Assembly: GCA_900019985.1 (NCBI GenBank)
Contig: FIZM01000019.1
Location: 1-51,916, forward strand
Source: an uncultured Clostridia bacterium
Lineage (GTDB): Bacteria; Bacillota; SHA-98; UBA4971
Length of the DNA: 51,916 nucleotides
Direction: 5' to 3'
Every line of letters starts with the position of its first letter. Position 1 is the first letter of the stretch. The notes under the pieces are model-generated. The model made no database searches, was not told the DNA's origin, and saw nothing but the letters and a program-made list of their open reading frames with translations. Below are positions 1 to 51,916 of this stretch, piece after piece. The translations under genes were made by a program, and so were the position numbers.

Positions 1-328
1 TGAGCCACCCATGTCTGTTTTATACACTTTCGGTTTCAAGATGGCTCATGGGCTAAGCCATAAGGCACGAACTGAAGGTCTTGTCTGCAGTAAGTTGGCT
101 CTTCCGGTGAGCCAATCATATTGATTCTGTGCGCTTTTAGTCTCGAGATGGCTCATTCGATGAGCCGATCAGCAAGTTCTCCGGGCTTCTTTGAACCCAG
201 GTGGCTCACCTCGTGAGCCGATCGGAGAGATTTTCGCATGCTCGGGCACCAGATCGGTTTTTCCTGTGAGCCACACACGGCTATTTGAAAGCTCTTCTGC
301 TCTCAAGCGGCTCTTCCTGTGAGCAAAT
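1..328. repeat. tandem array of 18-bp palindromes at a 53-bp period
   Basis: Six copies of a palindromic core, TGGCTC-N6-TGAGCC, start at 42, 96, 149, 202, 255 (left arm degenerate) and 308. The right arm of a further copy lies at 1-6, so the array continues beyond the window edge. The step is 53 bp, once 54. The palindrome is the best conserved part, with GATC or AATC often following it. The roughly 35-bp intervals differ strongly but share weak similarity (T-rich centre, CAAGA-like right end), so the whole unit may be an old tandem repeat whose palindrome has been kept. A 53-bp step is close to five helical turns. The function is unknown; operators, RNA hairpins or a degenerate CRISPR-like array are all possible. 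Confidence 0.8.
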
Positions 329-551
329 CATTGCGATCTCGAGACTTTTTGGTAGTAGTTGTGTTATTTAGGCGGCTGTCGATTGAGACGAAGAATGCAC
401 CAACGGCCACTCGGCATCATACAGGCAATCCTGCTTCGGCAGCAGGTGATCGCAATGAGGGGTGCAACATCGGCCACCCGACAGAGTATCAACAGGCTCT
501 ATCGTGCGCTGAATCAAATTTTTGCGTCTGCACAGGCTACAGTGTAATTCG
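329..551. other. non-coding stretch before sigG
   Basis: No convincing gene is seen between the palindrome array and sigG. The stretch contains a 6-bp hairpin at 430-446 (CCTGCT/AGCAGG) and, at 462-478, GTGCAACATCGGCCACC. The first 16 bases of that sequence recur exactly at 2648-2663. A poor copy of the array palindrome may lie at 373-389, out of the 53-bp register. Confidence 0.5.
462..478. repeat. dispersed repeat copy 1 (shared with 2553-2663)
   Basis: GTGCAACATCGGCCAC is found here and again exactly at 2648-2663. It is preceded by GAGGG, as in a diverged copy at 2571-2593, and an inverted copy lies at 2553-2568. A short hairpin lies just upstream here, as it does upstream of the second copy. 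This suggests a small dispersed palindromic element in the non-coding DNA of this locus. Confidence 0.5.
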
Positions 552-580
552 GAATAAAAGTTCAGGCAGAAGGCAATAAT
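552..580 (+). promoter_or_regulatory. possible SigF-type promoter of sigG
   Basis: GAATA (552-556), a 15-bp spacer and GGCAATAAT (572-580) resemble the forespore SigF pattern GYWTA-N15/16-GGNNANANT. The position, about 45 bp before the sigG start, and the known SigF control of sigG in Bacillus support the call. One base of the -35 element deviates. Confidence 0.35.
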
Positions 581-623
581 TCTAATTGAGGCTGAGATAT
601 TTTGGAAATGCGAGGGGCCGTTC

Positions 624-1397
624 ATGATGATAAACAAAGTGGAAATCTGCGGTGTAAACACGTCAAAGCTGCCCGTCCTCTCTAACCAGAAGATGCGCGA
701 GTTCTTGCAGCGTGTCCGGGAAGGTGATAAAGAGGCCAGGGACAAGCTTATACACGGGAATCTCCGTTTAGTGTTAAGTGTGATACAGCGCTTTAATAAC
801 CGTGGTGAGTGTGTAGACGACCTCTTCCAGGTAGGATGTATCGGCCTTATGAAAGCTATTGATAACTTTGACCTATCACAGAATGTCAAGTTTTCGACCT
901 ATGCGGTCCCTATGATAATCGGAGAAATACGAAGATACTTGCGGGACAACAACCCTATTCGAGTATCTCGTTCACTGAGGGATGTAGCGTACAAGGCTCT
1001 GCAAGTGCGGGACACCCTGATAAACAAGAATTCACGGGAACCTTCAATCAGCGAAATCGCAGACGAGTTGAAACTGCCTCGAGAAGAGATTGTCTACGCT
1101 CTCGACGCTATTCAGGAGCCTGTTTCACTGTTTGAGCCTATTTACCATGATAACGGAGATCCTATCTTCATTATGGACCAGGTCAGTGACGAGAAAAACC
1201 AAGATTCTACTTGGCTTGAAGGAATCTCCATCAGAGAAGCGATGGAAAAGTTGAGCGAAAGGGAAAGACTAATCCTGAGGTTAAGGTTTTTTGAAGGTAG
1301 GACCCAGATGGAGGTAGCTGAGGAAATCGGAATATCTCAGGCTCAAGTATCGAGGTTGGAAAAGGCTGCACTAAAGCATATGCGCCGTTACGTATAA
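624..1397 (+). CDS. sigG: RNA polymerase sporulation sigma factor SigG (forespore)
   Basis: SigG directs RNA polymerase to late forespore genes after engulfment. The 257-residue product matches the Bacillus protein almost throughout: the N-terminal NKVEICGV segment, the region 2 core around RFNNRGECVDDLFQVGC, the SFTYAVP-type segment followed by IIGEIRRYLRDN, and the region 4 helix-turn-helix near residues 235-252 (GISQAQVSRLEKAA). GAGGGG at 612-617 supports the ATG at 624; ATG 627 is also possible. In Bacillus, sigG directly follows sigE on the same strand. Here it stands apart on the opposite strand, between two tandem-repeat arrays, and is followed by spoIIR. Confidence 0.97.
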   Translation: MMINKVEICGVNTSKLPVLSNQKMREFLQRVREGDKEARDKLIHGNLRLVLSVIQRFNNRGECVDDLFQVGCIGLMKAIDNFDLSQNVKFSTYAVPMIIGEIRRYLRDNNPIRVSRSLRDVAYKALQVRDTLINKNSREPSISEIADELKLPREEIVYALDAIQEPVSLFEPIYHDNGDPIFIMDQVSDEKNQDSTWLEGISIREAMEKLSERERLILRLRFFEGRTQMEVAEEIGISQAQVSRLEKAALKHMRRYV

Positions 1398-1407
1398 CAA
1401 TAGGCTG

Positions 1408-1592
1408 GGCCGTAACATCCGGTGACATGTTATGTCTGTAACGTCTGATGGCATATCACGGCTGCAACGTCCGGTGGCTGCATGTCATGGTTGCAATACC
1501 TAGCAACGTATGACGGCTGCAGTATCTCGTGACATGTAACGGCTGCTACAACTGGTGACATTTTACGATTCCAAGTGCCGGAGGTGGCATTG
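1408..1592. repeat. 26-bp tandem repeat array between sigG and spoIIR
   Basis: Six adjacent units begin at 1408, 1434, 1460 (29 bp), 1489, 1515 and 1541, with a poor seventh from 1567 that runs into the spoIIR ribosome binding site. Each unit starts with GGCTGCAAC-like sequence and carries a version of the 12-bp palindrome GTGACATGTCAC. The best copies of that palindrome are at 1422-1433, 1529-1540 and 1555-1566. The last unit also contains GGTGACATT at 1554-1562, which resembles a SigF -10 element for spoIIR. A regulator-binding array is plausible; no function is proven. Confidence 0.75.
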
Positions 1593-2300
1593 TTGAGGTT
1601 TAAGACTCAAATACCTTATATCATAATCCTAACAACACTTTTCGCAATGATAATGTCAGATATCTTCTCCGGGGTATGCCTGGCTGCGTTATTCCGGAAT
1701 GACAAGACAGCCTTTAACACGACCAACCTTATAAGGTTGCACATTATGGCAAACAGTGACAGCCCTGAGGATCAAGAATTGAAGCTTGCAATCCGCGATG
1801 CTGTCTTAAGCGAGGTCAAGGGGTATCTTGCCCATGCCGGTACAAAACAAGAGGTATGGCAGATACTCTCCGGTAGCCTTAAAAGGATTGAAGATGCTGC
1901 GAGAGATGCCATCTCAGCGCACGGAGAAAGCTACGATGTCAAAGTTGAACTTGGGACATTTGCCTTTCCGTCATGCAGCTACGGGGATCTTAACGTGCCT
2001 GCCGGTGATTATGATGCTGTTCGAGTCATCCTTGGCAGCGGCACAGGTCAAAATTGGTGGTGTGTCCTTTTCCCTCCCCTCTGCTTCATTGAACTTGCTG
2101 ATGATGGGCGAATAAAAGGACTCGACCCTAACATATCTCCGGGAGAAGCCCTTCAAAAGCTAAACCTCAACCTCGGTGCGTCATATAAGAGTGCATCCTA
2201 CAAAGCGCCTATCGATTCCGTTCTGCTCTCAACAACTCTCATCGTTGAGCGGTTAGCTCTCTCAGGACAGCCTACTCTCTCTTTAAGAGGCCTGCTGTAA
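1593..2300 (+). CDS. spoIIR: stage II sporulation protein R
   Basis: SpoIIR is made in the forespore and secreted into the intermembrane space, where it triggers SpoIIGA to cleave pro-SigE in the mother cell. The product has an N-terminal hydrophobic export segment followed by the family signature IRLHIMANSDSPEDQELK and the central FPSCSYGDLNVPAG segment. The TTG at 1593 is chosen because GGAGG (1580-1584) lies eight bases before it, giving 235 residues. An upstream in-frame GTG at 1575 would overlap that ribosome binding site. Its target genes spoIIGA and sigE are in this same window on the other strand. Confidence 0.92.
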   Translation: MRFKTQIPYIIILTTLFAMIMSDIFSGVCLAALFRNDKTAFNTTNLIRLHIMANSDSPEDQELKLAIRDAVLSEVKGYLAHAGTKQEVWQILSGSLKRIEDAARDAISAHGESYDVKVELGTFAFPSCSYGDLNVPAGDYDAVRVILGSGTGQNWWCVLFPPLCFIELADDGRIKGLDPNISPGEALQKLNLNLGASYKSASYKAPIDSVLLSTTLIVERLALSGQPTLSLRGLL

Positions 2301-2709
2301 AAGGTTTTTACAAACTCCTTAAGCCAATATGAGTACTGAACGTGTTTTGGCTGGGTCGCGGTTCCTGTAGAGAGCCGTTCTGGGTGCTGCAAAACCGTAT
2401 CCGCTCTGGATTGGCTCTTTTCGCGACACAAGTAGGTCTGTTTGCCGGCTGCTAGGTTGGCAGATGCTATCGTTGAAAACCATACATAGAGGTTCGGTAG
2501 GCTGAGTGTAACACCTGCCACTCCGCGCCTTATGTGTCCTTTGTTTACAAGGGTGGCCGATGCTTGCAACGAGGGGTGTCAAAATCCGGCCACTAGCCTA
2601 CAGGCCGGATTTTATCAAGGCGCCCCTGCTGGGGGCGCCGTCTCCGAGTGCAACATCGGCCACTTGGCATCCAAACTCAACCATAAAGAAGCCTGCTGTA
2701 GCGGAGCCT
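2301..2709. other. non-coding stretch with nested inverted repeats
   Basis: No supportable gene is seen. The right half holds two strong hairpins (2581-2613 and 2619-2639). They are enclosed by an imperfect inverted repeat: GTGGCCGATG at 2553 onwards pairs with CATCGGCCAC ending at 2663. The sequence at 2571-2593 is a diverged direct copy of the repeat seen at 457-478. The left half (2301-2540) shows no clear feature. Confidence 0.5.
2581..2613. terminator. perfect hairpin, probable bidirectional terminator after spoIIR
   Basis: AAAATCCGGCC (2581-2591) pairs perfectly with GGCCGGATTTT (2603-2613) around an 11-base loop. The A-run before and T-run after the stem would let it act in both directions. 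A second hairpin, GGCGCCCC/GGGGCGCC at 2619-2639, follows at once. The distance from the spoIIR stop (about 280 bp) is large for a simple terminator. Confidence 0.5.
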
Positions 2710-2739
2710 TTCACAGAATCCCCGTGTCGTGAATATAAT
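2710..2739 (+). promoter_or_regulatory. probable SigA-type promoter of the ymxH-like gene
   Basis: TTCACA (2710-2715) and a perfect TATAAT (2734-2739) are separated by 18 bp. The gene starts 40 bp downstream. Confidence 0.5.
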
Positions 2740-2779
2740 AGATTTGTGACAGGTTTTTCGGAAGCACGGGGGTGATTGC

Positions 2780-3037
2780 ATGCTGGTCCGTGTTTCAGAC
2801 CTAAGGGCCCGTGAAGTCGTAAATGTTGTAGACGGACGGAGGCTGGGGCCGATATGTGACATGGAAATAGACCTTTCCACAGGTCAGGTAACATCCATTA
2901 TGGTTCCAGGCCCCTCCAAGATCATGGGAATTCTCGGCCGGTACAATGACTACGTAATCCCCTGGTCAAGGATTAAGAGAATAGGCATGGACGTCATTCT
3001 TGTCGAGGCGAATGAGTACGCAGAGCCTGTCAAGTGA
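2780..3037 (+). CDS. ymxH: YlmC/YmxH family PRC-barrel protein
   Basis: This is a small 85-residue protein of the PRC-barrel fold. It matches the YlmC/YmxH family of spore-formers: an N-terminal VSDLRAREVVNV segment, then GRRLGPICDMEID, and a C-terminal YVIPWSRIKRIG strand. Family members are usually found near sigE/sigG, but their molecular role is unknown. A GGGGGTG ribosome binding site precedes the ATG by five bases. Its last eight bases overlap tail to tail with the radical SAM gene on the other strand. Confidence 0.85.
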   Translation: MLVRVSDLRAREVVNVVDGRRLGPICDMEIDLSTGQVTSIMVPGPSKIMGILGRYNDYVIPWSRIKRIGMDVILVEANEYAEPVK

Positions 3038-4382
3038 CGTATTCTTCCTTCCAGGCTATTTCCGCCAGTTTTCCATAGTCTTCCGCGTATTTATCCAGGT
3101 CATCTGAAAGAACCGTAATGACTGCTTCAGCGTTCTCATGGGTAGGCCTTGCTCCGTGCCTCGACACGATGTCTCTCAGTATATGAGGATTATCCACTAT
3201 CATGCACGGCCTCAGATGGTTTTCATTAAGCGGCATTTTCGCTTTGATATCCATGAAGAACGGGGACTTTAGAGCCTCCTTAAGTGTTGTGTCCTTGATG
3301 TTGTCTACTGCAAAGTGGACAAACACACAAGGTTCTATATCTCCCTGGGCGTTAATGTGCAGATAGCTCCTGCCTCCTGCCATACAACCTTCCACCATCG
3401 GGCCGTCATTCCAGAAGTCCACTACAAAGATGGGTTTTGTCTTTCTAAGGTTAAGTACATGCCTTCTCATGGCATCTCGCTGGCTGGGGGTGCACATAAG
3501 GTTCATATCGTCATCCTTTCCCACAGGGATGAACATGAAGAACCAGCCGTACATGGCGCCTTTTTCAATCATCAAATCAATAAAGGCTTCATCAATAAGT
3601 GCGTCCACGTTATTTCTCGTGTATGTTGCCGAAAACCCAAATACAGCACCTGCTTCTCGCAGATGATCCATGGCAGCCATGACTGCTTTGAAAGTGCCTG
3701 GGCCTCGCCGCGCGTCCGTTTCCGTTTCCATCCCTTCAATGCTGATTGCAGGCGACATGTTTCCAAGCTCAGCCAGGCGCCGGGCCAAGTGTTCATCTAT
3801 TAGGGTGCCATTGGTGTATACCATGAATACTGCATCACTGTGCTTTTCTGCGATTTCCAGCAGGTCTTCTCTGAGGAAAGGCTCTCCTCCTGAAATGACA
3901 TAAAAATAAATGCCCAACTCTTTCCCTTCAGTAATGATTCTGTCCAGGGTGGCTGTGTCGATCTCCCCTTCTTTCGAATAACGCCCTGCATAGCATCCTG
4001 TACAGTCCATGTTGCACCGCATAGTCGGGCTTATTACGATAAGTGACGGTATATTGGTACCGAGTTCCTTTGCACGCAAGTTGCGCTCTTGTTGGCCCAT
4101 ATATGCTTCATTGATGAATAGATTAACCAGCCCGCGCGTGCGAAAGTCCTCACTGATTAGGGAAAAGCCTCGTTCCGCAAGTTTAGTCCATATGTGATTC
4201 GGATCTTCAAACGCCTTTCTTGCCATTTGAATCTGCTGTTTTTCCTTCTCCCCGCCGGCAAACAGCTCCAGGATTCTTGTTAAGGTCACCAGGTTTCGCT
4301 GGGGGTCTTTTGCCAGAATCGATAATGTATGATCTATTACCGATGAAGCCACATACTTTTTCATAACGTCGTATGTGCTCAA
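3030..4382 (-). CDS. radical SAM protein of the sporulation locus, substrate unknown
   Basis: This is a 450-residue radical SAM enzyme. The SAM-binding iron-sulfur motif is C123-x3-C127-x2-C130, followed by SGGEPF around residues 164-169. The first 110 residues form a family-specific helical extension. The C-terminal part has cysteines at 297, 333, 352 and 393 and the segment INAQGDIEPC, as in SPASM-like auxiliary cluster domains, so peptide or cofactor modification is possible. It lies 33 bp downstream of sigE on the same strand and may be co-transcribed in the mother cell. The 3' end overlaps ymxH by eight bases. The substrate cannot be named from sequence alone. Confidence 0.85.
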   Translation of the reverse strand: MSTYDVMKKYVASSVIDHTLSILAKDPQRNLVTLTRILELFAGGEKEKQQIQMARKAFEDPNHIWTKLAERGFSLISEDFRTRGLVNLFINEAYMGQQERNLRAKELGTNIPSLIVISPTMRCNMDCTGCYAGRYSKEGEIDTATLDRIITEGKELGIYFYVISGGEPFLREDLLEIAEKHSDAVFMVYTNGTLIDEHLARRLAELGNMSPAISIEGMETETDARRGPGTFKAVMAAMDHLREAGAVFGFSATYTRNNVDALIDEAFIDLMIEKGAMYGWFFMFIPVGKDDDMNLMCTPSQRDAMRRHVLNLRKTKPIFVVDFWNDGPMVEGCMAGGRSYLHINAQGDIEPCVFVHFAVDNIKDTTLKEALKSPFFMDIKAKMPLNENHLRPCMIVDNPHILRDIVSRHGARPTHENAEAVITVLSDDLDKYAEDYGKLAEIAWKEEYVT

Positions 4383-4415
4383 CTTCGGTCCTCCCCTCTC
4401 CCAAGTTACTATAGT

Positions 4416-5159
4416 CTACTCTACTTTTCTCATTTCGCGCCTGAGTTTTCTTATAATCCTCTTTTCAAGCCGTGATATATAGGACTGAGATATTCCCAGC
4501 AAATCTGCAACCTCTTTTTGCGTCTTTTCTTTTCCGTCGCCAAGTCCGTATCTAAGCTCAACGATTTTCTTTTCCCGCGTGGAGAGCCGCTCTATCGCAT
4601 CATCCAGCAATGACCTATCTACCTGTTCTTCTATGGACCTATATACAATATCGCCGTCAGTTCCCATAACGTCAGATAGCAGCAGCTCATTACCGTCCCA
4701 GTCCACGTTAAGGGGTTCATCGAAAGACACTTCAGCTCTGATTTTGTTGTTTCTTCGAAGGTACATAAGGATTTCGTTTTCAATGCACCTAGAAGCATAC
4801 GTGGCAAGCTTGATTTTCTTGGAAGGATCGAATGTGTTGACAGCCTTAATCAAACCGATGGTGCCGATGGAGATCAGATCTTCCACACCGATTCCCGTAT
4901 TCTCAAACTTCCTCGCTATATACACTACAAGCCTTAGATTTCTCTCAATCAGCTCGCCTTTGACCTGCGTATCTCCCTTTTCCAATCGCATCAGCAGTTT
5001 GCCTTCTTCTGTAGTTGAAAGAGGCGGAGGCAAAACTTCTCCCCCGTTCCCCACGTAGAGAATGAGACGGCTCGGAACAAGGCCGTAGTTTATAGCCCAT
5101 AACACGGCTTTGACCCTTAAGTAGAGTACTTTGTTAATAAACGGGAGACTCACTGTCAT
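4416..5159 (-). CDS. sigE: RNA polymerase sporulation sigma factor SigE precursor (mother cell)
   Basis: SigE drives early mother-cell transcription in sporulation. It is made as an inactive precursor, and residues 1 to about 40 form the hydrophobic/basic pro-sequence, ending near [10 protein letters not shown] before the conserved LPPPLS. The body has region 2 ([20 protein letters not shown], about 88-107), the [19 protein letters not shown] segment and the region 4 motif [19 protein letters not shown] lies eight bases before the ATG. Pro-SigE is activated by SpoIIGA, encoded 50 bp upstream in the same direction. The length (247) is close to that of Bacillus SigE. Confidence 0.97.
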
Positions 5160-5209
5160 ACCGGTCTCCTCCTACACGATATTTCTGGAAATGCTGAACT
5201 TAATCTTGC

Positions 5210-6088
5210 TTAAGATGCCTTCGCCAAAATGTCGGGGTGCAGCAACGCGGAGAACGTGCCTCCTACGGAGAACTTGGTCACGTGCAGGCCTACTATCACG
5301 TTCTTTGTTTGAAGGTGTCCGGCACCGTCCAATATGAGGATTCTGTCAGCTCTAAACCCTGGGAGGAGGCCTTTTCCATCGCCTATGGAAGTGAAAGGGA
5401 TTATGCGAAACCTGGCAAGCCACGGTGAATTCGCCAACAACTCAGAGACAAGTCCCAGGTCTCCCGCATCAAAGGCCATAAATGCGCGTCTGACTTCTTC
5501 AGGAAGAAATTTCGCGGCTGTGCTGTATTCCAAGAGAACGACAGGGGCGCCTGTAAGAGGATCCTTGAGTCTGTTGCCTGTATCAATCAATGCGTTTACT
5601 TGAAAACGAACATCACCGAAGTGGATTTCTATCGGTACATACAGGAACCATTCTCGGAATCGCCTGCGGACGTAACCCCACCCGATTTCAGTAGTTGCGA
5701 GGACGGTTCCTACGAGGCCTAAAAGCGTTGGTATAAGCCGGTTTCCCGTGAGGTAGGCGCAAGCTGAGGCTCCTCCGAATGCCAGGGCACTGATCCCCAG
5801 CACATGACAGGAGACTATTGTAAACTTTGATAACGGCAAAGGTCCAAAGGCTATTCTGACTGCAGGGAGTATAGAAAGGATCGCCAAAGGAACTGCAGTA
5901 TATGCACGAAGATATCCCGATCGGATTAACAGGATGATAACTGCATCTATGAGTCCGGCTGCCACTGATGCTATAAGAGTCCTTCGATGCTTCGTTCGGC
6001 AGTTGAGAACCTCTCCCGTTGCCCACAGAGTGAGCCAGTGCATGGCAAAGGTCATTACGGCAGCACTCATTAAACTTGTGTGAGGCAT
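5210..6088 (-). CDS. spoIIGA: sporulation sigma-E factor processing protease SpoIIGA
   Basis: SpoIIGA is a membrane-embedded aspartic protease in the septum that cleaves pro-SigE on a signal from SpoIIR. The N-terminal half (to about residue 140) has several hydrophobic spans. The C-terminal domain contains the active-site motif ALIDTGNRLKDPLTG, with Asp near residue 169. The ATG at 6088 is preferred because GGGGGTGA lies just before it; a GTG three codons upstream (6097) overlaps that site. The product is 292 residues. It lies just upstream of its substrate gene sigE, as in Bacillus. Confidence 0.93.
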   Translation of the reverse strand: MPHTSLMSAAVMTFAMHWLTLWATGEVLNCRTKHRRTLIASVAAGLIDAVIILLIRSGYLRAYTAVPLAILSILPAVRIAFGPLPLSKFTIVSCHVLGISALAFGGASACAYLTGNRLIPTLLGLVGTVLATTEIGWGYVRRRFREWFLYVPIEIHFGDVRFQVNALIDTGNRLKDPLTGAPVVLLEYSTAAKFLPEEVRRAFMAFDAGDLGLVSELLANSPWLARFRIIPFTSIGDGKGLLPGFRADRILILDGAGHLQTKNVIVGLHVTKFSVGGTFSALLHPDILAKAS

Positions 6089-6167
6089 GAGATTCACCCC
6101 CGAACGCTGCCTTGTTCATCTCCTTATTTAAGTATACAATCTCCGGACTCAGAATTATGTCACAATT

Positions 6168-6186
6168 GAGGACAAAATCACGACAA
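6168..6186 (-). promoter_or_regulatory. possible Spo0A boxes upstream of spoIIGA
   Basis: On the minus strand TTGTCGTGA and TTTTGTCCTC lie side by side, each resembling the Spo0A box (TTTGTCGAA-like). spoIIG is a classic Spo0A target. The matches are partial, so this is only a candidate. Confidence 0.25.
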
Positions 6187-6199
6187 TATAATTTGTACG

Positions 6200-7261
6200 T
6201 TAACTTTTTTTACTTCGCCCTCTTCTGAGGAAGGCGGGGATATCAAGATCATCGCTACCTGCGAAATCGCTGATTTCTACAGCTTCCAATCCAACCTTTT
6301 GCTTTGGTTTCGCTTCGAAACCTGTGGCAATAACCGTGATTTTAATCTCATCGGCAAGGCTTTCGTCAATCATTGCTCCGAATATAATATTTGCGTCAGG
6401 ATCTGCAGCCTTTGCCACCAGTTCAGCAGCGGCGTTCACCTCAAACAGGCCTAGATCGCTGCCGCCTGTAATGTTCATAAGCACTCCTTTTGCGCCCTCA
6501 ATGGTTGTCTCAAGAAGCGGACTTTCTATAGCAGCTTTCGCAGCCTTTTCAGCACGGCTTTCGCCTGCAGCTATCCCTATGCCCATCAGAGCTGAACCTG
6601 CGTCGCACATAATGGCCCTTACGTCTGCAAAATCGACGTTTATCAAGCCTGGCACGGTAATCAAGTCTGAAATGCCTTGTACTCCGTGACGCAGCACATC
6701 ATCTGCCAGCTGGAAGGCTTCAAGAATCGAGGTTGCAGGTTCGCTGACCTGGAGCAACCTGTCATTGGGTATGACAATGAGTGCATCAACTTTGTTCTTT
6801 AGGTTATCAACCCCTGCCAATGCCTGGTCCATACGCTTCTTGCCTTCAAAAGTAAACGGCTTTGTCACTACGCCGACAGTAAGGGCTCCAAGCTCTTTTG
6901 CGATGGACGCTACCACAGGAGCACCGCCTGTACCTGTCCCGCCGCCCATGCCTGCTGTAATAAAGACCATGTCAGCCCCTTCTAAAGCCCGCCTAATAAC
7001 GTCATAACTCTCTTGAGCGGCTTTCTCCCCGATTTCAGGATTTGAGCCTGCTCCAAGGCCTCTTGTGAGCTTCTCTCCAACCTGGATTTTGACATTGGCA
7101 TCAGATATGGCAAGTGCTTGCGCATCAGTATTGACCGCTACAAACTCCACACCTGACAATCCTGCCGATATCATCCGGTTAATCGCGTTGGAACCTCCTC
7201 CTCCGACCCCTATCACCTTAATGTTTGTGAACTGCTCCATTTCAAGTTCCAGGTTGAACAC
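6200..7261 (-). CDS. ftsZ: cell division protein FtsZ
   Basis: FtsZ is the tubulin-like GTPase that polymerises into the Z ring at the division site. The 353-residue protein shows [10 protein letters not shown] near the N-terminus, the GTP-binding GGGTGTG at 106-112, NTDAQAL and the T7-loop region [10 protein letters not shown] short C-terminal tail follows, and DIPAFLRRG serves as the conserved peptide for FtsA and other partners. GGAGGG lies seven bases before the GTG start. It sits directly downstream of ftsA, the usual order, and upstream of spoIIGA. Confidence 0.98.
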
Positions 7262-7295
7262 GTATTATCCCTCCTGCGTAACCGCTAAATTCAAA

Positions 7296-8486
7296 CTAGA
7301 AGAAATCCTTGATAAACTCATCAAGCCATCCTCTGAGATAAAACAGGGCTTTCTGAAATCCGGAAGAGAGTGATTCCCTGGCAACAAAGAACTGGGAATC
7401 TTGCGCTATGTACCGGATAATTCCTAAGGCTACTTGCGAAAGGCTGTCAGGTGCAACTCCCTTTGGTAAATCGACAGGATGACACTTCCCTATCTGTGCA
7501 GGCACGTCAAGAATCTCAGATGCCAGCTCCGAAATGCCCGGGACAGATGAACCTTGACCTGCAAAAAACACGCCGCACTGTACCAGCCCGCTGTTTCGCA
7601 CTTCGCGGGTGTTTGCTTCGATAAGCTCCATGATTTCCCGTAACCTTGCTTCGATTATCTCCCGGATGAATCCTTCTTGTTCGTTACCATTCTCCTGGCT
7701 GTAACTGCTTCTTTGCTTTATTCTCTCTGCTTCCTCAAACGGAATCTTCAAACCGATGGCGATATCATTTGTAATGTGAACCCCGCCTACAGGCACACAT
7801 GCGAACTGGATCGGGATTCCTTCGTAGAATGTTACTACCTGAGTTATCTGCCCGCCGATATCAACGACCATCGCGCCCCTTTGAGCCTGCTCATCCGTGA
7901 GGATTGCTTCTGCAACGGCTAAAGGTTCTAAGACACGATCTTCAACAGATAGGCCTGCCCGCTCCACGCTTTCTGCTATGCTTTCGAGAATCGCTGCTTG
8001 TCCTGTAATAACCTTGGCATTAACCTCTAATCTGATGCCGGTCATTCCTTCAGGATCTTGGATACCGCCCAGGCCGTCAACGATATATTCCTGAGGCAGC
8101 ACCGCAATTATCTCTCGGTCAGGTGGTACAGCAAGCACGCTTGCACCGTCAAGCGCTTGCTTAATATCGAAGGCAGTAACTCGCCAATCATCTCCTGAGG
8201 TAGCCGTCATACCGTGACTGGTTGCGCATGATATGCGAATCGCGGGGACACCCACGAATACACTGCGTATGTTAACGCCTGCCATACGAGTTGCACGTTT
8301 ATTGGCAGTTGCTATCGCAGAGGCAACTTGGTCAATATCCACAATAACTCCGCGACGGAGGCCTTGGCACGGCTCTTCTCCCACGCCCAGAACGTCGATT
8401 TCGCCTTCGTCCCGCACTCTGGCGATGACCTCTGTTACCCGTGTAGCGCCAATATCTAAGCCGGCAACGATACTGTTATGAGACAT
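7296..8486 (-). CDS. ftsA: cell division protein FtsA
   Basis: FtsA is an actin-like ATPase that anchors FtsZ polymers to the membrane. The N-terminal phosphate-binding segment VAGLDIGATRVTEVI, the 1C subdomain that includes the HGMTAT loop, and the second phosphate loop MVVDIGGQIT are all seen. The last residues (FQKALFYLRGWLDEFIKDFF) form a likely amphipathic membrane-binding helix. At 396 residues it is slightly shorter than many homologues. An AGGAGG ribosome binding site is present. It overlaps no neighbour; ftsZ follows after 34 bp. Confidence 0.97.
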   Translation of the reverse strand: MSHNSIVAGLDIGATRVTEVIARVRDEGEIDVLGVGEEPCQGLRRGVIVDIDQVASAIATANKRATRMAGVNIRSVFVGVPAIRISCATSHGMTATSGDDWRVTAFDIKQALDGASVLAVPPDREIIAVLPQEYIVDGLGGIQDPEGMTGIRLEVNAKVITGQAAILESIAESVERAGLSVEDRVLEPLAVAEAILTDEQAQRGAMVVDIGGQITQVVTFYEGIPIQFACVPVGGVHITNDIAIGLKIPFEEAERIKQRSSYSQENGNEQEGFIREIIEARLREIMELIEANTREVRNSGLVQCGVFFAGQGSSVPGISELASEILDVPAQIGKCHPVDLPKGVAPDSLSQVALGIIRYIAQDSQFFVARESLSSGFQKALFYLRGWLDEFIKDFF

Positions 8487-8489
8487 AGA

Positions 8490-8636
8490 CTACCTCCTGT
8501 ATCCATTACACAATGAATTCAACGTTTTCCACATAACTCCTTTTCTCTTAGGATCTTCTTTTAAGCTGCGTATAAAGACATGATCTTCGGAAGCCTCAGT
8601 TTTGCCCGAGAATACGTCAATGCCAAGCTTATCCAC
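8490..8636 (-). CDS. candidate 48-residue small protein upstream of ftsA
   Basis: A 48-codon frame opens at GTG 8636 in the 205-bp gap between divIB and ftsA. Its end runs through the ftsA ribosome binding site, so the stop lies three bases before the ftsA start. The product is charged and ends KRKGVMWKTLNSLCNGYRR. The frame stays open upstream to a stop inside divIB but has no other start codon. No strong ribosome binding site precedes the GTG. It may be a small gene coupled to ftsA, a decayed gene or chance. A TATAAT lies at 8665-8670 on the same strand. Confidence 0.2.
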   Translation of the reverse strand: MDKLGIDVFSGKTEASEDHVFIRSLKEDPKRKGVMWKTLNSLCNGYRR

Positions 8637-8691
8637 TGTTTGTAGGAGCCTTGATTTCCTATAAATTATACTATAGCTTAGGTCCTTCTTA

Positions 8692-9474
8692 CTAGTTTTT
8701 ATCTCTTATTACAGGTCTTTTCGGAAACCGTACATCAATGTAGGTTGCATGACGGTTTTCTTCATCCAACTTGAGTAAGAGGGAATACAAGACATCCAGG
8801 CGTGTAAAATACTCTTCTTCCGATCCTGTCCCCAGCGTTACCCAGGTGCCGGATTGCAGATAGATCGAAACGCCGGTTGCATCGGAATATGTTATCTCTG
8901 ACACTTCTCTGGCAAGGTTCGGAGGAAGGACGGTTGCAACGCGGAGAATTGAATCAAGCCCGGGACATTCAATCCGCTTTCCCACCAATACTTGTTGCGG
9001 CTTGACTCCCGTTATAAGAGGGGGATCATGTGCACCGTAGGATTCGGTAATCGCCATAGCAAAACCTTCGGTATCTACAAGGACGTAGTACCCTGAATAA
9101 GGCATTACTGCAACTTGAGCACGCTCTGTCACATTAAGCACAAGGGTAGATGGGAGCTTGCGCTGGATTGAAACCTTGTCCACTTTCGGATGAGCCTCGA
9201 TTTTTTCACTCAACTCAACTAAGTCTACATCAAAGATATTAATGCCTTTTACGTAGTCACTAAGGAGTGTAATCTCATTGGATGGAATTGTTGTAAGCCC
9301 CAAGACATCTATCTGCTCTACCAAGAAAAAGGAGGATTTGAGAAATCCAAAACATGTCCCTGCCAGGAACAAAAGGATCATGGCTAAAGGTATCAGTCTT
9401 GAAGGTGTTTTCTTTTTCTCCTGATAAAGCCTTTCCTCATAAAGCTCTGTATTGTCCACAGTAGAGACTCCCAT
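8692..9474 (-). CDS. divIB: cell division protein DivIB/FtsQ
   Basis: DivIB/FtsQ is a bitopic membrane protein of the divisome that forms a complex with FtsL and DivIC/FtsB. The 260-residue product has a short cytoplasmic N-terminus and one transmembrane span at about 26-45. A POTRA domain (about 50-118, ending with RKLPSTLVLNVTER) and a beta domain with the typical YYVLVDTEGFA motif follow. The start ATG overlaps the murA stop (TAATG), implying translational coupling. Confidence 0.93.
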   Translation of the reverse strand: MGVSTVDNTELYEERLYQEKKKTPSRLIPLAMILLFLAGTCFGFLKSSFFLVEQIDVLGLTTIPSNEITLLSDYVKGINIFDVDLVELSEKIEAHPKVDKVSIQRKLPSTLVLNVTERAQVAVMPYSGYYVLVDTEGFAMAITESYGAHDPPLITGVKPQQVLVGKRIECPGLDSILRVATVLPPNLAREVSEITYSDATGVSIYLQSGTWVTLGTGSEEEYFTRLDVLYSLLLKLDEENRHATYIDVRFPKRPVIRDKN

Positions 9475-10754
9475 TATCCTGCCTGGCGCTTTTTTGTCAC
9501 ATCTATTCGTTCAATTGAAGCGCCTAATAGGCTGAGTTTTCCGGGAAGGTCTTCATATCCCCGATCAATGTGGTCAATTCCACTTATCTCAGTAACACCT
9601 TCAGCAGCCAGAGCCGCAAGGATTAAAGCAGCTCCTCCCCGAAGATCCGGTGCTTCCAGCGTGGTGCCGTGCAGGGTAGGAACTCCCGTTACGATGGCTT
9701 GCTTTCCGTCTACAGTTACCTTAGCCCCCATTTTTGTCAACTCTTCAGTATACTTAAACCTCAGTGGGAAGACGCCTTCAATAATCTCAGACGTCCCTTC
9801 CGACAAGCTCATTGCAGCAACAAACTGGGGCTGCACATCTGTGGGAAATCCCGGATAAGGCATTGTTCTGATATTGGATGCGCGCAACCTGGTTTTCGGG
9901 CATCTCCTAACAATCACGTAGGTGTCCCCTTCTATTATCTCTACCCCTGTCTCCCTAAGCTTGGAAATCAGAGCCTGCTGGTGCTCAGGGATGGTGTTTT
10001 CAATGCGGGCTTCGCCCCCTGCTACCGCTATGGCGGTCATAAAGGTACCTGCTTCTATCCGATCAGGGATAACCGTATAGTCAGTTGCGCCAAGCTCCTT
10101 AACACCTTCAATCTTAATCGTATCAGTCCCTGCCCCTTTAATGTTTGCACCTAGGCGATTGAGGAAGTTTTGTTCATCTATTATCTCAGGCTCTCTTGCC
10201 GCGTTTCGTATTACCGTTGTCCCTTCAGCCAGACAGGCTGCAGTCATAATGTTTTCAGTCGCACCTACACTGGGCACATCCAGAAGGATTTCGGCGCCTT
10301 TTAACGCAGACGCCTTGGCTGATACATAACCGCATTCTTCTTTAATCTCAGCACCTAGGGCTGCAAAACCTTTCAGGTGTAGGTCAATGGGACGAGGCCC
10401 GATATTACATCCCCCGGGTTGTCTCGTCTTCACATACCCGAACCGTGCCAGAAGAGGTCCCATTACTTGAATGGAGGCACGCATCCTGATTACCAGTTCT
10501 TCAGAGGGTTCCAGCCTGTTCACACCTCGTGGGTCTATGATAACGCAGCCGTCTTGTTGGAAATCGGCTACTGCCCCCAGTCCCCTTAAAACACCGGCCA
10601 TGGTGTTCACATCAGCAATCTGCGGGATGCCTGTGAGCCTGCAAGGCCCTCCCGCTAACAATGATGCAGCCATTATTTTCAATGCCGCGTTCTTTGCGCC
10701 GCTTACCGTAACCCGTCCGCTGAGCGGCCCCGAGCCGGTAATCTTCAGTATCAC
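9474..10754 (-). CDS. murA: UDP-N-acetylglucosamine 1-carboxyvinyltransferase MurA
   Basis: MurA performs the first committed step of peptidoglycan synthesis, transferring enolpyruvate from PEP to UDP-GlcNAc in the cytosol. The 426-residue protein has the N-terminal SGAKNAALKI motif and the catalytic loop PGGCNIGPRPIDLH with Cys116. That cysteine predicts fosfomycin sensitivity. A GTG start follows GGAGGTG by eight bases. The gene lies between murB and divIB in the dcw cluster. Confidence 0.97.
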   Translation of the reverse strand: MILKITGSGPLSGRVTVSGAKNAALKIMAASLLAGGPCRLTGIPQIADVNTMAGVLRGLGAVADFQQDGCVIIDPRGVNRLEPSEELVIRMRASIQVMGPLLARFGYVKTRQPGGCNIGPRPIDLHLKGFAALGAEIKEECGYVSAKASALKGAEILLDVPSVGATENIMTAACLAEGTTVIRNAAREPEIIDEQNFLNRLGANIKGAGTDTIKIEGVKELGATDYTVIPDRIEAGTFMTAIAVAGGEARIENTIPEHQQALISKLRETGVEIIEGDTYVIVRRCPKTRLRASNIRTMPYPGFPTDVQPQFVAAMSLSEGTSEIIEGVFPLRFKYTEELTKMGAKVTVDGKQAIVTGVPTLHGTTLEAPDLRGGAALILAALAAEGVTEISGIDHIDRGYEDLPGKLSLLGASIERIDVTKKRQAG

Positions 10755-10775
10755 AGCGGAGTCACCTCCACACGT

Positions 10776-11687
10776 CTACCCGCCAAGGATTCTTACCTCA
10801 GGTTCGAGCGTGACTTTGAACTTGGAATAGACGACTTCCTGCACATGGTTCATGAGAGAAATCACGTCTTTTGCAGTGGCGCCTCCGTTATTCACGATAA
10901 AATTGGCATGAAGCTCCGAAACCTGGGCGCCGCCGACTCTGACTCCTTTGAGTCCGGCTGCATCTATAAACCTGCCGGCCCCCTGACCTTCGGGATTCTT
11001 GAATGCACACCCTGCACTGGGTAAGCTCAAAGGTTGACTGGATGCACGCCTTATTAGGTATTCCTTCATCAGTTCTTGGACATCTTCCGGTGAATCTTCT
11101 TTTAGGGAGAAGTCTACCTCAACAAGGATGAGAGGCTCAGAAAGGACGCGGGTGGTTTTCGTTCCCGGTTCAAGATCCTCCCTGCTCAACCTCATTTGAT
11201 GTCCGTCGTAGGTGATAGCCTCTGCCGCGTCAACAAGGTCAGCCATGAATCCACCGAAAGCTGCTGCGTTCATTGTCACGGCTCCACCAACCGTTCCAGG
11301 GATCCCGCTGGCAAACTCCAAGCCGGAGAGGCCTTTCTGTGCAGCTTCCTTACACACTTCAGGCAACAGTGCGCCTGCCCCACATCGCAATATGCCGTTT
11401 TTCAGGCGATCAACATGTGAAATGGTATTTGCAATCTTGATTACGACTCCCCTAATTCCCTCATCCTTGACCAGAAGATTAGTGCCTGCGCCTATGACGT
11501 AGAAAGGCGTCTGCATGTCAGAGAGGGCTTTGATGAGAGTCAAAAGATCCGGGATGTCCCGGGGAACGACTAGAACATCAGCAGGCCCTCCAATGCGAAA
11601 GGAGGTGTGTTTGGACATAGGTTCATTGGCGTGCACGGATCCGCATACTATGTTTTTTAGCTGTGATGCCAGGGCTGTTCCGTTCAC
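10776..11687 (-). CDS. murB: UDP-N-acetylenolpyruvoylglucosamine reductase MurB
   Basis: MurB reduces the MurA product to UDP-MurNAc with NADPH and FAD. The 303-residue protein shows the FAD-binding segments HTSFRIGGPAD, VIGAGTNLLV and SGIPGTVGGAV. It also has the short type II-like C-terminus. The usual catalytic motif GSxFKNP appears as GCAFKNP, so Cys227 replaces the proton-donating serine; some MurB groups do carry cysteine here. The GTG start overlaps the murC stop. Confidence 0.96.
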   Translation of the reverse strand: MNGTALASQLKNIVCGSVHANEPMSKHTSFRIGGPADVLVVPRDIPDLLTLIKALSDMQTPFYVIGAGTNLLVKDEGIRGVVIKIANTISHVDRLKNGILRCGAGALLPEVCKEAAQKGLSGLEFASGIPGTVGGAVTMNAAAFGGFMADLVDAAEAITYDGHQMRLSREDLEPGTKTTRVLSEPLILVEVDFSLKEDSPEDVQELMKEYLIRRASSQPLSLPSAGCAFKNPEGQGAGRFIDAAGLKGVRVGGAQVSELHANFIVNNGGATAKDVISLMNHVQEVVYSKFKVTLEPEVRILGG

Positions 11688-13126
11688 TTATCTCTCATCC
11701 TTTGCACAAATTCTCTGGCTACAGAGTCTATATTTCCTGCACCCATAGTCACGACTATATCATTGGGTTTTACAAGGCCTATCAGCGTCTCTGGGATTTC
11801 ATTAATATTCTTGACGAAAATTGTTCTCGGATTGCTATTCTTCTTTATCGCTTCTGCAAGTCCTTCACCTGTTATGCCGGGTAGAGGTTTTTCACCTGTA
11901 CCTTTGTGGTAAATGTCGGTTACTACTACAATGTCAGCATCGGAAAATGCCTTTGCGAATCTGTCAAAAAGCATTTGAGTCCTGGTAAACCTTTGCGGCT
12001 GGAACACCACAATAAGTGTTCTTTTGTAGGTTTCTTTAAGAGCTGATATAGTTGCCTTAATCTCAAGTGGGTGGTGCGCATAGTCATCCAGCACTAAGAT
12101 GTCATCGATTTCTCCTATAAACTCTAAGCGTCGTTTTGCACCCTGGAATTTGCCTAAGCTATCTGCGATTTGTTGGAATGGAATGCCGAGTTCAAGCCCG
12201 ACTGCGATAGATGCCAAAGCATTGCATATATTATGCCTCCCAGGCACAACAAGTTCCACATTTCCCAGTAAAGTTCCGTCAGAAACTACTTGAAATCCAT
12301 AGCCTCTGCTTCTCACCACCGGGTTAACAGCCTTTAGACTGCCGTTTTCAAGGCCAAATAGACGTTTTCTCAAGGCTAGGCCTTTCGCTATCTTCATTAA
12401 CCTGGGATCATCAGCAAACAGAACAGCCAAATCAGATTCGTCCATACTGTGGAGAAACGTAGCAAATGCCCAATTTATGGAATCCGAGTCTTTATAGTAG
12501 TCAAGATGGTCATCGTCAACATTTGTTACCACTGCAATTCTTGGCTTTATCTTGAGGAATGAGCCGTAGGCTTCGTCTGCTTCCACTACTATGAAATCAC
12601 CGTCTCCGTGCCTACCGCCCATGGGAACGTGTTGGGCTTCCTCCCCCAGAATCACAGTGGGGTCTAAGCCTGCCTCAATCAGCATCGTCCCTATCATTGA
12701 TGATGTCGTAGTCTTACCGTGCGTACCTGTAACAGCGATCCCATACTTAGAAGCTACGAGTTCTCCCAAGACTTCAGCTCTGGTCATGACAGGGATTCCA
12801 CTTTGAACAGCCGCATTAACCTCTACATTGTCCTGGGGCACCGCAGCGCTGATCACGGCAATATCTGCGCCTTCAACATTTGACGGATCATGGCCTACGT
12901 AAACCGAAGCCCCGAGACTTTCAAGGTACTCCAGCCGCCAAGAAGGTGAAATATCGCTGCCACTTACAGAGCAGCCCATTTCAAGGAGGACTTTGGCTAT
13001 TGAGCTCATTCCATGTCCTCCGATGCCTATGAAGTGGATTCTACCTTTCGACTTTATGAAGTTAAGTTTCGCCAAAGTACATCCTGCTTTCCAGGGATCT
13101 ATACATTTCGGTGTAGATCCACGCAT
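11684..13126 (-). CDS. murC: UDP-N-acetylmuramate--L-alanine ligase MurC
   Basis: MurC is the ATP-dependent ligase that adds L-Ala to UDP-MurNAc. It has the N-terminal HFIGIGGHGMSSIAK nucleotide-binding motif, the ATP loop TGTHGKTTTSSM and the YAHHPLEI segment typical of Mur ligases. The ATG at 13126 gives 480 residues. A TTG at 13075, preceded by AGGA with six bases between, would give 463 residues and start closer to the conserved region, so the true start may be there. It is the first of four Mur/division genes with very tight spacing (murC-murB-murA-divIB). Confidence 0.96.
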   Translation of the reverse strand: MRGSTPKCIDPWKAGCTLAKLNFIKSKGRIHFIGIGGHGMSSIAKVLLEMGCSVSGSDISPSWRLEYLESLGASVYVGHDPSNVEGADIAVISAAVPQDNVEVNAAVQSGIPVMTRAEVLGELVASKYGIAVTGTHGKTTTSSMIGTMLIEAGLDPTVILGEEAQHVPMGGRHGDGDFIVVEADEAYGSFLKIKPRIAVVTNVDDDHLDYYKDSDSINWAFATFLHSMDESDLAVLFADDPRLMKIAKGLALRKRLFGLENGSLKAVNPVVRSRGYGFQVVSDGTLLGNVELVVPGRHNICNALASIAVGLELGIPFQQIADSLGKFQGAKRRLEFIGEIDDILVLDDYAHHPLEIKATISALKETYKRTLIVVFQPQRFTRTQMLFDRFAKAFSDADIVVVTDIYHKGTGEKPLPGITGEGLAEAIKKNSNPRTIFVKNINEIPETLIGLVKPNDIVVTMGAGNIDSVAREFVQRMRDK

Positions 13127-13170
13127 ATTAATCCTATGCTTTACTTACTTTCTGTGCTACTTAAAGGGTT

Positions 13171-14289
13171 TTAGGCCTGTCCCTTTGACAAGGATAACAA
13201 TATATCCACTAGGTCACGAGCGGCCCCGGGCCTGCCTAGCTTCTTGGATTGTGCTGCCATGTGTTTGCGGAGTTCTCCATCATCAATGACCTTAATAATG
13301 GCTTCAAGCAAAGACTCCCGATTGAGATCTCTTTGGTTAATTACTATGGCAGCACCTGCTGCTTCCAAGGCTTTTGCGTTCTTCTCCTGATGCCCTTCAG
13401 CTGAACTGGGCAACGGAATCAAGATCGCAGGCAGCCCTCGTCCTGTGATTTCTGCGATTGATATCGCCCCTGCCCTCCCTACTACCAGGTCAGCACAGGC
13501 CATGGCATAATCCATTCGGTAAATGTAGTCTCGTACAATAAGACGCGATGTCAGCAAAGCGTCTTCGCACTTGTCTTCTAACTCCTTTATGACTCTTTCG
13601 TAGTCAAGCTTACCTGTTTGATATATAACTTGTACATCTTTGGATCTTACCAAATCCGGCATCATCTTAACTGCCGCTTTATTAATGGCTCTTGCCCCCT
13701 GGCTGCCGCCGAATATCAGTATTGTAAGACGCCGAGGATCAAGTCCGAAAGCAGCCAGCCCCTGATTTTTCGTAGTCTCCAGTATCGAGCGCCTTATCGG
13801 GTTTCCCGTCACACGTGTTCTTGCGCGTTTAGGAAGGTATCCCGCTGACTCAGGATACGTTACCGCTACCGCATCGGCTAAAAGCGAGAGGATCTTAGTA
13901 GTGTACCCGGGCAAGGCGTTTTGCTCATGGATCATAGTAGGTATACGAAGGAGCCATGCTGCCAGCACGACAGGGCCTGACACATAGCCTCCTGTTCCAA
14001 CTACAACATCAGGTTTGAACCTTTTCAGTATAGCCCTTGCTTGAAAAACGCTTCTTGCTGCACGGTACGCCGTCTTCAGCGTATCCAGGGACAGCTTTCG
14101 CCGGAACCCTGCAACGTCAATAAAGGCCAGCTCAAAGCCTTCTTTAGGAACGATATCAGCTTCCAGCCCCCTTTCTGTGCCGATGAAAATAACCTTGGCA
14201 TCAGGGACCTTTTCAAGAAGGGTTTTTGCTATTGTTATCCCAGGGTATATATGTCCTCCGGTTCCGCCGCCGGCAATTGTCACTTTCAC
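13171..14289 (-). CDS. murG: undecaprenyldiphospho-muramoylpentapeptide GlcNAc transferase MurG
   Basis: MurG is the membrane-associated glycosyltransferase that turns lipid I into lipid II. The N-terminal AGGGTGGHIYPGI motif, VVGTGGYVSGP, HEQNALPG and the UDP-GlcNAc site IFGGSQGARAIN are all present, with the late signature VGRAGAISIAE. GTG at 14289 is favoured, with GAGG eight bases before it; GTG 14298 overlaps that site and the ftsW stop. The product is about 372 residues. Confidence 0.96.
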   Translation of the reverse strand: MKVTIAGGGTGGHIYPGITIAKTLLEKVPDAKVIFIGTERGLEADIVPKEGFELAFIDVAGFRRKLSLDTLKTAYRAARSVFQARAILKRFKPDVVVGTGGYVSGPVVLAAWLLRIPTMIHEQNALPGYTTKILSLLADAVAVTYPESAGYLPKRARTRVTGNPIRRSILETTKNQGLAAFGLDPRRLTILIFGGSQGARAINKAAVKMMPDLVRSKDVQVIYQTGKLDYERVIKELEDKCEDALLTSRLIVRDYIYRMDYAMACADLVVGRAGAISIAEITGRGLPAILIPLPSSAEGHQEKNAKALEAAGAAIVINQRDLNRESLLEAIIKVIDDGELRKHMAAQSKKLGRPGAARDLVDILLSLSKGQA

Positions 14290-14294
14290 TGTAT

Positions 14295-15428
14295 TCACCT
14301 CAAAGCCGAGTGCTTAGAAATGTTAAGAAGCACTCCGATGGCAGCAAGTGTCGTTACCAGGGATGACCCGCCTGAACTTATAAGAGGCAACGTGATGCCT
14401 GTTATCGGCAAAGCTCCGGAAACGACGCCTATATTGATTATTGCCTGGGAGACTATCATAGTAGTTATCCCTACTGCAAGTAGTTTCCCAAAAGGGTCTT
14501 CTGTGGCAATGGCTATACGTAAGCCGCGCCACGCAAACAGGAAATAAAGAATAAGCACGAAAGCAGCCCCGACAAAACCAAGCTCCTCTCCGATAATAGC
14601 AAAGATAAAGTCTGTATGCTGCATCGGGAGGTAAAGGAATTTCTGCCTGCTCCTCCCCAATCCTACACCGAAGAGGCCGCCTGAGCCTAATGCAAGGAGC
14701 GACTGGATAATGTGGAATCCGGAGCCCAACGGGTCTTCCCATGGGTCCAGGAAAGCCAGGAAACGTCTTGCCCGATAAGGGGCTGCAATAGCCATGGCAC
14801 CAAGTGCAGGAAGCCCCAAGGCAGCCAGTGAGGCAAGGTGAAGGATGCTGGCTCCTGCCGCGAACATCATGACAAAAGATACGGCAAGGACTGTGCCTGC
14901 AGTACCGAAGTCAGGCTCAAGGACAATGAGGCCGAATACTATCCCTACGATAATCAACGGCGGCAGCAATCCCCTGGTGAACAGGTGCATCTTTCCTATA
15001 CGGTTTGACAGGAAACTTGCCATGAACAGGACCATTGCGAGTTTCGCCACTTCTGAGGGCTGGAATGTCAAAGGCCCTATATCAAGCCATCTTCTTGAGC
15101 CTCGGATCGCTGTACCGAACCCAGGCACAAGGACTACAAGGAGCAAGAGGAGCGCTACGATGAGAACTGGCCATGCCAGCTTCCTCCAGCTATCGTAGTC
15201 GATTTGCATCGTAACAATCATTGCAAAAACGCCAATGGCTGCCCATGCCAGTTGACGCTTGAGGAAGTAGTACGTGTCGCCATAGGTTGCCCGCGCAGTT
15301 ACGGAGCTTGCGCTGAAAACCATAACTACACCTATACTCAACAAGGTGAGGGTAATCAAAAAGATGACTATATCAGGCGGATAACTCGCACCGGATTTTC
15401 GCTTGCGGGTAACAACCTTTCGGCTCAT
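14295..15428 (-). CDS. ftsW: SEDS peptidoglycan polymerase FtsW/SpoVE
   Basis: This SEDS-family protein with about ten membrane spans polymerises lipid II at the septum or spore cortex together with a class B PBP. The 377 residues include the family segments VFSASS near the N-terminus, LEPDFGTA, the FLYLPMQHTDFIFAIIGEELG stretch and the final PLISSGGSSLV. AAGG precedes the ATG. Only one SEDS gene is present here, so it may serve both division and sporulation. It is separated from mraY by only 74 bp, with no murD between them. Confidence 0.94.
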   Translation of the reverse strand: MSRKVVTRKRKSGASYPPDIVIFLITLTLLSIGVVMVFSASSVTARATYGDTYYFLKRQLAWAAIGVFAMIVTMQIDYDSWRKLAWPVLIVALLLLLVVLVPGFGTAIRGSRRWLDIGPLTFQPSEVAKLAMVLFMASFLSNRIGKMHLFTRGLLPPLIIVGIVFGLIVLEPDFGTAGTVLAVSFVMMFAAGASILHLASLAALGLPALGAMAIAAPYRARRFLAFLDPWEDPLGSGFHIIQSLLALGSGGLFGVGLGRSRQKFLYLPMQHTDFIFAIIGEELGFVGAAFVLILYFLFAWRGLRIAIATEDPFGKLLAVGITTMIVSQAIINIGVVSGALPITGITLPLISSGGSSLVTTLAAIGVLLNISKHSALR

Positions 15429-15502
15429 AACATCTACCTTCCCTCGCGGCTACCGCTAACTCCGGTTATCGCGAGGCCACATCTCCTTTGCTGGTTAGAT
15501 TG

Positions 15503-16480
15503 CTACTTGGCTGCCCAATACTTAAACAGGACCCAAAAACCAAGGAGTGAGAATACAAATCCCAGAATCCAGAATCTGGTTACTACTTTAGGCTCTTTCC
15601 ATCCTGACAGCTCAAAATGGTGGTGGATAGGGCTCATCTTGAAAACCCTTTTGCCTCGGGTAAGTCTGAAGTATGTGACCTGGATTATCACAGACAGCGC
15701 CTCAAGGACAAAGACCCCGCCTATGATAACCAGGAGAAACTCTGTCTTCGTGAGAATCGCCAGGCTGCCTATGGCCGCTCCTAATGCCAGAGAGCCGGTG
15801 TCCCCCATTATTACCTGTGCAGGATGGCAGTTAAACCATGCAAAGCCTATGCAGGCACCTGCTACCGCAGAAGCGAAAACGCTAAGGTCCTGCCTGCCAA
15901 ATACTGCTGCAACAATGCAGTACGTAACACAGGCCAAGGCTGATGTGCCTGCAGCCAATCCATCAAGGCCGTCAGTTAGGTTTACTGCGTTGGACACCCC
16001 TATCATTACAAAGATCACAAACAATGAATACCCGGCTATTCCCAGATCCGGCCTAAAAGAGGTAAAAGGTATTACCACACCGGTTCCAAGGGTAGGCTCA
16101 GTTGCTACATATATTCCAAGGAGGCCTGATAGCAACACCTGGAAAGCAAGTTTGTACCGTGCCCTCAGCCCGAGTGGCCGCTTCAACGCAACTATGATGA
16201 AATCGTCGGCGAGGCCTATTGCCGCAAACCCAAGGGTCACAAAGAGAGCCCATGCTACGTCAAGGGTCCTTGGCGCTAAAAGGAGTGTTGACAATGAGGC
16301 GCCGAGCAGGATCATTATGCCGCCCATTGTCGGAGTGCCGGCTTTCTTAAGATGGGTGGAAGGGCCGTCCTGCCTTATTGACTGCCCCATCTTCAAAGAG
16401 GTGAACACCTCGATAGCTTTCGGGCCTATAACTAGGACTATTGCAAAAGCCAGTAGGGCTGAGTATATTTCATTCAGCAT
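15503..16480 (-). CDS. mraY: phospho-N-acetylmuramoyl-pentapeptide transferase MraY
   Basis: MraY is a polytopic membrane enzyme that transfers phospho-MurNAc-pentapeptide to undecaprenyl phosphate, making lipid I. Signatures seen are GTPTMGGIM, the DD motif in GLADDFI, NAVNLTDGLDGLA and MSPIHHHFEL near the C-terminus. GGAGG eight bases upstream fixes the ATG at 16480 (325 residues). A longer frame to 16507 lacks such a site. It overlaps the 3' end of murF by 11 bp. Confidence 0.96.
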   Translation of the reverse strand: MLNEIYSALLAFAIVLVIGPKAIEVFTSLKMGQSIRQDGPSTHLKKAGTPTMGGIMILLGASLSTLLLAPRTLDVAWALFVTLGFAAIGLADDFIIVALKRPLGLRARYKLAFQVLLSGLLGIYVATEPTLGTGVVIPFTSFRPDLGIAGYSLFVIFVMIGVSNAVNLTDGLDGLAAGTSALACVTYCIVAAVFGRQDLSVFASAVAGACIGFAWFNCHPAQVIMGDTGSLALGAAIGSLAILTKTEFLLVIIGGVFVLEALSVIIQVTYFRLTRGKRVFKMSPIHHHFELSGWKEPKVVTRFWILGFVFSLLGFWVLFKYWAAK

Positions 16481-17885
16481 CGGACGTGCCTCCAGTAAGT
16501 TCCACAAGTGCCTTCGAGATCTCTTCCATTTCCATTGATCTGGACCCTTTGGTCAGGATAACATCGCCTTGTTGTACAAGGTTCCTCAACGTATCAATTG
16601 CTAAGTTCTTCTTGGGAAACATAAAAACTCTGTCTCGGCTCATACCTAGCCGCATAGCTTCTTGTCCTGCAAGCGAGGCCAAATCGCCGACTGTAATGAG
16701 AACATCAATGGAGAGTTCAACCACTTCTTTACCCAGATTCTCATGGGCTTCTTCAGCTATTCTTCCGAGTTCCAGCATGTTCCCTAATACGGCAATTGTC
16801 CTTCTGTGAGTGCCGCCCATATTCTTAAGCACTTTCAGAGCCGCGCTCATAGATGCAGGACTTGCGTTGTACGTGTCATCGATTACAGTAATACCCAAGG
16901 GAGTCTCTGTAATCTGCATGCGCTGAGCGGTCAGCTCGACTTCTCTAAGGCCGTCTGCAACAGAACGCATGTCGAGCCCTGACGCAAGAGCACAACCTGC
17001 TGCTGCCAGAGCGTTATAGACGTGGTGCATCCCGGGGATAGGTACGTAGACGTCAAAAGATCTGCCTCCGTACTCCACGGTAAACTCTGTCCCGTCTTTC
17101 CCCAGGTTCCTAACGTTTAATCCTCTGACTTCATTTCCATCTTCCAGTCCGAAAAGGACAGAACGGCCTTTTGCTATCTCTTTCATTCTTGCAGTATAAG
17201 GACAGTCTCCGTTTAACACTGCAACACCTGTATCTCCCAAGACCTCGATCAATTCAGACTTGGCTTTTGCAATGTTTTCTCGAGAGCCCAAAAGCTCAAT
17301 ATGGCTTTCTCCCACATTTGTAATGACACCTACATCAGGCCGGACAATCTCGGCCAGTGCTCGGATCTCACCCGGAGCCCTCATTGCAAGTTCGACAACG
17401 CATGCCTCGTGAGATTCATCGAGCTCAAGCAGGGTTAGGGAAACCCCGATTTCATTGTTGAGGTTCTCACGAGTCTTCGCAGCCTCCATGCGTTGGGAGA
17501 AAATTGCATGGATCATGTCTTTTGTTGACGTTTTACCTGTGCTTCCTGTTACTGCAACAGAGAAAACGCCCAGCCTCTTCCTGTTATAGTGGGCCAGCCT
17601 CTGGAGGGCTAAAAGGGTGTTGTCTGTCCTGATTATCCATACCCCGGTAGGAAGGCCTCCTGTTTCGATCGGGCGGGAGACTATCACTCCGCGCGCTCCT
17701 TTTCTTGCTGCCTCAAGAGCGAAGTCATGCCCGTCGAAGTTTTCACCTTCCAAAGCGAAAAACAGCTCGCCCCCGCTGACTTTTCTGGAATCAGTGGTAA
17801 CTCCCAGGAATGTACTGTGTTCTCCTTGGACTTCAGGATGGCCTGAAGTCGCTTCCAGGATTTCATCCAAAGTAAATTCAGGCAT
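16470..17885 (-). CDS. murF: UDP-MurNAc-tripeptide--D-Ala-D-Ala ligase MurF
   Basis: MurF completes the UDP-MurNAc-pentapeptide by adding D-Ala-D-Ala. The 471-residue protein has the N-terminal substrate domain with GVTTDSRKV and GHDF, the ATP loop VTGSTGKTSTKDM, NLNNEIGVSLTLL and the C-terminal VIDDTYNASPASM motif that separates MurF from MurE. It overlaps murE by eight bases and mraY by eleven, a chain of coupled genes. Confidence 0.96.
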   Translation of the reverse strand: MPEFTLDEILEATSGHPEVQGEHSTFLGVTTDSRKVSGGELFFALEGENFDGHDFALEAARKGARGVIVSRPIETGGLPTGVWIIRTDNTLLALQRLAHYNRKRLGVFSVAVTGSTGKTSTKDMIHAIFSQRMEAAKTRENLNNEIGVSLTLLELDESHEACVVELAMRAPGEIRALAEIVRPDVGVITNVGESHIELLGSRENIAKAKSELIEVLGDTGVAVLNGDCPYTARMKEIAKGRSVLFGLEDGNEVRGLNVRNLGKDGTEFTVEYGGRSFDVYVPIPGMHHVYNALAAAGCALASGLDMRSVADGLREVELTAQRMQITETPLGITVIDDTYNASPASMSAALKVLKNMGGTHRRTIAVLGNMLELGRIAEEAHENLGKEVVELSIDVLITVGDLASLAGQEAMRLGMSRDRVFMFPKKNLAIDTLRNLVQQGDVILTKGSRSMEMEEISKALVELTGGTSDAE

Positions 17886-19392
17886 TTCCCATACGCTCCT
17901 TCAGCAGGTTAGCTGCAACTTCTCTGTCATCGAAATGGATTGTGGTGTCGTGAAATATCTGGTACGTTTCATGTCCTTTCCCTGCAATGACCAAGACATC
18001 ACCTTCCTTGGCCAGTCGGATCGCCCTTTCTATGGCAGATGCCCTGTCAATAATGATCTCATATCCCAAGCGCGGCGATCCTTGATCGAGTACACCTGTT
18101 TCAATCTCTTTAGCGATAACTGCGGGGTTTTCGCTTCTGGGATTGTCAGATGTAATAATCACCCGATCAGCCAATGCTGCTGCAATCCTTCCCATCTCCG
18201 GCCTTTTGGACCTGTCCCGGTCACCTCCGCAACCGAATACAACAGTCAAATCGCCGGGTCCTATGCGGCGTGCCTCCGCCAAGACATTTTTCAAGCTGTC
18301 AGGATTATGAGCAAAATCAACGATTACAGTAAAAGGCTGACCTTCATCTACCAATTCAAATCTGCCAGGCACTCCTTTGAGAGATCGGAGGCCTTCGCTT
18401 ATCGTATCAAAATCAATACCTTTTGTAAGCCCGCATGCAATCGCTGCAAGGGCATTGTAGACATTGAAGACTCCCTTGAGATTAAGGGATACGGAGAAAC
18501 TGCCTTGCGGCGTTGAGGCTGTAAAAGACGTATCCTTGCCGTACAGCCTCAGTTCTTTAGCGATCACTTGTGCCGAACTGTTTGAAATCCCGTACGTCAT
18601 AACCTCAGATGGCACCTTGGAAAGGATATAGTCGGAATTGGGATCATCTACGTTTATCACTGATATCTTATTGCCTTTTTCCTTTTTGCCTGTTGTTGAC
18701 TGACCCTTCAGGCTCTCGAAAAAGGATGCTTTTGTTGCAAGATAATCTCTGAATGAGCCGTGAAAATCCAGGTGATCATGGCCTATATTAGTAAACACTC
18801 CTACATCAAAATCGATTCCCCGTATCCGTTTTAAGGTGATCGCGTGGGATGAAACCTCCATTGCTACAGCCAAATCACCGGATCCCCGCAGCTTTGCAAG
18901 GAATTCATGAATGTCTGAGGCTTCCGGTGTAGTGTGGTTTGCGGGGATTGCGAGGTCCCGCGACACGCAACCGAGGGTTCCAATGACTCCACAGGATATT
19001 CCGGCCTTATCCAGCACGCTTTTGATAAGGTAAGTTGTGGTGGTTTTGCCTTTAGTGCCTGTCACACCTACACAAAACAAGGATGCTGAAGGCTCCTTGT
19101 AGAACGCTGCTGCAATGTCGCCTAATGCCTCCCGGGAATCTCTGACCCGGATAACGTCCAGGTTGCCCGGAACCTCTGTTTCTCTGTCTATGACGACGGC
19201 AACTGCACCTTTTTCAGCCGCTTCGGATATATACATATGCCCGTCATGATGCTCACCACGTATACAGACAAAGATGTACCCCGGGCGGACCTTACGGGAA
19301 TCGTAAGTAATTCCCAGAACTTCTACATCCTTGTTCCCTGCACAGCTGTATGAATCTGCTTTGGAACGCGCCATTAGTTCGCTAAGCTTCAT
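17878..19392 (-). CDS. murE: UDP-MurNAc-L-Ala-D-Glu--meso-DAP ligase MurE
   Basis: MurE adds the third stem-peptide residue. The ATP loop GVTGTKGKTTTTY and the substrate motif DNPR (in SDNPRSENP) are visible. DNPR is the signature for meso-diaminopimelate rather than lysine, which tells the cell-wall type of this organism. The 504 residues are normal length. It follows the PBP gene after 112 bp that hold a hairpin and a possible mini-ORF. Confidence 0.96.
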   Translation of the reverse strand: MKLSELMARSKADSYSCAGNKDVEVLGITYDSRKVRPGYIFVCIRGEHHDGHMYISEAAEKGAVAVVIDRETEVPGNLDVIRVRDSREALGDIAAAFYKEPSASLFCVGVTGTKGKTTTTYLIKSVLDKAGISCGVIGTLGCVSRDLAIPANHTTPEASDIHEFLAKLRGSGDLAVAMEVSSHAITLKRIRGIDFDVGVFTNIGHDHLDFHGSFRDYLATKASFFESLKGQSTTGKKEKGNKISVINVDDPNSDYILSKVPSEVMTYGISNSSAQVIAKELRLYGKDTSFTASTPQGSFSVSLNLKGVFNVYNALAAIACGLTKGIDFDTISEGLRSLKGVPGRFELVDEGQPFTVIVDFAHNPDSLKNVLAEARRIGPGDLTVVFGCGGDRDRSKRPEMGRIAAALADRVIITSDNPRSENPAVIAKEIETGVLDQGSPRLGYEIIIDRASAIERAIRLAKEGDVLVIAGKGHETYQIFHDTTIHFDDREVAANLLKERMGNA

Positions 19393-19504
19393 GACTCACG
19401 TGCCTCGCATACCCTGGGATTGCCATTGCGGTCAATCCAAATCCCACGGTTATTACCATTATTTCGCCAAAGATTGTCTAGTATGCCAAATAACGGACAT
19501 ATAT

Positions 19505-21619
19505 TTATCGATTGAACGGAACCGGTTCAAACCTTACCTCAACGACTGTACCGCGCTTAGCGGTTGTGCCCGGCTCAGGCCGGGAGCTTTTGGCTATCCC
19601 TGTGCCTTCAGCTTCCATACGAAGGCCTAAGTTGGACAGGATAACGGCAACATCTTTCATGGTCTTTCCATAGATATCAGGGACTACCACTTCATCGTCT
19701 TCATTATAGGATTCGGGTTTATCTAAGTAAAGGATGACAGTAGTCCCTCTCTGCACTTTAGCTGACGGAGCCGGTATTTGGTGAATGACTTCCACACCTG
19801 TTCCCTTTATTGAGACATCAAGTCCGTATTCGGCCACAAGGAGCCTTCCTGCGTCATCAGGATTGAGCCCGATGACATTAGGCACAATGACTTGCCTGGT
19901 TCCGGGGTCAGGTGTTTTTGTCTCCTGCGGAACGCTGGGCGAGACTTCCATATACCTTAGGACATCCTTTACGATCGCCTGAAATGTGGGAGCCGCAAGA
20001 ACACCTCCGTAGCTTGTTCCGGCATTAGGCTCATCCCAGATTACCAGGATTGCCATTCTGGGGTCTTCAACAGGTGCAAACCCTAAGAAGGATGAGACTC
20101 GTTTGTCAGTGTACCTGCCGCCTTCCGGTTTTTCCGCAGTTCCTGTTTTGCCTCCTACCCGATACCCGGGAACCTGTGCCCTGAACCCGGATCCGTTCAC
20201 CACTACTGATTCCAGGATAAGAGAGAGCTCTCTCGATGTCTCATTACTGATAACCTGTCTGATAGGTTCCGGCTCGAATTCCTTTACAACAACCCCGTCA
20301 GAATCAACGATTTTCGAAACAAGGTAGGGACGCATGAGCGTCCCGCCGTTTGCGATTGTTGACAGGGCAGACAAAAGCTGTATAGGGGTTACGGAAATCC
20401 CTTGACCGAAAGCGATGTTGGCCAGCTCCACAGGGCCCACGTTCTTCGGCTGTTGGAGAATTCCTGAAGCCTCTCCCGGATAATCGATTCCCAATGAACT
20501 TCCGAGGCCGAAAGCTTGGATATACTTGTAAAAGCTTTCCTGTCCCAGCCTGGCCGCAAGTGTTGCGAATACCACGTTACATGAGTTCTCAACAGCTTCT
20601 GTAAAGGTTTGGGTGCCGTGGCCACCTGCCAGCCAGCATCTCACGTGCCTGTTGGCGACCTGTATGTATCCGGGATCAAAAAAGGTGTCGTCAGGCCTTA
20701 CTACACCCTCTTCAAGGGCAGCAGCTGCGGTGATTATTTTGAAAGTGGAACCCGGCTCGTAAGCATCTGACACTATCGGGTTTCTCCGCAATGAATCGGG
20801 TTGCTCATAATAGCGGTTGGGATTGTAAGTGGGCCGTGCTGCCATAGCCAATATAGCCCCGGTCTTAGGGTCCATGGCTACGATCATTCCGCGCTTTGCA
20901 TTGACCTCTTGCATGCCCTTGTCAAGCTCGCGTTCGACGATATACTGGATTACTTCATCTATGGTAAGATACACATCATAACCGTCTACAGGCGGTACGT
21001 ACTGAGTAACCCCGCCCGGAATCTCTTTACCTGTGGCGTCCCGTTCAGACCTTACCTGCCCTCGGATCCCTCGAAGGAATGAGTCATACTGATACTCGAT
21101 TCCCTCCAGTCCCTGATTGTCTATGCCTACAATACCAAGGATATGGGCTGCAAGGCTGTCCTTGGGATAGAACCTCTGACCTCGCTCCGCAAAACCGATT
21201 CCTTTCAGGTTGAGTTTCTTGAGTGCAGCTGCTTTTTCCGGGTCGACTCTTCGATCTATCCAAACAGTGGCTTGAGGCTGGGTGAGCCTCTGTCTTACAG
21301 TTTCCACATCAATGCCCAGTATTCTTGAAACCTGTTTCGCTGTCTCCAGCGGGTCATCGACATCGGCGGGAACTGCATAGACTGCATCAGCGCTTACACT
21401 GACTGCAAGTTCTCTGCCTTTAACGTCTCGAATGGTCCCTCTGCGGGCATCTACAGGGACGGGATAGAGCCTCTGGTCCAGAGCTAGCTTCTGGTAATGC
21501 TCATTTTGGACGACTTGTACCCAAAAAAGCCTTCCCATAAGGAAAAGCGTGACTACGGCCAACATAAGAAAAAGCGAGCCTACCCGTTTTTTCATGGTAA
21601 TGCTCGAATGACTGTACAC
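19505..21619 (-). CDS. spoVD: PASTA-domain class B penicillin-binding protein (SpoVD/PBP2B type)
   Basis: This is the septal or spore transpeptidase that works with the SEDS polymerase FtsW. The 704 residues comprise a membrane span (about 13-33), a dimerisation domain and the transpeptidase domain, with S291-TFK, S346-C-N and K491-TG. Two C-terminal PASTA domains follow (about 575-640 and 645-703). A GTG start at 21619 follows AGGG by eight bases; an ATG eight codons later lacks a ribosome binding site. Bacillus has two such genes here (pbpB and spoVD) but this window has one, so which role it serves is open. Confidence 0.93.
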   Translation of the reverse strand: MYSHSSITMKKRVGSLFLMLAVVTLFLMGRLFWVQVVQNEHYQKLALDQRLYPVPVDARRGTIRDVKGRELAVSVSADAVYAVPADVDDPLETAKQVSRILGIDVETVRQRLTQPQATVWIDRRVDPEKAAALKKLNLKGIGFAERGQRFYPKDSLAAHILGIVGIDNQGLEGIEYQYDSFLRGIRGQVRSERDATGKEIPGGVTQYVPPVDGYDVYLTIDEVIQYIVERELDKGMQEVNAKRGMIVAMDPKTGAILAMAARPTYNPNRYYEQPDSLRRNPIVSDAYEPGSTFKIITAAAALEEGVVRPDDTFFDPGYIQVANRHVRCWLAGGHGTQTFTEAVENSCNVVFATLAARLGQESFYKYIQAFGLGSSLGIDYPGEASGILQQPKNVGPVELANIAFGQGISVTPIQLLSALSTIANGGTLMRPYLVSKIVDSDGVVVKEFEPEPIRQVISNETSRELSLILESVVVNGSGFRAQVPGYRVGGKTGTAEKPEGGRYTDKRVSSFLGFAPVEDPRMAILVIWDEPNAGTSYGGVLAAPTFQAIVKDVLRYMEVSPSVPQETKTPDPGTRQVIVPNVIGLNPDDAGRLLVAEYGLDVSIKGTGVEVIHQIPAPSAKVQRGTTVILYLDKPESYNEDDEVVVPDIYGKTMKDVAVILSNLGLRMEAEGTGIAKSSRPEPGTTAKRGTVVEVRFEPVPFNR

Positions 21620-21646
21620 AGGCTGTTCCCTACCTTATGAATCCAT

Positions 21647-22183
21647 TTATCTGACTCTCAGACTATCATAGCTCGGAATATTGTGGAACCATTTGGCTAC
21701 AAAAGGCGAAACAAGGCCTATCAGGATATCCTCAGTTCTAGCCGTAACTTCAGCAGCCAACCTTGAAATCTTCTCTGATGTTGTCGGCTGAGAGGCATCG
21801 GCCAAAACAGGACGGTTCGTTGTAGACGCCACCATAATGAACTCGGTTCTCTCGGGTTTCATCATTCCCAAAGACGCGATTGCTTCTTTCTCAATCCTGG
21901 CAAGAGAACTTAGCTGCGCTATGGATAATTGGAGCCTGTCATATTCCGTCTGAGTGGCCATAAGTACCTTCTCGAGCGCGTGCAACTTGTAACCGGTATT
22001 GATTACATGAGATCTCAGTGCCAGATTACCAATGAGGAGTCCGGTAACGAGCAGAGCTACAACCATTCGTTTCCCGAGGCCTGCACGTTTCCTTGATTTC
22101 CTTTCACCCTCATTCGGCTTCACCGCAGCCCGCTTTGTGGTTCCATTTGATTTTGCTACTGACCTCGCTGCCGCCGGTACCAT
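21647..22183 (-). CDS. ftsL: FtsL-like cell division protein
   Basis: This small bitopic protein has a basic, disordered N-terminus, one membrane span (VVALLVTGLLIGNLAL) and a leucine-rich coiled coil with heptads (LEKVLMATQTEYDRLQLSIAQL), the layout of FtsL. Its place between rsmH and the PBP gene is the standard ftsL position. ATG 22183 is chosen because GGGAGGG lies six to seven bases before it, giving 178 residues; a frame to 22237 would overlap rsmH. The tail after the coiled coil is longer than in typical FtsL. Identity rests on context and topology more than sequence. Confidence 0.8.
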   Translation of the reverse strand: MVPAAARSVAKSNGTTKRAAVKPNEGERKSRKRAGLGKRMVVALLVTGLLIGNLALRSHVINTGYKLHALEKVLMATQTEYDRLQLSIAQLSSLARIEKEAIASLGMMKPERTEFIMVASTTNRPVLADASQPTTSEKISRLAAEVTARTEDILIGLVSPFVAKWFHNIPSYDSLRVR

Positions 22184-22205
22184 CTGTATTCCCTCCCCCA
22201 TCCCC

Positions 22206-23132
22206 TTAGAACTTCTCCGCTGCTCGTAGCTTTGCACTCCGGGACCTGGGATTTGAGATAACCTCTTCCTTGCTGGGGATTATAGGCTTCTTTGTCAGAA
22301 TTCGAAGACAGCCTTGGTTTCTCGACCCGGACATTTTGCGAAATACAGTCTTGACGATTCTGTCCTCCAACGAGTGGTAAGATATAACCACCAGTCTTCC
22401 ACCTGGGGCCAGGATTCTTACAGCCTGGCCCAGCCCACTTCTTAGCTCATCCAATTCACGGTTTACTGCGATTCGAAGAGCTTGAAACGTTCTCCGTGCA
22501 GGATGCGGTCCTGATCTCCTGGCACTTGCCGGGATTGCCGCTTTAATCACCTCAACGAGTTCACCTGTGGTCAGTATCGGTGCTGTATCTCGGCGTTTTA
22601 CTATGAATTCTGCTATGCGTGATGCCCAGCGTTCTTCACCGTAGTCTTTGAGAATGTCTCTAAGCTCCTCAAAAGGCAAATTGTTTACAAGGTCGCTTGC
22701 GGACACCCCTTTTCCTTGCTGCATTCGCATGTCAAGGGGGCCGTTTTCCGTATATGAGAAGCCTCGGAGAGGTTCGTCCAATTGGTAACTTGAGACTCCG
22801 AGATCAAACAAGATCCCGTCAACCTGCTCAATGTCGAGACTTCTTACGATTTCCTCTAACTCACTGAAGCTTCCATTAACGAAGATTAGTGAATCACTGC
22901 AGTGTTTCAGTTCTCTCTTTGCTGCTGCAATTGCATCTTCGTCCCTGTCTATCCCTACAATTGTGCCTCCGGTGCCCATACGTTCCACTAGACCCAAGGT
23001 GTGTCCACCGCTTCCCAATGTGCAGTCGACGTAGGTTCCGCCCGGCTTAGGATTCATAAGCCAGATCACCTCGTCGAGCATAACCGGAGTATGATATCTT
23101 CCGTTTTTGCTTTCTGTCATTTCAGTCATCAA
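22206..23132 (-). CDS. rsmH: 16S rRNA m4C1402 methyltransferase RsmH
   Basis: RsmH methylates N4 of C1402 in 16S rRNA using SAM. The protein (about 308 residues) has the N-terminal YHTPVMLDEV, the SAM-binding DCTLGSGGHTLG, the DLGVSSYQLDEPLRGFSY block and HPARRTFQALRIAVN. It is the second gene of the dcw cluster, 17 bp after mraZ. TTG 23132 or ATG 23129 could be the start; neither has a strong ribosome binding site. Confidence 0.97.
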   Translation of the reverse strand: MMTEMTESKNGRYHTPVMLDEVIWLMNPKPGGTYVDCTLGSGGHTLGLVERMGTGGTIVGIDRDEDAIAAAKRELKHCSDSLIFVNGSFSELEEIVRSLDIEQVDGILFDLGVSSYQLDEPLRGFSYTENGPLDMRMQQGKGVSASDLVNNLPFEELRDILKDYGEERWASRIAEFIVKRRDTAPILTTGELVEVIKAAIPASARRSGPHPARRTFQALRIAVNRELDELRSGLGQAVRILAPGGRLVVISYHSLEDRIVKTVFRKMSGSRNQGCLRILTKKPIIPSKEEVISNPRSRSAKLRAAEKF

Positions 23133-23149
23133 TCTGTTCTCGAGGCTTC

Positions 23150-23593
23150 CTAACCCACACTGTCAATGCTGCCGTTAGCCAGTTTTTCAGCTATCTCCTC
23201 ATAGGATTCCTCGGCTTCGCTTCTATAACCCGTCCAGACTTCCAGGCTCCATACTTCAATCCTGTTCATGACGCCTATGACTACCACGTCTTTCTTGAGT
23301 CCGGCGTATTCTCTGAGGTAAGCCGGGATGTTGATTCGTCCCTGCTTATCCAATTCACACTCACATGCTCCTGAGAAGAACAGCCTACTGTATGCTCTGG
23401 CATCGCGCATTGTAAGGGGGAGTCGTGCGAATTCCGCGAGTTGTCTGTCCCATTCACTTTTCGGGAAGATAAACAGACATTTGTCCAATCCTCTGGTGGC
23501 AAAGAAACTCCCTTCCAGCCCGCTTCTGAACTTTGCAGGGATCGCCAGTCTACCCTTATCGTCAATACTGTGTTCATAAGTTCCTATGAACAT
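23150..23593 (-). CDS. mraZ: transcriptional regulator MraZ
   Basis: MraZ is the ring-forming AbrB-fold repressor of the dcw operon. The 147-residue protein has two copies of the fold, each with a DKGR-type motif: DDKGRLAIPAKFR near the start and ELDKQGRINIPAYLR in the second half. The ATG at 23593 is preferred because the family begins MFxGxYxHSID and GGAG lies six bases upstream. A longer frame to 23722 runs through the operator repeats and is unlikely. It is the first gene of the cluster and lies directly downstream of its own likely operator. Confidence 0.95.
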   Translation of the reverse strand: MFIGTYEHSIDDKGRLAIPAKFRSGLEGSFFATRGLDKCLFIFPKSEWDRQLAEFARLPLTMRDARAYSRLFFSGACECELDKQGRINIPAYLREYAGLKKDVVVIGVMNRIEVWSLEVWTGYRSEAEESYEEIAEKLANGSIDSVG

Positions 23594-23608
23594 CGGCGTC
23601 TCCAAATT

Positions 23609-23634
23609 CACCACTTCTCCCCACTTTGCCCCAC
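23609..23634 (-). promoter_or_regulatory. MraZ operator: three direct repeats at 10-bp spacing
   Basis: On the minus strand GTGGGG-N4-GTGGGG-N4-GTGGTG (23634 to 23609) sits 16 to 41 bases before the mraZ start. This is the repeat type and spacing known for MraZ binding (GTGG-containing repeats separated by 4 nt). It predicts autorepression of the dcw cluster. Confidence 0.8.
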
Positions 23635-23704
23635 ATTGGCAACAATTCTCTTCTATACTTATGCAAAAACTCCTTCTTGTGCATGGAAAAATTTTTCGAC
23701 AAAA

Positions 23705-23738
23705 TAAACACAGCCCCGGCAAGGTAATGCCAGGGCTG
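23705..23738 (-). terminator. Rho-independent terminator after the GNAT gene
   Basis: On the minus strand CAGCCC-GGCA pairs with TGCC-GGGCTG around a short loop, with one mismatch (stem 23711-23738), followed by TGTTTATTTT. It separates the acetyltransferase from the mraZ promoter region. Confidence 0.7.
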
Positions 23739-23779
23739 CTTTCCCTCGTTATTCACTTGTTATGTGCAGTTCCTATGTA

Positions 23780-24256
23780 CTACGAAGTCCGGTTTCCACG
23801 AGTCTCCCTTTGTTGCATGTCTCGTTCAATGGCCATGAGAAAGAGTCTCTTGGGACTCCCTTCGTGAGAAATCCTTCTTGCCATTACCCAATTCTTGCGG
23901 AAACCGCATTTCTCGAAACACTTTACCGCCCGTAAGTTGTCTGCCAGCACTCTAAGGTAAATCCGATCCAGCCTGGTGGTGGAAAACACGTAATCCAGCA
24001 GGGATGAAATGGCATCATACCCGTAACCTTTGCCGATATACTCCGGGTGCCCTATCCTAACCACCAGTTCGGCTTCTTTCCTGCGCCAGTTGATTTCTAC
24101 AAGGCCGATATCTCCAATAAGTACATTGTCATCTGCCTCTATGGCGAACATCCTTGTAGTGCGAGCATTTACTTGAGACAGATACTCATCTTGACATATG
24201 TCCGTTACATCGGCGATATCCAGCGGACGAAGCAAAGTCTTTTTGCCTTTAATCAC
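23780..24256 (-). CDS. GNAT-family N-acetyltransferase
   Basis: This 158-residue protein has the RimJ/RimL-type GNAT fold. It opens with TLLRPLDIADV, carries the acetyl-CoA pyrophosphate loop HPEYIGKGYGYDA, and ends the core with VLADNLRAVKCFEKCGFRK. The substrate is unknown. A GTG start follows GAGGTG by eight bases. It stands between spoVS and mraZ with its own terminator, and its grouping with spoVS could mean sporulation-linked expression. Confidence 0.85.
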   Translation of the reverse strand: MIKGKKTLLRPLDIADVTDICQDEYLSQVNARTTRMFAIEADDNVLIGDIGLVEINWRRKEAELVVRIGHPEYIGKGYGYDAISSLLDYVFSTTRLDRIYLRVLADNLRAVKCFEKCGFRKNWVMARRISHEGSPKRLFLMAIERDMQQRETRGNRTS

Positions 24257-24387
24257 CTGGGTGACACCTCTTTTTCCGGTTCACCCTCCCACTTGTCACA
24301 AAAAGACTTCTTCCTCAATGACCATGATACCTTTAAGAATTTTTATCCGATTTCGCCATCCATGGCCATGTACTGTTCGTTACGGCC

Positions 24388-24648
24388 TTACCTAGGTTGT
24401 ACGATCAGCTTGATCGCAGTTCTTTCTTCCCCGTCAATCTCTACATCAGTAAATGCAGGGACCATCACCAGGTCTATACCGCTTGGCGCCACAAAACCTC
24501 TGGCAATGGCAACAGCCTTAACAGCTTGATTCAGCGCGGCGGCACCTACTGCCTGGACTTCGGCACCTCCCCGTTCCCTAACAACTCCTGCCAACGCACC
24601 TGCCACAGAATTGGGATTTGACTTAGCGGACACTTTGAGGACTTCCAT
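24388..24648 (-). CDS. spoVS: stage V sporulation protein S
   Basis: SpoVS is a small Alba-like nucleic-acid-binding protein that affects septation and coat assembly in spore-formers. The 86 residues match the family closely: LKVSAKSNPNSVAGALAGV at the start, AVGAAALNQAVKAVAIARGF in the middle and TAIKLIVQP at the end. AAGGAGG precedes the ATG. It follows ymdB as in Bacillus but has its own promoter. Confidence 0.97.
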   Translation of the reverse strand: MEVLKVSAKSNPNSVAGALAGVVRERGGAEVQAVGAAALNQAVKAVAIARGFVAPSGIDLVMVPAFTDVEIDGEERTAIKLIVQPR

Positions 24649-24710
24649 ATTAAATTCCTCCTTGTATGGCCTGGAACACCGGTTATGGATGAAGTATTAC
24701 ATATTAAGGT

Positions 24711-24739
24711 ATTATATTCCTGCTACTTTTTCATGTACA
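24711..24739 (-). promoter_or_regulatory. probable promoter of spoVS
   Basis: On the minus strand TGTACA (24739-24734), a 17-bp spacer and TATAAT (24716-24711) lie about 63 bp before the spoVS ATG. A SigH element, as used by spoVS in Bacillus, is not clear. Confidence 0.5.
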
Positions 24740-24803
24740 TTTAAAAAAAGCTGATGGGAAATGTATGACCGGATGCGGTAAACAAGAAGCAAGGAGATGG
24801 ATG

Positions 24804-25589
24804 TCAGTCAAGAGCAGCTTCTCTAATCCTCAGGATTGCTTTAGTCTTGCCGGTGCAATCATCAACAGTAACCACTGCACCGCACAATTCAGCCGGCCCT
24901 GACGCAATAAGAAACCGCTTAGGCAGCCCTGTGAGGAAGCGGTCTATTATGATGTCAGTCTTGACTCCGAGAACCGAGTTTATCGGGCCTGTCATGCCTA
25001 AGTCAGATATGTAGCCTGTGCCTTCGGGGAGAATTCTTTCATCTGCAGTCTGCACGTGGGTATGGGTCCCAACAACGCATGCAACCCGGCCGTCTAGAAA
25101 CCAACCCAAAGCGATCTTCTCAGAAGTGGCTTCAGCATGGAAATCAACGACGATCAAGTCACATTTATCTGAGAGCTCAGTTACAATGCTGTCAGCGACT
25201 CTGAACGGACAGTCAAGAGGAGACATGAATACTCGGCCTATCAGGTTCACGACACCGAGTCTGATTCCATTCTCAAGGGCTACGACGGTAGAGCCTTTAC
25301 CCGGAGCTCCAGGCGGATAATTAGCAGGACGCAGGACGTTTGGGGCATCCTCGAGAAATCGGTAGAATTCTTTCTTCTGCCATACATGGTTGCCTGTTGT
25401 CAGGACCGTGATTCCTAAGTCAAACAGCTCTTCAGCAGTCTCCTGAGTCAGGCCAACGCCTCCTGCCGCGTTTTCCCCATTCGCTATTATGGCACAAGGA
25501 TCGTAAGTCTCGATGAGTTCGGGCAATACTGTCTTCACTGCACGGCGCCCGGGCCTGCCGACAATATCGCCTATGAAGATAAGATTCAA
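24804..25589 (-). CDS. ymdB: YmdB-type metallophosphoesterase
   Basis: YmdB family enzymes are dinuclear-metal phosphodiesterases, active on 2',3'-cAMP in Bacillus, that influence biofilm and sporulation choices. The 261-residue protein has the metal-binding motifs FIGDIVGRPGR, NGENAAGG, TGNHVWQK and VGTHTHVQTAD. A TTG start at 25589 is chosen: AAGGAGG lies seven bases before it, and the family begins at that residue. It starts one base after the preceding gene's stop, so coupling is likely. Confidence 0.94.
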   Translation of the reverse strand: MNLIFIGDIVGRPGRRAVKTVLPELIETYDPCAIIANGENAAGGVGLTQETAEELFDLGITVLTTGNHVWQKKEFYRFLEDAPNVLRPANYPPGAPGKGSTVVALENGIRLGVVNLIGRVFMSPLDCPFRVADSIVTELSDKCDLIVVDFHAEATSEKIALGWFLDGRVACVVGTHTHVQTADERILPEGTGYISDLGMTGPINSVLGVKTDIIIDRFLTGLPKRFLIASGPAELCGAVVTVDDCTGKTKAILRIREAALD

Positions 25590-25590
25590 C

Positions 25591-26166
25591 CTATGTCCTC
25601 CTTGAGTTGCGGGATTTTGTTCGCTCAGTCTGCTTGTTAAAGACAAGAACACGTCCTTCTTCACGAAAGCCTATTAGCTTTCTTTGCTGCACAGACTCTC
25701 TCAAATCATCTAACATAGTTGCGATCATCTCGTCCTGATATACCAGTTCTTCTTCGAATTCGCCTTCTTCACCGGCCCCTTCGGTTATCAGATCAGGACC
25801 CAGTGCAGCTCTGGCAAGTTCAATTATAAGAGAGATTTCCTCTTGGGTCAGGGTGGCAACATCCCGGGATATTTCTACAATAGATACACTGTCAAAATCC
25901 AATCGATCTGCTTTGACCTGGGGAACACCTCTGTGAACCAGAGAGGAGTAGACTTCCACACTCTCATTGAGCTTGTAGCAGAAGTCGTTCCACTTTTCGC
26001 TGGATACGGGAGATGATGTCATAAATGTAAACTTAAGAATCTTCCCCTCCGGATCAAAATTTACAGTCGCTATCTCAGGATAGCGAACCAGGATGGAGAT
26101 GAGAAGACTTACGCTGTTTGCAGTGCTTTCAGATATAGCTTCTAATTGAGCATCAGTGTTTTCCAT
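25591..26166 (-). CDS. uncharacterised acidic protein between rny and ymdB
   Basis: I do not recognise this 191-residue protein. It is acidic and looks soluble, with no membrane span. The N-terminal half has an alternating strand/helix pattern (IATVNFDPEGKILKFTFM). A strongly acidic linker near residues 135-150 (EGAGEEGEFEEELVY) follows, and the end is basic (TERTKSRNSRR). The ATG at 26166 has GGAGGGG eight bases upstream. Its 3' end contains the ymdB ribosome binding site. Placement between rny and ymdB, neighbours in many Firmicutes, suggests a role linked to RNA decay or signalling, but that is inference only. Confidence 0.85.
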   Translation of the reverse strand: MENTDAQLEAISESTANSVSLLISILVRYPEIATVNFDPEGKILKFTFMTSSPVSSEKWNDFCYKLNESVEVYSSLVHRGVPQVKADRLDFDSVSIVEISRDVATLTQEEISLIIELARAALGPDLITEGAGEEGEFEEELVYQDEMIATMLDDLRESVQQRKLIGFREEGRVLVFNKQTERTKSRNSRRT

Positions 26167-26301
26167 AATGACCACCCCTCCTTACCCTGTGTCCTCCCAG
26201 CTTAACCAAGAGTTCGTTATTAAGGCAAAAACTCCTGCTAAGACAGGCCTTCTAAATCTGTCTGGGGCGAGAGATCCTCGCCCCAGATCCCCGATAGCAT
26301 T

Positions 26302-27819
26302 TTACTTCGCGTAATCCACTACTCGAGTTTCCCTGATTACAGTCACCCTAATATGTCCAGGGTAATCCAGTTCTTTTTCGATCTTCGAAGCGATCTCCCT
26401 GGAAAGCCGAACAGCAGTTAAGTCATCGATCTTATCAGGTTTTACCATTATTCTGATCTCTCGGCCTGCCTGGATCGCAAAAGACTTTTCTACTCCCTCA
26501 AAGGAATTCGCGACTTCTTCAAGCTTAGCAAGGCGCTTCATGTATGCTTCCAACGTCTCACGCCTGGCTCCCGGACGCGCTGCTGACACTGCGTCTGCGG
26601 CTTGGACAAGGACTGCTTCGATCGTATAAGGATCTTCATCCCCGTGGTGGGCTGCAATTGCGTGTATTACCTCAGGAGACTCCTTATACTTTCGTGCAAG
26701 GTCTACGCCTATCTGAACGTGCGGCCCTTCAACCTCATGATCTACGGCTTTACCGATGTCATGAAGAAGGCCTGCCCGTTTCGCTACCATCACATTGGCG
26801 CCCAGTTCGGCTGCCATGCCTGCTGCAAGGTGAGCCACTTCAATAGAGTGTCTCAGCACGTTCTGTCCAAAACTGGTTCTGAATCGCAATTTCCCAAGCA
26901 GGCGAATGAGATCCGGATGAAGGCCGTGAACTCCTACTTCAATAGCAGCGCCTTCCCCTTCTTCTTTAATTATGCTATCAACTTCTTTTTGTGCTTTCTC
27001 CACCATCTCTTCGATTCTCGCAGGGTGGATTCGCCCGTCATTTATCAGTTTCTCTAAAGCGATTTTAGCTACCTCACGTCTGACCGGGTCAAACGCTGAC
27101 AAGATCACTGCCTCCGGAGTATCATCAATGATAAGGTCAACTCCGGTGAGGGTTTCAATGGTTCGTATGTTTCTCCCTTCCCTGCCGATTATTCGTCCTT
27201 TCATCTCGTCATTGGGAAGGGTTACCACAGATACACTTATTTCAGCAACATGATCAGCTGCATAACGCTGGATCGCAGTTGCAATAATCTCTCTTGCTTT
27301 TCGATCCGCTTCTTCCTTCGTTCTTGCTTCGATATCACGTATCATTATTGCAGCTTCATGACGGATTTCTTCTTCTATGTTCTTAAGGAGAAGTTCTCTG
27401 GCTTCATCTGATGATAAACCTGACAAGCGTTCAAGCTCAGCCCTTTGCTGTTCATATACATGTTCAAGGTCTTTCTTGAGGCCATCAAGCTCTCTTTCTT
27501 TTCTGTTAATTGCTTCCTCTCTGCGTTCAAGAGCCTCTGCTTTTCGATCAAGGCTTTCTTCTTTTTGAAAAAGCCTTCTCTCACTTCTTTGAAGCTCCCC
27601 TCGTCGTGCACGGCTTTCTTGCTCGATTTCGGTACGAAGGCGGTGTGCTTCTTCCTTGGCTTCCAGGAGAATCTCGCGCCTGGCTGCTTCAGCCTCTTTT
27701 TCAGCTTCTTCAACGATTTTCCTGGCAGCCTGTTCTGCAGAACCGATCTTCGCTTCAGCAAGAATCCGCCTGACAAAATATCCAATAGCGAAGCCGGCTA
27801 CGACGGCAGCTATTGTCAT
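26302..27819 (-). CDS. rny: ribonuclease Y
   Basis: RNase Y is the membrane-bound endoribonuclease that starts mRNA decay in Firmicutes. The 505-residue protein has an N-terminal span ([13 protein letters not shown]), a long charged coiled coil (about 25-190), a KH domain with [12 protein letters not shown], and an HD domain with [19 protein letters not shown] and [11 protein letters not shown]. The ATG at 27819 has its only good ribosome binding site 29 bases away, across a small hairpin. The alternative is a non-standard start codon nearer that site. Confidence 0.96.
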
Positions 27820-27856
27820 TAGTATACTTGCAGCGATATTGTATACACCTCCTTTT
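27817..27856 (-). promoter_or_regulatory. structured spacer between ribosome binding site and rny start
   Basis: On the minus strand AAAAGGAGG (27856-27848) is followed by GTATAC (27846-27841), 13 bases, a second GTATAC (27827-27822), then TA and ATG. The two GTATAC can pair and loop out the spacer, bringing the ribosome binding site next to the ATG. Confidence 0.4.
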
Positions 27857-27866
27857 CATAAATAAT

Positions 27867-28009
27867 GCCGAGCGCGAACTCGGCCACTAGATAAAAGACT
27901 CAAGTTATAGTCAGTTGGTCTAGTGCCGGAGCCTTCTATCTCCGGCGGGAACCGGAATTCATCGCTATTGTACCTTTTCGCCGGAAAAGTGTCAAGGTAG
28001 ACCCCTTGA
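27867..28009 (-). other. four short hairpins between recX and rny
   Basis: Perfect stems are GCCGAG/CTCGGC (27867-27884), GCCGGAG/CTCCGGC (27925-27946), CTTTTC/GAAAAG (27974-27989) and TCAAGG/CCTTGA (27992-28009). None has a clear T-tract. They may form a structured rny leader or terminate recX transcripts. Confidence 0.45.
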
Positions 28010-28018
28010 TGCCCCTAC

Positions 28019-28483
28019 CTACTTCAACACTTTACTGAGTGTGTCCATGATGACATTAGGAGTAAATCCGCGTCTCGCCAGGTACCCGTACAACCTCCTT
28101 TTGCTTTTGTCCTTTTCATCTGTACAGTTACGTGCAATCCACCGGGTTGCAAGGTCAAAGGCATTGGCTTCTTCTTTGCCTTCCGGAAAAACGCTCCTTG
28201 TAGCGGTTTCAGCCAAGTCTTTCGGTATGCCGCGTTTCTTGAGTTCAAGAAGAATGCGACCCGGCCCCAGTTTGTCGTAAGTTGCCCTCACCTTGGCAAA
28301 ATGCATAGCGTATCTGGTGTCATCCACATAACCTAGCTGTTGCATTTCCGTTATGACACAGGTTATGACTTCTTCATTAAACCCCTTTTTCCGCAGTTTT
28401 TCTTTAAGCTCTGCCTCAGTACGATCCCTTATTGCAAGGAGGCGAAGGACGTATTGCCTTCCGTGTTTTCTAGTCTTCTCCAT
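28019..28483 (-). CDS. recX: regulatory protein RecX
   Basis: RecX binds RecA filaments and limits their activity. The 154-residue, basic, helical protein has the three-repeat layout of the family: LRLLAIRDRTEAELKEKL, then GYVDDTRYAMHFA with KLGPGRILLELKKRGI, and a last repeat LYGYLARRGFTPNVI. It lies downstream of recA, the common pairing, but a strong terminator lies between them, so recX may be made only by read-through or from its own promoter. Confidence 0.93.
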   Translation of the reverse strand: MEKTRKHGRQYVLRLLAIRDRTEAELKEKLRKKGFNEEVITCVITEMQQLGYVDDTRYAMHFAKVRATYDKLGPGRILLELKKRGIPKDLAETATRSVFPEGKEEANAFDLATRWIARNCTDEKDKSKRRLYGYLARRGFTPNVIMDTLSKVLK

Positions 28484-28589
28484 GTTTCCCTACACTATCC
28501 ATTAGCCCTGTCTTATAAGTGTCACCTCTGATATCATACATTTTCTCGTTTGGCAAAGAAAGTCCTCTCTTTCGCATGCACTCCGCAAA

Positions 28590-28620
28590 ATAAAAAGGAA
28601 GGATAGAACCTATCCTTCCT
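28590..28620 (-). terminator. Rho-independent terminator of recA
   Basis: AGGAAGGATAG (28596-28606) pairs perfectly with CTATCCTTCCT (28610-28620) around three bases. On the minus strand it is followed by TTTTTATTTT. Its position 52 bp after the recA stop fits. Confidence 0.9.
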
Positions 28621-28671
28621 AAGCCTTGAGCACCGAAACAATATTATTATGCTTGCAGAAGCAACCTGAAT

Positions 28672-29706
28672 CTATTGAGGTTGGTCACCTTTCGCATCTT
28701 GCTGCACTTTAAGGGGTTTCAGGCCCGATATTTCACGAATCTTGCTTTCGATTTCCCATGAAATATCCTGATTCTCTTTTAAGAAGTTCCTTGCGTTTTC
28801 CCTGCCCTGACCGAGTCTGATATCGCCGTATGAATACCATGTGCCGCTTCTTGTTATGATGTTGGTTGCTTCTCCCAGGTCAAGTATGGTTCCTTCGCGG
28901 GAAATGCCTTGTCCGTAAAGAATGTCGAATTCTGCGTCACGGAACGGTGGGGCGACTTTGTTCTTTACAACTCTTGCCCTTGTACGGCTGCCTATTATCT
29001 GTTGACCTTGTTTGAGCGACTCTACTCTCCTTACCTCCAGACGTACAGTGGCATAGAACTTCAAGGCTCTGCCGCCCGGAGTGACCTCAGGGTTTCCAAA
29101 CATTACACCGACTTTTTCACGTATCTGGTTAATAAATATTGCGCATGTCCGTGACTTGCCTATAACTGCAGTCAGTTTGCGAAGGGCTTGCGACATAAGC
29201 CTGGCTTGCAGCCCGACATGAGAATCTCCCATTTCGCCTTCAATCTCGACCCTTGGGGTCAATGCTGCCACAGAGTCTATGACTAGTACGTCTATGGCGC
29301 CGCTTCTTACGAGAGCTTCAGCTATTTCCAGAGCCTGTTCTCCTGTATCAGGCTGTGAGATGAGAAGGTTATCCGTGTCAACACCTAACCGGGATGCGTA
29401 GACCGGATCCAGAGCGTGCTCTGCATCGATAAATGCTGCAATGCCACCCATTTTCTGTGTTTCAGCGATTATATGAAGAGCCACTGTTGTTTTGCCTGAT
29501 GACTCGGGGCCGTAAATCTCAACGACGCGTCCCCGTGGTACGCCCCCCACACCTAATGCAATATCTAAAGACAAGGCTCCCGTAGGAATTGCTTCAATCT
29601 CAAAATGAGTGTCCGCATCACCCAGCTTCATTATGGAGCCTTTCCCGAATTGCTTTTCTATCTGGGATAACGCCATATCAAGGGCTTTTTTCTTATCTTT
29701 GTCCAT
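28672..29706 (-). CDS. recA: recombinase RecA
   Basis: RecA forms ATP-dependent filaments on single-stranded DNA for homologous recombination and SOS induction. The 344-residue protein has the N-terminal [20 protein letters not shown], Walker [18 protein letters not shown], Walker [10 protein letters not shown] and the loop [23 protein letters not shown] 29706 is chosen because homologues start there and AGGGAG lies six bases upstream; a longer frame to 29766 adds an unrelated leader. No clear LexA box was noticed. Confidence 0.98.
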
Positions 29707-29801
29707 AGGGCTCTCCCTTCTTCCCGTGCTTGTCCACGGCAATGATGAATCTCTTAACAAGAACACCTGTTCCCTGTTTACCTTATTATATCACTTATGC
29801 G

Positions 29802-30380
29802 TCATGCCTCGCAAGGGAGATTTAGAGGAATGACGTCAATCGGAGTATATATAGCCCCTTTCGGTGTTAATTCGCTGGCAGTAAACTGAATTTCCCGAAC
29901 TTCCATATTCCCTGACAGTTTAATACAGGAGTCTAACCTCTCATGAAGGGCCTTTAGGTTTCGAGAAGACCTGACTCTCCCTATGGTAAGGTGCGGAGAA
30001 TAGCCTCTCTTGTCTCGCTTAAAACTCTGCATTTTCATGGCTTCTTCTATCGTTGACGAAAGAGATGTCAATTGTTCTTTGCCACTGCCTACGCCTACCC
30101 ACAACACCCGTGGGTTATGTAGATTAGGAAACGCTCCGACACTGTCAAGTTGTAGTTTAAAGCTATGGAAATCAGCTACACATTTTCTCAAGGCATCAGA
30201 AACAGCGGGTATACGTGTTTCCTCAACGTCTCCCAGAAACTGCAAGGTAAAGTGCAGATTACAAGGTTCGACCCATTTGATATCCGCTCCACTGTGTGAC
30301 AATCTCTTTTGAAGGGTTGTTATTTCTCTGTGAAGAGACTGATGGAGGAATACCGCGACAAAGCACCGAACAGTATCCAA
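29802..30380 (-). CDS. thpR: RNA 2',3'-cyclic phosphodiesterase (2'-5' RNA ligase family) ThpR
   Basis: ThpR hydrolyses 2',3'-cyclic phosphate RNA ends. The 192-residue protein has both family HxTx motifs, HFTLQFLG (His43) and HLTIGRVR (His130), on a two-lobed fold. A TTG start at 30380 has GGAGG seven bases upstream. It is placed between cinA and recA, a known neighbourhood in Clostridia (cinA-thpR-recA). Confidence 0.93.
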   Translation of the reverse strand: MDTVRCFVAVFLHQSLHREITTLQKRLSHSGADIKWVEPCNLHFTLQFLGDVEETRIPAVSDALRKCVADFHSFKLQLDSVGAFPNLHNPRVLWVGVGSGKEQLTSLSSTIEEAMKMQSFKRDKRGYSPHLTIGRVRSSRNLKALHERLDSCIKLSGNMEVREIQFTASELTPKGAIYTPIDVIPLNLPCEA

Positions 30381-30497
30381 TCTTAAGCCTCCAGTTCAAC
30401 CCGGGTTAAACAGGTAGATGATAATCTTAAGTATATGATTCTACTAATGTCCGATATTGCCTTCTTGTACCATCCTTATATCATTACAAGTTCATAC

Positions 30498-31745
30498 TTA
30501 ATAGTGACGTAACAGGTGTCTCCTGAGGATATCAAGGCTTCTTTTTGCGGTCCTCTCCTTGACCTCGCTGCGGGTTCCGTAGAATTGAAAACGTCCGGCG
30601 CTAATCCCGTGCTTCCACGCCAACCCTATGTAAACCAGCCCTACTTTGTCTGACTCGTGATCTGTTGCAGCGGGGCCTGCGAATCCTGTAGTTGAGATAG
30701 CGACGTCAGCACCGGAGAGAGAAAGGATCCCTCCGGCCATCTGAAGCGCAACTTCCCTGCTGACTGCAGAATACCGCTCTATGTAGGAACCGGAAACGCC
30801 TAGAACCTTTTCTTTCGCAGCGTTGCTGTAGCCGGTTATCGCAAGCTGCAGCACCTCGGAGCAGCCAGGCACTTCGGTGAGCTTATGAGAAATGAGCCCT
30901 CCTGTAACTGATTCCGCCACCGCACATGTAAGGTTCCGTTCTTTCAAAAGCCTTACGACGCTGTGCTGGATTTCATCGTCTCCTGTTCCGTAGATGTCAT
31001 TACCTAAGTGCTCCCTTAGATCGGTTTCTACTTTATCAATCATCAAGTGGGCTTCTTTTTGTGAGTGGGCTTTTGCAGTTACTCTCAGCATGACTTCGCC
31101 TACGGATACTAAAGGAGCTATTGTCGGGTTGGATTGACTGTGGATCAGATGGCTGATCTTCCTCTCGACTTCAGCCTCTCCCGGACCGAGGATTTTCAAT
31201 GTCCTTGAGGTGATTACCTGGCTTCCGCTTTCAAGGCGTGCCAGGTAAGGAATGACTTCAAGATCCATCATCGTCTGCATTTCTCCGGGCACACCCGGAA
31301 GGCAGATTATGTGCTTGCCCATCTTCTCGATTATCAAACCACATGCTGTGCCGCGAGGGTTGGGTATTAGAATTGCGCCTTCAGGGACCAGTCCCAGGCG
31401 CCTTACGTTTTCCTGGCTTTGATGCCCGCTTCTTTTCAGTATGGACAAAGCATGGGTTATTGCTTCATCGCAGTAGGCTTGCTTTATGCCAAGGGTCTCT
31501 GAGACTACCTCGCGGGTAATATCGTCTTCAGTCGGGCCAAGCCCGCCTGTTATAATCACAATGTCTGCCCGGGACAGGGCTTCACCAAGCGCTGCCTTAG
31601 CCCTTAGTTTGTTATCTCCTACCGCTGTTTTTCGGTAAAGATCAATCCCTATCTCTGCGAGCTTGCTACCGATATAAGCAGAGTTTGTATCCACAACGTG
31701 TCCAAGGAGCAATTCAGTACCAACCATCAAGATCTCAGCATTCAA
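30498..31745 (-). CDS. cinA: competence/damage-inducible protein CinA (NMN deamidase type)
   Basis: CinA combines an N-terminal molybdopterin-binding-like domain (residues 1 to about 170, with GTELLLG, ITGGLGPTEDD and CLPGVPGEM) and a C-terminal amidase domain (about 255-412, with AESVTGGLI, GYSNAAKEKVLGV and STTGFAGP). The C-terminal domain deamidates nicotinamide mononucleotide in homologues. The 415 residues are full length. A TTG start lies ten bases after GGAGG. It is often upstream of recA in Firmicutes, as here. Confidence 0.95.
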   Translation of the reverse strand: MNAEILMVGTELLLGHVVDTNSAYIGSKLAEIGIDLYRKTAVGDNKLRAKAALGEALSRADIVIITGGLGPTEDDITREVVSETLGIKQAYCDEAITHALSILKRSGHQSQENVRRLGLVPEGAILIPNPRGTACGLIIEKMGKHIICLPGVPGEMQTMMDLEVIPYLARLESGSQVITSRTLKILGPGEAEVERKISHLIHSQSNPTIAPLVSVGEVMLRVTAKAHSQKEAHLMIDKVETDLREHLGNDIYGTGDDEIQHSVVRLLKERNLTCAVAESVTGGLISHKLTEVPGCSEVLQLAITGYSNAAKEKVLGVSGSYIERYSAVSREVALQMAGGILSLSGADVAISTTGFAGPAATDHESDKVGLVYIGLAWKHGISAGRFQFYGTRSEVKERTAKRSLDILRRHLLRHY

Positions 31746-31776
31746 ATCCGTACGTCCTCCTTGCAGGCTGACTTTA

Positions 31777-33279
31777 TCAACTTGCTTTCATACCGGTGCC
31801 CTCTGTGCCCAGCATTTTGCGAAATTCTTCGCCTTCAATCTTCTCACTCTCAATTATTGAGGCACTGATCTCTCTAAGCGCATTTAATCTGGACTCCAGA
31901 ATCGTCTTGGCCCTTTGTTCCTGAGTCGCAAGGATAGCGCTTACTGTCTCATAATACACCTGCTTCGGAAGTTCATCAACACTCGCGATTCCTGCATCGG
32001 ACAACCCTGCGTTGATCAGTGTGCGTGAGATCTCCAGTGCTTGCTGAAAGTCGTTGGACGAACCCGTGGACTTCGATCCAAATGCAAGCTCTTCTGCAAC
32101 TGAGCCTGCAAGAAGTATGGCTATGCGGTCTTCCAGGTAACCACGGGTGTACAGGTGACAATCTTCTTCCTGTGAATGCCTGGTGTAACCTAAGGCCTGG
32201 CCTCTTGGCATTACCGTAATAGTGGACACGGAACCCGGCCTTAAGACTTCACCGACTATGCCATGGCCTACCTCATGATGTGCGATTCTCGCAATCTCTT
32301 CATCGATCGGACGACGGTCCAGCTTCTCCCCCATAATGACCTTGTCTATGGCTTCTCTCAGTTCATCCTGGCCTATGGTGGCCTTTCCCTTTCTCATTGA
32401 CAATATGGCAGCTTCGTTCATCAAGTTCTCCAGGTGCGCACCGGAGAAACCCAGAGTATCTCTGGCAATCTCGTCGAGATCCACATTCTCTTCCAGAGGT
32501 TTTTCCCCGGAGTGAATCTTGAGTATGTGAAGCCTTCCCTGTCTGTCAGGAAGGTCCACCCGCACTATACGATCAAACCTGCCGGGCCTGGTAAGAGCAG
32601 GATCAAGGAGATCTGCCCTGTTCGTGGCTGCTATTACCAGCACTCTGACATCATCGTACGGGTTTATGCCATCCATCTCCACAAGGAGTTGGTTAAGAGT
32701 TTGATCGTATTCAAGATGGCTGCTGTGCCTGCCCCGTTTTCCTCCGAGGACTTCTATCTCATCTATGAATATTACTGCTGAGTTTCGGCCTTCCTGTAAT
32801 GCAGAAGATCTTGCAGTTGAAAACAGCTGACGTACCCTCTGCGCGCCTACGCCTGCATACATCTGGATAAACTCTGAACCTGAAGACGCCACGAAAACGC
32901 TGTTTGTATGGTTGGCAGCGGCTTTTGCAAGGAGGGTCTTTCCCGTACCCGGAGGGCCGGTCAACAAGATCCCTTTGATAGGCCTAATTCCCAGTTTCCG
33001 TGAACGTTCAGAATCAACGATAAACTCCAAGGCTTCCAATAGTTCGCGCTTTGCTACTTCCTGTCCGCCTATTCCTTCGAAGGACACTTGGATGCTCCTG
33101 TGATCCTGTTTGTTTCCTCCTATTATTTGAAAACGCTTTCCCATGGGAGTAGTAGACCTGATCAGCCACATGGCTGCAGCGAATACTGCAACCAGGAGAA
33201 ACAGGGTTATATCGTAACCTGAGGCAGCCAGGAATGTAATCCCTGCAAGGGCCGCCCCGATTCCAATCTCCTTTGCCAT
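31777..33279 (-). CDS. short FtsH-type membrane AAA+ zinc protease
   Basis: This 500-residue FtsH-family protease has a reduced N-terminus: two closely spaced hydrophobic spans (about 6-41) and no extracytoplasmic domain. The AAA+ module has Walker A GPPGTGKT (108-115), a pore loop MYAGVGA, Walker B VIFIDE (169-174) and the second region of homology ending RPGRFDRI. The zinc site is HEVGH (335-339), with the third ligand Asp410 in SSNDF, so proteolysis should be intact. Canonical FtsH is about 600 residues with a periplasmic domain, so this is likely a paralogue. It lies between cinA and a small membrane protein gene, 20 bp after the latter. Confidence 0.9.
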   Translation of the reverse strand: MAKEIGIGAALAGITFLAASGYDITLFLLVAVFAAAMWLIRSTTPMGKRFQIIGGNKQDHRSIQVSFEGIGGQEVAKRELLEALEFIVDSERSRKLGIRPIKGILLTGPPGTGKTLLAKAAANHTNSVFVASSGSEFIQMYAGVGAQRVRQLFSTARSSALQEGRNSAVIFIDEIEVLGGKRGRHSSHLEYDQTLNQLLVEMDGINPYDDVRVLVIAATNRADLLDPALTRPGRFDRIVRVDLPDRQGRLHILKIHSGEKPLEENVDLDEIARDTLGFSGAHLENLMNEAAILSMRKGKATIGQDELREAIDKVIMGEKLDRRPIDEEIARIAHHEVGHGIVGEVLRPGSVSTITVMPRGQALGYTRHSQEEDCHLYTRGYLEDRIAILLAGSVAEELAFGSKSTGSSNDFQQALEISRTLINAGLSDAGIASVDELPKQVYYETVSAILATQEQRAKTILESRLNALREISASIIESEKIEGEEFRKMLGTEGTGMKAS

Positions 33280-33299
33280 GGAAGTTGCTTCATCCTCTC

Positions 33300-33824
33300 T
33301 TAAGTCTCGGTTTTGGACCTGGGAATGATTTCATACAGGTAGTGCTCTCCCAGGTGCAACTGTACATACACGTAGTTTGAATCCACTCCTACAGTCCATC
33401 TATCCAGTACAGCTTCTTTCGCTGTCTCATCAATGGCTTGGACCATAGCATGAAATCCTCCTGTTACAAGCGCTTCCTCGATATAAATGCGCATTGTACG
33501 GAAGGTGTCTTCCAGCTCGTCATTGCGATTATCAATAACATCGAGAACCGCAACATGTCTGCCTGTGGCTTCAGTAATACCTGCCGAAAGATGGGCGTAC
33601 AAAGACTGGATGTCTTCCGTATTGTCAAGCTCCACCTGTACGTAAAGACCTCCTCCGGTCTTCCCAACGGAGTAATCAATGACACCGGCTTGGCCTGTAA
33701 AGAATTCATGGAGAGGTCTCTTTACTTGCAGACTGTAGCTTGCGGCACTTCCTCCGTAGAGCAGAAGGAGGGCGATGACGAATACAACTATGATCCTTTT
33801 GATGTCAAGCCCGAAAAGTTGCAA
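33300..33824 (-). CDS. uncharacterised single-span membrane protein
   Basis: This 174-residue protein of unknown family has one N-terminal membrane span (IIVVFVIALLLLYGG), which may act as an uncleaved signal anchor. An extracytoplasmic alpha/beta domain of about 135 residues follows, with YVQVELDNTEDIQSLYAHL and YVYVQLHLGEHYLYEI. The TTG at 33824 follows GAGAGGG by six bases; a longer frame to 33899 runs over the promoter. It is probably the first gene of a transcript including the FtsH-type protease, and the two may work together at the membrane. Confidence 0.75.
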   Translation of the reverse strand: MQLFGLDIKRIIVVFVIALLLLYGGSAASYSLQVKRPLHEFFTGQAGVIDYSVGKTGGGLYVQVELDNTEDIQSLYAHLSAGITEATGRHVAVLDVIDNRNDELEDTFRTMRIYIEEALVTGGFHAMVQAIDETAKEAVLDRWTVGVDSNYVYVQLHLGEHYLYEIIPRSKTET

Positions 33825-33860
33825 TCCCTTCCCTCTCCCTTTTATCCAATGACTGTCTGG

Positions 33861-33892
33861 ATTATAACATAAAGCCCTCGGTTCATCGAGGG
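33861..33892 (-). promoter_or_regulatory. hairpin followed by extended -10 promoter
   Basis: On the minus strand CCCTCG (33892-33887) pairs with CGAGGG (33880-33875), probably ending rpe transcripts. It is followed by TGTTATAAT (33869-33861), an extended -10 element 37 bp before the TTG of the small membrane protein. No good -35 is seen. Confidence 0.5.
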
Positions 33893-33942
33893 AAAACACC
33901 AGGTAAACATAGGGAATTGATGCAACCGGCTACCTTTTCGGA

Positions 33943-34596
33943 CTAGACCCGACGGGCGGCGCGAAGGCGTTGGAGACGTTCAGCGGGGTCAGGGCTCTCA
34001 AATATATAGCTCCCTGCAACTAACACGTTGGCTCCGGCTTGTACCGCGATAGGGGCAGTGACATCGTTAATTCCACCGTCAACTTGAAGGTCAATCTCGC
34101 GGCCTGTTCTATCAATCATCTCCCGTACTTGCCTGATTTTCGTCACCATTTCAGGTATGAAATCTTGTCCCCCGAATCCCGGGTTTACAGTCATGACAAG
34201 TACAAGGTCTACCATGTGGATAATATGCTCAATCATAACAGCCGGGGTTGCAGGACAGAGTGCAACTCCGGGCGAGCAGCCGGCATCTCTTATAGAATTG
34301 AGGAGCCTATGCAGATGACAGGATACTTCTGCATGGACTGTAATAATGGAGCTGCCTGCTTCGGCAAAGTCTTCAATGTAGAGGCTTGGATTATCTATCA
34401 TGAGATGGACGTCAAGGGGGAGATGTGTCGCTTTCCTTAGGCTTCTTACAACAGGCTGGCCGATTGTTATATTGGGAACAAAGTGGCCGTCCATTACATC
34501 CACATGGAGCAGATCAGCGGTTTCCACAGTTCTGATGGATTCAGTGAGATTTGCGAAATCCGCTGATAGTATTGATGGAGCGACTCTTACCGTCAT
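33943..34596 (-). CDS. rpe: ribulose-phosphate 3-epimerase
   Basis: Rpe interconverts ribulose-5-phosphate and xylulose-5-phosphate in the pentose phosphate pathway. The 217-residue TIM barrel has APSILSADFANL, the metal-binding LHVDVMDGHFVPN, HLMIDNP, VNPGFGGQ and the second-half DGGIN. The start overlaps the rsgA stop by four bases. The order rlmN-stp-prkC-rsgA-rpe is the same as in Bacillus subtilis. Confidence 0.97.
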   Translation of the reverse strand: MTVRVAPSILSADFANLTESIRTVETADLLHVDVMDGHFVPNITIGQPVVRSLRKATHLPLDVHLMIDNPSLYIEDFAEAGSSIITVHAEVSCHLHRLLNSIRDAGCSPGVALCPATPAVMIEHIIHMVDLVLVMTVNPGFGGQDFIPEMVTKIRQVREMIDRTGREIDLQVDGGINDVTAPIAVQAGANVLVAGSYIFESPDPAERLQRLRAARRV

Positions 34597-35480
34597 TTCC
34601 CTCTTCTCCTTTCCCTTTCCGTTATCTCAAGTAAAAGCTTAAGGTAGTTGTCGTGCCGATGTTTGGCGATTTCCCCTGCTGACACAGCCTCTTTAACACC
34701 GCATTCAGGCTCCTTATGATGGAGGCATGTGGAAAACCTGCAGTTTTGCGTGGGTACTCCGAACTCGGGAAACAGGTACCCCAGGGATGTGGTGTCTATC
34801 CCGTCAAGCTCCAGCTTGGAAAAGCCGGGTGTGTCCACTACATATCCTCCGGGCTGGATTTTGAGGAGCTCCGCATGGCGGGTAGTATGGCGGCCTCTGC
34901 CGGTTTTTGCGCTTACCTCGCCTGTTTGAAGCCGGAGCCCCGGCTCCAAAGCGTTAAGCAGCGCTGACTTCCCTACACCTGACGGCCCTGCGAACACAGA
35001 TATCTTTTCTGAAAGCTCTCTCCGCAGTCTCTTTATTCCCCAACCTGCTCTGGCACTGGTCTTTATGACTTTGTATCCTGCCAGCCTATACGGTTTAGCT
35101 AATTTGTCAGCAGCATACCTACTTACAAGATCGATTTTGTTTAGGCATATCAAAACCTCCAAGGAGCTCGCCTCGACTTGAACAAGGATTTTGTCAAGCA
35201 GCTCCAGGTCAGGTTCGGGTTCGCTGCATGCTATAATAACGACAGCCTGATCTATGTTTGCCACAAGCGGCCTCAAAAGGCGTGTTTTTCGTGGAAGAAC
35301 ATCTTCAATGACTCCGTACATGCACCCGGGGTCAGTGCATGTAAATGACACCATGTCTCCTACAAGGACATCTTTGTCCTCTTTACGGAACCTTCCCCGT
35401 AACTTGCAGTCAACAACCGTATCGCCGTAACTTACGTAATAGTGGCCTGAATAAGCCTTGATAACACGTCCTTCAGGCAT
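34593..35480 (-). CDS. rsgA: ribosome small-subunit GTPase RsgA
   Basis: RsgA is a circularly permuted GTPase that checks 30S subunit maturation. The 295 residues comprise an N-terminal OB fold with CKLRGRFRK, the permuted GTPase motifs in the order NKIDLV (G4), GPSGVGKSALLN (G1), the switch KTGRGRHTT and DTPGFSKL (G3), and a C-terminal zinc knuckle with Cys-x4-Cys-x-His-x5-Cys. GGAGG lies upstream of the ATG. Confidence 0.97.
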   Translation of the reverse strand: MPEGRVIKAYSGHYYVSYGDTVVDCKLRGRFRKEDKDVLVGDMVSFTCTDPGCMYGVIEDVLPRKTRLLRPLVANIDQAVVIIACSEPEPDLELLDKILVQVEASSLEVLICLNKIDLVSRYAADKLAKPYRLAGYKVIKTSARAGWGIKRLRRELSEKISVFAGPSGVGKSALLNALEPGLRLQTGEVSAKTGRGRHTTRHAELLKIQPGGYVVDTPGFSKLELDGIDTTSLGYLFPEFGVPTQNCRFSTCLHHKEPECGVKEAVSAGEIAKHRHDNYLKLLLEITERERRRGK

Positions 35481-35494
35481 CCACCGCCCTCCTG

Positions 35495-37426
35495 TTATCC
35501 TTTGGGAACAGTTTCATCGCGATAGAGCACTCCCCCGATATAGACCCTAATCCTCATCTGTCTGCCCCACGCGTTAATCTGTTTTTCAATGCGCTCGCCG
35601 GGACTGTGCATGCCGACGTAGTAGTCTCTTTCACCATAGTAGTCGTTGATACGGATTTTGACCTCTTGTGAGTCTGCACCCGGAGGAACCACGATAGTGA
35701 CGAGACTTGAGATAGGTGTAATCGCGTCAAGGAGAGACGACGTATCTTGACCCTTTGCTACAACGAAGTCCACGCCTGAGCCCAGTCTGACGAATTCTCC
35801 AGGCTCCGGCATCTGACTGATGATCGTTCCGGGTTCTGCGCCTTCCCTGGCTTCTTCCGTTACTCTCCCCTTAACCAAACCCGAGATCCCCAGGAGAGAT
35901 TCGGCTTCAGCGATGTTCATACCTCGGAAATCCTGAACTGTTATTATTAGCGGCTCAGGGCCGTCACTGAGTACGATCTCCACTAAAGTGCCTTTTTCCA
36001 CCTGGACTCCTGCCTCCGGCGATTGCGACGCCACCTTGTCGATTTCCACCTCATCACTGTGCATTCTCGTTTGAGGCCCTAGCTCGAGTTCTAGCCTTTC
36101 CAGTTCTAGAAGGGCTTCACGGAGATCCATTCCTACAAGATCAGGCATTTCCACAGTCTCTTTTCCAAGGCTCACTATCAATGTGACCTTGCTGTTCATT
36201 TTTACTTTTTCATAGGCGGCCGGTCGCTGGGATATTACGCGATTTGCCGGAATCGTGTCATCATGGCGAAAGTCAGGAGCATCAAGCCGCACATGCGCCT
36301 TTGCTGCCAGGCTCTCTGCTTCTTCAAGGGTTTTCCCTGCGAAATCCGGAACTCTCACTTCTTCTACGTAAAGCAATTGAGGCAACATAAACATGATACC
36401 GGCTGCAACGGCAAGCAGAGCAAGAAGAATGTACAAGGTCACGAAAACAGTACGCCGTGCATTACTGTTCTTGGGTTTACGTCCCACCTGAGTCTCCTCC
36501 ACGAAGTCTAGGGAGTCTGACTGAGATGACAAGTCATCTCTGGCCAGATCCGTGATAGTAGTCTCATTTGCCAAATGGACATCGTTATTGACAGTGTCGT
36601 ACTCGTTCCCGGGGAAAGCATATGGTTCCAAGGCTCGCATCATTTGCCTTGCATCCTGATAGCGGCGGGAAGGATTTTTCTCCATTGCCTTGAGGACTAC
36701 CCGTTCAAGGTTTTTCGGTATCTCAGGATTCAGTTCTGTAGGAGGAGTCACAGAAGTGTTCAGATGCTGCAAGGCTATGGAAATGGAGCTTTCGCCCTTA
36801 AAAGGCACTGTGCCTGTGAGCATTTCATACAGAACAACGCCTGTTGAATAGATATCAGATTGTGCTTCTACTGCCTCGCCCCGGACTTGTTCGGGTGAAA
36901 AGTAGTTTACCGTTCCGATTATAGTCCCTGTGTCAGTTAGATTCGACCCATGAAGCGCCCTTGCGATACCGAAATCTGTGACCTTCACTCTTTCGTCTGT
37001 TGTCACCATGACATTATGGGGTTTGATATCTCTGTGTATGATCCCGTTTTCGTGAGCATGCTGCAGCGCAGCCAGGATCTGCCAGGCTATCCTTGCAGCC
37101 CTCTGCGGCGGCAGATAGCCGGATTTCTTAATAGCCTCTTTGAGGCTTGTACCCCGTACATACTCCATTACAATGTAGTAATGTTCTTCATCCTTGCCTA
37201 CGTCGTATATGCTGACAATATTGGGGTGTGAGAGTCGTGCGGCTGCTTGAGCTTCCCTGCGAAAACGCTCAACAAATTCTTCATTTGATGCAAACTGGGG
37301 CATGAGGACTTTTATTGCAACTATCCGATGAAGGGTCTGGCAGTAGGCTTTATATACTTCCGCCATCCCGCCTGAACCTATCTTCGAGAGTATTTTATAT
37401 CTCTTGCCGAGAACCTCCCCGACCAT
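35495..37426 (-). CDS. prkC: PASTA-domain serine/threonine protein kinase PrkC
   Basis: PrkC is a membrane kinase that senses muropeptides or lipid II and affects growth, spore germination and wall synthesis. The kinase domain (about 10-272) has GSGGMAEVYKA, Lys39, HRDIKPHN with Asp133, and DFG at 151-153. One span lies at 327-349, followed by three PASTA domains (about 355-420, 423-490, 493-560). A final beta-rich region of about 75 residues, with YYGERDYYVG and VYIGGVLYRDE, goes beyond the usual three-PASTA end. GAGG precedes the start. The partner phosphatase gene lies upstream. Confidence 0.96.
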   Translation of the reverse strand: MVGEVLGKRYKILSKIGSGGMAEVYKAYCQTLHRIVAIKVLMPQFASNEEFVERFRREAQAAARLSHPNIVSIYDVGKDEEHYYIVMEYVRGTSLKEAIKKSGYLPPQRAARIAWQILAALQHAHENGIIHRDIKPHNVMVTTDERVKVTDFGIARALHGSNLTDTGTIIGTVNYFSPEQVRGEAVEAQSDIYSTGVVLYEMLTGTVPFKGESSISIALQHLNTSVTPPTELNPEIPKNLERVVLKAMEKNPSRRYQDARQMMRALEPYAFPGNEYDTVNNDVHLANETTITDLARDDLSSQSDSLDFVEETQVGRKPKNSNARRTVFVTLYILLALLAVAAGIMFMLPQLLYVEEVRVPDFAGKTLEEAESLAAKAHVRLDAPDFRHDDTIPANRVISQRPAAYEKVKMNSKVTLIVSLGKETVEMPDLVGMDLREALLELERLELELGPQTRMHSDEVEIDKVASQSPEAGVQVEKGTLVEIVLSDGPEPLIITVQDFRGMNIAEAESLLGISGLVKGRVTEEAREGAEPGTIISQMPEPGEFVRLGSGVDFVVAKGQDTSSLLDAITPISSLVTIVVPPGADSQEVKIRINDYYGERDYYVGMHSPGERIEKQINAWGRQMRIRVYIGGVLYRDETVPKG

Positions 37427-37452
37427 GTTTAATACCTCACCTGCTTCGTATT

Positions 37453-38163
37453 TCAGGTTTCTGCGCCGACAAATACAGCAATAACCGTGACATTGTCATG
37501 TCCCCCGTTTCGGTTTGCAAGGTTAATAAGTTCATCTACAACTTGCGGCGGGGTTTGATTGGACGTAACTACATCCAGAATTCCTGAGTCCTCTATTGCT
37601 TCTGATAACCCGTCAGTACACAGGATGAAACGGTCTCCCGGTTCGATCTTGGAATTGACAATCTCTATATCTACTTCGGGCAATGTGCCGATAGCACGGG
37701 TCAAAAGGTGCCTTTGCGGATGGGTTTTTGCTTCGCCCTTAGTCAAAAGCCCCAGCCTGACAAGTTCGCCTACTACTGAGTGATCTTCGGTCAGCTGATA
37801 TATGACGTTGTCTCTTACGAGATACGCTCTGCTGTCTCCTACATGTCCGATATATGCTGTACCGTCTTGGATAAGCAGAGCAGTCAGTGTAGTACCCATG
37901 CCTTTGCAATTCTCATCGCTCATGGAACGTTGATGAATGGCAGTATTAATCCGTGTGAATGTCTCTCTCAGTTTGTCCGCCGGATTGCTTCGAAAATACG
38001 GCAAGTGTTCTTCAAGTAGATCTATAGCCATCCTACTTGCGACTTCTCCTGCCTCGTGCCCACCCAGACCGTCAGCGACAGCAAACAGTACATCTGTTAC
38101 CAGGAAAGAATCTTCGTTTACAGCCCTGACAAGTCCAATGTCACTACGGGCGGAGGCCTCCAT
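37453..38163 (-). CDS. stp: PP2C-type serine/threonine phosphatase (PrpC/Stp)
   Basis: This phosphatase reverses PrkC phosphorylation. The PP2C motifs are complete: RAVNEDSFLV, the metal-binding ADGLGGHEAGE, GTTLTALLI, HVGDSRAYLV, LCTDGLSE and GGHDNVTVI. ATG 38163 is preferred, with GGGGGTG six bases upstream; a GTG three codons earlier overlaps that site. The product has 236 residues. It lies between rlmN and prkC, the conserved arrangement. Confidence 0.96.
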   Translation of the reverse strand: MEASARSDIGLVRAVNEDSFLVTDVLFAVADGLGGHEAGEVASRMAIDLLEEHLPYFRSNPADKLRETFTRINTAIHQRSMSDENCKGMGTTLTALLIQDGTAYIGHVGDSRAYLVRDNVIYQLTEDHSVVGELVRLGLLTKGEAKTHPQRHLLTRAIGTLPEVDIEIVNSKIEPGDRFILCTDGLSEAIEDSGILDVVTSNQTPPQVVDELINLANRNGGHDNVTVIAVFVGAET

Positions 38164-38216
38164 ATAATCCACCCCCGTTCAAGAGCGTCTAAAAGGAAGT
38201 ATAACCTTGAATCACC

Positions 38217-39248
38217 CTACCTGCAATACCTTGGACGTAACTGACCGCAGGCTGCGTGGACATCCAAGCCCAGATCCCTTCTAACAGTTGTAGGAATCGA
38301 CGCCTCTTCCAGTATCTTTTGAAATGTGTTCATCCGGTGAATCGTAGGGCGCACAAATTCTCTTTCATCAATAGGATTAAAAGGAATCAAGTTTACATGG
38401 GCCATCTGTCCTTGGAGCAGCTTTGCAAGTTGACGCGCACAGGCTGGGCTGTCATTTACGTCCTGGATCACCGTATACTCGAAAGTTACCCGTCTGCCTG
38501 TACGTTCCCTGTAAAAGGCTGCTGCATCCAGCAATTCAGGGATGGGATATCGCCGATTTATCGGCATCAGCTTGTCACGAAGGTCGTCTGTGGCTGCGTG
38601 TAGCGAAATCGAGAGGGTTACAGGGATCCCTTCTTCCGCAAGCCTGCGTATTCCGGGGACTAATCCACAGGTTGACACAGCCATACGGCGAAAACTAATC
38701 CCCAGTCCTTCCTTGGCATTGAAAAGACGTAGTGCTTTGACTGATGCTTCGTAGTTGTCAAGGGGTTCCCCTGTACCCATAAGGACTATATTCCCGATAT
38801 CAGAACTGAAGCGCGATACATCCTTTTGAATCTTGAGGGCTTGATCCACTATCTCGGATGTAGTAAGGTTACGGATGAACCCTGACTGCCCTGATGCACA
38901 GAATGAGCAAGCCATCTTGCAGCCTACCTGGGTCGAAAGACAGGCAGTTATACCGTACTTGTATTCCATTCTCACGGCTTCTACTGCGTTTTTGTCGTAG
39001 GTTTCCATCAGGTACTTGACTGTACCTTTCCGGCCTTCAGTTCTCGAGAGTATGTTAAGCGATGTTATAAATGCTGTCTCCCCCAACCTTTTGCGAAGGC
39101 CAAGAGGTAAATTGGTCATATCGTCAAAAGAATAGACAAGGTGCTTATGGAGCCATGAGAATACCTGGCTGCCTCTGTAAGAAGGTTGCCCCAGCGATAC
39201 CATAAAGCTTTTCAGTTCGTCAGGTAAAAGGCTTTTGATGTCTTCCAC
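38217..39248 (-). CDS. rlmN: 23S rRNA A2503 / tRNA A37 C2-methyltransferase RlmN
   Basis: RlmN is a radical SAM enzyme that methylates C2 of A2503 in 23S rRNA and of A37 in some tRNAs. The 343 residues include the cluster motif CxxxCxxC in MACSFCASG, GTGEPLDNY, the SLHAATDDLR segment and a C-terminal cysteine in DVHAACGQLR. A GTG start lies seven bases after GGAGG. A hairpin GGTAAG/CTTACC (39262-39282) lies directly upstream of the ribosome binding site. Confidence 0.97.
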   Translation of the reverse strand: MEDIKSLLPDELKSFMVSLGQPSYRGSQVFSWLHKHLVYSFDDMTNLPLGLRKRLGETAFITSLNILSRTEGRKGTVKYLMETYDKNAVEAVRMEYKYGITACLSTQVGCKMACSFCASGQSGFIRNLTTSEIVDQALKIQKDVSRFSSDIGNIVLMGTGEPLDNYEASVKALRLFNAKEGLGISFRRMAVSTCGLVPGIRRLAEEGIPVTLSISLHAATDDLRDKLMPINRRYPIPELLDAAAFYRERTGRRVTFEYTVIQDVNDSPACARQLAKLLQGQMAHVNLIPFNPIDEREFVRPTIHRMNTFQKILEEASIPTTVRRDLGLDVHAACGQLRPRYCR

Positions 39249-39317
39249 GTGGATTCCTCCTGGTAAGTAATTTCATCTTACCATTAGGATTTCCTCTTAT
39301 CCGGCCTCAGGCGGACA

Positions 39318-39345
39318 TTGAGGATGCACTATACGCTATTATAGA
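39318..39345 (+). promoter_or_regulatory. probable promoter of the histidine phosphatase gene
   Basis: TTGAGG (39318-39323), a 16-bp spacer and TATAGA (39340-39345) precede AAGGAGG and the ATG at 39367. The implied leader is only about 15 bases. Confidence 0.45.
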
Positions 39346-39366
39346 CTGTTATAAGGAGGTTGTCAT

Positions 39367-39978
39367 ATGACTACACGATTATATCTTGTACGACACGGAG
39401 TAACCAAATGGAACGATGAAAGGAGATTCCAAGGGCATTCCGATGTGCCGCTTTCTGAATTAGGCAGGCTGCAAGCGGAAAAAGTTGCCAGGAGGCTTCG
39501 GGGAATAGAGCTTGACGCTGTTTACTCCAGCGATCTTACAAGAGCGATTGATACCGCGCGCTTCATAGCGGAACAGCACAGGCTTCCGGTAATTCAACTT
39601 AAGGAGCTTCGTGAGATAGATTTCGGAGAGTGGGAAGGCAAGGAGTTTGAAAGACTCCTGGAGGAGCAGAGTGAGCTCGTTGAACGCTGGCTGTATGACT
39701 CGGTGAACAACCCTATCCCTGGCGGTGAGTCATACACCGAGCTCAGGGATAGGGTTATTCCGAAAGTCTTGGAGATCATCAGAACCCATCAAGGTTCGTC
39801 CGTATGTATTGTCGCCCACAGCGGTCCGATAAAGCTGACACTTTGCCACGTTTTAGGCCTTGAGCCGTCGGAGCGGCGTCGGTTTGATCTGGCAAACGCC
39901 AGCTTAAGCATGATTACATACACTGATGATACAAAGCTGCGTGTATCATTTCTAAATGACACATGCCACCTGGATTAG
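39367..39978 (+). CDS. histidine phosphatase family protein (phosphoglycerate mutase-like)
   Basis: This 203-residue enzyme has the phosphohistidine motif LVRHGVTKWN near the N-terminus, the ERRFQGHSDVPLSELG segment, the acid residue in IDFGEWEGKEF, and the second histidine in IVAHSGPIKL. These are the cofactor-independent-looking GpmB/CobC-type phosphatases, and the substrate is not predictable. AAGGAGG precedes the ATG. It is the only plus-strand gene in the right three quarters of the window and ends 13 bp from a convergent gene, with no terminator visible between them. Confidence 0.92.
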   Translation: MTTRLYLVRHGVTKWNDERRFQGHSDVPLSELGRLQAEKVARRLRGIELDAVYSSDLTRAIDTARFIAEQHRLPVIQLKELREIDFGEWEGKEFERLLEEQSELVERWLYDSVNNPIPGGESYTELRDRVIPKVLEIIRTHQGSSVCIVAHSGPIKLTLCHVLGLEPSERRRFDLANASLSMITYTDDTKLRVSFLNDTCHLD

Positions 39979-39991
39979 CCATGGAAGCAAG

Positions 39992-41095
39992 TCACTTGAT
40001 GACTATTCCAAGGACTGCAACAAGGCCCAAGAGCACCTTGAGAAGGCCGTTCTCCTTGCGCAACCCGTCAAGGTCTTTGGCTGTCTGTGCTTTGAAAGCT
40101 GCAAGATCCGTTGACAGGGTTGAAAGTCCGCTCTCCAGCGAGGTGTACGTTGACACCCTTGCGCCGCGTTCAGTTCGGAGAGTCTCTTCCAGGCTCAGGG
40201 TCTTTTGACGAAGCGCATCCAGCTCATCAGTAAATGATGCCCCTTCTTCCTCGGTTCTCGACGTAAGTCGGAGGACTCTCTCATCCAGTTCAGAAATGGC
40301 CTGCTTTGACCGGGCTATTTCCAATGCATTTTCACTTACTGCAAGCGATATGCTGTCTACGTCTTCTTTTAGGACCGCTACTTGAGGTTCTATGGCGTTA
40401 AGCCTCAAAACCAGGGCGCCAAGACCTTCCTCCAGCTGAGCGGATTTTGCTTCATATTCACTGACATGTGCGCTGACTTGTTGGTTCAGACTTCGCAAAG
40501 CAGAATCTGTTCTGGAAGCAAGTTCACTGACATCGCCACGGGCATCGCTTATTTGCTGACCGAGGCTGCCTTCCACTTGAGTGATCCGGCTTGCCAGGCT
40601 TTCTTGCTCTTTAACAATTTCTGCGATAATCTTATCAACTTCAGCCTTCATTTCGCGCTGCGTGAAATTGAGCTTCGCAATATCCTCTTGTGCCACTTCC
40701 CTGGCTTTTTCATGTTCGTCTAGGGTGTTCTTGAATATCTCCAGCTCGCTGGCGATAAGAACAAGCTCTTCGCGGAATTCACCTGACAGTGCCCTAAGCA
40801 ACTCGACATCTTCAGGAGTCGCGCCTACGCGCCCTGTGCCGATCTCATTTAGGAGTCTTGCTACCACCATAGCAAGGGTGTACCTGTCTACAGCTCGGGT
40901 GCCTTGAAACGTTCCATCTGCGTATAATCCGAGATAGCCTTTGTCTACAAGTAGTTTCACTGATTGGTAAGCCCAGTGGTCTTGGGGCACATCTTTGATT
41001 TCAGCACTCACGCTGTGGCACGGGATGAGATACACTATGAGCGAAACCAAGACGACGCAGGAAATCATACTAAGACGTGATCTCCTAAGATTCAT
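39992..41095 (-). CDS. exported SLH-domain protein with long coiled coil and C-terminal span
   Basis: The 367-residue product has a signal sequence (about 1-31) and one SLH domain (about 33-90, with DVPQDHWAYQSVKLLVDKG). A long heptad-rich coiled coil follows (about 100-345), and a C-terminal hydrophobic stretch (LLKVLLGLVAVLGIVI) ends the protein. SLH domains bind pyruvylated wall polymers. SLH plus coiled coil plus a C-terminal membrane part is the plan of proteins tethering outer membrane to wall in diderm Firmicutes, although OmpM has a beta barrel and this protein does not. It is the last gene of the exbB-exbD-tonB operon, 37 bp after the previous gene. Confidence 0.8.
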   Translation of the reverse strand: MNLRRSRLSMISCVVLVSLIVYLIPCHSVSAEIKDVPQDHWAYQSVKLLVDKGYLGLYADGTFQGTRAVDRYTLAMVVARLLNEIGTGRVGATPEDVELLRALSGEFREELVLIASELEIFKNTLDEHEKAREVAQEDIAKLNFTQREMKAEVDKIIAEIVKEQESLASRITQVEGSLGQQISDARGDVSELASRTDSALRSLNQQVSAHVSEYEAKSAQLEEGLGALVLRLNAIEPQVAVLKEDVDSISLAVSENALEIARSKQAISELDERVLRLTSRTEEEGASFTDELDALRQKTLSLEETLRTERGARVSTYTSLESGLSTLSTDLAAFKAQTAKDLDGLRKENGLLKVLLGLVAVLGIVIK

Positions 41096-41132
41096 TTTAT
41101 CCCCTCCAATCCAGGTTCATTGTGTTGATGGG

Positions 41133-43154
41133 CTATTCACCTGTGACGACTACAGACCCGTGTTCAACTGAGGCAACTACTGCTTGCCCTTCCTCTCCCA
41201 AGAGGGAAATATTACTCAGAAAGATATGGCTTTGACCCGGGGCTTTCGCCCTGAAGCCAACGGTCGCCAGCTCGCCTGTGACATCCTTCGGCTGTGTCAG
41301 GCGGCCGCTAACACTCTGCAAGAGGCCTAAGTGGTTATGGATCACCCCCTCGCTCCATTCAGACATGCCTTGGTCTTCCACGAAGGCAGTTCCTCTGGAT
41401 ACGTAAACGACTTCGAGAATCGACGGATCAAAAGCCAGGTCAAACCTGACATTCTGTAATCTTCGTACGTTGCGTGCAAGGATTCTGACTATGAAGAACT
41501 CGCCTGTTTCAACAGGAGAGTCCGGAGTCTGCAGGAGTAGCCTTGAGCTCAGTTGAGGCACAGCTATTTCGCCTGCAGCCATTAGACTATCTGTGTTCCG
41601 TGAATCCACAGTTATCCTGTAATCGAAAGTCCCTGCTTCCCCAAGGGGGACGATATACCAGGAGATGTCGCAAACCTCGCCGGGCGTAATCTGGCCGGGG
41701 AATCGTGAAGCCCTCTCCATCGGAGCCAGCACAATGCCGTATTCAGGCGTGAGTGTAGCCTTAACGCCGTATGCAGGCGCACCGCCTGAGTTCGTAATCC
41801 TGGCGTTGATTTTCAAAGGATACGGATAGAACGCATCCTCTACAACTCCGAATGAAGGCGGTGCCAGGATAGAGATGTTAAGGTCCGGAGGCGCCAAAAC
41901 CTTCACCTCACGGTAGACCTCATTCCTCTCAGCGTTTTCTGCTTCCACGGCTACGCTGTATGTTAGGGTCCTCTCTTCCGCTATATTCGTGGTAACTTCC
42001 CACGCTATCTGACGTGTTTCTCCAGGTTCCATGTTCCCCAGGCTTATCTTGCCCCTCGGGCCTTTCGCTAAAGCAAGGCCTGTCGGGAGATTAAGGTCTA
42101 CTCTCACATCAAGTGCCAACGTAGGCCCGTTGTTCTCTATATATGCCACAATCGGGAATGTAATAGGCTTACCTTTTTCAGAGGTTACCTCCGCAGGCGA
42201 TGTAACACCGAGAGCAATGACTCCGGGTGCGATACTGATTCCGCCCATACCGTAAAGGGTGGTATATTCCCTGGATTCGCCGGGATTAAGTGTCCTCATC
42301 TCCCAGAACAATGCCAGTGCACTGTCAAGTTCGTATTCACCTTCCCGAAGGAATTCTCGGCCTGAGACTATAAGGGCGTCCCACACTCTGTCAGCGAGAT
42401 TTCCCCAATTCGTAAACATCACTCTGTCAGGAGGAGTCGCATCAGCACCTATCAGTGTTGCCTGGCTGGTTACTGATGGGTTTGACAGCGAATCAAAGGC
42501 CTGCACAAATCTGGGTATCTCTGCAAGACGGTATACTGTGTCAGTTGTAATCGCCTTGTCTCCCGCACGAAAAGGAGCCCCGTCGTTTGAGCCCAGCATT
42601 GTATCGAGCATCATCCTGAGTCCCACTTGGTGGGGAGTAGATCCCAAATTGGTCACTATGTAGGTAATCTTCGCCGTGTCAAGCAACCCGGTTGTAGTCG
42701 ACCTTACAATACTGAGTATCTGAGTTGCTTCTATATCGCCGAACCTCCAAGTAGTAGCAATACTATTGCCTGCGACAATCTGAGGCCCGGAGATCCTGGT
42801 GCCGTACATGCCGCGTCTTCCTGCACGTGTTTCAGTCGTTCCTCCGAAAACGTAATCATATCCGTCTATCCGGATAGTCGTATAGGAAGTCCATGGCCTT
42901 GGACGTCCGTATACAAGGGGCATATTGTTATCTCGGGGGTTTAGGGGATCGCCGCCTGTGGAATCAACTGCAAACCTACCTGTGGCATCGTCTGATTGAT
43001 TCACGAAAATCCTTATGTACTGGTTGGATATTTCCAGATTTCCGTACCGGGCTGCAAATGCAATGGAATCATCCTGATTGGGGATTCCGATTATACATAT
43101 GAACAGCGTAAATACTGCAAGAATTGTCAGTAAGTGTCTTTGACTTATTCTCAT
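41133..43154 (-). CDS. secreted multidomain protein with C-terminal cohesin-like domain
   Basis: This 673-residue exported protein has a signal peptide (about 1-34). The N-terminal half (35-310) is beta-rich and unrecognised. Two CARDB/NEW3-like beta domains follow (about 315-415 and 425-530, with VVAYIENNGPTLALDVRVDL and NARITNSGGAPAYGVKATL). A cohesin-like domain spans about 540-670 (FDLAFDPSILEVVYVSRGT, TVGFRAKAPG). No dockerin partner or clear anchor is seen. AAAGGAG supports the ATG. It sits 14 bp after tonB and before the SLH gene, which suggests surface assembly or substrate binding. Confidence 0.8.
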   Translation of the reverse strand: MRISQRHLLTILAVFTLFICIIGIPNQDDSIAFAARYGNLEISNQYIRIFVNQSDDATGRFAVDSTGGDPLNPRDNNMPLVYGRPRPWTSYTTIRIDGYDYVFGGTTETRAGRRGMYGTRISGPQIVAGNSIATTWRFGDIEATQILSIVRSTTTGLLDTAKITYIVTNLGSTPHQVGLRMMLDTMLGSNDGAPFRAGDKAITTDTVYRLAEIPRFVQAFDSLSNPSVTSQATLIGADATPPDRVMFTNWGNLADRVWDALIVSGREFLREGEYELDSALALFWEMRTLNPGESREYTTLYGMGGISIAPGVIALGVTSPAEVTSEKGKPITFPIVAYIENNGPTLALDVRVDLNLPTGLALAKGPRGKISLGNMEPGETRQIAWEVTTNIAEERTLTYSVAVEAENAERNEVYREVKVLAPPDLNISILAPPSFGVVEDAFYPYPLKINARITNSGGAPAYGVKATLTPEYGIVLAPMERASRFPGQITPGEVCDISWYIVPLGEAGTFDYRITVDSRNTDSLMAAGEIAVPQLSSRLLLQTPDSPVETGEFFIVRILARNVRRLQNVRFDLAFDPSILEVVYVSRGTAFVEDQGMSEWSEGVIHNHLGLLQSVSGRLTQPKDVTGELATVGFRAKAPGQSHIFLSNISLLGEEGQAVVASVEHGSVVVTGE

Positions 43155-43168
43155 TTAGAGACACTCCT

Positions 43169-43753
43169 TTAATTGTCCAGGACGGTAACCCCGCCGAACG
43201 TGACGTCCACTTCTGTCTCTCCTTTGAAAGAGACTGTCACTCTAATGTTATAAGGCCAGTTGATGCCTTTGAACCTCCAAAGATTAATGATTGTCCTCCT
43301 TGCCTGTTCATCCAGTTCGTAGTAGCCTGACGGCCCTGATACATCCACACTGATGACCTCGCCGTCTTTATCCACTGTGACTTCCAATCCTACGATGCCT
43401 ATAAGATCAACGTTCTGAGCATCCTTCGGATATCTCGGCGGAACGGAGTTAACTACGAGGGACTCCCCTTTTCCGAACTCATGGCCCAGAGGTTTTGGCG
43501 GTTCTGCTTCCTTGTCTTCTTCTGCTCCCTCTTCCGCTGCTTCGGTGGCAGTGGAAGACCCTGTGCCTGTGTCAGCATAGCCTTGAGTTTGGCCGCTTGG
43601 TTCGGAGCCTGCTGATGCTCCGGAAGTGGGAGCTTCTTGAGGCTCGGTCTCATGAGAACCTGCTTTAGCTTCAGGAATCGGTATCGTGTCGTCAGACGAA
43701 CCTGTCAGCACTCTGCCTGGGTCCTCCTGTTCCGGTACAGGTTCGGTTTCCAC
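43169..43753 (-). CDS. tonB: TonB C-terminal part (downstream half of a frame-shifted gene)
   Basis: This frame carries the end of the proline/glutamate linker and a TonB C-terminal domain: PRYPKDAQNVDLIGIVGLEV, VDKDGEVISVDVSG, then GYYELDEQARRTI and LWRFKG. That domain contacts outer-membrane receptors in Gram-negative bacteria. The GTG at 43753 has no good ribosome binding site. Reading continues from the upstream frame if one copy of the 37-bp duplication at 43787-43860 is removed, so this is best seen as the second half of one tonB gene spanning 43169-44285. Confidence 0.8.
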   Translation of the reverse strand: METEPVPEQEDPGRVLTGSSDDTIPIPEAKAGSHETEPQEAPTSGASAGSEPSGQTQGYADTGTGSSTATEAAEEGAEEDKEAEPPKPLGHEFGKGESLVVNSVPPRYPKDAQNVDLIGIVGLEVTVDKDGEVISVDVSGPSGYYELDEQARRTIINLWRFKGINWPYNIRVTVSFKGETEVDVTFGGVTVLDN

Positions 43754-43786
43754 GGTTTCAGGTTCCGGCTCCGGTTCAGGCTCCGG

Positions 43787-43860
43787 CTCAGGCTCGGGTA
43801 CCGGTTCAGGCTCCGGCTCTGGTTTCAGGCTCGGGTACCGGTTCAGGCTCCGGCTCTGGT
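43787..43860 (-). repeat. 37-bp tandem duplication causing the tonB frameshift
   Basis: The 37 bases at 43787-43823 recur at 43824-43860 with one difference (C43787 versus T43824). The copies lie in the part coding for the EPEPEP linker. Since 37 is not a multiple of three, the second copy shifts the frame by one and leads to a stop at 43806. Removing one copy restores one frame from 44285 to 43169. Confidence 0.9.
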
Positions 43861-44285
43861 TCCGGTTCAGGTTCGGGTTCCGGTTCTGTCACAGGAGGCT
43901 CAGGTTTAACCTCTTGTTCCGGCATTTCCTTCTCGGGTTCAACGGGTGTTTCCGCTTCCTCCTTAACAAGTTCTGTCTTTTCAGCCGGAGGTTCACTCTC
44001 TTTAGCTGCGGGCTCAGGGGCATTCTCCTTTACCTCTTCGGCTTTTGCCTGTACAGCTGTTTCTTGGGGCCTGGGAGTCTCCGGAACCGGCCTGCCGGTA
44101 GGAGTTCCTTGCCTTGTAGATGCAAAGGTCTGGGTGATCTCTCCGAACTCTACAGGGTACACAGTAATATGGTGTGTCACCGTTATGGGAACGAGGAGGA
44201 TTACGGCGACATGAAGTATGATGGATACCATGAGGGAAAACCACATATTAAGCCTGTCATCGTTGTGCGTCACCCCTGTCACCAC
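43806..44285 (-). CDS. tonB: TonB N-terminal part (upstream half of a frame-shifted gene)
   Basis: The 159 residues contain a short cytoplasmic start, one membrane anchor (WFSLMVSIILHVAVILLVPI) of the TonB/TolA type that contacts ExbB/ExbD, and a periplasmic proline/glutamate-rich linker ending in EP repeats. The frame then stops early after ETRAGA because of the duplication at 43787-43860. Without it the protein would run on into the TonB domain encoded to 43169, giving about 360 residues. It starts 14 bp after exbD. The defect could be genuine, phase-variable or an assembly error. Confidence 0.8.
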   Translation of the reverse strand: MVTGVTHNDDRLNMWFSLMVSIILHVAVILLVPITVTHHITVYPVEFGEITQTFASTRQGTPTGRPVPETPRPQETAVQAKAEEVKENAPEPAAKESEPPAEKTELVKEEAETPVEPEKEMPEQEVKPEPPVTEPEPEPEPEPEPEPEPVPEPETRAGA

Positions 44286-44299
44286 CTTTCATTCAAGGG

Positions 44300-44713
44300 T
44301 TACCGCACCGGTCTGTCAGCTGCCAGGGCCAATCGATTCGCACCTGCCAATCGTGCTACATCCATCACATCTACAAGCCTTTGGTAACTTGTAGAGGAGT
44401 CAGCCCTAATAACTACGATCTCATTGGGATTCTGCTGAATCCGTTGATTGATAGCGACTTTGAGGCTGTCAAGGGATGTCCGCTTATTCTCCAGATACAC
44501 GTTACCTGACTTATCGATCGTTACAACAGTCGTTGTTGCTTGTTGAGGCGTAGCTGTCTCAGCTCGCGGCAGCTTTATGTCAAGTCCCGCGGGATTCGTG
44601 CGAAACGTTGTGAACAGCATGAAAAAGACGATAAGAAACGTCATTACGTCTACCATTGGGACGATATCGACTTTAGGCTTCCTTCGTCCGGTCCTTCGAA
44701 AGTTGAAGGTCAT
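44300..44713 (-). CDS. exbD: biopolymer transport protein ExbD/TolR
   Basis: ExbD is the partner of ExbB in the proton-driven motor that energises TonB. It has a short basic N-terminus (FRRTGRRKPKVDIVP), one span with the key aspartate in PMVDVMTFLIVFFMLF, and a periplasmic domain ending VVIRADSSTSYQRLVDVMDVARLAG. ATG 44713 is chosen at the family's usual start, with GGAGGG upstream; it overlaps the exbB end by 41 bp. The product is 137 residues. Confidence 0.93.
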   Translation of the reverse strand: MTFNFRRTGRRKPKVDIVPMVDVMTFLIVFFMLFTTFRTNPAGLDIKLPRAETATPQQATTTVVTIDKSGNVYLENKRTSLDSLKVAINQRIQQNPNEIVVIRADSSTSYQRLVDVMDVARLAGANRLALAADRPVR

Positions 44714-45326
44714 ATGGTTGCACTCCCTCCACGAGCAACTTGACGATATTTGTTGCAAACTCATTCATCTCACGAATCCGCCTGTCAATTGCTCCCGTGA
44801 TGAACACGTAGAACGCGTATGCAATCACTGCGATTGCAAGTCCGGCTGCAGTGGTTAGAAGGGCTTCTGCGATTCCTTCTGACAATGCTCCTGCTTCCAA
44901 AAGCTGCGGGGTTGCGGCAAGGACATTGAAGTTCTTAATCAGTCCCAGCACAGTCCCGAGCAAACCCAGAAGAGGCGATACGGTTACCACCATTTCGAGG
45001 GTTGGAAGCCGCCTTTCAAGGAGAAATACTTCACGCTCACCTGCCATTTTGACATCCAGTTCAACTTGCTCTCTAGGCCGGTTTGCAGATGAAAGAGCAG
45101 TTGCTGCAAGAGTCCCAATCTGCCCTCTGAGCTTATGGACAGCAGCTACAGCATCTACCATGCGATCGCGCTCAAGGGCAAGGGCTATAAGCCGTAAAGC
45201 CCGATCAGGATCCTGTCTTGTTCGACTTAAGTAGAGAAGACGTTCGATTACCACGGCAAGAGCTACGATTGAGCAGATTACCAATGGTATCATTACTGGG
45301 CCGCCTTTAACTAGCACATCAACCAT
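44673..45326 (-). CDS. exbB: MotA/TolQ/ExbB proton channel family protein
   Basis: ExbB forms the pentameric proton channel of the TonB motor. The 217 residues have an N-terminal span (VMIPLVICSIVALAVVIERLLYL), a cytoplasmic loop, and two further spans with the conserved LEMVVTVSPLLGLLGTVLGLI and ALLTTAAGLAIAVIAYAFYV. GGAGG lies eight bases before the ATG at 45326; a TTG at 45341 overlaps that site. It is the first gene of the envelope operon. A TATAAT at 45434-45429 could be its promoter. Confidence 0.94.
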   Translation of the reverse strand: MVDVLVKGGPVMIPLVICSIVALAVVIERLLYLSRTRQDPDRALRLIALALERDRMVDAVAAVHKLRGQIGTLAATALSSANRPREQVELDVKMAGEREVFLLERRLPTLEMVVTVSPLLGLLGTVLGLIKNFNVLAATPQLLEAGALSEGIAEALLTTAAGLAIAVIAYAFYVFITGAIDRRIREMNEFATNIVKLLVEGVQPYDLQLSKDRTKEA

Positions 45327-45478
45327 GTCTCGTTCCTCCAATCCGGTGAGCTAGGTTGCCTCATCAAAACACATTCGACATGACTTTCCATTGTTCCTTC
45401 ACGTCTTCCAGCATGATCTATAATTTCCATTATAAACGAAAGTTACAAATCCCAGTTCCTCCTAGGAAAACCAAAACA

Positions 45479-45516
45479 GCCACGGTTATCTGCCATATCT
45501 TGGAAACCCCCGTGGC
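45479..45516 (-). terminator. terminator of the nucleoside ABC transporter operon
   Basis: On the minus strand GCCACGG and CCGTGGC form a 7-bp stem around a long loop, followed by TGTTTTGGTTTT. It lies 36 bp after the last permease gene. Confidence 0.65.
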
Positions 45517-45551
45517 CATCCAGGTTTGATCCTGTGTAACCAGGACCTTTC

Positions 45552-46499
45552 TTACTTTTGACGTTCGTACGGAACACCGCTTGCAGCAGGCGGTACAGAT
45601 CTTCCGATGACCCCTGCCAGTGCAGCCATTGTCAGGATATACGGCGCCATCAACAGGAAGTCTCTAGGTATAAATGTCAGCCCAAGAGTCTGAGATAGGA
45701 TTTGCAGGGCATCTGCAAATCCGAAAAGGATGCATGCTCCTAAAGTGCCATAAGGGGTCCACTTTCCGAAGATCATGGCTGCAAGTGCAATGAACCCTCT
45801 GCCTCCTGTCATATTCTCCCTGAACTGGCTGAGGAATCCCAGTGACAGGGAAGCTCCTGCCAATCCTGCCAAAGCACCGCTTAACAATACGCAGAGGTAT
45901 CTTATGGCAAAAACGTCAACTCCTACAGTCTCCGCTGCTTTAGGATGCTCTCCCACTGCTCTGATGCGTAAGCCCAGCTTTGTCTCAAACAGAACATGAT
46001 TAGAGATAACTGCAGCTACGATAGCGATATAGACAAACGGAGTGTGCTTTCCGATCATTGGACCGATAACAGGGATTTTGTGTATTAACGGGATGGTCCA
46101 ATCTGCAACTTTTGTAACAGGCGGCGACTGGCCTGCATGTTCAAAGACTTTGCGTAGCATAAATCCTGTAAAACCCAGACTGAATATGTTTATGGCAGTT
46201 CCGACTACAACCTGGTTGGACTTGTATCTTACACACGCGACAGCAAGGATCAATGCAACCAGGACCCCGCTTGCAACCGCAGAAAGCACCCCCAGCCAAG
46301 GTGCCTCAGTATAGTAAGAGATAAGCATCCCCATAAATGCCGAAATCAGCATTATGCCTTCCAACGCAATATTGACAACTCCCGAACGCTCGGAGAAAAC
46401 CCCTCCAAGGCCTGCGAGAATCAGGGGAGTCGCCATCCTGAGCGTAGAGACTACAAGTGCAATATAAATGGTAACGTCAGCAAGATTACCTGTCTCCAC
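45552..46499 (-). CDS. nucleoside-type ABC transporter permease (second subunit)
   Basis: This is a 315-residue membrane protein of the BPD_transp_2 permease family used by BMP-dependent nucleoside importers (NupQ-like). Typical segments are [25 protein letters not shown] near the start, [23 protein letters not shown], and [23 protein letters not shown] start lies nine bases after GGAGG and overlaps the first permease gene by 14 bp. Confidence 0.92.
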
Positions 46500-47619
46500 C
46501 GAGTTCTACCTCCCCTGCATCTTGTGAACCTTGGATTTCCGTTTCCTTAGGTTTCATCAGCCGTCTCAGGATTTCGTCAGCCGCTACAATCAGTACAATA
46601 GTCGCCTGTATGATGCCGATGATTTGTTTTGGTATCTTTGCCATACTCTGCATTGTCACTGCGCCTCTTGCCAAGGTTCCGAAGAGAGTTGCCGCTGCCA
46701 GCACCCCAAAGGGATGGTTTCGCCCTAAGAGTGCTACTGCAATCCCGTCAAATCCGTAGCCTACAAATCCGAAGAGGTCCAAGAACCTGAACTGCACGCC
46801 GAGGATCTGGACTGCTCCTGCAGCGCCTGACAAGGCCCCGCTAATGGTCATGGCTATGATTATGTCCCTTGACACGTTGATTCCGCTGTATCTTGCTGCG
46901 TGAGGATTGAGCCCTACAGCTCGTATTTCATATCCCAGCGTGGTTTTGAACAACAAGTAATACACAAGACATACAGCACCCAGTGCGAGTATCAGGCCGA
47001 AGTGAAGCCTGGTTCCCGGCAATATCCTCCACAATCTGGCTGTAGCAGCAACAGCAGGCGTTTGGGGGATCTGCCCCGGTTCTTTAAGTGCAGCCATGAG
47101 CAAGTAATGACTGAAATACAAAGCAATGTAGTTCATCATTATAGTATTTATAACTTCATGCACTCCCAGTTTAGCTTTGAGGTAACCCGGAAGCGCTGCC
47201 CACAGCCCTCCTGCTAATGCTCCTAAGAGGAACGCAAGCGGCATGTGTATAACAGTGGGTAAACCGGTTATTTGGAACCCGATCCATGCGGCTACAATCT
47301 GTCCCATGATGAACTGGCCTTCAGCGCCGATGTTGAACAGGCCGCACTTGAATGAAAACGCCACGGAAAGGCCGGTAAAAATCAGAGGAGTCACATTTAT
47401 AAGCGTTTCTGCGATGTCCCGCTTGCTTCCAAAAGCTCCTTTTAGAAGGGCACTGTATGCTTTAATCGGGCTTTGTCCGATAAAAATCACAAGGAGCGCA
47501 CCAAGGAGGAGAGCGAGAAAGACAGCCACAACAGGGATAAGCAGCTCTATCCTCTGTTCGCGGGAGATGTAGAGCATCTTGCTTCTCGGCTGTTCCAGGT
47601 CCTTACCGGTGCTGGACAT
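46486..47619 (-). CDS. nucleoside-type ABC transporter permease (first subunit)
   Basis: This 377-residue membrane permease (NupP-like) has about ten spans. It opens with [19 protein letters not shown] and carries the family segments [26 protein letters not shown] and [20 protein letters not shown], and ends with a charged cytoplasmic tail. GGAG precedes the ATG. It overlaps the ATPase gene by 17 bp, indicating a single transport operon. Confidence 0.92.
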
Positions 47620-49180
47620 TCACTGCACTCCTTTCTGCGTCAAGCCCTTGTTTACTGCGTCCTCCTGCCATGAGAAGGCCTAATTCTCTTTCAGTGGCTT
47701 CTCTTGCTGTCATTTCTCCGACGATTTGCCCTTCGTAGATCACAAGAATCCTGTCGGAGAGAGACATGATCTCGTCAAGCTCAAGAGAAATGAGGAGGAT
47801 TGCTTTTCCCTTGTCTCTCTGTTCCACAAGACGCTTATGGACGAATTCTATCGCTCCTACATCAAGTCCGCGAGTAGGTTGAGATGCAACAAGCAACCTC
47901 GGCTCGCTTGAAAGCTCTCTGGCGACAATCACTTTCTGTTGATTTCCTCCGGATAGAGACCTGACAGGTACATTCTCATGCGGTGTCCTTATGTCAAATT
48001 CAGAAATCAGTTGTTTAGCGTGAGTGTGGATTGTTCCGTAGTCAAGGTTGATTCCTCTGGCAAAAGGGGGTTTATAGTAATTCCTCATTATGAAGTTTTC
48101 TGCAACTGTGAAATCCAAGATAAGTCCCCGATTTTGCCTGTCTTCGGGTATATGGGCGACACCTTGCTCAATCAAGGTTCTCGGTTGACTGTTTACGATA
48201 TCGATACCGTCAACATAAATGTGTCCGGATGTTGCTTTTCTGAGCCCGGTGAGGGTTTCTACCAATTCTTTCTGGCCGTTTCCTTCAACACCTGCTATCC
48301 CCACAATTTCTCCGGCGTTGACGTGAAAGGAGACACCTCTTAGAGCAGGCAGATTTCTGGGGCCTTTCGCGTGCAGGTTGTCAACTCTAAGGACAGTCTC
48401 TCCGACTTTCGCCTCTTGCTTTTCAACTGAGAGGACCACTTCACGGCCTACCATCATTTGCGCCAGTTCTTCCACGGTTGTATTCTGAGTTTCCTTTGTC
48501 CCGACGCACTTGCCTTGTTTCAAAACTGTCACACGGTCGCTTATGGCTATGACTTCTTGAAGCTTGTGGGTGATGAATATTATGGATTTGCCTTGATCAA
48601 CAAGGCTGCGCATGATTTCAGCAAGCTCGTCCACTTCTTGAGGAGTCAAAACCGCTGTAGGCTCGTCAAGGATCAGCACGTCTGCGCCTCGATACAATGC
48701 CTTAAGGATTTCGACCCTCTGTTGCATGCCTACGGAAATATCCTCAATCTTGGCGTGAGGATCTACGATCAGTCCGTACTGGTTAGACAGTTCCTCCACA
48801 TCACGAACTGCTTTGTCCATATCCAGTCTTCCGTAGGAATTAACAGGTTCAACGCCGAGAACTATGTTTTCAGCGACTGTGAAAGGCGGGATTAGCATAA
48901 AATGCTGGTGTACCATTCCGATGCCAAGCCTTATGGCGTCATTGGGATTGCTGATATAGGCGGTTTCTCCACGGATACGGATTTCGCCTTCATCCGGCCT
49001 GTAGAGGCCGTAAAGGACGTTCATTAGAGTGGTCTTGCCTGCTCCGTTCTCACCCAGTAGCGCAAGGACCTCTCCGGGATAAAGATCTATGCTGACATTA
49101 TCGTTTGCGATTACCCCGGGGAACTTGACAGTAATGTCATGCATCTCAACTACAGGGATGCCCTTCGCCTTGTTCAGCAT
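47603..49180 (-). CDS. nucleoside-type ABC transporter ATP-binding protein, two cassettes
   Basis: The 525-residue ATPase carries two ABC domains (NupO-like). The first has Walker A GENGAGKTT, the signature ISVGMQQRVEILKAL and Walker B LILDEPTAVLTPQE. The second has a degenerate Walker A (GVEGNGQKE), the signature SLSGGNQQKVIVARELS and a modified Walker B with ASQPTRGLDVGA, so only the first site is likely fully active, as is common in this family. GAGGGGG precedes the ATG. Confidence 0.94.
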   Translation of the reverse strand: MLNKAKGIPVVEMHDITVKFPGVIANDNVSIDLYPGEVLALLGENGAGKTTLMNVLYGLYRPDEGEIRIRGETAYISNPNDAIRLGIGMVHQHFMLIPPFTVAENIVLGVEPVNSYGRLDMDKAVRDVEELSNQYGLIVDPHAKIEDISVGMQQRVEILKALYRGADVLILDEPTAVLTPQEVDELAEIMRSLVDQGKSIIFITHKLQEVIAISDRVTVLKQGKCVGTKETQNTTVEELAQMMVGREVVLSVEKQEAKVGETVLRVDNLHAKGPRNLPALRGVSFHVNAGEIVGIAGVEGNGQKELVETLTGLRKATSGHIYVDGIDIVNSQPRTLIEQGVAHIPEDRQNRGLILDFTVAENFIMRNYYKPPFARGINLDYGTIHTHAKQLISEFDIRTPHENVPVRSLSGGNQQKVIVARELSSEPRLLVASQPTRGLDVGAIEFVHKRLVEQRDKGKAILLISLELDEIMSLSDRILVIYEGQIVGEMTAREATERELGLLMAGGRSKQGLDAERSAVNVQHR

Positions 49181-49200
49181 TAGAACCCCCTCTCAAAAGA

Positions 49201-49238
49201 TGCCAGGTACCGCTCTATGTGCAGAACAGCACCTGGCA
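49201..49238 (-). promoter_or_regulatory. hairpin between BMP gene and ATPase gene
   Basis: TGCCAGGT (49201-49208) pairs perfectly with ACCTGGCA (49231-49238). In the 92-bp gap this may be a partial terminator or RNA stabiliser that keeps binding-protein mRNA more abundant than that of the membrane parts. The minus strand continues TCTTTTG, a weak T-run. Confidence 0.5.
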
Positions 49239-49272
49239 CCGACTTTCATCGTTTATTACCAGACACCGTTAG

Positions 49273-50316
49273 CTAAACCGATGGGGGTGTAAAGGTTTCA
49301 AGCTCCGCGAAGGAAGCCGGAACTACGATTTCACCGTTCACTATCATCTCCCTGTACTTCTCTACTTCTTCAAGGACCTCTTCAGGGACATGCTCGGAAG
49401 TCCTGCCACATGTGCCTACACCGTCTTCTGCCAAGCCGAAGATGTAGTGTTTAGGCTCGAAGGTTCCGTCTTGGACTCTCTTGGTAACCTCAAAGACTGC
49501 CACGTCTACACGCTTCATCATGCAGCTCATGACATTATCCGGTGCGAGGTGGTGCTGGCAGGAATCAACACCCATAGCCCAGAATCCTTCTCCCTGCTCT
49601 TTCGCAGCCTCAATAACTCCGAGACCGCATGCGCCTGAGGCATGGAATATGATATCTGCTCCTTGGTTGAACTGAGCAAGTGCCACTTCTTTACCTTTTG
49701 CAGGATCATCAAACTTGCCTGTGTAACCCCTTAACACCTTTACATCGGGATTGGCGGAAAGCACACCAGCGTGGAAACCTGCGTCAAAGTGCTCAATAAC
49801 CGGCACTTCCATACCGCCGACGAAACCTACGGTTCCTGTCTTAGTCATCTTTGCAGCAATTACTCCTAGCAAGAAGGAGCCTTCTTCTTCCTTGAACGTA
49901 GCTGATGCAACATTAGGCTGTTCCACTACACTATCGATAAGTCCGAATTTGAGGTCAGGATATTCAGGAGCCACTGTATCCAATGCGTCAGTCAGCAGGA
50001 ATCCCACAGCCCAACTTATATCTGTGCCTTGATCTCCGAGGCTTCTGAGGTTAGGTTCGTAGTCGTCCATCTTCTTCGATTCCACTACCGTGATTTCAAA
50101 GCCCAGTTTCTCTTCGGCTTCTTTAAGTCCTTTATACGCCGCATCGTTAAACGACTCGTCCCCCAAACCTCCGACGTCTGTCACCATGGCAGCCTTCAGC
50201 TTTACCTCTTGAGGAACCTCTGCGATTTCTTCCTGAGGTTTCCTGAGGCTTAGTGCAACGGCGATGATGACCACTATGGCAACAACTATAACCGCCCACC
50301 TAGTAGACCTTGACAT
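49273..50316 (-). CDS. BMP-family substrate-binding protein, membrane-anchored
   Basis: This is the binding protein of the nucleoside importer (basic membrane protein/PnrA-like family). The 347 residues contain AAMVTDVGGLGDESFNDAAYKGL, SWAVGFLLTDAL, GTVGFVGGMEVPVIEHFDAGF and ADIIFHASGACGLGVIEAA. The N-terminus (about 7-24) is one hydrophobic segment with no cysteine, so unlike most relatives it is not a lipoprotein and is probably held by an uncleaved span or released. It precedes the ATPase and permease genes and follows glutamate dehydrogenase. Confidence 0.92.
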   Translation of the reverse strand: MSRSTRWAVIVVAIVVIIAVALSLRKPQEEIAEVPQEVKLKAAMVTDVGGLGDESFNDAAYKGLKEAEEKLGFEITVVESKKMDDYEPNLRSLGDQGTDISWAVGFLLTDALDTVAPEYPDLKFGLIDSVVEQPNVASATFKEEEGSFLLGVIAAKMTKTGTVGFVGGMEVPVIEHFDAGFHAGVLSANPDVKVLRGYTGKFDDPAKGKEVALAQFNQGADIIFHASGACGLGVIEAAKEQGEGFWAMGVDSCQHHLAPDNVMSCMMKRVDVAVFEVTKRVQDGTFEPKHYIFGLAEDGVGTCGRTSEHVPEEVLEEVEKYREMIVNGEIVVPASFAELETFTPPSV

Positions 50317-50377
50317 TACACAGACGACCTCCTTTCAATATTAGGGGCCTTATCCTTGTGTCTACAGGATCTGCCTG

Positions 50378-51634
50378 TTAACACACACCACGAAGCTTCA
50401 TGGCTTCAGCCACTCGCAGAATAGCCAGGTTGTACGCAGCTTCTCTCAAACGGGTGCCTTTCTCCTTGGCTGTAGAAAGGACAGCCTGGAAACTCTCTGT
50501 CATTATTCGCTCAAGACGTTCTGCTATCTCTTCCTCAGTCCAATAGAAATTCATAAGGTTTTGGACCCATTCAAAGTACGATACGGTAACCCCTCCGGCA
50601 TTTGCGAGTATGTCAGGGATGACCATAACGCCTCTGTCAGCCAGTATCTCGTCTGCTTCAGGTGTAGTAGGGCCGTTAGCGCCTTCAGCGATTATCTTCG
50701 CCTTTATTTTCCCTGCGTTAGCTTTTGTTATCTGGTTTCCGACGGCTGCAGGCACGAGGACGTCGCAGTCCAGTTCAAACAGTTCATCGTTGGTCAGGCA
50801 ATCAGTACCGGGTGTTCCGTCAATTGACCCGGTTTCCAGGAGTTGAGCTGTTAATGCGCAAGGATCAAGACCGGCATCACAAAAACATCCTCCACCTATG
50901 TCCGTTACTCCTACTATTTTGCATCCGTACCCTTCGAGGATAGATGCGAGATGTGCGCCTACATTGCCGTAACCTTGTACAGCAATTCTCAGGCTGTCTA
51001 AAGGAAGCCCCAGTTCCTTTGCAGCTTCTCGTATGCAGATTACCAGGCCTCTTGCAGTGGCAGGAGTGCGGCCCAGTGAACCACCGAGCGGAATCGGCTT
51101 CCCTGTAACGACTCCGGGCACAAACTTACCTTTCTGAGTACTGTATGTATCCATTATCCAAGCCATAACCTGGGCATCAGTAAACATGTCAGGACCCGGA
51201 ATATCAGTATAAGGGCCGATTACATTGCTTATCTCAACTGTAAAACGCCGGGTCAGCCTTTCCTTCTCACCTTTAGACATTTCCAGGGGATTGCAGGTAA
51301 CCCCTCCCTTGGCACCGCCATAGGGGATTCCCACTACTGCACATTTCCAGGTCATCCACATTGAAAGGGCTTTTACTTCCTCAAAGGTAACATCAGGATG
51401 ATAGCGGATTCCGCCTTTACCCGGACCTCTTGCAGTGTTATGAACCACCCGGTAGCCTTTGAAGACCTTGACGCTTCCGTCATCCATTTTCACGGGAAAT
51501 GCCACTTCCAACGCGAATTCAGGATGGCGTAGCATTTCACGGATACCGGGATCGATATCGAGTTTTTCTGCTACAGCATCATACTGGCGTAGGGCAACAT
51601 CATACGCGCTTTCTTCGCGCCTTGGCTCCTCCAT
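50378..51634 (-). CDS. gdhA: glutamate dehydrogenase
   Basis: This enzyme oxidatively deaminates glutamate to 2-oxoglutarate and ammonia, or the reverse, with NAD(P). The 418-residue protein has the substrate motif FKGYRVVHNTARGPGKGGIRYHP, the catalytic region GMTWKCAVVGIPYGGAKGG-like with its lysine, the Rossmann motif VQGYGNVGAHLA, and NAGGVTVSYFEW near the end. AGGGAGG precedes the ATG. It is 61 bp upstream of the BMP gene and could share a transcript, linking nitrogen and nucleoside use. Confidence 0.96.
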   Translation of the reverse strand: MEEPRREESAYDVALRQYDAVAEKLDIDPGIREMLRHPEFALEVAFPVKMDDGSVKVFKGYRVVHNTARGPGKGGIRYHPDVTFEEVKALSMWMTWKCAVVGIPYGGAKGGVTCNPLEMSKGEKERLTRRFTVEISNVIGPYTDIPGPDMFTDAQVMAWIMDTYSTQKGKFVPGVVTGKPIPLGGSLGRTPATARGLVICIREAAKELGLPLDSLRIAVQGYGNVGAHLASILEGYGCKIVGVTDIGGGCFCDAGLDPCALTAQLLETGSIDGTPGTDCLTNDELFELDCDVLVPAAVGNQITKANAGKIKAKIIAEGANGPTTPEADEILADRGVMVIPDILANAGGVTVSYFEWVQNLMNFYWTEEEIAERLERIMTESFQAVLSTAKEKGTRLREAAYNLAILRVAEAMKLRGVC

Positions 51635-51725
51635 GGTTATCCCTCCTCCCTTATAAGCGCCTTAATGTTCATATGCCTTCCAATCATTAATATTTCTCTA
51701 AGATTCTCACATTTCCTTCCTAATG

Positions 51726-51916
51726 CTAGGATACAATCTCTCCTACTAGGTCATAGTCACCTGCATCAATTATCTTTACAGGCCTGAACTCACCTGGTTC
51801 GGGGTGTTCGTTTCCGATATAGATTAGGCCGTCAATCTCCGGCGCTTCCGCCTGGGAACGGCCGACTGTAACCAATTCGCTCTCCTCTGCCCTTCCTTCA
51901 ATGAGAACCTCCGTGA
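51726..51916 (-). CDS. rimO: ribosomal protein S12 methylthiotransferase RimO, 3' end (partial)
   Basis: The last 62 or so codons of a gene that continues past the right edge. The translated end contains VGRSQAEAPEIDGLIYIG and EFRPVKIIDAGDYDLVGEIV, the C-terminal TRAM domain typical of RimO, which adds methylthio to Asp of ribosomal protein S12. The radical SAM part lies outside the window. The related MiaB has a similar TRAM domain, but the APEIDG segment favours RimO. Confidence 0.85.
   Translation of the reverse strand, partial: TEVLIEGRAEESELVTVGRSQAEAPEIDGLIYIGNEHPEPGEFRPVKIIDAGDYDLVGEIVS

Follow-up and report, generated by a model that had tools for sequence, protein, structure and literature searches.

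The described systems closest to the locus analysed here are Tol-Pal (TolQ-TolR-TolA-TolB-Pal), the Ton system, the Thermotoga toga anchor OmpA1 (Omp-alpha), OmpM of Negativicutes and other diderm Terrabacteria, and PorE, the putative outer membrane-cell wall tether of Bacteroidetes, together with the vWA force transducers. A survey of force transducers published in 2025 restricts Tol-Pal to Gracilicutes and detects Ton systems, among diderm Firmicutes, only in Negativicutes; it expects further systems stabilising the outer membrane to be revealed (PMC12204202). ExbB, ExbD and TonB were found together, without receptors, in the 2009 genome of H. orenii, where a different function was suggested and the reason left open (PMC2626281). 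The Limnochorda pilosa group has already been published as diderm and spore-forming, according to work cited in two papers (PMC11456536, PMC11448272).

The window analysed here is a stretch of 51,916 nucleotides from an uncultured Clostridia bacterium, one of the 306 contigs of a draft genome of 1.83 Mb that is 90% complete. Five minus-strand genes in the order exbB-exbD-tonB-COH-SLHcc span positions 39992-45326; exbB and exbD overlap, and the other gaps are 14, 14 and 37 bp. The names COH, for a 673-aa secreted protein, and SLHcc, for an SLH/coiled-coil protein, were coined in this analysis. The features of the operon are as follows.

44673..45326, minus strand: exbB/tolQ-like proton-channel subunit (PF01618, E 1.3e-25)
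44300..44713, minus strand: exbD/tolR-like subunit (PF02472, E 7e-32); the longest ORF begins at 44764, the likely start is 44713, and the gene overlaps exbB
43806..44285, minus strand: 5' part of tonB, an ORF with an N-terminal trans-membrane segment, an S-x3-H motif and a Pro/Glu-rich linker, aligned with the corresponding part of intact relatives
43788..43851, minus strand: direct repeat in the tonB linker, two identical copies of 27 bp offset by 37 bp (43788-43814 and 43825-43851)
43169..43753, minus strand: 3' part of tonB, the TonB C-terminal domain (PF03544, E 1.2e-12; TIGR01352, 1.7e-11)
41133..43154, minus strand: COH, secreted, 673 aa (alignment, AlphaFold2, Foldseek, profile against PDB, Pfam)
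42219..43043, minus strand: N-terminal super-sandwich domain of COH, its most conserved part
39992..41095, minus strand: SLHcc, 367 aa, with a signal peptide, one SLH domain (residues 33-71; PF00395, 2.5e-5), a coiled coil and a C-terminal hydrophobic helix

Neither Rfam matches nor tRNA genes were found in the window, and a promoter and terminator scan gave results near chance level. The coordinates, gaps, overlap and domains agree with a preliminary description of the locus as five consecutive minus-strand genes, but that description missed a break in tonB, which is not one frame. In the window assembly the reading frame differs between the N-terminal portion (43806-44285) and the portion with TonB_C (43169-43753), and the exact 27-base repeat sits at the frame break (43754-43851), within the Pro-Glu linker. 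Since tonB is a single ORF in all 18 aligned relatives, the break is likely an assembly error of this metagenome-assembled genome or a recent mutation.

All three components of a Ton motor, ExbB, ExbD and TonB, are present with conserved motifs. The window ExbB contains GLLGTVLG and TTAAGL, 70 of 71 ExbD operon homologues have the trans-membrane Asp motif, and the S-x3-H motif occurs in 62 of 71 operon TonBs, with S21 and H25 nearly invariant in the alignment with relatives. The two motor subunits score higher with the tolQ and tolR models of NCBIfam than with the exbB and exbD models, all below the cut-offs: ExbB gave 83 bits for tolQ (curated cut-off 221) and 53 for exbB, and ExbD gave 76.6 bits for tolR (cut-off 127) and 51.8 for ExbD. 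The operon TonB also has the features of a TolA-type transducer, namely a trans-membrane segment with the S/H motif, a linker and a C-terminal domain; it differs in that its C-terminus matches TonB_C, which judged from its sequence is a genuine TonB-family domain, and its score is below the cut-off of the TolA equivalog model. In a tree of concatenated ExbB and ExbD, the 71 operon copies were placed apart from 20 others with no misplacement (split support 0.59).

The AlphaFold2 model of COH (mean pLDDT 87.7) consists of an N-terminal mutarotase-like super-sandwich, Ig-like domains with CARDB/DUF11 matches in Pfam, and a C-terminal cohesin-like domain. The cohesin match had an E-value of 3e-4 with the single sequence and 5.6e-11 as a family profile against the PDB scaffoldin 3l8q. 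Mean column identity is 73% for the N-terminal super-sandwich versus 54% for the whole of COH. This domain resembles mutarotase-like proteins, the N-terminal domains of GH94 and GH116, and the periplasmic domain of YidC, all with TM about 0.5. COH was considered as an enzyme and rejected as such, because likeness at this level to GH94/GH116 sandwiches, mutarotases and YidC names no ligand. In the alignment, no obvious TonB-box was seen in the stretch that leads from the signal peptide to the first strand. Several Omp85-less genomes encode large proteins that match portions of COH over a shorter length; therefore, the domains are not specific to the operon, but the full architecture is. One such protein, of 2245 aa (L046:7071-13808), has three SLH repeats and shares the COH N-terminal region.

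An SLH domain is present in 22 of 22 fifth-gene members, with no OmpA domain among the families shown. Compared with the PDB, the SLH domain of SLHcc matched SlpA of Deinococcus, an outer-membrane connector (1.5e-11), OmpM (1e-8 to 1e-9) and the S-layer protein Sap (1.5e-5). It is thus of the outer-membrane tether type seen in OmpM; unlike OmpM, SLHcc has no C-terminal beta-barrel and ends in a hydrophobic helix. The helix comes directly after the coiled coil, at the very end of the protein with little or no tail, and was present in all complete operon SLHcc proteins examined except one masked by Ns; two non-operon SLH proteins compared alongside had no such helix. In architecture, SLHcc matches Thermotoga OmpA1, which has an N-terminal SLH domain, a long coiled coil and ~20 hydrophobic C-terminal residues (PMC3387000). 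It differs from OmpA1 in that its gene always comes fifth in an operon with a TonB motor; the Thermotoga maritima control gave no ExbD match. The coiled coil varies greatly in length among relatives, and one operon SLHcc is unusually long (1447 aa, L130:9939-14282). Extra SLH proteins of ~690 aa are encoded just downstream of the operon at L094:12413-14488 and L116:6775-8823, and genome G237 has, besides its operon SLHcc, separate long SLH proteins with a C-terminal porin-like Phe signature.

COH relatives were found in 23 of 41 near genomes, and the five-gene order is the same in panel loci L026-L045 where contigs allow (in L043 and L045 the query from the window did not pick up tonB). In one draft genome the operon is divided between two contigs (L048/L049). 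A scan of 84,980 species genomes yielded 125 relatives, and in the 80 loci kept, all from named genomes, the order is retained wherever enough sequence is available. Chance arrangement is therefore ruled out. Named members are Limnochordia MAGs, Halanaerobiales (Halonatronum saccharophilum, Fuchsiella alkaliacetigena and Natroniella acetigena) and a Hydrogenispora MAG.

The distribution of the operon was examined in an even sample of 250 genomes across the phylum, with full-length COH defined as E <= 1e-170 and Omp85 as a score above its cut-off; Pfam-family searches also covered 14 control genomes. Full-length COH was found in 55 of the 250 genomes, from 26 families, and all 55 have Omp85/BamA; these counts come from related genomes, and Fisher p-values on them are nominal. 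None of the 186 Omp85-less genomes carries full-length COH, which speaks against the proposal in the preliminary description that TonB energy serves a surface system in a monoderm cell. Nine genomes have Omp85 without COH. Eight of them, in families f31, f61 and f72, have ExbD and TonB receptors, a pattern from which these families are taken to be Negativicutes-like; an outer membrane can therefore do without COH. The ninth (G211) is 84% complete and belongs to a family with COH-bearing members. ExbD was detected in 53 of the 55 COH genomes, and in both exceptions COH lies at a contig edge. In the sampled genomes, the operon thus tracks the outer membrane near-perfectly outside the Negativicutes-like families. 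LpxC is absent from 13 of the 55 COH genomes, among them every sampled member of f56 and f63, so it is the outer membrane and not lipid A that the operon follows. An LPS-specific role was accordingly rejected, as f56, f63 and other families without LpxC keep the operon. Genomes of f56 and f63 (e.g. G076, G114, G092 and G161), in which Omp85 and the operon occur without LpxC, are candidates for LPS-less outer membranes in the phylum.

The genome of the window itself encodes BamA with POTRA domains, TamB, OmpH/Skp and LpxD in one cluster, and LpxC is also present. These genes support the earlier suggestion of a diderm spore-former, which agrees with what was already known of the group. The contrary outcome, a genome lacking outer-membrane genes and an operon lacking conservation, is not what we found.

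We give about an even chance to the reading that the operon encodes a trans-envelope machine driven by the proton motive force, which maintains the outer membrane and does not import nutrients. In its favour are the constant linkage of the five genes, the tracking of Omp85, the occurrence of the operon in genomes without LpxC and without TonB receptors, the lack of TolB, and the tether-type SLH domain and architecture of SLHcc; against it stand the Negativicutes-like families that have Omp85 but no COH and the broken tonB of the window genome. On family knowledge and the conserved motor residues, ExbB-ExbD would be the motor and TonB would carry force across the periplasm. The force would act on SLHcc, either directly or through the secreted COH. 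SLHcc is predicted to bind the cell wall via its SLH domain, and its C-terminal helix may bind the outer membrane, by analogy with Thermotoga Omp-alpha; the helix could alternatively reside in the inner membrane. With COH in the role of TolB and SLHcc in that of Pal, the machine would attach, move or release tethers between the outer membrane and the cell wall, perhaps during division or envelope growth.

A conventional Ton system, importing through outer-membrane receptors too divergent to detect, in which COH would bind glycans in the periplasm or at the surface, would fit the genuine TonB family of TonB_C and the fold of the COH N-domain, which is that of carbohydrate-active super-sandwich proteins. 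The five conserved genes, however, include no receptor. No plug domain of TonB-dependent receptors was found in the 90% complete draft genome of the window or in 36 of the 55 COH genomes, although the E. coli, Caulobacter and Bacteroides controls were positive. The 19 COH genomes with a plug fall into two groups: ten have a separate receptor-linked TonB/ExbB/ExbD cluster, and in nine a second ExbD was not detected, so that there a receptor might be served by the motor of the operon as well. Eleven ExbDs in COH genomes are distant from COH, and ten of these lie within 6 kb of a plug, the exception (G120) being on another contig; no plug-linked ExbD was found near COH. The receptor-linked clusters are mostly ordered TonB-ExbB-ExbD, unlike the operon. 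Membership in the standard Ton system was therefore rejected for want of the receptor. Import by such a system also leaves the tether-like SLHcc unexplained, and we consider it unlikely.

The Ig-like and cohesin-like domains of COH would also suit a TonB-powered machine for surface assembly or export, building a glycan, S-layer or cohesin-based complex, and the N-terminal relatives of COH in large proteins of Omp85-less genomes, the 2245-aa protein with its SLH repeats among them, point the same way. The classical partner of cohesin is missing, however: dockerin (PF00404) was found in 0 of 55 COH genomes, and a cellulosome-type cohesin-dockerin scaffold was rejected on this ground. A surface scaffold, moreover, would not require the strict tracking of Omp85. 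We regard such a machine as decidedly improbable.

The genomic neighbourhood might suggest sporulation. In 32 of the 80 loci, spoIIA genes and sigF (as a rule dacF-spoIIAA-spoIIAB-sigF) are found 1-2 kb upstream of the operon, and spoVAC-spoVAD directly follow it in 15, with both neighbours present in 13; a SleB-like gene is the next gene in ten Halanaerobiales-type loci. Loci in which the operon lies between the spoIIA and spoVA operons or adjoins one of them include L068, L078, L079, L098 and others (L054-L133). A sporulation machine, for example one that remodels the outer membrane in engulfment or outgrowth, is nevertheless very improbable, as the complete 2.31-Mb genome G237 keeps the full operon with no SpoVAC, no SpoVAD and no genuine SigF or SpoIIAB (best scores 97 and 22 bits, versus at least 184 and at least 111 in positive loci), the operon neighbours in the window's own family are not sporulation genes, and a shared neighbourhood can be inherited. 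A sporulation-specific role was thus rejected, and in our reading the sporulation neighbourhood reflects inheritance or co-regulation and does not show the function. The window genome encodes a SpoIVB-type peptidase next to TamB and BamA (L047:14007-15917); since G237 keeps a homologue without core sporulation genes, this peptidase may belong to the envelope and not to sporulation. In about ten loci, the operon is immediately followed by a gene for a conserved protein of 184 aa that belongs to no known NCBIfam family (e.g. L090:3375-3929).

To return to the machine maintaining the outer membrane, the operon shares with Tol-Pal a motor pair, a transducer of the TonB/TolA type, a secreted protein rich in beta structure and a wall-binding envelope protein, in that order. 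Its outer parts differ. TolB is absent (TolB_N, PF04052, in 0 of 250 genomes, with the E. coli, Caulobacter and Bacteroides controls positive), and COH has no propeller; SLHcc is predicted to bind the wall by an SLH and not an OmpA-like domain, and is not Pal. Lacking the features of TolB and Pal, the operon was rejected as a member of classical Tol-Pal. Like PorE of Bacteroidetes and the vWA transducers, it would be a motor-driven system, proposed outside classical Tol-Pal, that tethers the outer membrane or transduces force; those systems differ in fold, taxa and operon (PMC12204202). We tentatively propose, at somewhat less than even confidence, that diderm Firmicutes have in this operon their counterpart of Tol-Pal, a tethering machine for the outer membrane that is driven by a motor and has non-homologous outer parts (COH and the SLH tether), retained with the outer membrane and lost with it. 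The idea of a TonB-powered machine that has gone undescribed survives: in openly readable papers we found no description of the five-gene module with COH and SLHcc as constant partners, and priority is not certain.

If the proposal is true, the operon would fill the place of a Tol system in bacteria said to lack any. It is a concrete candidate for the expected systems that stabilise the outer membrane (PMC12204202) and offers one for the receptor-less ExbB, ExbD and TonB of H. orenii (PMC2626281). The five genes are testable in cultivable Halanaerobiales, and they bear on the ways in which outer membranes were kept in place, and lost, in the transition from diderm to monoderm cells.
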